Assembly: GCF_014698335.1 (NCBI RefSeq)
Contig: NZ_JACJSV010000042.1
Location: 1-43,937 of the forward strand
Direction of reading: 5' to 3'
Length of the DNA: 43,937 nucleotides
Origin: Microcystis viridis FACHB-1342
Lineage (GTDB): Bacteria > Cyanobacteriota > Cyanobacteriia > Cyanobacteriales > Microcystaceae
Made by a program: the position numbers and the translations under genes
Part shown: piece by piece, positions 1-43,937 of the stretch
Position numbering within the stretch: the stretch's first letter is position 1
Layout: every line of letters starts with the position of its first letter
Notes under the pieces: generated by a model
Seen by the model: only the letters and a program-made list of their open reading frames with translations
Databases searched by the model: none
What the model was told of the DNA's origin: nothing

Positions 1-90
1 ACGTTCTCCTTGTAACTGCCCTCGATTCCACATTCTCCAAGCAGTGTCATAACTGATCCCTTTTTTCTTAGCATAATCTGATAGTTTCAT
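1..90 (-). CDS. IS607-type serine recombinase (TnpA), N-terminal fragment
   Basis: Read on the minus strand from the ATG at 88-90, the first 30 residues begin MKLSDYAKKKGISYDTAWRM. This is the MerR-like helix-turn-helix start typical of the small serine recombinase of IS607 elements, which binds element ends and catalyses transposition. The gene runs off the window edge, so the catalytic serine domain and any tnpB are not visible. It lies where cyanobacteria usually carry adk or secY upstream of infA, so an insertion has probably remodelled this border. Recognition rests on the N-terminal motif only. Confidence 0.72.
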   Translation of the reverse strand, partial: MKLSDYAKKKGISYDTAWRMWNRGQLQGER

Positions 91-338
91 GTGAACTGCA
101 ATGTAAACTTGTACTAACCATATTAGCAGTTGTTTGCAGTCATTTGCATATATTTTTTACAAAACTTTACAATACTGCCTAGTAGTGGGGAGATGGGGGT
201 GGAGACTGGAGTCAGGAGATGGGAGAGGGAAGATGGGGCGCTTTTTTGCTGTGAACTGAAAACTCACATCTGATCACTGATCACTGATCACTGATAAGCT
301 ATACTGGGGGAACTGTGGTGACAGCACGGTTGCTGCTG
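91..338. other. Non-coding stretch beside IS607 end
   Basis: No credible gene is seen. The stretch should hold the upstream end of the IS607-type element, although its exact boundary cannot be set here. It then has a purine-rich GGGAGATGGGGG-like segment around 185-240 and the heptamer repeat at 270-297, and ends at the target duplication of the MITE that follows. Confidence 0.5.
270..297. repeat. Heptanucleotide tandem repeat CTGATCA x3 + CTGATAA
   Basis: Three perfect CTGATCA units are followed by one CTGATAA unit. The same heptamer family recurs at 2052-2083, 15221-15259, 27998-28028 and 28076-28121. Such seven-base arrays match the short tandemly repeated repetitive (STRR) class described in filamentous and unicellular cyanobacteria. 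Confidence 0.85.
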
Positions 339-345
339 CCGAATC

Positions 346-494
346 GGCTCTCCTACTAGGTTCTGTGTGATAAGTTTAACTTACTATATGATCGATCAAT
401 CTTTGTGTCCTTTGTGTCTTTGTGGTTCGTTCCACCCCCCCGCTGGGAGGAATGTATCTTAGAATACATTTTAACCACCAAACCCAAGAGAGCC
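346..494. mobile_element. MITE copy 1 (149 bp, 7-bp target duplication)
   Basis: A non-coding element bounded by imperfect inverted ends, GGCTCTCCTACTAGGTTC on the left and the complement of GGCTCTCTTGGGTTTGG on the right. It is flanked by a perfect 7-bp direct repeat CCGAATC (339-345 and 495-501). The interior closely matches 5509-5653 in the opposite orientation. It has no open reading frame and must be moved in trans. It ends 46 bases before infA, so it sits in the promoter/leader region of the ribosomal operon. Confidence 0.85.
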
Positions 495-540
495 CCGAAT
501 CATTAAATAAATTGTCCCCAGTGAAATTGAGGAATTAACT

Positions 541-771
541 TTGTCTAAACAAGATCTCATCGAAATGGAAGGAACCGTCACCGAATCTTTGCCTAACGCC
601 ATGTTTAGGGTGGATTTAGATAACGGTTTCAACGTCTTAGCTCACATATCCGGCAAAATCCGCCGTAATTATATCAAAATCCTCCCTGGCGATCGAGTAA
701 AAGTGGAACTCACACCCTACGACCTAACCAAAGGCAGAATTACCTATCGCCTGAAAAATCAAAAAAAATAG
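541..771 (+). CDS. infA: Translation initiation factor IF-1
   Basis: IF-1 binds the 30S A site with IF-2 and IF-3 during initiation. The 76-residue product is a single S1/OB-fold domain with the usual IF-1 landmarks: [17 protein letters not shown] near residues 9-25, [19 protein letters not shown] near 35-53, and a C-terminal GRITYR. The length is normal for the family. The start is TTG at 541, preceded by GAGGA at 529-533 with suitable spacing. It is the first gene of the ribosomal block here. A MITE lies just upstream, where adk or secY would be expected in other cyanobacteria. Confidence 0.96.
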
Positions 772-835
772 CGATAAATAGGGGCAGAGAAGCCAAAAAG
801 CCTAATAAGCAGCCAAATTTATTTAAAAAAAATAG

Positions 836-865
836 GTGACACGAGTAAAAGAAATCTGATATAAT
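836..865 (+). promoter_or_regulatory. Candidate sigma-70 promoter upstream of rpmJ
   Basis: GTGACA at 836-841 and a perfect TATAAT at 860-865 are separated by 18 bases, about 33 bases before the rpmJ start. This would let rpmJ-rpsM-rpsK-rpoA be transcribed independently of infA. It is a sequence match only. Confidence 0.55.
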
Positions 866-898
866 AATAAGCTTGCAGTGTTGCCAAAATAGTTAGGC

Positions 899-1012
899 AT
901 GAAAGTTAGAGCGTCTGTCAAAAAAATGTGCGAAAAGTGCCGCGTCATCCGTCGGCGCGGTCGAGTCATGGTAATTTGTTCTAACCCCAAACACAAGCAG
1001 AGACAAGGTTAA
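899..1012 (+). CDS. rpmJ: 50S ribosomal protein L36
   Basis: A 37-residue basic protein starting [20 protein letters not shown], too short for many gene finders. It has the L36 zinc-binding set Cys11, Cys14, Cys27 and His32, so it is the zinc-containing form. L36 binds domain VI of 23S rRNA late in large-subunit assembly. Its place between infA and rpsM is the conserved bacterial order. The start is ATG at 899-901 and the stop is TAA at 1010-1012. Confidence 0.95.
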
Positions 1013-1105
1013 TCCACCAAAGTCACTGTCTTGGGGCAGAGAATCGTTACCGTTAATTGTAGTCGTTTTTGGAAAAAAAATCGTTCATAGGGAGAAAAAA
1101 AAAGC

Positions 1106-1489
1106 GTGGCAAGGATAGCTGGTGTAGACCTACCTCGCGATAAGCGTGTGGAAATCGCCCTGACCTACCTCTACGGAGTGGGTCTATCGCGTTCCCAAGA
1201 AGTCTTATCCGCGACGGGTGTTAACCCTGACACTCGGGTCAAGGATCTCAGCGATGAAGACGTGGCGGCGCTACGGACTTATATCGAGACAAATTATCAA
1301 ATCGAGGGGGATTTGAGACGCTGGGAGGCGATGAACATCAAACGCCTCGCCGATATCGGCACCTATCGAGGTCGTCGGCATCGGCTAGGATTACCCGTGC
1401 GCGGGCAACGGACGCGAACCAATGCGCGGACCCGTCGAGGTCGTCGGGTGACAGTGGCAGGGAAGAAAAAAGCCCCCTCCAAGAAATAA
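1106..1489 (+). CDS. rpsM: 30S ribosomal protein S13
   Basis: S13 sits in the head of the small subunit and contacts the P-site tRNA and, across the B1 bridges, the large subunit. The 127-residue product begins [14 protein letters not shown] and contains the helix-hairpin-helix region [11 protein letters not shown]. It ends in the basic [13 protein letters not shown] tail with a lysine-rich extension, all typical of S13. The start is GTG at 1106, with AGGGAG-like purines about 12 bases upstream. It lies between rpmJ and rpsK as in most bacteria. Confidence 0.96.
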
Positions 1490-1528
1490 TTTTTTATTCA
1501 TTGCGATATCCCCCAATCAAGAAAAACT

Positions 1529-1921
1529 ATGGCGCGACCAACCAAAAAAACCGGACCGAAAAAACAGAAAAAAAATATTCCTACCGGAGTCGCTCACATT
1601 CAATCGACCTTCAACAATACCATTGTCACGATCGCCGATACCAAAGGCGATGTGATCTCTTGGGCATCGGCGGGATCGAGTGGTTTTAAAGGAGCCAAAA
1701 AAGGAACCCCCTTCGCCGCCCAAACCGCCGCCGATAACGCCGCCCGCCGAGCGATCGAACAGGGAATGCGTCAACTAGAAGTGATGGTTAGTGGCCCCGG
1801 GGCAGGACGGGAAACCGCAATCCGGGCCCTGCAAGGAGCAGGATTAGAAATCACCCTGATCCGGGACGTGACTCCCATCCCCCACAATGGTTGTCGTCCT
1901 CCCAAACGCCGGAGAGTGTAA
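1529..1921 (+). CDS. rpsK: 30S ribosomal protein S11
   Basis: S11 is a platform protein of the 30S subunit near the mRNA exit and the 3' end of 16S rRNA. The 130-residue product starts [16 protein letters not shown] and carries the family core [13 protein letters not shown]. It has the glycine-rich [13 protein letters not shown] segment and the C-terminal [18 protein letters not shown] signature. The length is normal. The ATG at 1529 follows rpsM by 39 bases, consistent with co-transcription. Confidence 0.96.
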
Positions 1922-2051
1922 ACAGTGAACAGCTTTTTCAGGTGACAGGGATCTTGAGGCCGACAGCCGTTAGCTTTGAGCGCATCAGCAGCAGAATCGG
2001 GTCGTCAAAGACCATCTGAGCAAAAAGCTAAAGGCTGAAAGCCAAAGAAAA

Positions 2052-2083
2052 CTGATAACTGATAACTGATAACTGATAACTGA
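2052..2083. repeat. Heptanucleotide repeat CTGATAA x4
   Basis: Four perfect CTGATAA units plus CTGA lie between rpsK and rpoA, ending a few bases before the rpoA ribosome binding site GGGAGGT (2088-2094). The array sits inside an operon, so it is transcribed. Confidence 0.85.
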
Positions 2084-2100
2084 ACAAGGGAGGTCAATCG

Positions 2101-3042
2101 GTGGCGCAATTTCAAATCGAGTGTGTAGAAGCAAAAACTTACAAGAATCAGAGTCAGTACAGTAAATTTGTACTAGAGCCTCTGGAAAGAGGCCAGGGTA
2201 CAACCGTAGGTAATGCCCTGAGACGGATTCTCATTTCCAATCTGGAAGGGGCGGCCGTGACGGCCCTGCGGATCGCGGGAGTCAATCACGAATTTGCCAC
2301 CGTCGAGGGGGTACGCGAGGACGTGATGGAACTCATGCTCAACATGAAAGAAATCATTCTGAAAAGCTACACCAATCAAACCCAGATCGGGCGTTTAGTG
2401 GCAACTGGGCCGGCGACAGTAGTGGCGGCACAATTCGATTTACCCTCAGAAATCGAGATAGTTGATCGCAATCAGTACGTCGCCACCCTAGCCGAAGGGG
2501 CCAAGCTAGAGATGGAATTTCGCGTGGAAAAAGGCAAAGGCTACCGGGCAATTGATCGCAGTAAAGAAGAAGCCACTTCGCTCGACTTTCTGCAAATCGA
2601 CTCTATCTTTATGCCCGTAACCAAAGTCAACTACAGCGTCGAAGATATCCGTTCCGAAAGCGGTCAAGCTAGAGATCGTCTGCTCTTAGAAATTTGGACA
2701 AACGGGAGCATTAACCCCAAAGAAGCCCTTTCCCAAGCGGCCGATATGCTGGTTAATCTCTTTAACCCGCTCAAGGATCTCAACGCCCTCGAATCCTCCG
2801 GTAACTTTGACGACCAAGAGATCAACCAAGAAAACCAAATTCCGATCGAGGAACTACAATTATCCGTGCGCGCCTACAATTGCCTGAAGCGAGCGCAGAT
2901 CAACACCGTAGCCGACCTCCTCGATTACAGCCAAGAAGATCTCTTAGAAATCAAAAACTTTGGGCAGAAATCGGCGGAAGAAGTCATTGAAGCCCTACAA
3001 AAACGGTTAGGCATCACCCTACCCCAAGAAAAAAGCAAGTAA
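2101..3042 (+). CDS. rpoA: DNA-directed RNA polymerase subunit alpha
   Basis: Alpha dimerises to nucleate RNA polymerase assembly and contacts UP elements and regulators. The 313-residue product has the N-terminal assembly domain (about 1-230, with LERGQGTTVGNALRRILIS). After an acidic linker comes the C-terminal domain (about 250-313) with the helix-hairpin-helix segment LLEIKNFGQKSAEEVIEAL. Length and order fit cyanobacterial RpoA. The start is GTG at 2101 behind a strong GGGAGGT. A 179-base leader with heptamer repeats separates it from rpsK, longer than usual for this operon. Confidence 0.96.
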   Translation: MAQFQIECVEAKTYKNQSQYSKFVLEPLERGQGTTVGNALRRILISNLEGAAVTALRIAGVNHEFATVEGVREDVMELMLNMKEIILKSYTNQTQIGRLVATGPATVVAAQFDLPSEIEIVDRNQYVATLAEGAKLEMEFRVEKGKGYRAIDRSKEEATSLDFLQIDSIFMPVTKVNYSVEDIRSESGQARDRLLLEIWTNGSINPKEALSQAADMLVNLFNPLKDLNALESSGNFDDQEINQENQIPIEELQLSVRAYNCLKRAQINTVADLLDYSQEDLLEIKNFGQKSAEEVIEALQKRLGITLPQEKSK

Positions 3043-3063
3043 ACCCAATTCCAGGAAAATACC

Positions 3064-3414
3064 ATGAGACATCGGTGTAAAGTGCCTCAATTGGGTCTGC
3101 CAGCTGACCAAAGAAAGGCACTGCTGCGCAGCTTAGCCACCCAGCTAATTCTACATGGTCAGATCACCACCACCCTAGCGAAAGCGAAAGCGGTGCGAGC
3201 AGAGGTAGACCACATTATCACCCTAGCTAAAGACGGTTCCCTGAGCGCCCGTCGCCAAGCCATGGGCTACATCTACGACAAACAACTGGTTCACGCCCTC
3301 TTTGAAGGCGCACAAGCCCGTTATGGCAACCGTAACGGCGGTTATACCCGGGTCGTGCGTACCCTGCGCCGTCGCGGGGATAATGCCCCCATGGCGATTA
3401 TCGAACTGATGTAA
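3064..3414 (+). CDS. rplQ: 50S ribosomal protein L17
   Basis: L17 binds 23S rRNA near the peptide exit tunnel. The 116-residue product starts [20 protein letters not shown], with the conserved [19 protein letters not shown] core and the C-terminal [10 protein letters not shown] and [13 protein letters not shown] segments. The length is normal. It begins 21 bases after rpoA, and its stop is 2 bases before the truA start, so the three genes are probably one transcript with coupled translation. Confidence 0.96.
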
Positions 3415-3416
3415 CG

Positions 3417-4232
3417 ATGACAGCTTGCCCCCAGTCGCGGATCGCCCTAGTTATCCAGTATGTGGGAACTAATTTCCACGGCTGGCAACGGCAACCCCAT
3501 CACAGGAGCGTGCAGGAAGAAATCGAGAAGGCTCTGGCCGATATTCTCGGTTATGTCGTCACTCTGCACGGGGCCGGACGTACGGATAGCGGTGTTCACG
3601 CCGCCGCCCAGGTTGCCCATTTCCAGCAGCAGAGTCCGATCCCACCTGCCCATTGGGCCAAGGTTCTCAATGCTCGGCTAGATGACGATATCGTCATTCG
3701 GGCTTCGGCTCAGGTTCCCGATCGCTGGCACGCCCGTTTCTCAGCCCTCTGGCGACGTTATCGTTACACCCTCTATACCGACCCCATCCCCAATCTCTTT
3801 GTTAGCCCCTTTAGTTGGCACTACTACCATCGTCCCCTCGATGCCGATTTGATGGCCAGGGCCCTGGCCCCCCTATTGGGAAAGCACCATCTGGCCGCCT
3901 TTCACCGTGCCAACTCTAGCCGTGACCATTCTTGGGTAGAAGTACAGGGGGTGGAATGCTACCGTCAAGGGCCGTTTATACAGATGGAAATTCAAGCCAA
4001 TGGCTTTTTGTACGGGATGGTGCGGCTATTGGTGGGAATGTTGGTAGAGGTGGGAACTGGTGAGCGATCGCTAGAAAACTTTACCGACATCTGGGTCAAT
4101 CAGCGCCGAGAATTGGTCAAATACGCCGCACCAGCTAAAGGACTATGTTTACTGCGGGTGGGTTACGCCGATTTTCCCTTTGCCGATAGCGTCTGGTGCG
4201 AGACTCAGCCTCTTTATTATTTCCGAGCATAG
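3417..4232 (+). CDS. truA: tRNA pseudouridine(38-40) synthase
   Basis: TruA converts uridines 38-40 of the tRNA anticodon arm to pseudouridine. The 271-residue product has the FHGWQRQ motif near residues 20-26. The catalytic loop [12 protein letters not shown] follows, with Asp57 as the nucleophile, and then the [12 protein letters not shown] and [13 protein letters not shown] segments that close the active site. The ATG at 3417 follows the rplQ stop by 2 bases. The rplQ-truA-rplM order is conserved in cyanobacteria. Confidence 0.95.
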
Positions 4233-4272
4233 AGATTCAAAGTTTATTTTTGTAAAGCAAGGCAAACTGACC

Positions 4273-4728
4273 ATGAACAAAACACCGCTACCAAATTTAG
4301 AGACTCTAGAGCAGAAATGGTACGTCATTGATGCGGCCGATCAGCGTCTAGGTCGTCTGGCCACCGAAATCGCGATGATTCTACGGGGCAAAAATAAGGC
4401 CACCTTCACCCCCCATCTGGATACGGGGGATTTTGTCATTGTTATTAACGCCGAAAAAGTGACGGTAACGGGCAAAAAACGCCAACAGAAAGTTTATCGC
4501 CGCGACTCCGGCAGACCGGGTGGTATGAAGGTAGAAAGCTTCGATAAACTGCAAAAACGCATTCCCGAACGGATTATCGAACACGCTGTTAAGGGAATGC
4601 TCCCGAAAAATAGCTTAGGTCGGAAATTGTTCACGAAACTGAAAGTTTATGCCGGTGCGGAACATCCCCATCAGGCACAACAACCGGAAGTTTTAGCGAT
4701 TAATACGATTCCCGCAGGAGGAAATTAA
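4273..4728 (+). CDS. rplM: 50S ribosomal protein L13
   Basis: L13 is an early assembly protein of the large subunit. The chosen start is the ATG at 4273, giving 151 residues beginning [20 protein letters not shown]. An in-frame ATG at 4180 would add a tail lying inside truA that does not look like L13. The core [30 protein letters not shown] (shown here only as its landmarks QRLGRLA and DTGD) and VKGMLPKN with GRKLF are family landmarks. The rpsI start follows the stop by 4 bases, the usual rplM-rpsI pairing. Confidence 0.95.
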
Positions 4729-4732
4729 GTCA

Positions 4733-5146
4733 ATGCAAGCCACGGACAGTAAAAATAAGGTAGTTTATTGGGGAACGGGACGACGCAAATCGGCGGTCGC
4801 TTCCGTGCGTCTCGTGCCGGGGACGGGGGCAATTACCGTTAACGGTCGCGATGGGGAAACCCACTTTAACCGCATTCCCACCTATATCCAGACGATCAAG
4901 GCTCCTCTGGAGACTTTGGGACTGGAAAACGAGTATGATATCATCGTTAAGGCCGAGGGCGGTGGTTTGACTGGCCAAGCGGACGCAGTGAAATTGGGTG
5001 TCGCTAGAGCTTTATGTCAATTAACCCCGGAAAATCGTCCTCCCCTCAAGAGTGAAGGTTATCTGACTCGGGATCCCCGGGCGAAGGAACGGAAAAAATA
5101 CGGTCTTCACAAAGCGCGTAAAGCGCCTCAATACTCGAAACGTTAG
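4733..5146 (+). CDS. rpsI: 30S ribosomal protein S9
   Basis: S9 is a head protein whose C-terminal tail touches the anticodon loop of P-site tRNA. The 137-residue product has [19 protein letters not shown] near the start, [19 protein letters not shown] in the middle, and ends in the diagnostic [14 protein letters not shown] tail. It starts 4 bases after rplM and ends 19 bases before rpmE, so the three are probably co-transcribed. Confidence 0.96.
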
Positions 5147-5165
5147 GTTAATAGAGAGGTTTATT

Positions 5166-5399
5166 ATGCCGAAAAAAATTCATCCTACTTGGTATCCGGA
5201 AGCTAAGGTGATCTGTAATGGTGAAGTGGTGATGACGGTGGGTTCGACCAAACCAGAAATTCATGTGGAGGTTTGGTCGGGTAATCATCCTTTTTATACG
5301 GGAACCCAGAAGATGATCGATACGGAAGGCCGGGTCGATCGCTTCTTGCGTAAGTACAAAATGGGTGATAAGTCAAGCAAAAAGGCTGATCAGAAATAA
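5166..5399 (+). CDS. rpmE: 50S ribosomal protein L31
   Basis: L31 bridges the two subunits near the central protuberance. The 77-residue product starts MPKKIHPTWYPEAKVICNGE, followed by EVWSGNHPFYTGTQKM and a lysine-rich tail. It lacks the CxxC pair of zinc-binding L31, having a single cysteine at residue 17, so it is a zinc-independent form. AGAGG lies just upstream of the ATG. It ends the operon before a terminator; prfA, the usual next gene in cyanobacteria, is not here. Confidence 0.95.
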   Translation: MPKKIHPTWYPEAKVICNGEVVMTVGSTKPEIHVEVWSGNHPFYTGTQKMIDTEGRVDRFLRKYKMGDKSSKKADQK

Positions 5400-5420
5400 T
5401 TCTTTACTTTTGCCTTTTTG

Positions 5421-5453
5421 ACCCGGTGGGGAGATTTTCCCGCCGGGTTTTTT
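5421..5453 (+). terminator. Rho-independent terminator after rpmE
   Basis: ACCCGGTGGGGA pairs with TCCCGCCGGGT around a short loop, followed by TTTTTT. It starts 22 bases after the rpmE stop and closes the ribosomal operon. Confidence 0.88.
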
Positions 5454-5508
5454 GCTATCTTGAGGCTAGTAGAGTCATTATAGAATCCATTTGGTATCTT
5501 AGGATACA

Positions 5509-5653
5509 GGCTCTCTTAGGTTTGGTGGGTAAAATGTATTTTAAGATACAGTATTGCTGGCGAGGGAGTGGAGGGAACCACAGAGACACAGAGGACACAA
5601 AGATCGATCGATCCTATGTAAGTTAAACTTATCACACAGAACCTAGAAGAGCC
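5509..5653. mobile_element. MITE copy 2, inserted in the IS5 element
   Basis: This is the same family as 346-494 but in inverted orientation. Its ends are GGCTCTCTTAGGTTTGG on the left and the complement of GGCTCTTCTAGGTTCTGTG on the right. It is flanked by a perfect 7-bp duplication GGATACA at 5502-5508 and 5654-5660. Removing it with one duplication joins the transposase frame directly to a TAA stop at 5499-5501, showing that the insertion came after the IS. Confidence 0.9.
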
Positions 5654-6208
5654 GGATACAGCTAATTGTCGTAGTAGAAGTCGAAGAAAACAGAGATGAA
5701 TTTTGGTAGTGGAGTGTTCTAAAGTGCGCTCAAAATTTTTGACTAAAGATTTGCAGCGTTCCATCCAAGAATTACTTCTTTCAATCACCCATCGAGTTTT
5801 TACAGGTACGAATCCTGATAAACCCTTCTCCGCTTTTTCGGTTTTTGACGGTTTTGGAGACAGTTCAAACTGAATTTTAGTCATTATCTCTGGATAGACC
5901 TTAACCAACTCTTTCTCTATTTTGTCAGGATGATAACCATTATCTAGAAGAATAGTCGTCTTAGACAGTTCCGACGGTTTTAACTTGAAATAGTCAATAC
6001 CTCGAGTTAACAACTCAATCAATCCCTGGTCATCAGATAGGTTGGCGGGAGTACAATGAGCGAAAAAGGGAAAACCAAGACTATCCGTCCCTAGATGACG
6101 TTTAATTCCATTGGTGCACTTGTAGAAACAAAATCCTTTCGTCTCAACACTCGCATTACAGGTATTTTTGACGGCTTGAGAATCAATCATAATTAGATTC
6201 GTCCACAA
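5516..6208 (-). CDS. IS5-family transposase, catalytic frame (orfB), tail altered by MITE
   Basis: This frame holds the DDE catalytic core: IDSQAVKN (first Asp), LLDNGYHPD (second Asp) and RWVIERSNSWMERCK (Glu). The frame is 230 residues, but the native protein should end LLLRQLAVS at a TAA within the IS inverted end. The MITE at 5509-5653 removed that stop from the frame and added 45 foreign residues. There is no good independent start; the product is expected as an orfA-orfB fusion made by frameshifting at an A8 run (complement of 6210-6217). Whether the extended enzyme is active is unknown. Confidence 0.85.
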   Translation of the reverse strand: MWTNLIMIDSQAVKNTCNASVETKGFCFYKCTNGIKRHLGTDSLGFPFFAHCTPANLSDDQGLIELLTRGIDYFKLKPSELSKTTILLDNGYHPDKIEKELVKVYPEIMTKIQFELSPKPSKTEKAEKGLSGFVPVKTRWVIERSNSWMERCKSLVKNFERTLEHSTTKIHLCFLRLLLRQLAVSGSSRFCVISLTYIGSIDLCVLCVSVVPSTPSPAILYLKIHFTHQT

Positions 6209-6482
6209 GTTTTTTTTCTTGTTGTCGTAATCTGCGATGTAATTCTTCCATTATTTTTTGGATGATTCCCTGACTTCTCCACTGTTTATAATGCCAGAAC
6301 ACGGTGGAGTAGGGAGGGAAATCTTTCGTGAGGTCCCGCCAATTACCGCCATTTTTGAGTTGATAGAAAATCCCATCTAAAATCTGTCGTTTTGTCCATT
6401 TCGGGGGGCCAGTCAATTTCTTCTTTGGCAATAGCGGTTCTACGATAGACCACTCTTCATTCGTCATACTACTTGAGTACAT
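6183..6482 (-). CDS. IS5-family transposase, N-terminal frame (orfA, DUF4096-like)
   Basis: A 99-residue frame starting MYSSSMTNEEWSIVEPLLP, followed by the helix-turn-helix region KRQILDGIFYQLKNGGNWRD and FPPYSTVFWHYKQW. This is the usual N-terminal domain of IS5-type transposases. It overlaps orfB by 26 bases. The overlap contains eight consecutive A on the coding strand (6210-6217), a typical slippery site, so orfA-orfB is probably expressed as one transposase by programmed frameshifting. The gene looks intact. Confidence 0.87.
   Translation of the reverse strand: MYSSSMTNEEWSIVEPLLPKKKLTGPPKWTKRQILDGIFYQLKNGGNWRDLTKDFPPYSTVFWHYKQWRSQGIIQKIMEELHRRLRQQEKKLVDESNYD
6210..6217 (-). promoter_or_regulatory. 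A8 slippery frameshift site
   Basis: Eight A residues on the transposase strand lie in the orfA/orfB overlap, just before the orfA stop. Slippage there would connect the two frames. Confidence 0.65.
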
Positions 6483-6654
6483 TTTGGCTTACTCCAAAGT
6501 ATCGATTTTCGGGGACGACTAGACGGTGGCGCATTCACTGACGGGGTTCAGACCAAAGTATTGCCGTTAAACAGGCTACAGACTCTCTTCCCTGAAACCT
6601 ATAGTGGACAAGGTTTTCGCTTCACCTTTTCAGCCTAGCATCTACATTATAAAA
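6483..6654. other. Unassigned segment inside the IS5 element
   Basis: About 170 bases lie between the transposase start and the right inverted end. No gene is seen. The segment is more GC-rich and structured than an ordinary IS leader and could be an earlier small insertion or a fragment of another element. Confidence 0.4.
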
Positions 6655-6706
6655 GATACCAAATGGGTTCTATAAAACCGTTGTTCCCGCTAATCCTCTC
6701 GTACAG

Positions 6707-6766
6707 ATGAAGATTACTGTTAAAACCATCGGTTCTCTCCTGCGCGGTAACGCTTTAGCTCCTTAA
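6707..6766 (+). CDS. Very short ORF between IS and terminator
   Basis: An ATG-to-TAA frame of 19 residues starting MKITVKTIGSLLRGN, placed 17 bases before a hairpin terminator and just after the IS5 right end. It may be the tail of a gene cut by the IS, a small peptide, or chance. No family is recognised and no clear ribosome binding site is seen. Confidence 0.2.
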   Translation: MKITVKTIGSLLRGNALAP

Positions 6767-6783
6767 AATCAATTGATAACCAG

Positions 6784-6821
6784 AAAACCCAATCTCCCCA
6801 TGGCGGTGGTTGGGTTTTCTT
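6784..6821 (+). terminator. Hairpin terminator downstream of the IS
   Basis: AAAACCCAA at 6784-6792 pairs with TTGGGTTTT at 6810-6818, with T-rich sequence following. It is nearly symmetric and may work in both directions. It may be the original terminator of a gene now displaced by the IS. Confidence 0.65.
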
Positions 6822-6877
6822 TTGGGTTGTTTCATCTCCTATCTTCTCTAATTTAAAAAAAAATAAGGTATGTTATA

Positions 6878-6911
6878 CTAAATCCGTTGATTATAGGCTA
6901 CATATTAGGAT
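6878..6911. mobile_element. Half copy of a TA-targeting MITE or IS end
   Basis: CTAAATCCGTTGA plus the following TATAGGCTAC repeats the left end of the element at 15313-15414 with about 30 of 36 positions matching, again preceded by TA. No matching right end is seen before tcmP starts at 6912, so this is a remnant forming the immediate leader of that gene. Confidence 0.55.
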
Positions 6912-8042
6912 ATGACTAAAAATTCCTTCTTCAATGAGCAAAAAGAACAGTCCTTGATCAAAGCTAGGATTGTTGAGAAATATTTCTGGGCTTGGGCAAA
7001 AGTTATAATTTCAAAAGTTAAGGGATCGTCTTCAGTCCAGAAAATCGCTTATGTTGACCTTTTTGCTGGTGCAGGACGATATAAAGATGGCTCAAAATCA
7101 ACCCCAGTAAAAGTTCTAGAAACTGCCATCGCAGATCCAGATATGCGAAATATGCTGGTGTCGATCTTTAACGATGCCGATGTCGAAAAAGTTAATTCTC
7201 TTCAACAAGCTATAGATTCAATTCCGGGCATAGAAAATTTAAAATACCGCCCTCAAATATCAAAATATGAGGTTGGAGAGGACATAGTTAAAACCTTCCA
7301 AAGCATGAAATTAGTTCCCACTTTATTTTTTGTTGATCCTTGGGGTTACAAGGGACTATCTCTTCAACTTGTTAATTCGGTCGTCAAAGATTGGGGTTGT
7401 GATTGCATCTTCTTCTTCAATTACAATCGCATCAACATGGGTTTAAATAATGATGCAGTCAAAGAACACATAAATGCGCTATTCGGACAAGTAGGAGCAG
7501 ATCAACTCCGCAAACGATTGAAAACATTTACACTTACTCCACAAGAGCGTGAGTTAACCGTTGTAGAATATATCTGTGAAGCCTTGAAAGAAATGGGGGG
7601 TAAATATGTTCTTCCATTTCGTTTCAGACATGAAATGGGAAATCGTACTAGCCATCACCTAATTTTTGTAAGCAAGCATCCTAAAGGCTATGAAATTATG
7701 AAAGAGATAATGGCTAAAGAGAGTTCTGAACAGACGCAGGGCGTACCATCTTTTGAGTATAATCCTGCAACTCTTCAACAACCATTACTCTTTGAGCTAA
7801 CCAGTCCTCTTGATCAACTGGAATCTATGTTGTTGGACAATTTTTCAGGTAAAACTATGACGATGGCAGAGATTTACGACCAGCATCATGTGGGAAAACC
7901 GTACATTAAAAAGAATTACAAAACTGCCCTTAGCAATCTTGAATCTCAAGGAAAAGTCACAGTACATTCACCCGAGGACAAAAAACGGCGAAAAGGAACG
8001 TTTGCGGATGATTTAAAGGTTACATTTCCAGTTAAGCAATAA
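6912..8042 (+). CDS. tcmP: Three-Cys-motif partner protein TcmP
   Basis: The 376-residue product matches the TcmP family, named for occurring next to a three-cysteine protein of the Gp37/Gp68 (DUF5131) type. Visible motifs are VDLFAGAGRY (48-57), like SAM-binding motif I of methyltransferases, and FVDPWGYKG (140-148), in the position of a catalytic DPxY motif. A basic C-terminal region (about 310-376) resembles a winged helix. The reaction is not known; a nucleic-acid methyltransferase is inference. The partner gene lies directly downstream on the opposite strand, with stop codons overlapping by 11 bases. The leader contains a mobile-element remnant, fitting an acquired module. Confidence 0.85.
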   Translation: MTKNSFFNEQKEQSLIKARIVEKYFWAWAKVIISKVKGSSSVQKIAYVDLFAGAGRYKDGSKSTPVKVLETAIADPDMRNMLVSIFNDADVEKVNSLQQAIDSIPGIENLKYRPQISKYEVGEDIVKTFQSMKLVPTLFFVDPWGYKGLSLQLVNSVVKDWGCDCIFFFNYNRINMGLNNDAVKEHINALFGQVGADQLRKRLKTFTLTPQERELTVVEYICEALKEMGGKYVLPFRFRHEMGNRTSHHLIFVSKHPKGYEIMKEIMAKESSEQTQGVPSFEYNPATLQQPLLFELTSPLDQLESMLLDNFSGKTMTMAEIYDQHHVGKPYIKKNYKTALSNLESQGKVTVHSPEDKKRRKGTFADDLKVTFPVKQ

Positions 8043-8808
8043 GCTCTAATTTTTCTGAACGCCTCGCTGATTTAAGTGGGACACTTCCCCATGTTTGGAT
8101 ATGCTGATTCCAGGCATTAGGCATCTCGTCCCAGATTTTATCATCAAGTAATCTACCCCCTGCTTTCGGTGTCCTTCCCCCAACTTGTTTGAAAAAAAAT
8201 GCTACCCCTGAATTTTGACATTGATTGCGGATATCCCTTGCCCAGTCAAGTTTCATCTGGCGATGTTTTTGCCCGGATTCTCCGCCGACAATAACCCAAT
8301 CAATGCCAGTTAAATTAAGTTCTAGGGGTCCTAAAAGTGGCTCACATGAAATGAAACGCACTGAAACAGGAACTGTCCGAAGATATTCAATCCGATCTAT
8401 GTGGTTTTGGTTCTCGACAGATACACCTAGCCAAATGTTTTCTGGAAAATCTAATTTAGACGCTAAATCACCTAAACGGCTTTGTCGCTTTGTTAAAATC
8501 TGATATATATGCCAAGGTGTTAAATGAATAACTGAGAAAACTTGTCTGATAAAGTCGAGAGGCACATCATCATGAAAAAGGTCACTCATTGAGTTGACAA
8601 AAACTCGACTGGGAGTGCGCCAACGTAAGGGTTCTTCCAATCTTTCTGGATGCAAAGTTAAGCTGAATCCATTGGGAAAGTTTTTGGGAAAACGCTGTGT
8701 AATAGCTTCGGCATAACAATGCAGACAGCCGGTGCTAATTTTATCGCACCCGGTTGTTGGATTCCACGTTTTATCAGTCCACTCAATACCAGTGTTTATA
8801 CTAGACAT
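8032..8808 (-). CDS. DUF5131 (phage Gp37/Gp68) three-cysteine protein
   Basis: The 258-residue product begins MSSINTGIEWTDKTWNPTTG, followed by Cys21, Cys28 and Cys31 (C-x6-C-x2-C, then YAE). This is the hallmark of the Gp37/Gp68 family and resembles a radical-SAM cluster site. Later landmarks are RVFVNSMSDLFHDDVP, LTKRQSRL, WLGVSVENQ, RFISCEPLLGPL and WVIVGGESG, all typical of the family. The biochemical function is not established. It is convergent with tcmP and overlaps it by 11 bases, so transcripts of the two would be antisense at their 3' ends. Confidence 0.87.
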   Translation of the reverse strand: MSSINTGIEWTDKTWNPTTGCDKISTGCLHCYAEAITQRFPKNFPNGFSLTLHPERLEEPLRWRTPSRVFVNSMSDLFHDDVPLDFIRQVFSVIHLTPWHIYQILTKRQSRLGDLASKLDFPENIWLGVSVENQNHIDRIEYLRTVPVSVRFISCEPLLGPLELNLTGIDWVIVGGESGQKHRQMKLDWARDIRNQCQNSGVAFFFKQVGGRTPKAGGRLLDDKIWDEMPNAWNQHIQTWGSVPLKSARRSEKLELIA

Positions 8809-8865
8809 ATTTTAACTCCACAATCTATATCTATGACAGACGCTACCTGCCGATAATTAGCAATT

Positions 8866-8895
8866 TACTTGTACTATATCATTGTTTGACAAGTA
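8866..8895. promoter_or_regulatory. Candidate operator upstream of the DUF5131 gene
   Basis: A perfect inverted repeat TACTTGT / ACAAGTA with a 16-base spacer lies 58 bases upstream of the DUF5131 start. The symmetry suits a dimeric repressor, but no regulator is identified. Confidence 0.35.
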
Positions 8896-9056
8896 CAATT
8901 GTCGCCGCACTCACTTTCTACATTACGCAATCGTCAATGAGTTGCGGTGTACACAAAATATTACATCGTTTAACGAAAACAACAGGCGCTTACAGCCGGT
9001 GCTATGAAATCTAAGCGATGATCGCCTCACCTCAGATCTAGAGAACTAAGGCTCTC

Positions 9057-9941
9057 TTAGTACCATAATTCGGGGATCAGGTCATAATAACCAGCTTGGG
9101 GCGGTGGGTAAACACCCGCTTCGATTTTTTCGATAATAGTCGGCCAAGCTTGCCTAAAAGCGGCAGAGCGCTCGTTGGGGTGCAGAGTCCAACCCTTGGC
9201 ATTGGTGAGAGTGGCGCGATAATAGTTGCTTTGTTCTAGGGAGCGAGAAACCATAATTTCCCAAGAGTCGAGTTTTCCTTTGCCGGTCAAAATATTGCCC
9301 CAAGCTTTTAAACCATCGGGTAAGTGATCGAGAAAGGTATTTTTATAAGAGCGCCAGAGGGGGGTCATCGGTAAAAGGCGATCGTAGCGACGACAATTAA
9401 GTAGATAGGCACGGCTGCCAAAAAATTTAAATTGATAGAATCCATCGGGATTTTTTGTGTAAGGATGCTGAGAATAAATCGTACCATCAGGCCGCGGTGG
9501 ACCGGACAAAGGACGCACAAACATCATTTCTGGATGGGTTTCCATTAACTCGATCCCTTCGCGGATCCAACTGTAATCTGGTTCTTGGTAGAGCATCATG
9601 TCACTGTCATAATGAACCATATAGTCGCTGCGACATGACTCGATTTTGAAGATCGAGCCAAAAATCGGATAACCTTTGTAGTTATGGGTGGAACGGAGGG
9701 GACTGCCGAAATGCTTTTGATAGATACGCTGACGATAGCTGGGACCGTAGTTAAAATCCACTAGGCGATCAATTATGCCATGTTCAACTAATTTTTCACC
9801 ACAGGCTCTTAATTCCTCCATTGTACCCAGTCCGGGGCGATTAACCTTTTCCCCGCTTAAAGGGGCCGTGTCAATAGCGAGTACCTTTTCCTCGAAGGGA
9901 AACTGACTCATTTTGACTAAATGGGGAATAGTGTTCATCAT
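9057..9941 (-). CDS. Glycosyltransferase (GT-A like), probably with a nonsense codon at its 5' end
   Basis: The readable frame gives 294 residues starting MMNTIPHLVKM. It has a DSD metal/nucleotide-sugar motif at 112-114 (within VHYDSDMMLYQ) and aromatic-rich acceptor regions, so it probably transfers a sugar to a cell-surface glycan. The frame continues upstream of this ATG as LWFFTARTDVWF, protein-like sequence, to an in-frame TAG (9978-9980) and then an ATG at 9998. That earlier ATG has a GTGAGG ribosome binding site, so the native start is probably 9998 and codon 7 is now TAG, plausibly from CAG. The shorter start has no clear binding site. The sulfotransferase gene is divergent. Confidence 0.72.
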   Translation of the reverse strand: MMNTIPHLVKMSQFPFEEKVLAIDTAPLSGEKVNRPGLGTMEELRACGEKLVEHGIIDRLVDFNYGPSYRQRIYQKHFGSPLRSTHNYKGYPIFGSIFKIESCRSDYMVHYDSDMMLYQEPDYSWIREGIELMETHPEMMFVRPLSGPPRPDGTIYSQHPYTKNPDGFYQFKFFGSRAYLLNCRRYDRLLPMTPLWRSYKNTFLDHLPDGLKAWGNILTGKGKLDSWEIMVSRSLEQSNYYRATLTNAKGWTLHPNERSAAFRQAWPTIIEKIEAGVYPPPQAGYYDLIPELWY

Positions 9942-9977
9942 AAACCAGACATCGGTTCGCGCCGTAAAAAACCAGAG

Positions 9978-9980
9978 CTA
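9978..9980 (-). other. In-frame TAG at codon 7 of the glycosyltransferase
   Basis: From ATG 9998 the frame reads MRLPSC, TAG, then LWFFTARTDVWF into the glycosyltransferase. A single C-to-T change (CAG to TAG) would explain it. Confidence 0.6.
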
Positions 9981-10088
9981 ACAACTTGGCAATCTCATTT
10001 TGTATAAACCTCACTTTTATTTGGGTCTTAAATGGGATACATTATAGGGGAATCTTAGCGACAAGTTGACGCAATTCCTGATTAACCT

Positions 10089-10910
10089 ATGACTATAGCC
10101 CTCGATCGCTTACCCCAATCTTGGCAGGGTTTAGCCCATCGTTTAACTTATAAGTATTTTCAGGCACGCATTGATATACCCAAAGACCCTTATAAAATTC
10201 TCTTTCGTCCCCAACCCTATCAGGTTTTATTTATTCTTAGCCATATGCGATCGGGTTCGTCTTTATTGACCCATATCCTCAATTCTAATCCTGAAATTAT
10301 CGGTTTTGGCGAAACTCATCTGGTTTATGAGAGTGAACAGGATTTTAAAACTTTAATGTTTAGACTCCACTGGCGTTTGAAAGATTTAAACATGAATCAT
10401 AAATATATTTTAGATAAAGTTCTTCACGATGAGAAGTTTTTAGATCATAGTTTTTTGCAATCTGATGCGGTTAAGACCATATTTTTACTACGAGAACCGA
10501 AGCGCACTTTAGCTAGTATTCTAGATATTAAACCCCATCACAATGAGCAGCAAGCCCTGGGTTATTATACTGGTCGTTTAGCCACCTTAGAAAGTTATGC
10601 CCGATTAATTAACAGTCAAGAAAAGAGTTTACTTATCACCCACGATCAACTATTAAACCAAAGTCAATTGGTCTTTAATAGTTTACAGAGTCATCTCGAT
10701 ACTAAAACGGGATTTTCTGAAGAATATCGAGTTTTAAACACTACTGGCATTCGTGGGCTAGGCGATTCTTCCGAGAATATCAGAGCGGGTAAAATTATTA
10801 AACAAGCCAGAAAATTAGATATAGAAATTTCCGACGATGTTTTAACCCAAGCCCAAAAAGCCTACGATCAATGCTACAAAAACCTTAGCCATTATTGTCA
10901 TTGTATCTAA
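10089..10910 (+). CDS. Sulfotransferase family protein
   Basis: The 273-residue product has the PAPS-binding pair of sulfotransferases: the 5'-phosphosulfate loop FILSHMRSGSSLLTHIL (about 48-64) and the 3'-phosphate segment IFLLREPKRTLAS (131-143), with Arg135. It should move sulfate from PAPS to a hydroxyl or amine of a glycan, lipid or small molecule; the acceptor is unknown. It is divergent from the glycosyltransferase, which suggests joint work on a surface polysaccharide (inference). No strong ribosome binding site is visible before the ATG at 10089. Confidence 0.8.
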   Translation: MTIALDRLPQSWQGLAHRLTYKYFQARIDIPKDPYKILFRPQPYQVLFILSHMRSGSSLLTHILNSNPEIIGFGETHLVYESEQDFKTLMFRLHWRLKDLNMNHKYILDKVLHDEKFLDHSFLQSDAVKTIFLLREPKRTLASILDIKPHHNEQQALGYYTGRLATLESYARLINSQEKSLLITHDQLLNQSQLVFNSLQSHLDTKTGFSEEYRVLNTTGIRGLGDSSENIRAGKIIKQARKLDIEISDDVLTQAQKAYDQCYKNLSHYCHCI

Positions 10911-11006
10911 GCTGAATTGGGGATGAGCAATAGCCTTGATTCTCTCCTCGGAGTCCCAAGCAAACCCCCCTAATTCAACTCTAGGTTGATCCTTTAGTAG
11001 GTTCGA

Positions 11007-11222
11007 TTAGCCTTCAATATTAGCAATTGTAAAGCCCATCTGACACTCGTAGAGATTGGGCTGTTGGCTGCCCCCTTTGCCTAGGGAATGACCACAGCCT
11101 AGTTTACCCTCTCGCCACCGGGGTTGCCCCTGCTGGTTGGCTAAAAGACAGCCCTGACACACAGAACCCGTATCGAGAATGTGTTCGTCGGTTAAAATCA
11201 CTAACATGACGTTCACCCCCAT
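11007..11222 (-). CDS. Small cysteine-containing conserved protein
   Basis: A 71-residue frame with CQGC (about 22-25) and further cysteines in GKLGCGH and LYECQMGF, a possible metal site. No function is recognised. Two starts are plausible: ATG 11222, with GGAG 5 bases upstream, and ATG 11207, starting MLVILTDEHIL, with GGGGGTG upstream. No overlapping gene competes with it, and codon composition looks coding. Confidence 0.55.
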   Translation of the reverse strand: MGVNVMLVILTDEHILDTGSVCQGCLLANQQGQPRWREGKLGCGHSLGKGGSQQPNLYECQMGFTIANIEG

Positions 11223-11609
11223 TGATCTCCGATTATTCTTGTCTCCATTGTAGGATGTTTTTTCTGAGATGTAGTGCCGCGCTATACATTCCGCTACTTT
11301 TTGGCTTTTTTTCGCCTGGACCCTTCTTATACAAGGTATTTACCGATCAATTGTGAATACTCAGAAGATAAGGCGGCTCTTCTAGGTTCTGTGTGAGGAT
11401 GTTATAATATCAATACAGAATAGGAGGTGGGTTATCTGGATAAATTTTAATCAACTCCTCGATTTACCAAATGTAACAGTGGTCAATTATCAAAAAATTG
11501 AGAAGATATTAAGACTTAAACAATTTAACAACAACCAGCGGAAGTCATGGGAGATAAACCCTGTATTCTTGGTTAGCGAGTCACCCTCAGAACCTAACTA
11601 AAAAACTTT
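11223..11609. other. Intergenic region with mobile-element remnants
   Basis: It contains the MITE-type end at 11375-11396 and a transposase-like relic on the minus strand at about 11410-11475, described separately. The rest is AT-rich and should include the promoter of the ABC ATPase gene, which was not located with confidence. Confidence 0.5.
11375..11475 (-). mobile_element. Element end of the 7-bp-TSD family plus transposase-like relic
   Basis: Bases 11375-11396 are identical over 22 bases to one end of MITE copy 2 and then diverge. Just inside, the minus strand reads IEELIKIYPDN, resembling KIEKELVKVYPE of the IS5 transposase at 5516-6208, before stop codons. It may be the decayed end of the autonomous element that moves the MITEs. 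The protein similarity is short and could be chance. Confidence 0.4.
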
Positions 11610-12563
11610 ATGAACGCACCCGAATTAGCCATTGCTACCGTTGGTTTAACCAAACAATTTGACCGCCATGGGGCTGTTAATCAAGTAGATTTACAGATTG
11701 AAGCAGGGGAAGTTTACGGGTTAATCGGTCCAAATGGAGCGGGAAAAACCACTTTAATTAGGATGTTAGCGGCAGCGGAAGAACCGACAACCGGAGAAAT
11801 ATATCTGCACGGAGAACGTCTTTTAAGAGATGAGAGTAATCCCCGTCTCAAAAGAAACTTAGGTTATCTACCCGATAATTTTCCCCTCTACGATGACCTA
11901 AATGTCTGGAATTATCTTGATTATTTTGCCCGTCTTTATCATATCCCTCGCTCCCAACGTCATCGCCGCATTTATGAGGTTCTAGAACTGGTACAATTAA
12001 CCAATAAAAGTCATAATTTGATCGCTACTTTATCCCGGGGGATGAAACAACGTTTAAGTTTAGCCCGAACGATTATCCATGAACCTTTAATTTTACTTCT
12101 CGATGAACCGGTTTCTGGATTAGACCCGATCGCTCGCCTACAATTTCGTGAGATTATTAAAGTCTTACAATCGGCAGGTATGACTATTTTAATTTCCTCC
12201 CATGTCCTTAGTGATTTAGCGGAACTTTGTACTTCTGTGGGTATAATGGAATTAGGTTATCTAGTGGAAAGTACCTCTTTAGAGGAATTAAATCAACGTC
12301 TAGCTGGTCAATACTTGCAGATTACGACTCTAGGCAATCTAGAAGCCTTAGAAACCGCTCTTGAACAATGTGTTTTTGTGGAAAGTTGGCAAAGAATTAT
12401 TAATACTAATACTCTCCGAGTTAAATTTACGGGAACCCTAGAAGATAGTGCCGAATTGTTGAAATCTTTAGTCGTTTCTGGCCTGACCTTAAGCGAGTTT
12501 TATACTTGCCGCGAAGATTTAGAAACTATTTTCCTAAAACTGGGACATCGACAGGCATCTTAA
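11610..12563 (+). CDS. ABC transporter ATP-binding protein (ABC-2 type)
   Basis: A 317-residue ATPase with Walker A GPNGAGKTT (40-48), signature TLSRGMKQRLSLA, Walker B LILLLDEPVSGLDP and switch histidine in ISSHVLSDL. A C-terminal extension of about 90 residues is typical of ABC-2 or drug/polysaccharide exporter ATPases. It would energise a separate membrane permease, but none is encoded next to it: the downstream gene is a convergent TPR lipoprotein. Substrate and direction are unknown. The ATG at 11610 has no strong ribosome binding site. Confidence 0.9.
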   Translation: MNAPELAIATVGLTKQFDRHGAVNQVDLQIEAGEVYGLIGPNGAGKTTLIRMLAAAEEPTTGEIYLHGERLLRDESNPRLKRNLGYLPDNFPLYDDLNVWNYLDYFARLYHIPRSQRHRRIYEVLELVQLTNKSHNLIATLSRGMKQRLSLARTIIHEPLILLLDEPVSGLDPIARLQFREIIKVLQSAGMTILISSHVLSDLAELCTSVGIMELGYLVESTSLEELNQRLAGQYLQITTLGNLEALETALEQCVFVESWQRIINTNTLRVKFTGTLEDSAELLKSLVVSGLTLSEFYTCREDLETIFLKLGHRQAS

Positions 12564-12585
12564 GGGGAAATAATAATTTTTAAAT

Positions 12586-13338
12586 CTAACCAGATAGTAA
12601 CTTTTCGACTAATTTAATTTGCTCCTGACTAAAACCCGCTTCCTTCAGGTGTGCCAGAAACCATTTTTGTCGATAACGACCGTCTAAATCCCTAGCCTTT
12701 TTGTAGGTATCCCGCGCTTTTTTACTATCACCTTGATCTAAATAAATCATTGCCAAAGCCACAAGAGGATGGGGATTATTTGGCTCTAATTTAACTGCTT
12801 TTTTAGCGTTAGTAATAGCTGAATCAAAATCTTTTAGGCGATGATAGGCGAGGGATAAATTATAGTAGGCGATTTCATTATCGGGTTTTAAACTAGCGGC
12901 TTTAGTATGAGTGACTACGGCTTTTTCAAGATGACCACCGACAAGATAAACAATACCCAAAGCATTATAAGCAGCCACATGATCGGGAGCAATTTTAATC
13001 GTTTCTTCGAGAGTTGTTTGTGCCGCTAAAGGTTGTTTAGCTAGGTGTTGTGTCCAGCCTAAAATTACTCTCCCGTCTAGATGATTGGGGTTTAACTGTA
13101 CCGATTTTTTTAAAGCCTCAATACTTTTGATAAAATCTCCCTGTTGACGATACTGTAATCCCAATTGACGATAACGATTAGCAGCCTTAATGTCTGATGG
13201 GGGAATAATCGGACTGGGAGAAGGAGAAATGATTATCTTAGCCGTCGGTTCTTTTTTAGGGGGAGAGGGGGGACTACAGCCCCAAAAAACCGGGGAACTA
13301 AACATGATCAAGATAGTCAGGATTCGATAACTATTCAT
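12586..13338 (-). CDS. TPR-repeat lipoprotein
   Basis: The 250-residue product has a hydrophobic signal peptide ending SPVFWGC, with Cys21 as the likely lipidated residue. A proline-rich spacer follows, then about five tetratricopeptide repeats from residue 50 on (for example NRYRQLGLQYRQQGD and AAYNALGIVYLVGGH). It is probably a membrane-anchored scaffold facing the periplasm. The partner is unknown. It is convergent with the ABC ATPase, and its start is only 44 bases from the divergent NblB-like gene. Confidence 0.8.
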   Translation of the reverse strand: MNSYRILTILIMFSSPVFWGCSPPSPPKKEPTAKIIISPSPSPIIPPSDIKAANRYRQLGLQYRQQGDFIKSIEALKKSVQLNPNHLDGRVILGWTQHLAKQPLAAQTTLEETIKIAPDHVAAYNALGIVYLVGGHLEKAVVTHTKAASLKPDNEIAYYNLSLAYHRLKDFDSAITNAKKAVKLEPNNPHPLVALAMIYLDQGDSKKARDTYKKARDLDGRYRQKWFLAHLKEAGFSQEQIKLVEKLLSG

Positions 13339-13382
13339 GGGACAATTAATACCAGTCCAATTGTTAAGGGTGTCATCAAATT

Positions 13383-14048
13383 ATGAATTATTCCCCCGAA
13401 TCCGTGCAACGGCTGCTCGATTCCAATGATTATGGCGATCGCTTATCGGGAGTTAATCAACTGCGTTATTTAGCCCCAGAAATCGCCTTCGAGATGTTAC
13501 AGCCTGTAATTAACGATAGTAACGCTAGGGTGCGTTATTCGGCGGTAAGTCAGCTAGATATCCTCGGTCGTCAGAATCTCGATCTGGCCTTAACTATTCT
13601 ACGCGATCGCTTGTTAAATGATCCCGAAGCGGACGTGAAAGCAGCCGCGGCCGATGCGATCGGGGGGTTAAAATTAACGGCAGCCTACGATGATCTGGTG
13701 GCCGTCTATGAACAATCCAGCGACTGGTTAATTCAATTTAGCATTGTGGCCGCTTTGGGCGAATTGGGGGAACCCCGGGGCTTTGAACTGCTCGAAATCG
13801 CCCTAAACTCCGATAATGAATTGGTAAAAACGGCCGCTGTTAGTGCTTTCGGGGAACTAGGCGACCCTCGCGCCGTCTCTTTACTTGTTCCCTTGGCTAA
13901 TGATGATGACTGGCAACTGCGCTATCGTCTTGCTCAAGCTTTAGGCCGCTTAGGGGGGGAAGAGGCGATCGCTGTTTTGACCCAGTTAACCAGCGATAAA
14001 AGCGCCCAAGTCGCCCAAGAGGCCCGCAATAATCTCGTCCAAGGGTGA
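13383..14048 (+). CDS. nblB: HEAT-repeat protein, NblB-like (phycobilisome degradation/lyase-like)
   Basis: The 221-residue product is almost wholly HEAT/PBS-lyase repeats (for example NARVRYSAVSQLDILG, VKAAAADAIGGL, VKTAAVSAFGELGDPRA, WQLRYRLAQALGRLGG). The start, MNYSPESVQRLLDSNDYGDR, and the length of about 220 residues match cyanobacterial NblB. NblB proteins are needed for phycobilisome breakdown and are related to phycobilin lyases. No phycobilisome genes lie nearby, so the name depends on family resemblance alone; a general HEAT scaffold is the alternative. Confidence 0.68.
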   Translation: MNYSPESVQRLLDSNDYGDRLSGVNQLRYLAPEIAFEMLQPVINDSNARVRYSAVSQLDILGRQNLDLALTILRDRLLNDPEADVKAAAADAIGGLKLTAAYDDLVAVYEQSSDWLIQFSIVAALGELGEPRGFELLEIALNSDNELVKTAAVSAFGELGDPRAVSLLVPLANDDDWQLRYRLAQALGRLGGEEAIAVLTQLTSDKSAQVAQEARNNLVQG

Positions 14049-14121
14049 TGCAGAATAGTTGATTTTTGTCAATACCATTTACAATAAACTTTAATTAAGA
14101 ATCGTTAACAAAGGTAAAGCG

Positions 14122-15213
14122 ATGAAACAATTTACCCGTTTAATCTTGCTCGTCAGTCTCCTTGCGGGGGGCTGTTTCTCTGCCTCAATTGCGATCGCTG
14201 ATAATCCGGCGGGGGCAATCGTGAGCAAGGATTCACAGGTTAACGAACTACTGCGTCAAGCGCGGCAATTGGTCAAAAATGGCAATTATGGGGAAGCTAT
14301 AGCCATTTACGAGCAGGCCGCCGCCCTTGATGGCAATAATGCCAAAATTTTCTCTGGGATCGGCTTTTTACAAACGCGGCAGGGGGATTATAACGCCGCC
14401 GCCCAAGCATACCAAAAAGCTTTAAGTCTCGATCCGAGTAATCCCGACTTTTTCCATGCTCTCGGTTATAGTTTGGCTAATATCGGCGATTACGACAATG
14501 CAGCCACCGCTTACTACTACGCTATCCAAATAGAACCGAAAAACGTCCAACACTACCTCGGTTTAGGGGTGGTATTATTACGGCAAAAAAACTATGCAAA
14601 AGCGGGCGAAGTTTACCAATGGATTTTAGCTCTCGACCCCAATAATCAGCAAGCCCACGAAATCATGGGTAAAGCCTTGATCGAACAGAATAAAAGCAGC
14701 GAAGCCTTCGATTTTCTCCAAAAATCCCTGCAAAGATTCCCTAACAATAGTGAATTAAGATTGCAACTGGCCAGCCTTTTGCTCAAACAGGGCGATTTAA
14801 ATGGTGGAACCCAAATTTTAAAGGAAATAGAGCGACAAAGTGCAGGAAATTTTTTAATTCAGCTAAAAATAGGGATTTTACTCGAAAAACAAGAGCGTTT
14901 TGACGAGGCTCTCCCCTTTTATCGTCGGGCTGTTTTCCTAGAACCCCAATCGTTGGAAGCACAAGCGGGAATCGGTCGCATCCATCTGGCCAGAAAAGAT
15001 TATCTTGCAGCAATTATCGCCTATCAAGATTTGGCCGAAATCGCCCCCAATAACGCCGATGTCTATCTTAATCTCGGTCGGGCCTACGCGGGCCGAGGAC
15101 GAAAAAGAGAGGCGGAGGAAGCTTTTAAGCAAGCGCGAGCGGTTTATGTGCTGAAAAATAATCAATCTGGCCTGGAGGAAGTGGATGCCCTGCTGAAGAA
15201 ATTGCTTGAGTAA
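14122..15213 (+). CDS. Exported TPR-repeat protein
   Basis: A 363-residue protein with an N-terminal hydrophobic segment. LLAGGC18 could be a weak lipobox, or a signal peptidase I site may follow IAIA26. About eight tetratricopeptide repeats then cover residues 40-350, including GNYGEAIAIYEQAAAL and GDYNAAAQAYQKALSLDPS. It is a likely periplasmic or membrane-attached scaffold. It follows the NblB-like gene by 73 bases on the same strand and has AAAGGTAAAG before the ATG. No specific function is recognised. Confidence 0.8.
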   Translation: MKQFTRLILLVSLLAGGCFSASIAIADNPAGAIVSKDSQVNELLRQARQLVKNGNYGEAIAIYEQAAALDGNNAKIFSGIGFLQTRQGDYNAAAQAYQKALSLDPSNPDFFHALGYSLANIGDYDNAATAYYYAIQIEPKNVQHYLGLGVVLLRQKNYAKAGEVYQWILALDPNNQQAHEIMGKALIEQNKSSEAFDFLQKSLQRFPNNSELRLQLASLLLKQGDLNGGTQILKEIERQSAGNFLIQLKIGILLEKQERFDEALPFYRRAVFLEPQSLEAQAGIGRIHLARKDYLAAIIAYQDLAEIAPNNADVYLNLGRAYAGRGRKREAEEAFKQARAVYVLKNNQSGLEEVDALLKKLLE

Positions 15214-15220
15214 AACCAGA

Positions 15221-15259
15221 TCAGTTATCAGTTATCAGTTATCAGTTATCAGTTATCAG
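15221..15259. repeat. Heptanucleotide repeat TCAGTTA x5
   Basis: Five perfect TCAGTTA units plus TCAG start 8 bases after the TPR gene stop. This is the reverse complement of the CTGATAA arrays elsewhere in the window. Confidence 0.87.
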
Positions 15260-15312
15260 ATTTGAGTTTTCAGTTCACTGATGACTGTTTAGCGATCAAG
15301 GAGTAATTTATA

Positions 15313-15414
15313 CTAAATCCGTTGAATATAGGCTACTTATCAGGACAGGCACTCATGCAATAGGCAAGAGGCAAAAGGGGGAATAAATAATCAGTCTTTA
15401 ATAACCAGATTTAG
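15313..15414. mobile_element. 102-bp MITE flanked by TA
   Basis: Inverted ends CTAAATCCGTTGA and the complement of CTAAATCTGGTTA enclose about 100 non-coding bases, with TA on both outer sides (15311-15312 and 15415-15416). TA duplication and size fit a non-autonomous IS630/Tc1-mariner element. The left end is repeated at 6878-6911. Confidence 0.65.
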
Positions 15415-15432
15415 TATTAGATAGTCAATAGT

Positions 15433-15906
15433 TTATTCCCAATTGATCGGCAGCCATTGATGATCTAAAACCTGTTCGAGATTAAAAATTATCTGACTGG
15501 GTAAACCGCCGGGGGATAAACCCATTTTTTTCCGGACGGCCTCTAAAGCTGTATGGTAGGATGGCTCAAAAATCTCCCGAAGATAGGGCTTTAAACTAGG
15601 GCTATCCTCCAGTAAATCTTGAATTTCTGCCCGAAAATTATTGATTTCTCCATTCCAATGATTACCATTCCGGTCTCTTTCCGATTGCCAGTAAGTTAAT
15701 TTGAGTAAATGTTCTAGGAGACGAGTTAAAAGACTTTTGAGCGCGTGTCTTTCACTTCTCCCCATCGATTCAATCTCCTCAATTAAGTTGTCTAAATCCA
15801 CCTCGGCAAACTGGCCTTTTTTTAATTGTTCTGCCGTGGTTTTTAGCCAGAGATAAAAATCTTCTTCGTATAGTGTTGGGGTCGCTGTTTCTGTTGATCT
15901 AGTCAT
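15433..15906 (-). CDS. DUF29 family protein
   Basis: The product matches DUF29, a family common and multicopy in cyanobacteria. Landmarks are LYEEDFYLWLKTTAEQLKKG, VDLDNLIEEIESMGRSERHAL, LLEHLLKLTYW and a C-terminal tryptophan-ending tail. The chosen start is the ATG at 15904-15906 (MTRSTETATP, 157 residues) because the family begins close to this point; an upstream in-frame ATG at 15960 adds 18 unlike residues. The function is unknown. Confidence 0.88.
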   Translation of the reverse strand: MTRSTETATPTLYEEDFYLWLKTTAEQLKKGQFAEVDLDNLIEEIESMGRSERHALKSLLTRLLEHLLKLTYWQSERDRNGNHWNGEINNFRAEIQDLLEDSPSLKPYLREIFEPSYHTALEAVRKKMGLSPGGLPSQIIFNLEQVLDHQWLPINWE

Positions 15907-16006
15907 GACGGAACTGCCACAGGTGAAAACTAATCGGGATTCTATATTAATTAAACCCAAAAAAAAGAGAGCTTGAACTCTCCTTCTTGGTTATTTGCTA
16001 ATCTTA

Positions 16007-16993
16007 CTAACTAGCGACAATATATTCCTTGACGTTGGCCCGGCGACGGCGTAAATGAGCCAGGGCCTGGTGTTCTAATTGTCGCACCCGTTCCCGACTG
16101 ATGTTCATTCTCTGACCGATTTTGGCTAGGGATAACTCCTTGCCATCGGTTAAACCGAAACGGAGAGTAATCACTTCCCGTTGTTGGGGGGTTAATTCGG
16201 CCAGGAGATTGGCTAAGTCTTGCCGTAATAACTCTTGGGTGATGAAGGTATCGGGAGAAACTCCGCTATCTTCCAATAATTCCGACAATTCCGTATCTTG
16301 GTTATCGCCGACGCGCACATCAAGGGAGATGGGTTGACGGGCCATACTGAGATATTCGCGGATTTGAGCGGGTTCTAGCTCTAATTCCAGGGCAATCTCG
16401 GCAGGGGTGGCACTTCTGCCCAGTTTTTGGGCGAGTTCGCGCTGGGTTCTTTTGATTTTATTCAGTTTTTCGGTGATATGGATGGGTAAACGAATGGTGC
16501 GGGCCTGTTGAGCGATCGCACGGGTAATCGCTTGTCGAATCCACCAGTAAGCATAGGTAGAAAATTTATAACCTTTGGTGGGATCAAATTTCTCTACACC
16601 TCTTTCTAATCCCAGACTACCCTCTTGAATTAGATCGAGGAATTCCATGTTCCGCTTTTGATATTTCTTTGCGATCGCAACTACCAAGCGGAGGTTAGCT
16701 TCAATCATTTTCCGTTTAGCTCGATCGCCAGTTTTCAAGGCGCGATCCAGTTCATTTTCGCTTAAATTCACCGAATCCGCCCACTCCAAGCGCTGTGGTT
16801 CCCGTCCTAATTGTTTCGATAGTGCTTCTTTCGCTTCTAACAGGCTCATCATCCGTTGGACTTGTTTGCCGTAAATAATTTCTTGTTCGTGAGTTAGGAG
16901 GGGAACCCGCCCAATTTCGTGCAGATAGGTACGCACCATATCGGCATTGAGGGTGGGCTGTGGTTGAGTTTGGTTGGTTTTTGCTGTGGGCAT
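16007..16993 (-). CDS. Group 2 RNA polymerase sigma-70 factor (SigB-like)
   Basis: A 328-residue sigma factor without the long region 1.1 of the principal factor. It has region 1.2 ([19 protein letters not shown], about 20-38) and region 2 with [32 protein letters not shown] and [19 protein letters not shown]. Region 3 and region 4.2 ([20 protein letters not shown]) follow. It directs polymerase to stress, nitrogen or circadian promoters in cyanobacteria. The sequence most resembles SigB-type factors from memory, which cannot be settled here. A promoter lies about 110 bases upstream. Confidence 0.93.
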
Positions 16994-17101
16994 TGGTTTG
17001 GTGGTGACTCCTTGACACAGAAAAAGTCTGTTACTATTCCGACTCGCGGGTGAGTCTGGCTTATCTGAAGTCGGTATGAGTTCGATTCGGAATTCCTTTG
17101 A

Positions 17102-17131
17102 TTGTATCCTGTGCTTTTAGACGCAGACAAT
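17102..17131 (-). promoter_or_regulatory. Candidate sigma-70 promoter of the sigma factor gene
   Basis: On the minus strand TTGTCT (17126-17131) and TACAAT (17102-17107) are separated by 18 bases. This gives a leader of about 100 bases before the ATG at 16993. Confidence 0.55.
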
Positions 17132-17680
17132 CCCCTAAAGGTTCAAAGCTAATTCATTCTTTGGTATGATGTTAGGTTTATCCTTTTTCCCCCAACATTT
17201 AGAACAAAAGTATTACAGCCTAGAACTATCAACTACAATCGCTTGTTTTTGGGTCGCTTTTTCCCGAATCCTCGGCAGTGCCGCTGATACTGTTAGGTAA
17301 GATTACAAGACAAAAAGGTGATTTTCCCGATTAGTCATAAACAATTTGGCTGACTTCCGACCCTTTCGCCCTCAGCTTTGAGAGGAAGACTGACAGCCGA
17401 GAACCGACTTCTATATATATAATGACCGATCAACACCAGCAAAGTGAGATGTAATCATTGCGGATTTCCGAACTATTTTCTGTAGTATTTGTTACAAAAT
17501 GCCAAATTAGCCGCGATTGAGAATCGGGAAAAATTGTTATAAAAATTAGGATTGCTAGGAGGGTAATAACTATCATAGAAACAGCAGGGCGGAGATCGGG
17601 ATAAATTATCGTTTAAACCAAGCTCGATCGCAGTCTCCACAATGCCGTTCTGTGGAACTCCTGAACAATGAGGACTTACT
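17132..17680. other. Long divergent intergenic region before hoxH
   Basis: No gene is supported in this 549-base stretch, and no trace of hoxY, the usual upstream partner of hoxH, is seen. A TATAAT at 17418-17423 in a TATATATAATG context is a possible -10 for hoxH, without a good -35. GAGG about 9 bases before the hoxH ATG is the likely ribosome binding site. Confidence 0.5.
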
Positions 17681-19105
17681 ATGACTAAAACCGTCGTTAT
17701 CGATCCCGTCACCCGGATCGAAGGCCATGCCAAGATCTCGATTTTCCTTGACGATGGGGGGGAAGTGGATGACGTGCGTTTTCATGTGGTCGAGTATCGT
17801 GGTTTTGAGAAATTCTGCGAGGGACGGCCGATGTGGGAGATGGCGGGAATTACTGCCCGAATTTGCGGCATTTGTCCCGTTAGTCACCTACTTTGTGCCG
17901 CCAAAACCGGCGATAAAATTCTAGCGGTGCAAATCCCCCCTGCGGGGGAAAAACTGCGGCGCTTGATGAATTTGGGACAATTAACCCAATCCCATGCTTT
18001 AAGCTTTTTTCATCTTAGCAGTCCCGATTTTCTGCTTGGTTGGGAAAGTGACCCCGCTAAACGGAATGTGTTCGGTTTAATTGCGGCCGATCCCGACCTA
18101 GCGCGAGCAGGCATCCGTTTACGTCAATTTGGACAGAAAGTTATTGAACTTTTGGGAGCAAAAAAAATTCACCCCGCTTGGTCTGTCCCGGGGGGTGTGC
18201 GTTCCCCTTTAAGCGAAGAAGGGCGACAATGGATTAAAGAACGACTGCCGGAGTCTAAAGCGACTCTTTACACGGCTTTAAACCTATTTAAAGGACTTCT
18301 GGACAATTTAACCACAGAAATCGCCGCTTTTGGTAATTTCCCTTCTCTATTTATGGGATTGGTTGGTAAACGGGACGAGTGGGAACACTACGGTGGTCAT
18401 ATTCGTTTTACCGATAGTCAAGGCAATATCGTAGCCGATAACCTGAGCGAAGACAATTATCGCGATTATATCGGCGAATCAGTGGAAAAATGGTCTTATT
18501 TGAAGTTTCCCTACTATAAACCCCTCGGTTATCCCAATGGTATCTATCGAGTTGGTCCCTTGGCCCGCTTAAATGTTTGTTCCCATTTTGGCACGGAGGG
18601 AGCGGATATCGAGTTACGCGAATATCGCCATCGGGTCGGTGGTGTAGCAACCTCTTCTTTTTATTATCATTATGCTCGTTTAGTCGAGATTTTGGCTTGT
18701 TTAGAACAGATTGAACGTTTAATCGATGATCCCGATATAGTTTCTCAACGCTGCCGGGCCGAAGCAGGAATTAATAATCTGCAAGGGGTGGGAGTTAGTG
18801 AAGCGCCCCGGGGTACTTTATTCCATGATTATAAAGTGGATGAAAATGGTTTGATTGAAACGGTGAATTTAATTATTGCCACAGGTAATAATAATTTGGC
18901 GATGAATCAAACGGTGAAACAAATCGCCCAACATTATATCCATGGTGGCGAAATTCCCGAAGCGATGTTAAACCGCGTAGAAGCGGGTATTCGTTGCTAT
19001 GATCCCTGTTTAAGTTGTTCCACTCACGCTATGGGACAAATGCCGCTACAGCTAGAGTTAGTTAATGCAGCTGGTGACGTGATTAATACTCGACAAAGGG
19101 GTTAA
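17681..19105 (+). CDS. hoxH: Bidirectional [NiFe] hydrogenase large subunit
   Basis: HoxH carries the Ni-Fe active site of the cytoplasmic NAD(P)-linked bidirectional hydrogenase HoxEFUYH. The 474-residue product has [11 protein letters not shown] near the start. The nickel ligands are Cys62 and Cys65 in RICGICP, and Cys443 and Cys446 in DPCLSCSTH. His449 is followed by a 25-residue C-terminal peptide expected to be removed by the maturation protease HoxW. The protein looks full length and intact. No hoxE, F, U, Y or hyp genes lie within the window on either side, so hoxH is detached here. Confidence 0.96.
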
Positions 19106-19120
19106 TTATCTAAGTTGTTA

Positions 19121-19157
19121 GGGTGTTGGGAAATAGGGCAAATTCCTCCTAACACCC
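19121..19157 (+). terminator. Possible hairpin after hoxH
   Basis: GGGTGTT at 19121-19127 can pair with AACACCC at 19151-19157, 16 bases after the hoxH stop. There is no uninterrupted T tract, so termination is uncertain. Confidence 0.4.
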
Positions 19158-19192
19158 GGGGCTATTTCATTTTAGATGATAAGATATTGGGG

Positions 19193-19401
19193 GAAAATAA
19201 AACGGTTCTTCGGTTTGTCTTATGCAACGTACAGGGTTATAAGGAATGAAACTATTATAGAGAAAAACATTTGGCGATTTTTGTCAATTGTTTTCAATCT
19301 AGAGCGAACTAAATCAATTAAATCTCTTGCCAGATAAGGATTTAGTGGATTTATGCCGCACTATCGAACCATAACAAGTAACGAAGAACCTTTTATTTAT
19401 C
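19193..19401. repeat. Inverted-repeat element or MITE remnant
   Basis: AAATAAAA-C-GGTTCTTCGGT around 19195-19214 matches the complement of AACGAAGAACCTTTTATTT (19380-19398) with few differences, framing about 165 non-coding bases. It may be a small element inserted into the adjacent transposase relic. No target duplication was found. Confidence 0.4.
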
Positions 19402-19820
19402 TGAAAAAAAAATTTTTCTGTTTCTTTTTGGGGCGTTCAATGGGAGTTTCCGTTACATCCACTACCCTTACGACCGGTATCTCTGCTTGATTTAGTAGAG
19501 CTTTTTTTCCTTTTAAACAAACGGAAGTTTCCCGATTGTGAAAGCATTTTTTCCGTCTTATTTACAGCCTATAGTTAATTCTGATATTTGACCGCTTGTA
19601 CCAATGTGAAAATATGTTCTATATTCTCGCCAATATTCTAACGTTACTAAAACTTGTTCTTCTATAGATAGTTTAGGTTTCGGTCCGCTTTTAGATACTG
19701 AATTAGAGTCGGCTTCAACACTTTTTACTGATTCTACCATCCTACCATCTTTCTATGGGTTTGTTTATACACACCGAAACGGCGTTTGAACTGTTCATCT
19801 GATAAGTTTTGATAATCCAT
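19400..19820 (-). pseudogene. Degenerate IS5-family transposase (HTH_Tnp_4/DDE_Tnp_4, IS702-like)
   Basis: On the minus strand an ATG at 19820 starts MDYQNLSDEQFKRRFGVYKQ, then the frame shifts. It continues from 19740 as SGPKPKLSIEEQVLVTLEYW and EYRTYFHIGTS, shifts again, and ends with fragments such as KKALLNQAEIPVV and ETPIERPKK. These are N-terminal parts of an IS702-like transposase. At least two frameshifts and loss of the C-terminal half make it non-functional. It belongs to the remnant ending at 19961. Confidence 0.75.
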
Positions 19821-19961
19821 ATTTTTGCTAATAAACATAGCAAAAGTATGGATGATTTCCTGACCTAAGATTACATTTTATTCTTTTTTCCACTTCCATC
19901 TAAAAATCGAGAAAAAAGCAAGACCTTCCACTATACCATAAAAAAATTATGCAAGAGGTCT
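19400..19961 (-). mobile_element. Truncated IS702-like element
   Basis: The right end, AGACCTCTTGCATAA on the minus strand (ending at 19961), resembles inverted ends of cyanobacterial IS702-type elements. The other end is missing, replaced by the inverted-repeat element around 19204-19390. The outer base pair falls within the stop codon of the CHAT gene. Confidence 0.6.
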
Positions 19962-22900
19962 AATTAGCAGCCCCAATCAAAATAAAGGGCGACCAAAAGA
20001 AAGGGTGGCTTTTAATTTGACTCAGTTTGGCCTGTCGCATGGCTTCACTTTTAGTCATACCATTCTTGAGATTCTGATAAAATTGGGTCATAATTTCCGC
20101 ACTGGTATTATCTTCAGCATTCCAAAGACTGGCTATTACTGATTTAGCGCCGGCTCTTTCTAGGACGTAAGCAAGTCCTGAAATTTCCTGGCCGTCTGCG
20201 TTGGCTTCCTTGGCGGTTTGACAGGCACTCAGGGTGATTAATTCGGTATTTTTTAAGCCTAATAATGCAGCATCAGCGATGTTATATTGTTGATTATTTG
20301 CGAAAAGAATAGTATTAGCTTGCATACCCAAATTAGGACAGCCAGCGAGGTCAAAACAGCCGTGAGTTCCTAAGTGTAAAATCGAGAAGCGAAAGGCTTG
20401 TTTTTTGAATATATCTAGAGTTGCATTTGTACCGAGATATTTTTCACTTCCCGGAAAGATTTTGCTGATAGTTTCTGCTTCTATTTCTGTGCCTTTAAGT
20501 TCTTCTTGGGTGGGTTTAGGGTTAGCAAATGCTAGACCTTGTAAGGGTTTTCTTTCGGTCGCGGGAGGAGTAGATGTGGAGATGCGAGTTAAATAATAAA
20601 TTGGATATTTTTCTAGGAGAACTTGGTCATTTTTCTTATCGTAGAGGGTTTCAAAGGGAATATAGCGCAGTTGTCCGGTGGCGATAATAGCGATATTTTT
20701 CGGGGAACTGGTGGCGATTTGGGACTCGATGGGACGGATTAAAATCTCGTATAATTTACTACCGGTAACGAGGTAGTCGGCATTTTGATAGTCGGCTAAT
20801 TGGGTACGGTATTGACTGACAAGTTGATTAAAATCATCGGCTTTTGCATCACTTTGAATAACGATTAATTTTTCTCTAGTAACGAGAAATAGAGCGACTT
20901 TATCGCGGAGGGGAACGGGTTGAATAACGAGGGTATCAGGAGCGATATTTTTCTGGAGTTGGGCGATGTCAGTGGGTTTTGTTTCAAAAAGTTCAGCAAT
21001 TTCTGGATATTTCTCTCCGATAGTTTCCGCATTTTTATACACTTTCTCCTCGAATTGTCGGATTTGTTGTGCCAGTTCTTCAGAGAATTTATCCTGTAGT
21101 TGTCGGCGCATTCCTTCGAGTTGTTGATTGTCGGTGTTCCAGTTATCAAGTGCTTTTTGTGCATCGGGATCAGCAACTTTGGCATTAATCAGGCGATTGT
21201 AATCGGCGAGATCGGCGGTAGTGGCGAGTTTAAGCCATTCAAAAGCTTTTTCTGGTTGATTTTGCTGGATGAGGAGGTCAATCAGGTGAGCAAACGTTTC
21301 CGAGAAATACATATTACTCGACCAATTTTTTTCCGACCAATACTTTTTACGGACTTTACGAGGTGAAGAACGACGTGACTCAATAATAAGATTAGCACTT
21401 TGCTCTAAATAGCTTAAGGCTTCGCTCGGACGATTTAGCATCTTGTAAGCTATACCAATTTTGCTCAGAACCATCTCCTTATTGCCTTTATATTCTTGTC
21501 CATAAGTTTTAATAAATTCTGATAACGCCGATAGATAGTAAGTAAGTGCTTGTTCATTATTTCCTTCCTTCATATACAAATCACCAACTTCCAAATTACC
21601 TCTAACTCTTGTAACTTCGGCGAATCTAACCGGTAAAGAAAACATTTGATTATAACAATCTAGTGCCTTCTGCTTTTCATCAAACTTGACGTATACCTGA
21701 CAGAGAGCCTGAAGTGAATTGCCTTTAATGAATAGAATATATTCGGATTTTGTGAATTCCGACAGAGTTTTATCCATAGCCAATTGATCAAGAATAAGAA
21801 TACCCTTCTGCAAGTAACTAATCGAATTCTTTTTATCATCTAATTCAGCGTAAGTACGGCCAATCTTAACGAGATATGCTGATTCTGTTACACGATTTAC
21901 TAGAGGCTGATATTGAGATTGATGTATAGTTAGTGCTTGTTGGTAAAAATTAAGACATTCTAATGTATTTCCATAAGATTCAATAGGCTTTTGGTACTGT
22001 CCAAGAGAGTAGTAAGCATTTCCTACTGAATATATACAAATATCTCCTAATGTGGAAAAGATAAATTCTTGTTTTGGTTTATCTCCTAATTTTTGATAAC
22101 CAATGAGTGCTTTTTTTAGGTTTTCACTAGCCGATTTAATTCTGCTCTTTTCATTGATTGAAAGTGGCCTTATTAATTCTGCTGGTTCCGAATACAATGC
22201 TGTTAGAGCTTCATTAAATATTCGGTCAGTTTCTCTACGGAGATCGAATTGGTCGGTAAAGGTTCGAGCGATTGCTGCCGGGATAAAGGCGTATTCTCTC
22301 CCCCTATCAATTCGTTGAGATGCGGTTCCTATCGCCGTATACAGTGATTCTGATTGTCTAAAATAGTCAATAGCCTTTTGGTACTGTCCAAGAGAGTAGT
22401 AAGCATTTCCTAAATTAAATAGTATTATTGTTTTTAAATTAATGGGTCTTATGTTTATAAAGTCATCGAATAAGCCATCACCATTAGAATCGTATTTATT
22501 CAAGATTGCTAAAGACTGTTCAAGGTACTCGATCGCCTTCTGGTACTGTCCGAGGGAGTAGTAAGAAAGTCCTAAGCCACCTAAAGAATTAGCTTCCCCA
22601 GCGCGATCGCCGACATTCTTCATGATAGCTAAAGACTGTTGATAAAACTCGATCCCTTTTTGGTAGTTTCCGAGGAAGTTATAAGTGTTCCCTAACACAA
22701 ATAGTATTATGCCTTCTTCTTTTCGATAACCGTTTTCTCTCGTCAAAGCTAAATACTTTCGATAAGACTCGATGTCTCGATAGCCGATTTCCTGGATAAT
22801 AGCTAAAGACTGTTGCTGATAGTCAGTTGCTTTTTTATACTGTCCGAGGGATTGGTAAGCAGCTCCTAAATTGCCCAAAGAAATGGCTTCTCCTTTGCGA

Positions 22901-23235
22901 TCACGAATCTCCCTCGCAATAGCTAAAGACTGTTGATAAAAATCGATCGCCTTTTGGTACTGTCCGAGAGACTCGAAAATGATTCCTAAGTTGCCTAAGT
23001 CAATGGATTCCCGTTCGCGACTATGGATCATTCTATTGGTAGCTAAAGACTCCTGAAGAGATTCAATCGCCTGTTGAATCCGTTGCTGCAAAAGCTGATC
23101 GGCTTCCGCTTTCCTCGCATCCGTATTTTGCGCTATTACCGCAGGGACGAGAGAGGAGAGTTTCCCGTTAACAACTGGTAGGGTGACGGTAGCCACTAGG
23201 GAAAGGGTAAGTAAGGCGTAAAATTTGGGATTCAT
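19960..23235 (-). CDS. Exported TPR-CHAT (caspase-like) protein
   Basis: A 1091-residue protein with a signal peptide (about 1-36, hydrophobic to VIAQN). More than ten TPR/Kinesin-light-chain-type repeats such as GQYQKAIDFYQQSLAI follow, then a C-terminal CHAT peptidase domain from about 780. The catalytic pair is visible: His958 in LHLGTHGCFD and Cys1005 in ITLSACQTA. The ending HPFFWSPFILIGAAN is typical of CHAT proteins. It probably acts as a periplasmic or surface caspase-like protease or scaffold controlled by ligand binding to the repeats. Its TAG stop is completed by the first bases of an IS end. Confidence 0.9.
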   Translation of the reverse strand: MNPKFYALLTLSLVATVTLPVVNGKLSSLVPAVIAQNTDARKAEADQLLQQRIQQAIESLQESLATNRMIHSRERESIDLGNLGIIFESLGQYQKAIDFYQQSLAIAREIRDRKGEAISLGNLGAAYQSLGQYKKATDYQQQSLAIIQEIGYRDIESYRKYLALTRENGYRKEEGIILFVLGNTYNFLGNYQKGIEFYQQSLAIMKNVGDRAGEANSLGGLGLSYYSLGQYQKAIEYLEQSLAILNKYDSNGDGLFDDFINIRPINLKTIILFNLGNAYYSLGQYQKAIDYFRQSESLYTAIGTASQRIDRGREYAFIPAAIARTFTDQFDLRRETDRIFNEALTALYSEPAELIRPLSINEKSRIKSASENLKKALIGYQKLGDKPKQEFIFSTLGDICIYSVGNAYYSLGQYQKPIESYGNTLECLNFYQQALTIHQSQYQPLVNRVTESAYLVKIGRTYAELDDKKNSISYLQKGILILDQLAMDKTLSEFTKSEYILFIKGNSLQALCQVYVKFDEKQKALDCYNQMFSLPVRFAEVTRVRGNLEVGDLYMKEGNNEQALTYYLSALSEFIKTYGQEYKGNKEMVLSKIGIAYKMLNRPSEALSYLEQSANLIIESRRSSPRKVRKKYWSEKNWSSNMYFSETFAHLIDLLIQQNQPEKAFEWLKLATTADLADYNRLINAKVADPDAQKALDNWNTDNQQLEGMRRQLQDKFSEELAQQIRQFEEKVYKNAETIGEKYPEIAELFETKPTDIAQLQKNIAPDTLVIQPVPLRDKVALFLVTREKLIVIQSDAKADDFNQLVSQYRTQLADYQNADYLVTGSKLYEILIRPIESQIATSSPKNIAIIATGQLRYIPFETLYDKKNDQVLLEKYPIYYLTRISTSTPPATERKPLQGLAFANPKPTQEELKGTEIEAETISKIFPGSEKYLGTNATLDIFKKQAFRFSILHLGTHGCFDLAGCPNLGMQANTILFANNQQYNIADAALLGLKNTELITLSACQTAKEANADGQEISGLAYVLERAGAKSVIASLWNAEDNTSAEIMTQFYQNLKNGMTKSEAMRQAKLSQIKSHPFFWSPFILIGAAN

Positions 23236-23260
23236 AGTTATTTCCGCTATCAGTTATTAG

Positions 23261-23472
23261 TTAATACACCTCATCATGAGTTCCAATGTTAATCAAAACT
23301 ATTCTATCTGTTTGAGTTTTTTCGTCTCGTTCTAAATAGAAAATGATGAGGCAATCATAACTACAGGAACAAGCTCTCAATTCCTGATATTCTCCCCTGA
23401 CTCGATTAACATTTCTTGCTGTTCCCTGGGTAATTGACTAACCAACTCCAGCGCGTTTTCAAAGGTAATCAT
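23261..23472 (-). pseudogene. Broken type II toxin-antitoxin locus (antitoxin head fused to YafQ/RelE-like toxin tail)
   Basis: From ATG 23472 the frame reads MITFENALELVSQLPREQQE, an antitoxin-like start that stops after 31 residues. Overlapping it in another frame, EYQELRACSCSYDCLIIFYL and TDRIVLINIGTHDEVY resemble the C-terminal half of a YafQ/RelE-like ribonuclease toxin, ending at TAA 23261-23263. The toxin N-terminus and antitoxin C-terminus are missing, so a deletion has joined the two genes. Confidence 0.62.
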
Positions 23473-23524
23473 ATTGAACTCCCTTGTTAAATTTAATGCG
23501 ATAACAGTCCTATTTAAGTACGAA

Positions 23525-23566
23525 GATCTGATCAATGACATAATTTTTCCCCTCGCTAACCCGACA
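23525..23566 (+). pseudogene. Fragment related to the immunity-like gene at 24945
   Basis: These bases read LINDIIFPLANPT, almost the same as LINDIIFDLANPT in the protein encoded at 24945-25310. Roughly 30 of 36 bases match. Homology then stops abruptly at the 3' end of the doc locus. This is probably a recombination remnant of a second copy. Confidence 0.5.
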
Positions 23567-23609
23567 TTAGAGGAATCTTTAATAAATGTTTCCTAATCCA
23601 ATCAGCTAA

Positions 23610-23742
23610 GGGACTTGCGTGGGAATAATATCCCAATCGATCGGAGGGCGCAAGCTTTGCGCCCCTACAGTAACGGATTTTGTCCACAATGTAGGGGCGA
23701 ACTGCGTTCGCCCAAAAGGTACATTATCAAAGCGCAAGTCCC
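23610..23742. mobile_element. 133-bp MITE inserted in doc
   Basis: Inverted ends GGGACTTGCG and CGCAAGTCCC enclose 133 bases and are flanked by TAA on both sides (23607-23609 and 23743-23745). The interior has a large palindromic unit (about 23645-23713) with GGGCGCAAGC and GTAGGGGCGAAC-type arms, common as dispersed repeats in cyanobacteria. A 3-bp TNA duplication suits an IS5-related transposase. Confidence 0.8.
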
Positions 23743-24099
23743 TAATTGTTCCTCTGAAAGCTTACCAACAGCAAGATCGATCCATATCTGGTATTTTTCT
23801 TGACTAGAAGCTTGAAAATCGTAGCTATTGAGCCTCAGAAAAGTCCTCGTCACTACATAGGCCGTTCTCTTATTCCCATCTACAAAAGGGTGATTCTTGA
23901 CAATCCCATAAGCGTAGGCTGCTGCCAAAGAAGCCATGTCAGGATGCGACTCAGAATAAGCCAGAAAATTTTGCGGTCGGGAAAGTGCGCTTTCTAGCAA
24001 CCCCTCATCTCGAATACCCTCTAATCCACCATGCTCGGCTATTTGGCGGTGATGAATCGCGAGAGCTACCCCATCAGCTATCCAGATTAGCTGGTTCAT
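23665..24099 (-). CDS. doc: Doc/Fic-type toxin with MITE-altered C-terminus
   Basis: A 144-residue protein with the Doc/Fic core ending in HPFVDGNKRTA (70-80). The Fic histidine is His70 and the phosphate-binding loop is GNKR; Doc proteins phosphorylate EF-Tu. Residues 120-144 are encoded by the MITE. Removing the MITE and one TAA restores a frame continuing ADWIRKHLLKIPLMSG and a stop, which looks like a normal Doc tail. The core is intact, so activity may remain. It follows its antitoxin gene by 4 bases. Confidence 0.85.
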   Translation of the reverse strand: MNQLIWIADGVALAIHHRQIAEHGGLEGIRDEGLLESALSRPQNFLAYSESHPDMASLAAAYAYGIVKNHPFVDGNKRTAYVVTRTFLRLNSYDFQASSQEKYQIWIDLAVGKLSEEQLGTCALIMYLLGERSSPLHCGQNPLL

Positions 24100-24103
24100 G
24101 AGC

Positions 24104-24328
24104 CTAAGTTGCCAGCTTTCTTAAAATATTCCAGTCTTCGCGCATCACTTCCTCCGCCACTTCCATTTGCTGGACAAATTCGGGGTCGTAGGGTGTAAGC
24201 TCAAAGCCATTCGGCGTTTCCAAGACGTAGAGCATATCGCCTTTACTAAGGCGCAGCTTCTCCACCAACTCTTTCGGGAAAATCACCCCCATAGAGTTCC
24301 CTACCGTTGTGACTTTTAACTTAATCAT
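24104..24328 (-). CDS. AbrB/SpoVT-type antitoxin
   Basis: The product starting MIKLKVTTVGNSMGVIFPKE (74 residues) is a swapped-hairpin AbrB-type DNA-binding domain, usual as the antitoxin in front of doc genes. The C-terminal acidic part (PEFVQQMEVAEEVMREDWN) probably wraps the toxin. I chose ATG 24328; an upstream ATG at 24355 would add nine residues. Its stop is 4 bases from the doc start, so the two form one operon, probably autorepressed. Confidence 0.85.
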   Translation of the reverse strand: MIKLKVTTVGNSMGVIFPKELVEKLRLSKGDMLYVLETPNGFELTPYDPEFVQQMEVAEEVMREDWNILRKLAT

Positions 24329-24394
24329 CGTTTTTTGACTGAGTAAATATGTCAATTATAGCACCTCCCATATTTCCTGAATTTCTCACATCAC

Positions 24395-24646
24395 TTAACA
24401 ATTTAGTATTAACTTTCCGAACCATTGTCTAATCTCTTGTTTTTCACTCTCTTCCAACGGAAAATCAATATTTTTGAATTGTTCGGCCGTTCTCTGTTTG
24501 ACTCCTAAAATCTCAATCCCTACAATCCTATCCGTCTCATCGTAATCATAGATAATCCCCAGCGCTACTTCCTCAGAATCAATAACCTTTCCCTCACAAC
24601 GACGAATATAAGCGGCATTAGCGGCTCGATCATAGTCTATTTTCAT
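24395..24646 (-). CDS. DUF2283 family protein
   Basis: The 83-residue product starting MKIDYDRAANAAYIRRCEGK has the DUF2283 pattern: YDRAANAAYI, then ALGIIYDYDETDRIVGIEIL. The start at 24646 fits the family; an upstream ATG at 24694 adds 16 unlike residues. The family is small, common beside toxin-antitoxin loci, and of unknown function. It ends 40 bases before the antitoxin gene on the same strand. Confidence 0.82.
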   Translation of the reverse strand: MKIDYDRAANAAYIRRCEGKVIDSEEVALGIIYDYDETDRIVGIEILGVKQRTAEQFKNIDFPLEESEKQEIRQWFGKLILNC

Positions 24647-24684
24647 ATAGCAACCGCCAAGACAATAAAGATTATAATTACTAT

Positions 24685-24948
24685 ATGGTGACATCCTTAA
24701 CCCCAGCCCAACTAGACAACCTCAACCGCTTTCAAAAACGCCTCCTCCGTCATGCCACCCCAATTCGGATTTATAATCTTCCCAACGGTGGCAAAGCATT
24801 TCAAGCGGACGTTCCCGCCAAAAATATTTCCGGTTCCTATGCAACCTATGAAAAACAAATTGATGCGGAAGGAATCACTCTCTTTTACACCAAAACAACC
24901 TACGCCCCCAACGGTTCTATTGTTCACATCAAACAAAAATACCCATGA
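24685..24948 (+). CDS. Small protein resembling a polymorphic-toxin C-terminal domain
   Basis: An 87-residue product with FQADVPAKNISGSYATYEKQ, then IDAEGITLFYTKTTYAPNG and IVHIKQKYP at the end. This pattern of VPxxxxGSYAxYxKxxD followed by YTKTTYxPNGxxVHxK resembles C-terminal toxin cassettes of Rhs/CDI-type proteins, from memory. Here it stands alone, with no secretion or repeat domain. Its stop overlaps the next start (ATGA), which couples the two genes, as is common for a toxin and its immunity gene. The activity is unknown. Confidence 0.6.
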   Translation: MVTSLTPAQLDNLNRFQKRLLRHATPIRIYNLPNGGKAFQADVPAKNISGSYATYEKQIDAEGITLFYTKTTYAPNGSIVHIKQKYP

Positions 24949-25310
24949 AAACTAGACAAGAATACCTCAACGCTTTAGTCAACTTTGACCAACCCCTATC
25001 AACTATCCTCCCTATCCTAAAAACCTTTCCTTGGGACAGTAGCGAAGCAATTATCACCCTAAAAAAAGAGCATCTGATCGATATTCTCGATCGCTATCTC
25101 AATAACGCTCTATCTGCCACCGACCTAGAAAACTGGGCCGATGCCATCGAATGCAGAGAAGATATCGCCTATAAAACAGATGAGGAAAATCTCATCAATG
25201 ACATCATCTTTGACCTCGCTAACCCGACCTTAAACGATCCACTATCACCAAAAACAATCGAACAATACATCAGCCAACTTTCCCATTTAAAGTCTTCCTT
25301 AATTGCTTAA
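24945..25310 (+). CDS. Probable immunity-type partner protein
   Basis: An acidic 121-residue soluble protein with WDSSEAIITLKKEHLIDILD, LSATDLENWADAIECREDI and IIFDLANPTLNDPLSP. It resembles small acidic proteins found directly after toxin cassettes, from memory. The start at 24945 overlaps the upstream stop by 4 bases. A related fragment lies at 23525-23566, showing that this gene family has been duplicated or exchanged locally. An immunity role is inference. Confidence 0.6.
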   Translation: MKTRQEYLNALVNFDQPLSTILPILKTFPWDSSEAIITLKKEHLIDILDRYLNNALSATDLENWADAIECREDIAYKTDEENLINDIIFDLANPTLNDPLSPKTIEQYISQLSHLKSSLIA

Positions 25311-25335
25311 AAAATAGACCTCTTTTTTGTGAATT

Positions 25336-25875
25336 TTAATGGGGGTTTACTTGAATCTCAATTTTGTCCGAGGGGTTAAATTTAATTTCCTCGACAACGT
25401 AGGAACTCTTACTCGCCACCCCTTCGATCCCTCTTATTTCTAGAGGATCTAGCGAGGTTATAGTTACTTCCGCTTTTCCTTCATTAACATCAATAATTTT
25501 GAAATTCTGTAAAGGTTCCTGCCAGCGTTGTCTATTCTGGTTTGGATTGCTTGATTTCTCTTCCCCACGAATAACAAGCGTTCCGCTTTTGATAATAACC
25601 TTCCCTTGAAACTCTATCTGTTTGATCTCTTTCATTGCCACTTCTTTTGTTTTTGATTCTCTCCCTAAAGCGATCGTTTTTGCTTGGGAATCGAACTTGA
25701 TTAATCTCCCAGATAGAGAAGCGCCATTTTTTAAAGATACTTTTGTATTATCCGGTATGAATACGGGGATTTTCTTGACGGGAGATCGATCGCCGGTGGC
25801 TGGTAGATGATAGCCAGCAAGAGAGGCGATAAAAACTAGGCTAGTTGCGGTTATTATTGGGTAGAGTTTTTTCAT
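25336..25875 (-). CDS. Exported hypothetical protein
   Basis: A 179-residue product with a signal peptide (about 1-22, LVFIASLAG). The segment VSLKNGASLSGRLIKFDSQAKT and the following EVAMKEIKQIEFQGK recall beta-barrel domains of Sm-like type seen in some exported cyanobacterial proteins. No catalytic motif is visible. Function unknown; it stands alone between the immunity-like gene (convergent) and the next hypothetical gene. Confidence 0.65.
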   Translation of the reverse strand: MKKLYPIITATSLVFIASLAGYHLPATGDRSPVKKIPVFIPDNTKVSLKNGASLSGRLIKFDSQAKTIALGRESKTKEVAMKEIKQIEFQGKVIIKSGTLVIRGEEKSSNPNQNRQRWQEPLQNFKIIDVNEGKAEVTITSLDPLEIRGIEGVASKSSYVVEEIKFNPSDKIEIQVNPH

Positions 25876-25982
25876 CTTTACCTTGCCTGAATGATCGGGA
25901 TTTAGTTGGTTCTGTTTTCGATCTTGGATGCGGTGGGTTAGCGCTACTCCTAACCCAACCTGCGGTTTTTGTCAATATATTT

Positions 25983-26375
25983 TTACTTTCCGAAACCTTT
26001 TTTCGGGCGGTTTTGTTTGGCAATACGGAGGGCTTTTCCGGTTTTGCCATCCTGTAGTGCGATCCGCATCGATCGCTTTTTCTGGTAGGATTGAATATCC
26101 GCCGCTAACGGATGATCGTTATCGATGCGTAGATGGGTTAAAGAACAGATAAGACCCGTTTGTTTTCCCAATTCATTTTTTAGGAAACAAATAATTCCCC
26201 CCTCGTCTCCCGTGTAGAAAATTTTATCGATCGAAAACTGGTGATCGGGTTTGTATCGCTCGCCTTTTGTTTCAGCTAGTTTTAACGTTTCGGGAGTTGC
26301 ACGCACAGGGATTGGTAAACTCGCTTCCATTTTCTCAATTAACAAACGAACTTGGCGGGGATCGTCGATCGACAT
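25983..26375 (-). CDS. Conserved hypothetical protein
   Basis: A 130-residue product starting MSIDDPRQVRLLIEKMEASL. It has a structured middle (SIDKIFYTGDEGGIICFL and LICSLTHLRIDNDHPLAADI) and a strongly basic C-terminus (KALRIAKQNRPKKGFGK), which could bind nucleic acid. No family function is recognised. It is divergent from the membrane protein gene that starts at 26472. Confidence 0.65.
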   Translation of the reverse strand: MSIDDPRQVRLLIEKMEASLPIPVRATPETLKLAETKGERYKPDHQFSIDKIFYTGDEGGIICFLKNELGKQTGLICSLTHLRIDNDHPLAADIQSYQKKRSMRIALQDGKTGKALRIAKQNRPKKGFGK

Positions 26376-26471
26376 GGGTTATTCTCCTTGATAAAATACA
26401 AAGAACTGGCGATAGAACCCGATCGATCGAGTAGGATAGCGATCGAAAACGCCAATCAGGGACATTTTACC

Positions 26472-27281
26472 GTGAGCGCTCCGAATTCGCCCCCTCCCGG
26501 AACACAGATACTAGGAACCTTCGCCAGTCTTCTCGGTTTGCTGGGGATTTTTCTCTATTTTACGGGATGGATCTATCGGTGGGCCTATTTCGGCTGGTTT
26601 AGCCTTGAGATTAACCGTCTGGACTTGCCCTTGCGTTCCTTCCTTTTTGTGCCGATACAGGTCTTCTGTGGCGATTTCGGGGCGTTGCTGCGAACGTTTC
26701 TGGCGCTGGTTGCCGTTGCCTTTGCGATTCAATTTACTCTCTGGATTTTGTCTCCCCTGCCATCCTATTCAATTGTCAGTCAATCTAAACGGAAATTTCA
26801 TCAAAAATTTCAGTTCTTAGGTTTATTAGTCCGGGGAATTCCCGAAGCTCTCCGAAAAGATTTGATCGCTGTTATTTGGCTATTAATTATACTTTTTTGG
26901 TTAGCTCGAATTCAGGGATCGATCGATGCCCGTCGCGATGCAGTTAATGATACTTCTACCTTACCAGTTATCACTTTAGTTTTACCAGAAAAACAGATAG
27001 CGATCGGTCGGAATCCAGAGGATGTTTTTACCGATCCTTCTCTCAAAGGTTATCGAATTATCGGTGAGACTAAATTACTCGAAGAGCTGCGGGGAAAAGA
27101 AACCAATGATAGTAAAGTCAATCCCCCGCGAGTTTGGCGGTTATTAATCCAAAATAACAATTGGACTTATATTTTTCGCGGGTTATCCCCTCAGTCGGCA
27201 GAAAATGAACGTCCGGCGATTCTAGCCATTCGCGAGGATAAGGAGGGACAATTGATGATTCTCGCGCCAGATGTCCCATAA
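26472..27281 (+). CDS. Hypothetical membrane protein
   Basis: I chose the GTG at 26472 (MSAPNSPPPGTQILG, 269 residues). Upstream in-frame sequence to 26352 overlaps the divergent gene and does not look like protein. Three hydrophobic stretches are visible: ILGTFASLLGLLGIFLYF, FLALVAVAFAIQFTLWIL and LIAVIWLLIILFWLARI. A soluble C-terminal domain follows from about residue 150. No family is recognised. Confidence 0.62.
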   Translation: MSAPNSPPPGTQILGTFASLLGLLGIFLYFTGWIYRWAYFGWFSLEINRLDLPLRSFLFVPIQVFCGDFGALLRTFLALVAVAFAIQFTLWILSPLPSYSIVSQSKRKFHQKFQFLGLLVRGIPEALRKDLIAVIWLLIILFWLARIQGSIDARRDAVNDTSTLPVITLVLPEKQIAIGRNPEDVFTDPSLKGYRIIGETKLLEELRGKETNDSKVNPPRVWRLLIQNNNWTYIFRGLSPQSAENERPAILAIREDKEGQLMILAPDVP

Positions 27282-27378
27282 TCCCAGTGAAACTCAATCG
27301 GGGAAATTATCGAATTACCCTTGAACATCGAAGCTTACTGCTATAATTACTTACGGACAAAGATAATAAATAAAATTT

Positions 27379-27576
27379 ATGGGCGACTTTTTTGATAACG
27401 TGAGCCGTTACCCCCGCTATCTGATTAGCTTTAGTTTAGGGATTTTCTTCGCCTTTTTTGGCTGGTTAGCCCCTTTATTAAAAAATCCCCTCACAGCGAT
27501 CGCACTTGTGGGCTTTCTGGGGGGAACTTTCGCCTTTCTTTATTTCACCCTCAAAGCCATGCTCGGATTAGCTTGA
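27379..27576 (+). CDS. ycf33: Ycf33/DUF751 membrane protein
   Basis: The 65-residue product, MGDFFDNVSRYPRYLISFSL followed by two hydrophobic helices and FLYFTLKAMLGLA, is the cyanobacterial and plastid Ycf33 family (DUF751). The proteins have two transmembrane helices and no settled function. It lies 41 bases before rbfA on the same strand, a pairing consistent with one transcript. Confidence 0.88.
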   Translation: MGDFFDNVSRYPRYLISFSLGIFFAFFGWLAPLLKNPLTAIALVGFLGGTFAFLYFTLKAMLGLA

Positions 27577-27617
27577 TACAATGGTAAGGGTTTCGCTGTT
27601 TTTAGGGGACGAAAATT

Positions 27618-28010
27618 ATGGCCAATGATCGTCGAGTATCTCGCGTGTCCTCGCTAATTAAGCGCGAGGTCAGCCAAATGTTATTAATGGAAATTAAAGA
27701 TGATCGCGTCGGTGCGGGTATGGTTAGCGTTACCGATGTGGACCTCTCCCACGACCTACAACACGCTAGGATTTTTGTGTCTATCTACGGCAACAAAGAT
27801 GCAAAGGCCGAAACTATGGCCGGTTTAAAAGCGGCTGCGGGATTCGTCCGACGTGAACTGGGTCAACGCATCCGTCTCAGACGTACCCCCGAAGTGGTCT
27901 TCCTAGAAGATTCTTCTCTTGAACGCGGCGATCAAATGTTACACCTTCTTGATCATATTAAAAGCGATCGACCCCCAGAAGATGACGATTCCGATATCAG
28001 TGACCAGTGA
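27618..28010 (+). CDS. rbfA: 30S ribosome-binding factor RbfA
   Basis: RbfA matures the 5' end of 16S rRNA and is needed for growth in the cold. The 130-residue product has a KH-type core: [40 protein letters not shown] and [18 protein letters not shown]. The last codons and the TGA stop (28008-28010) fall within a CAGTGAC heptamer array (27998-28028), so the repeat has supplied the C-terminal end of the protein. RbfA tails are variable, so function should be kept. Confidence 0.94.
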
Positions 28011-28028
28011 CCAGTGAACAGTGATCAG
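27998..28028. repeat. Heptanucleotide repeat CAGTGAN x4 overlapping the rbfA stop
   Basis: Units CAGTGAC, CAGTGAC, CAGTGAA, CAGTGAT and a partial CAG. The rbfA stop lies in the second unit. Confidence 0.8.
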
Positions 28029-28075
28029 TAGAGGATAACTAAATTTAGACAAAACTGGCAACTTAAAACTTAAAC

Positions 28076-28121
28076 CTGATAACTGATAACTGATAACTTA
28101 TAACTGATAACTGATAACTGA
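28076..28121. repeat. Heptanucleotide repeat CTGATAA x6 upstream of the GH3 gene
   Basis: Six units run in register, of which the fourth is CTTATAA, and the array ends four bases before the GTG start at 28125. The array occupies the place of the ribosome binding site, and no Shine-Dalgarno sequence is seen. Confidence 0.85.
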
Positions 28122-28124
28122 ATA

Positions 28125-29705
28125 GTGAGCGATCGCATTTTATCCCTAAAAGAACGTATTGGTCAGATGATAGTAGTCCGCGCTTCCGGCTATCTCTTTG
28201 ACCAACAAATCCGCTATCCTGCTTGGGAACCCGTCAACGCCACCCTGAAACATTGGTTAGAAACCCTCCACCTCGGTGGGGTGATTCTGTTGGGAGGTAG
28301 CGCCGCCGAAATCGCTTTCCGTAGCCAACAATTACAAAGTTGGTCCGGCGATAATCCTCTCCTCATCGCTGCCGATATCGAGGAGGGAGTCGGCCAAAGG
28401 TTTTCCGGCGCCACTTGGTTTCCCCCCCCAATGGCTTTAGGAAAAATAGCCGAAAAAAGCTTGACAAAAGCCACAGAATATGCTAGGGAAATGGGAGCAA
28501 TTACCGCTAAGGAAGCACTAGCGATCGGGATTAACTGGATTTTAGCCCCAATTGTCGATGTGAACAATAATCCCGACAATCCGGTTATTAATATTCGTTC
28601 CTTCGCTGAAACTCCCGAAATCGTCGCTAATCTAGCTCAAGCTTTTATTTTAGGGGCCGATTCCTATCCAGTTTTGACCACGGCCAAACATTTTCCGGGC
28701 CACGGTGACACCAGCAATGACTCCCATCTCGATCTTCCCATTATCAACCACGATCATCATCGCCTAGAAGCGATCGAATTGCCGCCCTTTCAAGCAGCGA
28801 TCGAGTCGGGGGTTGATAGTATTATGTCAGGCCATCTGTTAATTCCCGCTTGGGATGCCGAATTTCCCGCCACTCTTTCCTCGAAAATTCTCGCGGAAAA
28901 ACTGCGCCAAAATCTCGGTTTTCAGGGTTTAATCGTCACCGATGCCCTGATTATGGGAGGAGTGACTAAAATTGCCAGTGCTGCCGCCATAGCAGTGAGG
29001 GCGGTACAGGCGGGGGCTGATATACTGTTAATGCCTCCCGATCCGATCGAAGCGATCGAAGCGGTGTATAGTGCCGTGCAAGCGGGTACAATTAGCGAAG
29101 CGAGAATTAATGATTCTTGGCAACGTATTCAACGAGCAAAAGAGAAATTGGGGCAAAGACAGCCATCCTTAGAATCCTTAAGCAGTTTAGCGGCACCGCA
29201 AGCTCTAGAGATTGTCAGCGACATTTTAAAAGATTCCCAAACAGTTAGCGCTAATTTACCGATTCAAGCCACTCAAGGCCGCAATTTAATCATTATCGAT
29301 GATTTACTCAACTGTGACTTTCTTGATCGCTCTTGTCCGGCGGTGACAATTCCCCGACAATGGGGTTATCAAACCCAAATAATCGACCGTAGCACCTTTA
29401 ATCAGTCCCTCGTCTCCCCAGAAACGACTCTCCTACAAGTATTTATCCGTGGTAATCCTTTTCGGGGTAGTGCCGGATTAAGGGACGAAACGAAAGCTAT
29501 CTATCAAGCTTTGCTGAAAACTGGACAAATTCAAGCATTGATTGTTTATGGTAGTCCCTACGTTTTCCAGTGGTTTCGTCAACAAAGCGGAGACATTCCC
29601 TATCTTTTCAGCTACGGACAACAACCAAGCGCCCAAAAAATCGCCCTAGAAACTATTTTTGAGGGGACCACTAGCGGCGAAAATCAGACCGATACTTTCG
29701 TTTAA
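28125..29705 (+). CDS. Glycoside hydrolase family 3 (beta-N-acetylhexosaminidase-like, NagZ type)
   Basis: A 526-residue protein with the GH3 N-terminal barrel. LLIAADIEEGVGQRF, TAKHFPGHGDTSNDSH (the GH3 NagZ-type loop with catalytic His/Asp context) and GLIVTDALIMGG (nucleophile Asp) are visible. NagZ-type enzymes cut N-acetylglucosamine from muropeptides; a C-terminal domain of about 170 residues follows, as in many cyanobacterial and firmicute members. No signal peptide is seen. The start is GTG at 28125 directly after a heptamer array. The stop overlaps the convergent LpxB-like gene by 4 bases. Confidence 0.88.
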   Translation: MSDRILSLKERIGQMIVVRASGYLFDQQIRYPAWEPVNATLKHWLETLHLGGVILLGGSAAEIAFRSQQLQSWSGDNPLLIAADIEEGVGQRFSGATWFPPPMALGKIAEKSLTKATEYAREMGAITAKEALAIGINWILAPIVDVNNNPDNPVINIRSFAETPEIVANLAQAFILGADSYPVLTTAKHFPGHGDTSNDSHLDLPIINHDHHRLEAIELPPFQAAIESGVDSIMSGHLLIPAWDAEFPATLSSKILAEKLRQNLGFQGLIVTDALIMGGVTKIASAAAIAVRAVQAGADILLMPPDPIEAIEAVYSAVQAGTISEARINDSWQRIQRAKEKLGQRQPSLESLSSLAAPQALEIVSDILKDSQTVSANLPIQATQGRNLIIIDDLLNCDFLDRSCPAVTIPRQWGYQTQIIDRSTFNQSLVSPETTLLQVFIRGNPFRGSAGLRDETKAIYQALLKTGQIQALIVYGSPYVFQWFRQQSGDIPYLFSYGQQPSAQKIALETIFEGTTSGENQTDTFV

Positions 29706-30901
29706 GGGCAAAAATTGCCTAGTAACCATTGGGCAATGCGATCAGAGGCACCGGCCGATCCCATTCTCTGACGACCATTAAAGGCGATTTCTTGCCACTG
29801 TGGGGGATTTTGTAATAAATATTCTAACTTGTCTGGCACTGACTCGGCACTATCGCCTAAGAGAATTGAACAGCCTAATAAACGCTGTTGCAGTTTGGCA
29901 AAATGGGGAGTAAATTGTGGTCCAGATCCCGCAATTGTGATCGCCGGTTTACCCAAACCGACGAACTGTTCCGTGGCAGTTCCCGCCATGGCGATCGCTA
30001 GATGGCAACGGCCTAAATATTCGGCGTAATCCCTTTGAGAAATAGTTATAAATACCTCTTGACAAATAAACTTATTTGTGCTATATTCTCGCCAACCCCG
30101 GGAAATTAAAGCAGCCGTAAAAGATTCTAGGGGGAGAGAAGGAGCGATCGCCGACAAAAACTCCAGCTTGTAATCGGGAAAACGGCCGATAATGGCGGCC
30201 ACAGCTGCGAGAATTTGCTGCCAATTGTGGAGAGATTCGGGAAAGCGCGAACCGGGTAGCAGCAGAATAGTTAGGCAATCTTGGGGAAAATCGCCCGTTA
30301 TCGAGGGTAAAAGGTCATCCATCATCGGATTACCCCCATCGACAACGGGAATTGACCACTGTTGTAAAATTTTGCTAGTTAAACTATCCCGGGGAAAAAC
30401 CCCCCGACAGCGAGGATGAGCCATTAACCAGCGTTCCCAGGGATAATAGTAGGAACCCCAGAGGCGATCGATCATCGAGCTACTATCTAACCATCCCTGC
30501 TCATCCCGGAGATAGTATTCTGATTTAGCCGTTCCCACAAAAGCATAATGTGTCCCGCTTAACCAAGCAAGGGCAAGGGGTAAGATATCTCCCACCGCGA
30601 CAATTTTTCCCCCTTCTTGGCCCCAATTTCTGACCAGACGGTATTGACGGGAGGTTAATCCTAATAAACCCTCCCGCAGATCTCGCCATAATTGTTTGGG
30701 ATCGCTAGTGATAAAACCCCCAGAGGGCATTTTTTGACCTCGATCGAGAAGGGGAATCCCCAGACGAGTATAAGCATAACCGTTACCCACTAGGGGTAAA
30801 GCAGTAATATCCGGACAGTGGGGAGATGATTGCAGTCTTTTAATAATCCGGATCGCGATCTCATCTTCACCGTGGCCATTACTCAAAAATAATAATTTCA
30901 C
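29702..30901 (-). CDS. LpxB-related lipid-A-disaccharide synthase-like protein
   Basis: A 399-residue GT-B protein starting MKLLFLSNGHGEDEIAIRII, with LVGNGYAY, VAVGDILPLALAW and VVDGGNPMMDDLL. The nucleotide-sugar binding C-terminal part follows (AIAMAGTATEQFVGLGKPAI, GSGPQFTPHFAKLQQRLLG). It matches the cyanobacterial LpxB-related family, distinct from true LpxB. The acceptor is unknown; a glycolipid role is inference. It is convergent with the GH3 gene, whose stop overlaps by 4 bases. Confidence 0.85.
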   Translation of the reverse strand: MKLLFLSNGHGEDEIAIRIIKRLQSSPHCPDITALPLVGNGYAYTRLGIPLLDRGQKMPSGGFITSDPKQLWRDLREGLLGLTSRQYRLVRNWGQEGGKIVAVGDILPLALAWLSGTHYAFVGTAKSEYYLRDEQGWLDSSSMIDRLWGSYYYPWERWLMAHPRCRGVFPRDSLTSKILQQWSIPVVDGGNPMMDDLLPSITGDFPQDCLTILLLPGSRFPESLHNWQQILAAVAAIIGRFPDYKLEFLSAIAPSLPLESFTAALISRGWREYSTNKFICQEVFITISQRDYAEYLGRCHLAIAMAGTATEQFVGLGKPAITIAGSGPQFTPHFAKLQQRLLGCSILLGDSAESVPDKLEYLLQNPPQWQEIAFNGRQRMGSAGASDRIAQWLLGNFCP

Positions 30902-31000
30902 TGTTTTTCTTAACTTCTAGCTTAAAGTCCTAAACTTCGGTTGTTTTATTCCCTTCGACCCTAGACAATGCTGATGGTTAGGGAACAATCAATTTTATAA

Positions 31001-31126
31001 AAGCAGTTAACCAATTCCCATTTAGTCTAATCTACCAGAAGGTTTCGCCGATCGCTTATCTCTGTCTTGATGGCGACCATTTGACCAAAGGCAAGACTAA
31101 GAGATAAGAGATGAGTTTAACTGCTT
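31001..31126. repeat. Long imperfect hairpin (structured RNA or MITE)
   Basis: An outer perfect 10-bp stem AAGCAGTTAA/TTAACTGCTT (31001-31010, 31117-31126) encloses an inner 15-bp stem, CTTATCTCTGTCTTG (31055-31069) with CAAGACTAAGAGATAAG (31092-31108), broken only by a 2-base bulge. It fills much of the 338-base gap between the LpxB-like gene and tsaE. It may be a small RNA, an attenuator-like leader of tsaE, or a non-autonomous element. Confidence 0.55.
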
Positions 31127-31239
31127 CTATTTTTATCGATCAAAAGACCAAATTTGGCCCCCCAGAGCCAAGAAGGTCAGAAAGCTGCTCTGATCGCTAT
31201 ATTAGAATCAGTGGTTAATTGGCATCCTAGCGGAAAAAA

Positions 31240-31710
31240 ATGATTATCGACTTACCCGATCGAGAAGCTACTGTCAATTTAGGCGAAAAACTGGGGCAAA
31301 CCCTGGCCCCTGGCAGTGTAATTTTATTAAAAGGCGATTTGGGAGCGGGAAAAACCACCTTAGTACAGGGAATTGGCTTAGGATTGGGCATTCAAGAGCC
31401 TATAGCTAGTCCCACCTTCACCCTCGTTAACGAATATAACGAAGGCCGCCTTCCTTTGTATCATTTGGATTTGTACCGTTTGCAGGGTCAAGATATCGAG
31501 GCCCTGTACCTAGAAAATTATTGGCAGGGAATCGAGGTAGATTTAGGGATAGTGGCGATCGAATGGTCAGAACGTTTAACTTTTTTGCCGGAAAATTATC
31601 TAGAGATTACTTTACTCGATCGAGGCGATCAGGGACGACGAGCGCTGCTCAATTTTGTCGGTGGGGACGAAAAAAATAGCGACCCCACAGGAATCGCTAT
31701 CGGCACTTGA
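31240..31710 (+). CDS. tsaE: tRNA t6A biosynthesis ATPase TsaE
   Basis: TsaE is the ATPase that works with TsaB and TsaD to make threonylcarbamoyl-adenosine 37 of ANN-reading tRNAs. The 156-residue product has Walker A GDLGAGKTT (32-40), SPTFTLVNEY, YHLDLYRL and IEWSERL, all family signatures. Its length is typical. The ATG at 31240 has CGGAAAAAA upstream, with no strong ribosome binding site. It stands alone, with a structured repeat in its leader. Confidence 0.95.
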   Translation: MIIDLPDREATVNLGEKLGQTLAPGSVILLKGDLGAGKTTLVQGIGLGLGIQEPIASPTFTLVNEYNEGRLPLYHLDLYRLQGQDIEALYLENYWQGIEVDLGIVAIEWSERLTFLPENYLEITLLDRGDQGRRALLNFVGGDEKNSDPTGIAIGT

Positions 31711-32071
31711 CTCTTTAAGCAATCAAACTTTAGCGGTAACTCTCGGCATCTAAGATAGATGTTGGGTTCGATCCCCCCTTAATCCCCCCTTGATAAGGAG
31801 GGAACTGATAGTTTTTAACATCTAACTACTTATAAGATGTAAAAAAATAACTGTTTTTTTACCTTTAATTTGCCCTTCCCACGGAGAAAATATCCGCTTT
31901 TCAGAGATATAATACTAAGAAAATCGGCAATTTTTGCTAATTTCACACTATCTTTAGATTTATCTTCTATCTTGATGTCTGATCGGTTTTGGCAGTGGTT
32001 GACCCTTTTCGCTACTAGGGAATCGTGAAAAGAAAAAAAGAAGCGATCGAGTGCTAATTATGAGATGAGCG
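31711..32071. other. Non-coding stretch between tsaE and trm1
   Basis: No gene is seen. It holds a C-rich CCCCCCTTAATCCCCCCTTG repeat around 31774-31794, a common dispersed motif in cyanobacteria, with AAGGAGGG complementing part of it. AT-rich sequence follows. Confidence 0.5.
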
Positions 32072-33157
32072 ATGCAGGAAGAAAAAGCGATATTTAATAT
32101 CAACAATACTTTTTATCGACCGGAGAGTAAAATCGTCCGAGATTTAGGAGTTTTAGGGGCGGCAATTGCCCAAAAAGAGCGGGGCAGTTTGCGCGTTTTA
32201 GAAGTAATGAGCGGCTCTGGTGTGCGAGCGCTCAGGTATTGGTTAGAAAGTGGTGCGGATTGGCTGTGGGTTAATGATGGAAATCCAGAAATTAAGCCAA
32301 CTTTAGACGCTAACTTAGAGAGTTTATTACAACAGAAACAAGGGAAAATAACCTATAAATCTGCTCAAGAAGTTCTCCGAGAATGTTATCTTAAAAAAGA
32401 CCATTATGATCTAGTTGATATTGATGCTTTTGGTTCCCCTGCATCCCTGTTTAGTGCTATTCCTTTAGCCACTAAAATCGGGGGTTTAATTTATCTGACT
32501 AATACTGATGGACGGACGTTGACGGGTCATAATCTAGAAAATAGTTTAGCTGATTATGGAGCCTATGCTCGCAATCATCCGGCTGCCCACGAACAGGGAT
32601 TAAGATTAATTATCGCCAGTTTGCAATTAGAATCGGCCCGGTTAGGTTTAGGAATTACGCCGGTTTTTTCCTTCTTTTTTGGTCAAAGTTATCGGGTGAT
32701 GGTGCGGTTAACGGCTAATAGACAATTAAATAGTCATAACTACGGTTTTCTCGGTTATTGTCATAGCTGCGGAGAATATCAATCAGTGCCTTGGCCGAAG
32801 TTAGGCAAGATAGTTTGTTCTGGGGACGGACAACCTTTAACCTTAACCGGACCTTTGTGGTTAGGCAGTTTACATGATCGCCTTTATCTAGAAAAAATGG
32901 CAGATTTAGCCGATCAATGGCAGTGGAAAAAGGTAGTTAAATTGTTAGAAATAATGAGGGAAGAAAACGATTTTCCTCCCTATTTTTATAGCTTTCGGGA
33001 AATTGGTAGAAGGGGCAAATTAGATCTACCTAAAAGGGAAGATTTAATTGCGGCTCTCCTAGAACAAGGTTATCGAGCTGCTGCCACCCATATTAACCCG
33101 CAAGCGGTGAAAACTAACGCTTCTTTAGCCCAATGTATCGCACTACTCAAGGACTAA
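32072..33157 (+). CDS. trm1: tRNA (guanine26-N2)-dimethyltransferase (Trm1 type)
   Basis: Trm1 methylates guanine 26 of tRNA with SAM. It is common in archaea and eukaryotes and patchy in bacteria, including cyanobacteria. The 361-residue product has NTFYRPESKIVRDLGVLGA at the start, SAM motif LEVMSGSGVRALRY, and LVDIDAFGSPASLF as the catalytic motif. VMVRLTANR and the paired cysteines HSCG and KIVCS in the C-terminal domain follow. The TAA stop is followed at once by a MITE whose TAATTA duplication includes the stop bases. Confidence 0.9.
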   Translation: MQEEKAIFNINNTFYRPESKIVRDLGVLGAAIAQKERGSLRVLEVMSGSGVRALRYWLESGADWLWVNDGNPEIKPTLDANLESLLQQKQGKITYKSAQEVLRECYLKKDHYDLVDIDAFGSPASLFSAIPLATKIGGLIYLTNTDGRTLTGHNLENSLADYGAYARNHPAAHEQGLRLIIASLQLESARLGLGITPVFSFFFGQSYRVMVRLTANRQLNSHNYGFLGYCHSCGEYQSVPWPKLGKIVCSGDGQPLTLTGPLWLGSLHDRLYLEKMADLADQWQWKKVVKLLEIMREENDFPPYFYSFREIGRRGKLDLPKREDLIAALLEQGYRAAATHINPQAVKTNASLAQCIALLKD

Positions 33158-33160
33158 TTA

Positions 33161-33336
33161 GGGTCTGCTGAAAAAGTTTTTCGTGGGGGTAGGGTGTGGG
33201 GTGTGGGGTGTAGGGTTTTACCGATTTTCAGGGGGTCAATTTTCCCCCCCGATCACCCCAAGGTCTGGCACTTTTTGATGGGAAAAAAGTCTAAAATTCT
33301 TATCCAACAAGGTTTTTAGATTTATTCAGCACACCC
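33161..33336. mobile_element. 176-bp MITE with TAATTA target duplication
   Basis: Inverted ends GGGTCTGCTGAAAAAG and the complement of GGGTGTGCTGAATAAA are flanked by TAATTA at 33155-33160 and 33337-33342. The target is palindromic, so the true duplication may be shorter. The interior has a GGGTGTGGGGTGTGGGG tract and a C7 run. The left duplication includes the trm1 TAA stop; the DUF3086 stop lies just beyond the right one. Confidence 0.75.
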
Positions 33337-33343
33337 TAATTAG

Positions 33344-34627
33344 TTAATACCAATAACTAGAACTTTGTTGGGGTTCAGGGGCAAAAGCTAACCAGTAGGG
33401 GAATTGTAAAAGAGCGAAATTCAGCCGTTCTTCGGTATCATCGATGATAATGAGCGGTGAATACTTATCGTCGATTAAACGTTCCGCTTTTTGAATTAAA
33501 GCTTCGGGAGACTCAAAGAGAACGATGCCGCGGTCAGGTCCAAAATCGGCGCGGGAAATGCCGAGACAATCTTGGAGACCGCGCCGCCATTCGCCTAAAC
33601 GTTCGGGACTATTAGCCAGAACGAGAGAACGGAAGCGATCGCCCTGTAATTCCGCCATAATCGAGATAATTGCCGAAGCCACCAGAATATTCTGGAGACG
33701 GCTGCCCATACCGCGAACCGTACCCCGGCCCCCCTGTTTAAAGAACCACTGTTGCACCCGTTCGGCGTGAATTGGTTCAAAAGTGCGCCGTAATTGCCAA
33801 GGCGGACCGTAATAGTCAGGACGACTGCGATAACGCTCTAAAAGAGTTTGTATGCGCTGATTTTGCTCAGAAAAGCCCTGTCTAGGGGTGGATTGTCCCA
33901 CCGGTTCCGATTCATAACCCGAACGATTAGAACGACGGGGTTCTTGCCAATTATCCCGGCCCTGGTTACTGGTACGGGGGGGACGGGGAATTTCTCCGCG
34001 ATCATCCCGGCCTTGACTGCCACGGGATGGACGGGGGTTTTCCTCCCGTTCGGTCCGCTGGGGAGGTTCCACAGGTCGGGGGGATTTTTCGGGGGTTTCA
34101 AAACGGGGTAATTCCAACTGTTCGGCAGCCGCGGCCAAATCCTGTAAACTGCCCACCAGATAGTCTTTAAATCCCTGAACCCGCACGGCTAGATCCTGGG
34201 AGACTCCGGCGAAATTACTCCGCATTTCCTGCCGAATCCGCTCACGACGGCGTTCTAACTGTTCGATCGCCAATTCTAAAGCCTGTTTGCGTTGTTCTAG
34301 GTCTTTTACGCCTTCCTTGAGCATTCTTTCGATTTGAGCTTTGATATCCCCTAGTTCCTCGGCGATCAAGCGTTCTCTTTCCGCTTTTAACGCCGAGATT
34401 TCTGCCGCTAGGCTCTGTTTTTGCCGTTCTAGAGCCTCGATTTCTGCTCGTAGGGGTTGCGCCTGCGCTGCGGGAACTAATTCGCCTTCGGGGGCGGTTT
34501 CCGATGGCAGGGGATTCTCTACCTGGCGATCGTTCCAGAGATCATCAAAACTAAATTCTTCGACAGATTCATTGGGTAAGTCTGTCATTTTGTCAAGGGG
34601 TAAAACATTAAAATCTTCTGAATTCAT
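33344..34627 (-). CDS. DUF3086 family protein
   Basis: A 427-residue cyanobacterial protein. After an acidic start, residues about 60-150 form a long coiled coil (LRAEIEALERQKQSLAAEIS and on). An arginine/proline-rich low-complexity linker (about 180-265) follows, and then the conserved C-terminal DUF3086 domain with RPDYYGPPWQLRRTFEPIH, WFFKQGGRGTVRGMGSRLQN and FPYWLAFAPE. Function unknown; the form suggests a scaffold or nucleic-acid-associated protein. The DUF3119 gene lies 81 bases upstream on the same strand. Confidence 0.9.
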   Translation of the reverse strand: MNSEDFNVLPLDKMTDLPNESVEEFSFDDLWNDRQVENPLPSETAPEGELVPAAQAQPLRAEIEALERQKQSLAAEISALKAERERLIAEELGDIKAQIERMLKEGVKDLEQRKQALELAIEQLERRRERIRQEMRSNFAGVSQDLAVRVQGFKDYLVGSLQDLAAAAEQLELPRFETPEKSPRPVEPPQRTEREENPRPSRGSQGRDDRGEIPRPPRTSNQGRDNWQEPRRSNRSGYESEPVGQSTPRQGFSEQNQRIQTLLERYRSRPDYYGPPWQLRRTFEPIHAERVQQWFFKQGGRGTVRGMGSRLQNILVASAIISIMAELQGDRFRSLVLANSPERLGEWRRGLQDCLGISRADFGPDRGIVLFESPEALIQKAERLIDDKYSPLIIIDDTEERLNFALLQFPYWLAFAPEPQQSSSYWY

Positions 34628-34708
34628 CGGCTTTAGAAATGCAGAGCGAACAGAGGGCCAAGGCAGGCAATTAAGAAGCTATTAGCCAAATCTAATTTTA
34701 TCTCAATC

Positions 34709-35125
34709 TTAGTTCGCTTCTGAGTCGATCGCTTGCGATGCTGCTAAAGGATAGTATTTTTCCAGGCACAGTCTCAGGGTTGCGCTGTCAAAGATAATGG
34801 GCAAAAAATGAATGCTGTTAATTTCTTTGAAATAAAATAGTATCGGGACTTTATTCCAGAAAATCCGCCAATTTTGCCATTCTTGGTAGGGAAAGGAGCG
34901 AATTTGTTGCCCGGACAGATAGACATCTAAGGAGGTGGGGGTAAACTGGAGACGAATGCGGGTAGTCTGGAACATCAAGAATAGCCCTAACAGGGAGAAA
35001 ATTATTCCGAGCCAGACCTGTAAAAAGAGTAAAGGCAGCGATAAAATTACCAAAAACAGGGGAATTCGATAGTTAGGAGCCAGTTCGATCGTTCCTGTTA
35101 CTTCTTGCGGGGAAATAGTTGTCAT
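34709..35125 (-). CDS. DUF3119 family membrane protein
   Basis: A 138-residue product with a hydrophobic hairpin of two helices (LFLVILSLPLLFLQVWLGII and FSLLGLFLMFQ, about 23-52). A PH-like soluble part follows, with SFPYQEWQNWRIFWNKVPIL and INSIHFLPIIFD. This matches the cyanobacterial and plastid DUF3119 family. It probably forms an operon with the DUF3086 gene downstream. Function unknown. Confidence 0.87.
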   Translation of the reverse strand: MTTISPQEVTGTIELAPNYRIPLFLVILSLPLLFLQVWLGIIFSLLGLFLMFQTTRIRLQFTPTSLDVYLSGQQIRSFPYQEWQNWRIFWNKVPILFYFKEINSIHFLPIIFDSATLRLCLEKYYPLAASQAIDSEAN

Positions 35126-35164
35126 CGGTGTCCCTATCGGCAGTCAGCCAAAATATCTTCGCTT

Positions 35165-35965
35165 CTAGTTTATCGCATTGTTTTTCGAGAAGCGATCGAG
35201 ATAATCGAGACTCGAGCGGGGATGATCTGGAGGTGTCATGGCATCATAGAAGGAGACTTTACCCCCATATGCACGCCGGAGATTAAAATCAGTTAAGACC
35301 TTAGACCGTTGATCGGCGAGGATCAATTCTTTATTTAAGAGGATTAAATCAGCAAAATGGGTGATAGATTCGCCTAAATCATGGTTAACCACCAGGACAA
35401 TTTTATTTTTTTGGGCTAACTCACCAAAGATATTAAAAAGAACCCCCTCGGTTTTTTGATCTACCCCAACGAAAGGTTCATCAAAACAGAAAATCTCCGC
35501 TTCTTGGGCCAAAGATCTGGCTAAAAAGACTCTTTGCTGTTGTCCTCCCGACAACTGACCGAGGGGACGATGGCGTAAATCAGCCATTTCCACCCGTTCT
35601 AGGGCATTTAAAGCCTGTTGACGACTAATATGGGAAAAAGGACGAAACCAACCCGTTTTTCTGACTCTCCCCATCATTACCACATCCCAAGCGGTGACGG
35701 GATAGGTCCAGTCGATTTGAGATCTTTGGGGAACATAAGCGACTTTATCCAGTTGTTGCTGTAGAGATTGCCCTTGATAGTTAACGCTTCCCTGTTGTAC
35801 GGGAATTAATCCTAGCATGGCTTTGATCAGGGTACTTTTGCCCGCACCGTTGGGACCGATAATACCGGTTAATCGTCCTGGATGAATTTTCAGGGTGATA
35901 TCCCGTAGGGCTTCCACGCCGCGATAATATACTCCTAGATGACTAACTGTAATTGTCGTTTGCAT
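35165..35965 (-). CDS. Manganese/zinc-type ABC transporter ATP-binding protein
   Basis: A 266-residue ATPase with Walker A GPNGAGKST (37-45), VAYVPQRSQIDWTYPVTAWD (a hallmark of Mn/Zn/Fe ABC ATPases), signature LSGGQQQRVFLARSL, and Walker B IFCFDEPFVGVD with NHDL. It most resembles the MntA (MntABC) ATPase of cyanobacteria, importing Mn. No permease or binding-protein gene is adjacent: it lies between DUF3119 and ftsY, all on the minus strand. Confidence 0.88.
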   Translation of the reverse strand: MQTTITVSHLGVYYRGVEALRDITLKIHPGRLTGIIGPNGAGKSTLIKAMLGLIPVQQGSVNYQGQSLQQQLDKVAYVPQRSQIDWTYPVTAWDVVMMGRVRKTGWFRPFSHISRQQALNALERVEMADLRHRPLGQLSGGQQQRVFLARSLAQEAEIFCFDEPFVGVDQKTEGVLFNIFGELAQKNKIVLVVNHDLGESITHFADLILLNKELILADQRSKVLTDFNLRRAYGGKVSFYDAMTPPDHPRSSLDYLDRFSKNNAIN

Positions 35966-36059
35966 AGTTGTTACCCTGAGTCTCCATTTCTAGCATAGCT
36001 AAAAATGAGACAATTATGAAGCAACCATGAAAAGATTATGAAAGATAGCTAGGGTGAGA

Positions 36060-37394
36060 TTAATCGCCACTCAGTAAAGCTTCCACGAATTCGTAACTGG
36101 AAAAGGGCCGCAGATCCTCGATTCCTTCCCCAGCGCCAACAAAGCGAATCGGTAGGTTAAGCTGACGCGCTACGGCAAGGGCAACACCCCCTTTAGCTGT
36201 ACCATCGATTTTAGTCAGGATCACGCCGCTTAATTGGGCAGCTTCCGAGAAAACCTCTGCTTGTCGCAGGCCGTTTTGTCCTAAAGTGGCATCGAGAACT
36301 AGAAGCGATTCCACCACAGCACTCTCGGCTTTTTTGTCGATAATGCGGCGAATTTTGCTTAATTCTGCCATTAAGTTCTTTTTATTCTGCAATCTTCCCG
36401 CCGTATCCACTAAGAGTAATTCTATCTCCCTGGATTTAGCGGCTTCGATGCCATCGTACACCACGGCGGCCGGGTCGGTATTTTTGCCCGGGTTGGCAAT
36501 GACTTCGACTTGCGATCGCTCTCCCCAAACTTTCACCTGTTCCACGGCAGCAGCGCGAAAGGTGTCGGCAGCGGCGATCATACAGCTATAGCCAGATTGT
36601 TTAGATAAATGGGCTAATTTGCCGATAGTCGTCGTTTTACCGACTCCGTTAACTCCCGTGAGCATCCAGATATTTAATTTACCTTTTTCTGGCTCAAAAC
36701 CGGGGTTGCTATAATTGGCTAAAGGTGCATCTAAAATCTCGCGGATAATTTCTTTGAGATATTCGATCGCTTTTTCGGGGGGCAGAGCTTCCTGTTTTAG
36801 CTTATTTTGGAGGGTAGTGATAATATAATCGGTGGCATCTACCCCCACATCGGCCTGAAGCAATAAAGCTTCGATTTCCTCCACCGCATCTTGATTGAGG
36901 GGACCCTGACCGACCACGGCCTTAAGCTGATTGACCAAGCTGCGGCGCGTTTTGCCTAAACCCTGACGCAATTTTTTTAACCAGGTGATTTCTTCTTCCG
37001 AAACGTCCTCTGCTTGTCGTCCCTGATTGGCTAAAACTTTGGCCGACCAGATAAAATCTTCATCCGGTTCTGTGGGAGTTTCGATGGCGGTTTCTTTGAG
37101 AATTTCGAGGCGATCAGATTTTTTCAGCCATGCGGGGGTATTATCCTCGGTTTCTTCTTCTTTAACTGGTTCTTCCTCTTGCGGAGGTTCCGTTTCAGCA
37201 ATAGATGTTTCAGGGGTTTCGCTCACGACGGCCTCGGCCGTGGCTTTTTTCTCTTGAATATTTTTAAAGGCTTTTTTGGCCCAATCTAAATACTCTTCCT
37301 GACTGGTTGCCTCGCTGGGGGTTTCCTCTACGGGTGCGGGGGGTGCTTGTTCTTGTTCGGGTTGGACTTTCTGACGACGGAACCAGTTAAACAT
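36060..37394 (-). CDS. ftsY: Signal recognition particle receptor FtsY
   Basis: FtsY is the membrane-associated GTPase that receives SRP-bound ribosomes. The 444-residue product has an acidic, glutamate-rich N-terminal A domain (about 1-150), then the NG domain. GTPase motifs are TGVNGVGKTTTIGKLAH, AADTFRAAAVEQ, LLVDTAGRLQ, VILTKIDGTAKGG and FVGAGEGIEDLRPF. The length is normal. A PD-(D/E)XK duplication lies on the opposite strand upstream. Confidence 0.96.
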   Translation of the reverse strand: MFNWFRRQKVQPEQEQAPPAPVEETPSEATSQEEYLDWAKKAFKNIQEKKATAEAVVSETPETSIAETEPPQEEEPVKEEETEDNTPAWLKKSDRLEILKETAIETPTEPDEDFIWSAKVLANQGRQAEDVSEEEITWLKKLRQGLGKTRRSLVNQLKAVVGQGPLNQDAVEEIEALLLQADVGVDATDYIITTLQNKLKQEALPPEKAIEYLKEIIREILDAPLANYSNPGFEPEKGKLNIWMLTGVNGVGKTTTIGKLAHLSKQSGYSCMIAAADTFRAAAVEQVKVWGERSQVEVIANPGKNTDPAAVVYDGIEAAKSREIELLLVDTAGRLQNKKNLMAELSKIRRIIDKKAESAVVESLLVLDATLGQNGLRQAEVFSEAAQLSGVILTKIDGTAKGGVALAVARQLNLPIRFVGAGEGIEDLRPFSSYEFVEALLSGD

Positions 37395-37599
37395 AGGAGA
37401 AACTAAACATAAAACTATTTATCTAGTTTATTTTAACCTTTGAAGTGAGCAATTTTGATAGTTAGATTTTTAATTGTGGATTTCTCAGCATTTTTTGCTA
37501 GAGATTAAGGAAAAAATGATAACCTTGCTCAAGGATAACTTTATCTCTTTTTAGGGAAATGCTGTATCCTAGAAAATAGAATAGGAAGGAGAATCAAAA

Positions 37600-38187
37600 A
37601 TGTTAAGCACTACCGAAACTAAATATTATACTCCCGAAGAATATCTCGCTCTGGAGGAAACGTCCGAGGATAAAAATGAATATCGTCAAGGAGAAATTAT
37701 CCCAATGGTAGGAGCAACAACTAATCACAATCAGATTTGTCTAAATTTTTGCCGTAATTTTCCCTTAAATATCAATAACCAAGATTATTATACCTACATG
37801 GAAACGGTGCGTTTATGGCTGTCAGATTATAGCATTTACACCTATCCCGATGTGATGGTGATTAAAGGTCAACCTCTCTATCAAGGGAATAGTCAATCTA
37901 ACGTGATCAATCCTTTAATTATTGTCGAAGTTCTCTCTAATTCTACCCAAGCTTATGATCGAGGGGATAAGTTTAAATTCTATCGTTCCTTGCCAACTTT
38001 TCAAGAATATATTCTGATCGAACAATCTAGTTATAGTGTGGAACGTTACTATAAACAAAAGGATGATCAATGGTTAATTGATTTCGTCACGGGGGAAAAT
38101 GCGGTTTTACAATTGGTGTCGGTAGATTGGCAGATTTCTTTGCAAGATTTATATCAAAGAGTCAATTTCGACCTAGCAGAAACCTAA
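37600..38187 (+). CDS. Uma2 family endonuclease-like protein (copy 1)
   Basis: A 195-residue PD-(D/E)XK-fold protein of the Uma2 (DUF820) family, which is multicopy in cyanobacteria and of unsettled role. Visible core: YTPEEYLALEE, EYRQGEIIPM, YTYPDVMVI (Asp), IIVEVLSNSTQAYDRGDKFK (Glu and Lys) and FYRSLPTFQEYILI. GGAAGGAG lies before the ATG. It is nearly identical to copy 2 except for a cluster of changes at residues 47-57. Confidence 0.88.
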   Translation: MLSTTETKYYTPEEYLALEETSEDKNEYRQGEIIPMVGATTNHNQICLNFCRNFPLNINNQDYYTYMETVRLWLSDYSIYTYPDVMVIKGQPLYQGNSQSNVINPLIIVEVLSNSTQAYDRGDKFKFYRSLPTFQEYILIEQSSYSVERYYKQKDDQWLIDFVTGENAVLQLVSVDWQISLQDLYQRVNFDLAET

Positions 38188-38261
38188 AATTAAAAGAAAG
38201 GTGAAAAAGAGTCGCTGTCAAGAGAATCATTATCTCAAAACGGACTACTATTGTTAAATAT

Positions 38262-38408
38262 ATGGAAGCTCTAGATTTTTCCGATCAACTACAATGGACT
38301 GCAGAAGCAAAAGCAAAACTGAAAAATATTCCCTATTTTGTCCGTTCCCAAGCGCGTCAAAGGATTTCTGAGATATTGAAAATATACTTTTCCGAGCAAC
38401 TCAATTGA
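38262..38408 (+). pseudogene. Truncated PCP_red-like gene (unit 1)
   Basis: Starts [20 protein letters not shown] and runs the same as the intact gene at 39178 through SQARQRI. It then switches to unrelated residues and stops at 48 residues because the duplication junction cuts it. Confidence 0.8.
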
Positions 38409-38488
38409 TAACCTTGCTCAAGGATAACTTTATCTCTTTTTAGGGAAATGCTGTATCCTAGAAAATAGAATAGGAAGGAGAGTCAAAA

Positions 38489-39076
38489 ATGTTAACCACT
38501 ACCGAAACTAAATATTATACTCCCGAAGAATATCTAGCTCTGGAGGAAACGTCCGAGGATAAAAATGAATATCGTCAAGGAGAAATTATCCCAATGGTAG
38601 GAGCTACCACTAATCACAATCAGATTGCTGGAAACTTCTATCGAAGATTTCCTCTGACTATCAATAATCAAGATTATTATACCTACATGGAAACGGTGCG
38701 TTTATGGCTGTCAGATTATAGCATTTACACCTATCCCGATGTGATGGTGATTAAAGGTCAACCTCTCTATCAAGGGAATAGTCAATCTAACGTGATCAAT
38801 CCTTTAATTATTGTCGAAGTTCTCTCTAATTCTACCCAAGCTTATGATCGAGGGGATAAGTTTAAATTCTATCGTTCCTTGCCAACTTTTCAGGAATATA
38901 TTCTGATTGAACAATCTAGTTATAGTGTGGAACGTTACTATAAACAAAAAGATGATCAATGGTTAATTGATTTCGTCATGGGGGAAAATGCGGTTTTACA
39001 ATTGGTGTCGGTGGATTGGCAGATTTCTTTGCAAGATTTATATCAAAGAGTAAATTTCGACCTAGCAGAAACCTAA
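38489..39076 (+). CDS. Uma2 family endonuclease-like protein (copy 2)
   Basis: A 195-residue protein, the duplicate of 37600-38187, with the same PD-(D/E)XK core. It differs by S3T, a T-to-M change near residue 167, and a dense cluster where IAGNFYRRFPLTI replaces ICLNFCRNFPLNI. Flanks are almost identical, including the ribosome binding site. It precedes the intact PCP_red-like gene by 101 bases. Confidence 0.88.
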   Translation: MLTTTETKYYTPEEYLALEETSEDKNEYRQGEIIPMVGATTNHNQIAGNFYRRFPLTINNQDYYTYMETVRLWLSDYSIYTYPDVMVIKGQPLYQGNSQSNVINPLIIVEVLSNSTQAYDRGDKFKFYRSLPTFQEYILIEQSSYSVERYYKQKDDQWLIDFVMGENAVLQLVSVDWQISLQDLYQRVNFDLAET

Positions 39077-39177
39077 AATTAAAAGAAAGGTGAAAAAGAC
39101 TCGCTGTTAAGAAAATCGTTATCTCAAAATAGCTCATCTTTTTTGGTATAATAGACGGACTATTATATGTTAAATCT

Positions 39178-39363
39178 ATGGACGCTCTAGATTTTTCCGA
39201 TCAACTACAATGGACTGCAGAAGCAAAAGCAAAACTGAAAAATATTCCCTATTTTGTTCGTTCCCAAGCGCGTCAAAGGATAGAAGAATTAGCTCGTCAT
39301 GCCGGTTCCGATCGAGTTACCGTGGAAATGGTAGAACAGGCTAGAATAGAATTCGGACAGTAG
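39178..39363 (+). CDS. PCP_red domain protein
   Basis: A 61-residue protein whose [20 protein letters not shown] and [15 protein letters not shown] match the PCP_red domain found at the C-terminus of the ChlB/BchB subunit of dark protochlorophyllide reductase and as stand-alone small proteins. The stand-alone form probably does not catalyse the reaction alone. It ends 4 bases before the convergent moaA stop. Confidence 0.75.
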
Positions 39364-39367
39364 ATTT

Positions 39368-40363
39368 TTAGCCGCCAATTTGGGACATAGTACGGGTATA
39401 AATGCCGCTTGATGTGCCGGAATCACGCAGTTTAAAGTTTATTTCTGCCTTCAGTTCTATTAATTCCCGCACTCTTTCCCTGATTTCTACCGGCGAAATT
39501 CCCTGACGGAGGGCAGTTTTTAGGTCAATTTGTCCGGTTTCGTTGAGGAGACAGGGACGCAACCAACCATCGGCCGAAAGACGTAGGCGGTTACAGCGAT
39601 CGCAAAAACATTCCGACATCTGACTAATAAAGCCAATTGTACCCTTAGCCCCCGGAATTTGAAAAACATCGGCCGGGCCATTTCCCCGCACTTGACCCTC
39701 ATTTAAACCCCATTTTGCCCGAATTCGCCCCCTTAATTCCTCGTTCGCAATCCAAGCTTTTTCTTGAAATAAATCACCGTTACCGATGGGCATAAACTCG
39801 ATAAAACGGACGTGCCAACGCTTCTCGATGGTCAAAGCCGCTAAATCTTCCACTTCTGCCTCATTTATCCCCGGAATTACCACCACATTCAATTTTAAGG
39901 GGTCAAAACCCACCCTCTGGGCCGCTTGAATACCTGCCCAAGTTTTTTGCCAACGACTCCGGCCGCGATTACCGATAATTTTATCGAAAGTGTCGGGGTC
40001 GAGGGAGTCTAAACTGATATTAATCCGTCTTAGTCCAGCGTCATACAACATTTCGGCTAAATTGTCAAGTAAATAGCCGTTAGTGGTCAAGGCTAAATCG
40101 CTAGTAGCAGATAAAGAGGCGATATCGCGCACAATCTCCACTACTTCGGGATGTAAGAGAGGTTCCCCACCAGTAAGGCGAAATTTGCGGAAACCAAGGG
40201 GAATAAAGACATTTTTGACTAAAGTAAGAATTTCCTCCCGGGTGAGTAAGTCTTGCGGTCGAACATAGGCCAATTCTGCATCTTCAGGCAGACAATACTG
40301 ACAGCGAAAGTTACAGCGATCGATTAAACTAATCCTGAGATAGTCAATTTGGTTCATGTTCAC
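39368..40363 (-). CDS. moaA: GTP 3',8-cyclase MoaA
   Basis: MoaA is the radical-SAM enzyme that starts molybdenum cofactor synthesis from GTP. The 331-residue product has Cys17, Cys21 and Cys24 (RCNFRCQYC) for the SAM cluster, the GGEPLLHP motif and LTTNGYLL. The C-terminal cluster cysteines are in [16 protein letters not shown] and RPCLL. The tail ends [13 protein letters not shown]; the usual GG end of MoaA is present. No other moa genes are adjacent. Confidence 0.95.
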
Positions 40364-40675
40364 GGGGAAATACTGTTATAAAACTTCATGAATTTATCAT
40401 AACAATTCTGGCTCGATCGATATCTAGACATCGGGCTAAGTTTCCAGAAAACCACGGCTACATCTAGATTTTAGTCTATGATGACAATAGATTTGGTCAA
40501 TGGCAAGAGCCAATAACGATTGGGAAATTTGATAATTTTTCTTGATTGTACTTAACCAAAAATGTCAGCTAACACCAGAAAGAAATATTAAACAATCCTC
40601 TAGATATGGACAAACAGAATACTATCTAAATTGAGCGAGCCAATAATGCTATGATCAAAAATTAATTATCTTGAG
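40364..40675. other. Divergent intergenic region between moaA and the DUF3370 gene
   Basis: No gene is seen. The DNA is AT-rich and should hold both promoters. TATGAT around 40651 is a possible -10 for the DUF3370 gene, without a good -35. Confidence 0.4.
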
Positions 40676-42019
40676 ATGGTAATTTCTGTGATGTTACCTT
40701 TTTTACTACCCATTGCCCAAACTCCTCCTATTGTAGAAATAATTCGACCGGTGCAGGTCCGTCCTTTACCGAATCAACTAGATCAAGTTCCCGTTTTTAA
40801 TAGTAATAGTCCCGAATTATTGCTAGGAGAAGGGATTTTACTTTCGACTTTTCCCCCCCAAGAAAAAAGGTTTCCCTCGGCCCATTTAAATTATGCTTTT
40901 CAGGGACGCTTTGATATTTTTGCCCACCATGTAGCGAGGGGGAGTTTTCCCGATAATTTACGCACCCTTTATCTGGGTATATTACTCCACAATCCCAGTC
41001 CTAATCCCGTGACCGTTAAAATTTTGCAGGGGGCCAGTTATTTGAGTCAACCCGATGCAGCTTTTATCGATTTACCCGCACAAGTGGAAAATAATCAGGG
41101 GACGGTTTTTGCTGGGCCGGGAAGTCGGGTAATGGGGGATATTTTAATGGGGCAGCGTCAGGATATTTTTCCCGATAGGATTATTATTCCCCCTGGGGAG
41201 AGTTTTATGGTCTTAAATGCGGCGATTCCCGTGCGCGATTTGACTCCCCCTTTAAACGGTAGGTCCACTTATCTCCGTCTGGAAAGTGACGGTCTTCTCT
41301 ACGCTGCTAGTTTAGCTCTTTATGCACCCCTAGATGAAAATGGACAGGAAAGACCACCAAATCTTACAGAGTGGCAAAATTTGCTAGAAAAAGGCGATTT
41401 ATCGACTCCGCGAGATCGAGCGCCCACTCCTCCCCATAGTCAAGGACAGATAATTTATGGACGGGTAGCGGGGGTGTCCCAAGGTTCAGCTTGGCCAGCC
41501 CGATTGGTCGATCGAGCTTCTTTATGGTTAAATATTCCTGATTCTGGTCAATCTATAGCCTATGGGATTAGCACCCTACCCGGGGGCAAACTGGGAACGG
41601 AACAAAATCAAAGTGCTAGTATGTTAGTTCGCTATCCCGATACGGCCTATCAAGCTCATGGTAATTACGGTGTGGAATATCGGTTAAGTTTACCTCTATT
41701 TAATCGAAGTGATGAGGCGAAAACGGTGACTATTGCGCTAGAAACACCGATTAAAGAGAATATTATCGGTCAGGGTTTGCGTTTTCTCGATCCGGCTGCC
41801 CCACAGGTGTTTTTTCGGGGAACAGTAGCCGTCAATTATAGCGATGACCAAGGACAGGCACAAAGCAGATTTTTCCATCTCGTCCAAAGACGCGGACAAG
41901 AGGGGCAATCTTTAGTGACTCTGACTATTCCTCCGGGGGATTGGCGTGTAGTACAGGTAAATTTTTTATATCCACCAGATGCGACCCCTCCGCAGGTTTT
42001 AACGATTAAGACCGAGTAG
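40676..42019 (+). CDS. DUF3370 domain exported protein
   Basis: A 447-residue cyanobacterial protein starting MVISVMLPFLLPIAQTPP, a short signal peptide, with PVQVRPLPNQLDQVPVFNSN typical of DUF3370. Further landmarks are RTLYLGILLHNPS, AGPGSRVMGD and LPGGKLGTEQNQSASMLVRY. It is probably a secreted or outer-membrane-associated beta-rich protein. Function unknown. An ATG five codons later (40691) is another possible start. It is convergent with the WD40-like lipoprotein gene. Confidence 0.85.
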   Translation: MVISVMLPFLLPIAQTPPIVEIIRPVQVRPLPNQLDQVPVFNSNSPELLLGEGILLSTFPPQEKRFPSAHLNYAFQGRFDIFAHHVARGSFPDNLRTLYLGILLHNPSPNPVTVKILQGASYLSQPDAAFIDLPAQVENNQGTVFAGPGSRVMGDILMGQRQDIFPDRIIIPPGESFMVLNAAIPVRDLTPPLNGRSTYLRLESDGLLYAASLALYAPLDENGQERPPNLTEWQNLLEKGDLSTPRDRAPTPPHSQGQIIYGRVAGVSQGSAWPARLVDRASLWLNIPDSGQSIAYGISTLPGGKLGTEQNQSASMLVRYPDTAYQAHGNYGVEYRLSLPLFNRSDEAKTVTIALETPIKENIIGQGLRFLDPAAPQVFFRGTVAVNYSDDQGQAQSRFFHLVQRRGQEGQSLVTLTIPPGDWRVVQVNFLYPPDATPPQVLTIKTE

Positions 42020-42026
42020 AACAAGT

Positions 42027-42539
42027 TTAAAATTGGGCGTTAACGATCGCAATATTCCATTGACCGTCTTGGTTGGTTTCAAAGGCAATTTGGCGACCAT
42101 CACCGCTAATGGTGGGATTGCGGACGCTTCCCCGCAGGTTAGCGGTTAATAGGGTTGCACGGGACTGGGAACGATCATAAACCATGACATCACTTTTACC
42201 GCGTTCGCTGGAGATATAGGCAATTAAACGACCGTCAGCATTCAGAGATGGCTGATCTTGGCTAGAATCGCCACGATTTAGGTTAGGAAGATTAACTAAG
42301 CGCTTTTCTTGCAGATCGAATAAATATATACTACGACGACCGGAGCGATCGGAAGCGAAGGCTAAATAGCGACCATCAGCACTATAACTGGGGAATTGAT
42401 CGGGAGCAAAACTATTTAAACCACCAGCGGGAACTTGAGGAGTGATCAAAAGAGGAGAATTACAGCCACTTATCCCCGATAACAGCCCAAAAGAGGCCAA
42501 AAATCGCCCCAGCCAGACAAAAAAATTTTTTTCTTTCAT
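42027..42539 (-). CDS. TolB-like (PD40 propeller) lipoprotein
   Basis: The start chosen is ATG 42539 (MKEKNFFVWLGRFLASFG, 170 residues), giving a signal peptide and lipobox ISGC with Cys26. Three PD40 repeats follow: PSYSADGRYLAFASDRSGR, PSLNADGRLIAYISSERGK and PTISGDGRQIAFETNQDG. Such short propeller pieces occur in cyanobacterial envelope proteins related to TolB. It is followed upstream by a small gene on the same strand. Confidence 0.8.
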   Translation of the reverse strand: MKEKNFFVWLGRFLASFGLLSGISGCNSPLLITPQVPAGGLNSFAPDQFPSYSADGRYLAFASDRSGRRSIYLFDLQEKRLVNLPNLNRGDSSQDQPSLNADGRLIAYISSERGKSDVMVYDRSQSRATLLTANLRGSVRNPTISGDGRQIAFETNQDGQWNIAIVNAQF

Positions 42540-42562
42540 CTTGACTTTTGACCCCAAATGTG

Positions 42563-42778
42563 CTAGTAACTTTCTTCCTTGCCGACGGTTTTGAGGGTAA
42601 GTAGTTGATTGCCTTGACTGAGACTATCGGCGATCGCTTCTCGAATCGGTAGGTCAATACTGGTTTCAGCGAGGATTTCTTGGGCTTTTTGCCGCAAATC
42701 TGCCCCGGTATCGGCATCTACTTGGTCTAGATCGAGTAATTCCTGCGATAGCTGTTCGATCGAATTCGGGTTAGTCAT
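42563..42778 (-). CDS. Small conserved hypothetical protein
   Basis: A 71-residue acidic, helix-forming product starting MTNPNSIEQLSQELLDLDQV. No family is recognised. It lies 23 bases upstream of the TolB-like lipoprotein start on the same strand, so the two probably share a transcript. Confidence 0.6.
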   Translation of the reverse strand: MTNPNSIEQLSQELLDLDQVDADTGADLRQKAQEILAETSIDLPIREAIADSLSQGNQLLTLKTVGKEESY

Positions 42779-43097
42779 AGCTCAGGCTCCCAACAAGCTT
42801 AATTACACTTTTATTGTATTGTAAAGAATAAGGCTTCTGTTTGTTTTTGATTTTTCTCAGCGATTAAGGGATTTTGACAAGCAATTAACTTTTCTGATGG
42901 ATAATCTTCACTCTCAAATTCCACTAAGTTCACTCGATCGAATAATACTAATTGAATCACTATACACGGCCGCCATTTTAGCCTAAACTTCCCCCATTTG
43001 TCTATTTAAGGAATATTACAATAAACACGGGGTATATAAAGAAAAGTTAATGGGTTTATCCATTGATGGATAAGGGTTTTCGGCTATTGTAGTAGAT
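42779..43097. other. Intergenic stretch with a palindrome
   Basis: No gene is supported. TTATCCAT-TG-ATGGATAA at 43056-43073 is a perfect 8-bp-arm palindrome and could be an operator for the genes that follow. Confidence 0.4.
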
Positions 43098-43226
43098 ATG
43101 TATGGGGGGGAAGTTCAGCAATACTACCCAATCAGCACCCTCAAGTCTGGCGGTTTAGTGGAAGAGCAGTTTATTGTCCGCATGGCAAGAGGAAAGGCTA
43201 GAATTAGAGAAGATTTTAGACTTTAA
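43098..43226 (+). CDS. Short ORF upstream of the ATPase gene
   Basis: A 42-residue frame, MYGGEVQQYYPISTLKSGGL followed by VEEQFIVRMARGKARIREDF, ending 30 bases before the ATPase start. Composition looks protein-like and basic at the end, but no family is recognised. It may be a small gene or the tail of a lost one. Confidence 0.35.
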   Translation: MYGGEVQQYYPISTLKSGGLVEEQFIVRMARGKARIREDFRL

Positions 43227-43256
43227 TAGCAATTACATTTTCTAAGTAGTACGGCT

Positions 43257-43937
43257 ATGAGCATCAGCGATCCCACTAGCCAAAAAGTCTCGTTAACTCA
43301 GCTAAATCGCGCTCTCCGGCACTTTACCGACCGACACGAGTTAACCTTGCGATTTGCAGAATATCTCAACGATGACGAGCTTGACCCCCATAAAATCCTA
43401 TTCTTCTATGGGGATGGTGGCAATGGCAAGTCGCTGCTGCTGAAATTCTTATTGGAAAATTGTTGCAAGCGCTTTCCTTTAGAAACTTGGACAGAACTTA
43501 AAACCAAAACCCATCCTGAAATTGTTGAGTTTATTAAGACAATTACTGACTGGGAAAGTGACTTTCAATTTGTGCCAGCCACACTGTTGGATTTTGAATC
43601 CCCAGCCAGGTCATCGCGACCAGAACAACCTCAAGACAATTTCGACGGGCTACTGATTTTGCATAATCAGTTAATAATCAATGCTGTTCGCTTGGGATAT
43701 AAACTCTCTTTTCCGCTCTATCAGTTTGCTTGCATCTTGTATTTACAAAAGAAGGGAAAACTGACAAATGAATCCGTGAATAGATTATTTCCTTCACCGG
43801 AACTTTTTGCCTCTAAATTGGCAGTCTTCCTCATTAGGGACTTCCAAAAAATAAACTATTCATTCTCAAGAATAATAATCATTCTCGGAGTGTGGGAGGT
43901 AGGGATCGATGGTTGCCCCCTCCTTCCAATTTTGTAG
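43257..43937 (+). CDS. P-loop ATPase (AAA/STAND-like), apparently truncated by an IS end
   Basis: A 226-residue frame starting MSISDPTSQKVSLTQLNRAL. It has Walker A FFYGDGGNGKSLLLKFLLEN (about 49-68), like the N-terminal ATPase of larger cyanobacterial STAND-type or TPR-linked proteins. No clear Walker B or sensor is reached. From about residue 194 the sequence changes to RDFQKINYSFSRIIIILGV, encoded by GGGACTTCCAAAAAATAAAC, which looks like an IS inverted end. So the gene is probably interrupted, and the stop at the window edge lies in foreign DNA. Confidence 0.6.
   Translation: MSISDPTSQKVSLTQLNRALRHFTDRHELTLRFAEYLNDDELDPHKILFFYGDGGNGKSLLLKFLLENCCKRFPLETWTELKTKTHPEIVEFIKTITDWESDFQFVPATLLDFESPARSSRPEQPQDNFDGLLILHNQLIINAVRLGYKLSFPLYQFACILYLQKKGKLTNESVNRLFPSPELFASKLAVFLIRDFQKINYSFSRIIIILGVWEVGIDGCPLLPIL
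43836..43937. mobile_element. Probable IS left end (partial)
   Basis: AGGGACTTCCAAAAAATAAA at 43836-43855 has the look of an IS terminal repeat, and the ATPase protein similarity ends there. The element runs off the window, so neither transposase nor target duplication can be checked. Confidence 0.4.

Follow-up and report, generated by a model that had tools for sequence, protein, structure and literature searches.

A TcmP methyltransferase gene and its convergent DUF5131 partner in Microcystis viridis: a candidate mobile nucleic-acid modification cassette with an exchangeable radical-SAM component

The pair formed by tcmP and a DUF5131 gene is already known as PADLOC candidate PDC-M30/M41. 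A study of 100 P. aeruginosa strains reported PDC-M30 in 32 of them, and 68.8% of these 32 strains were phage resistant (PMC10855318). In S. meliloti, another study lists TcmP directly after the defence gene hna, under a neighbouring locus tag (PMC12445080). A described system that is close in position is that of phage CarolAnn, where two genes that share a transcript with the immunity repressor give defence, and the paper likens the arrangement to cI-rexA-rexB of lambda (PMC6426606). No functional study of the TcmP-DUF5131 pair was found in the literature searched, mostly without subscription papers and bioRxiv. The initial annotation of this DNA was thus right in saying that the pair has no established function; its proposal of an undescribed system had to be given up in view of the PADLOC matches.

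The window, i.e. the whole stretch of 43,937 nucleotides from M. viridis FACHB-1342 that was analysed and a complete contig of the assembly, carries intact, convergent tcmP and DUF5131 genes whose stop regions overlap exactly as initially annotated (Table 1). The host genome (4.70 Mb, 138 contigs) has one copy of each family. TcmP matched the PADLOC model M30A with an E-value of 4.8e-30 and M41A with 6e-6; DUF5131 matched M41B with 6.9e-104 and M30B with 1.4e-101. By HMM E-value the adjacent genes provide both the A and the B component of PDC-M30 and, as M41B slightly outscores M30B, it is TcmP that decides for PDC-M30 over PDC-M41 on these model scores.

Table 1. Coordinates of the features at and around the tcmP/DUF5131 locus in the window
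Feature	Position	Strand	Description and basis
IS4/5-type element	5478..6675	-	inverted repeats 5478-5500/6653-6675; transposase ORFs by Pfam
3' remnant of chlP-like gene	6669..6768	+	intact gene directly precedes the pair in G355, G310
Half MITE adjoining tcmP start	6875..6911	+	31-mer copy count, comparison with G355 and G310
tcmP	6912..8042	+	376 aa, predicted class I SAM methyltransferase with C-terminal wHTH; ORF list, profiles, AlphaFold2, Foldseek
TcmP motif I VDLFAGAGRY	7053..7082	+	family alignment
TcmP motif IV DPWG	7335..7346	+	family alignment
GMT-like wHTH domain of TcmP	7755..7973	+	aa 282-354; PF22560
Stop-region overlap of tcmP and DUF5131	8032..8042		11 bases; ORF coordinates
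DUF5131 gene	8032..8808	-	258 aa, predicted SPL-like radical-SAM fold; profiles, AlphaFold2, Foldseek
DUF5131 three-cysteine site C21-x6-C28-x2-C31	8716..8748	-	alignment, profile comparison

TcmP belongs to TIGR04474 (NCBIfam; 231.2 bits against a cut-off of 53, aa 12-270), and its tail matches the GMT-wHTH family of Pfam with 80.8 bits against a cut-off of 27. The methyltransferase-like character claimed for it earlier was borne out, as the Rossmann fold, motif I and acidic motif IV of class I SAM methyltransferases are all present. In an alignment of 57 sequences the motif IV residues D142 and G145 are found in 57 and 54, and D49, G53 and G55 of motif I in 54, 56 and 51, respectively. Since D142 never varies and D49, G53 and G145 hardly do among relatives that are mostly less than 40% identical to the window protein (43 of 56), conservation suggests that TcmP is a working methyltransferase. 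The AlphaFold2 model (pLDDT 94, pTM 0.92) is that of a class I methyltransferase with RNA-modifying enzymes as its nearest predicted relatives: TYW4, Trm1 and RlmJ account for the four best PDB folds in Foldseek (E 1e-5 to 4e-5) and are followed by CmoA, and beyond rank 5 come small-molecule methyltransferases (PsiM, for example) and others, with a TM by query of only 0.3-0.4 for these fold matches. The DPWG motif is similar to what we take to be the DPFG motif of Trm1. Searches of PDB sequences returned no convincing match. RlmJ may account for the weak TcmP-profile matches of about 290 aa that were met in the G391 genome set and the E. coli control. The dN/dS ratios point to purifying selection on both tcmP and DUF5131, being 0.07-0.12 for each in comparisons with G014, G282 and G027; against the near copy in G355 they are 0.50 for TcmP (26 changes) and 0.82 for DUF5131 (4 changes), values that are not informative. 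Over 112 pairs the TcmP distances are only weakly correlated with those of DUF5131 (Mantel r 0.20), and none of 2000 permutations gave as high a value.

Spore photoproduct lyase (SPL) is a direct-reversal repair enzyme. Direct reversal by SPL is also described in PMC3742179. The DUF5131 protein of the window is a member of PF07505 (Pfam; 320.3 bits against a gathering cut-off of 28.9), and the fold of its AlphaFold2 model (pLDDT 92, pTM 0.89) appears modestly closest to SPL. In Foldseek, SPL took ranks 1-6 (E 1.4e-3 to 7.6e-3, TM 0.46-0.54) followed by lipoyl synthase, none of the matches reaching E 0.001, and in NCBIfam the SPL model did not match DUF5131 up to E 1. The three-cysteine site, which had been noticed at the outset as radical-SAM-like, is kept in 71 of 75 aligned relatives and the remaining 4 are gapped there. 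This CX6CX2C site differs from the canonical radical-SAM motif CX3CX2C. In a profile comparison its cysteines and an S-x-EP motif align with the CX3CX3C family of alternative TcmP partners described below (probability 89.5, E 2e-6), as against a probability of only 28 for the CX3CX2C partners. DUF5131 thus has profile and fold similarity to radical-SAM enzymes, and its cysteines probably form a 4Fe-4S/SAM site. Upstream of DUF5131 the element TATAGTAC, probably a -10 box, is exact in 7 of 14 cyanobacterial upstream regions and has one mismatch in 2 more. An inverted repeat (8866-8895), proposed earlier as a candidate operator, was rejected, since it is present in only 2 of the 14 regions (the window and the near-identical G355 copy).

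In three phyla TcmP and DUF5131 are found in the same genomes far more often than chance would give, which confirms that the two families travel together. Among 386 genomes of the window's phylum, 48 have both families, 8 TcmP only, 24 DUF5131 only and 306 neither, with all rows at E 0.001 used. For the 299 genomes of the phylum that holds the Chromatiales locus (G391) the respective numbers are 19, 0, 14 and 266, and for the 296 genomes of the phylum that holds the Streptomyces locus (G392) they are 25, 10, 11 and 250; here TcmP rows over the cut-off were counted, which dropped 22 rows from the G391 set, and 6 rows and the second piece of G862 from the G392 set. Fisher p values are 1e-34, 2e-21 and 5e-20. 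At E 0.001 TcmP is found in 56/386, 40/299 and 37/296 genomes; the family cut-off is reached in 53, 19 and 35 of them.

It was further found that the partner of TcmP can be exchanged. Among 173 distinct TcmP ORFs with a length of 250 aa or more (duplicates removed), the partner within 3 kb is DUF5131 for 151, a figure that is biased because many loci were fetched through DUF5131, an SplB-like CX3CX2C protein for 11, a CX3CX3C protein for 7 and none of these for 4. Two of the last four lie near contig ends, one has a neighbour with the motif CKHDCKYC that weakly matches radical-SAM models, and one (L307), which covers profile positions 41-262 only, is without a partner. Thus, 19 of the 22 TcmP ORFs without DUF5131 adjoin another radical-SAM gene, two lie at the end of a contig and one is without such a neighbour. 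An SplB-like CX3CX2C gene adjoins each of the ten cyanobacterial TcmP matches that are over the cut-off, longer than 290 aa and have no DUF5131 nearby, and the G392 set contributes seven TcmP loci with a CX3CX3C radical-SAM gene and one with the CKHDCKYC gene. These alternative partners match the PA0069, Rv2578c and rSAM-mobile-pair models below the cut-offs of those models. In an archaeon, on a Halopiger plasmid (L233, 5320-9110), TcmP is adjoined by two diverging SplB-like genes annotated as radical SAM protein; a ThiF-family gene also lies near TcmP on this plasmid. DUF5131 as the sole partner of TcmP is ruled out by these other neighbours. As 19 of 22 TcmP ORFs that lack DUF5131 stand beside another radical-SAM gene, the conserved unit, judged from the gene neighbourhoods, is a methyltransferase with an SPL-like radical-SAM enzyme, and DUF5131 is its commonest version in these samples.

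The gene order is more variable than the arrangement in the window would suggest. In the best 80 DUF5131-fetched loci among the matches listed, eight of them cyanobacterial, TcmP lies within 3 kb of 70 of the 82 DUF5131 ORFs and the other 12 are without it; the 70 pairs are 34 TcmP-first, 21 convergent, 13 DUF5131-first and 2 divergent. Convergence is therefore not general. Within the cyanobacteria the arrangement follows TcmP length. Of 60 TcmP rows 16 are unpaired, and of those paired, TcmP ORFs of 340-405 aa are convergent in 18/18, short intact ones (n=9) are all DUF5131-first and long ones are convergent in 8 and TcmP-first in 7, two more short rows being pieces of the broken G310 gene. 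The overlap is exactly 11 bases in 11 of 14 distinct convergent cyanobacterial loci (window included), 20 bases in 2 and replaced by a gap in 1, so that locally the exact overlap is more than chance. It is a lineage trait, and since orientation is mixed across the family the overlap says nothing about defence, of which it had been taken as a sign.

The surroundings of the pair record a history of its own. The insertion sequence noticed beside it was verified as an IS4/5-family transposase between inverted repeats, split into two overlapping ORFs (6183-6482 and 5516-6208); a search for the IS in plasmids gave no match. The half MITE could also be verified: with up to 3 mismatches allowed, its 31-mer (6875-6905) occurs 50 times in the genome, this copy counted, and the reversed control gave 0 matches. 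A second MITE end lies within the window at 15310-15340. The half MITE abuts the start of tcmP in place of a longer leader that G355 and G310 have in common, and because of this the expression of the window copy is uncertain. The chlP-like remnant is followed by a hairpin (6782-6820) which is also found after the intact gene in G355. The IS4/5-type element ends at this remnant and the pair therefore now lies beside rpsI-rpmE; the names chlP-like, rpsI and rpmE are presumed from the protein sequences. The corresponding site in G095 lacks the pair, as only about 0.2 kb separates rpmE there from the counterpart of the window sequence beyond the pair (from 9026); G095 has a DUF5131-first pair at another place. 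The window gene that comes next (9057-9941) has no Pfam match. Neither family was found in the profile-searched genomes G235 and G251 of the same genus. The IS element and the half MITE are later local events and, like the overlap and the inverted repeat, do not support the reading as a defence module. What stands of that claim is that the pair was acquired, which is supported by its occurrence at other sites, by its being broken or absent in same-genus genomes and by its presence on plasmids and phages.

The phage and plasmid context favours defence, in our interpretation. Six Gordonia phages that carry an integrase and a repressor were taken from among the top matches, so that they do not form a random sample. 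TcmP immediately follows the immunity repressor in 5/6 and a convergent DUF5131 is present in 6/6. A tblastn search for TcmP in phages gave 7 records, all of them Gordonia. This search undercounts, because it missed Synechococcus phage Yong-M2-251 (L232), where a TcmP frame unnamed in the record is found by profile in the 10.7-kb region around DUF5131. In viral loci TcmP is within 3 kb of 55 of 90 DUF5131 ORFs, 12 of those loci having been fetched via TcmP, and the other 35 ORFs are without it. On a Rhodococcus plasmid the pair adjoins a zeta toxin and DUF3375, DUF4194 and ATP-binding genes, which we take to be JetABC/Wadjet. The neighbour scans were not decisive, and one of them is against defence. 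Around 20 cyanobacterial loci, 119 near genes matched 67 PADLOC families as compared to 47 for 120 genes of 20 control regions. Loci and controls have 19 genomes in common, G215 standing among the loci only and G105 among the controls only; this difference does not decide because families and not proteins were counted. In 25 non-cyanobacterial loci taken from L066-L137 (20 kb or longer and with enough genes to either side, ORFs above 1100 aa left out, near genes compared with far genes only), 100 far genes matched 115 PADLOC families and 100 near genes 74. Type III and IIG restriction, CBASS cyclase, capP and Cap15 are found among the near genes, and Cas1/Cas4 and HmaB among the far ones. In L277 (G018, 4853-7952) a lone DUF5131 shares 4 bases with an HsdS-like gene and is preceded by an AlbA_2-like gene, according to an ORF-start reading, and this could possibly be a type I restriction locus.

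The explanation to which we incline, by a little beyond an even chance, is that the pair is a mobile two-enzyme cassette for nucleic-acid modification, probably defensive. TcmP would modify a base as a class I SAM methyltransferase, and its wHTH tail may bind nucleic acid. DUF5131, as an SPL-like enzyme with a variant CX6CX2C site, would make a 5'-deoxyadenosyl radical and act on the same base, either before or after TcmP; RNA is a somewhat likelier target than DNA. TcmP would depend on its radical-SAM partner, being toxic or useless without one, and the cassette could be kept as an accessory function, most likely anti-phage, of chromosomes, plasmids and prophages. The manner in which the pair decays fits such a dependence, whether its cause is toxicity or the order of a pathway. 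Five cyanobacterial genomes have an intact DUF5131 next to a tcmP that is damaged or lost: in G097 the stretch corresponding to 5592-7828 of the window is deleted and with it most of tcmP, in G243 a 26-residue remnant is left, in G310 insertions split the gene, and G318 and G087 complete the set. The reverse case, a broken DUF5131 beside an intact TcmP, was not seen among cyanobacterial pairs; G155 was left out of the count because its DUF5131 reaches a contig end, and fragments of TcmP and of DUF5131 also occur alone elsewhere.

The same asymmetry speaks for an alternative to which we give a clearly smaller but still appreciable chance, namely that the pair works as a toxin-antitoxin or abortive-infection system in which TcmP writes a harmful base change and the SPL-like partner directly reverses it. 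Infection or plasmid loss would tip the balance, and a lone phage DUF5131 would be an eraser directed against host TcmP. The rarity of TcmP without a radical-SAM neighbour, the direct-reversal activity of SPL and the lone DUF5131 of viral loci (phage TChen has no TcmP in the 12.7 kb around it) agree with this. However, there are five events only, two of which are single in-frame stops that could be sequencing errors; decay was scored in cyanobacterial pairs only; tcmP is the longer gene, and length alone would give 5/5 with a chance of about 0.07; and the asymmetry would also be expected if TcmP merely needs the product of DUF5131. In its boldest form, an immune or addiction module with an obligate but interchangeable SPL-like eraser, against which phages carry a lone DUF5131 as counter-defence, the idea is slightly less probable still. 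To our knowledge no radical-SAM antitoxin or eraser of such a kind is known, and none was met in the literature searched. It is rather improbable that the pair hypermodifies the DNA of its own element so that host restriction spares it. Phage and plasmid carriage, the wHTH tail and the HsdS-like and AlbA_2-like genes on either side of the lone DUF5131 in L277 would suit such anti-restriction, but in the five Gordonia phages TcmP stands behind the repressor and not among lytic early genes, and chromosomal copies are common and under purifying selection. Accessory repair, in which the two enzymes mend a damaged or alkylated base, is harder again to credit: the SPL-like fold speaks for it, as does an annotated S24 peptidase feature that coincides with the DUF5131 match on one Comamonas plasmid, but further repair genes were not noticed in the neighbourhoods read, DUF5131 is paired with a methyltransferase and the distribution is patchy and mobile. 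That the pair is a housekeeping tRNA or rRNA modification system which happens to move is very improbable; the nearness of the TcmP fold to RNA-modifying methyltransferases is in its favour, but only a minority of genomes in each phylum have TcmP, and it is absent or broken in genomes of the same genus.

The partner exchange, the alignment of the DUF5131 cluster site and its SPL-like fold, the TcmP fold, the slot in Gordonia phages and the asymmetry of TcmP decay are new here. The tie to SPL-like radical-SAM enzymes, the exchangeable partner and a slot already shown to serve prophage defence make the pair directly testable. Should the partner prove to write or erase a base, bacterial immunity would be seen to have a new tool in radical chemistry on nucleic acids. 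PDC-M30 and PDC-M41 are the same adjacent gene pair, candidate defence systems with function unassigned; matches to their models come with no mechanism or activity attached and show no radical-SAM partner besides DUF5131. Trm1, RlmJ and TYW4 resemble TcmP in predicted fold but not in PDB sequence searches, and TcmP has in addition a wHTH and a radical-SAM partner. SPL and the PA0069-Rv2578c radical-SAM proteins are like DUF5131 in its best fold matches, and their models are matched below cut-off by the alternative partners of TcmP, but their cluster site is CX3CX2C and that of DUF5131 is CX6CX2C. rSAM mobile pair A (TIGR04471) is matched by aa 25-237 of DUF5131 with 75.6 bits, far from the cut-off of 355 bits, and DUF5131 is not a member of that family. 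The slot behind the repressor that gp43/gp44 occupy in CarolAnn is taken by TcmP in five Gordonia phages. The effector proposed for CarolAnn is an ion channel (PMC6426606), and DUF5131 is convergent and lies outside any such operon; the likeness of TcmP is one of position. As a gene pair, then, the locus is ordinary, being a known candidate, but it is not ordinary in its implications.
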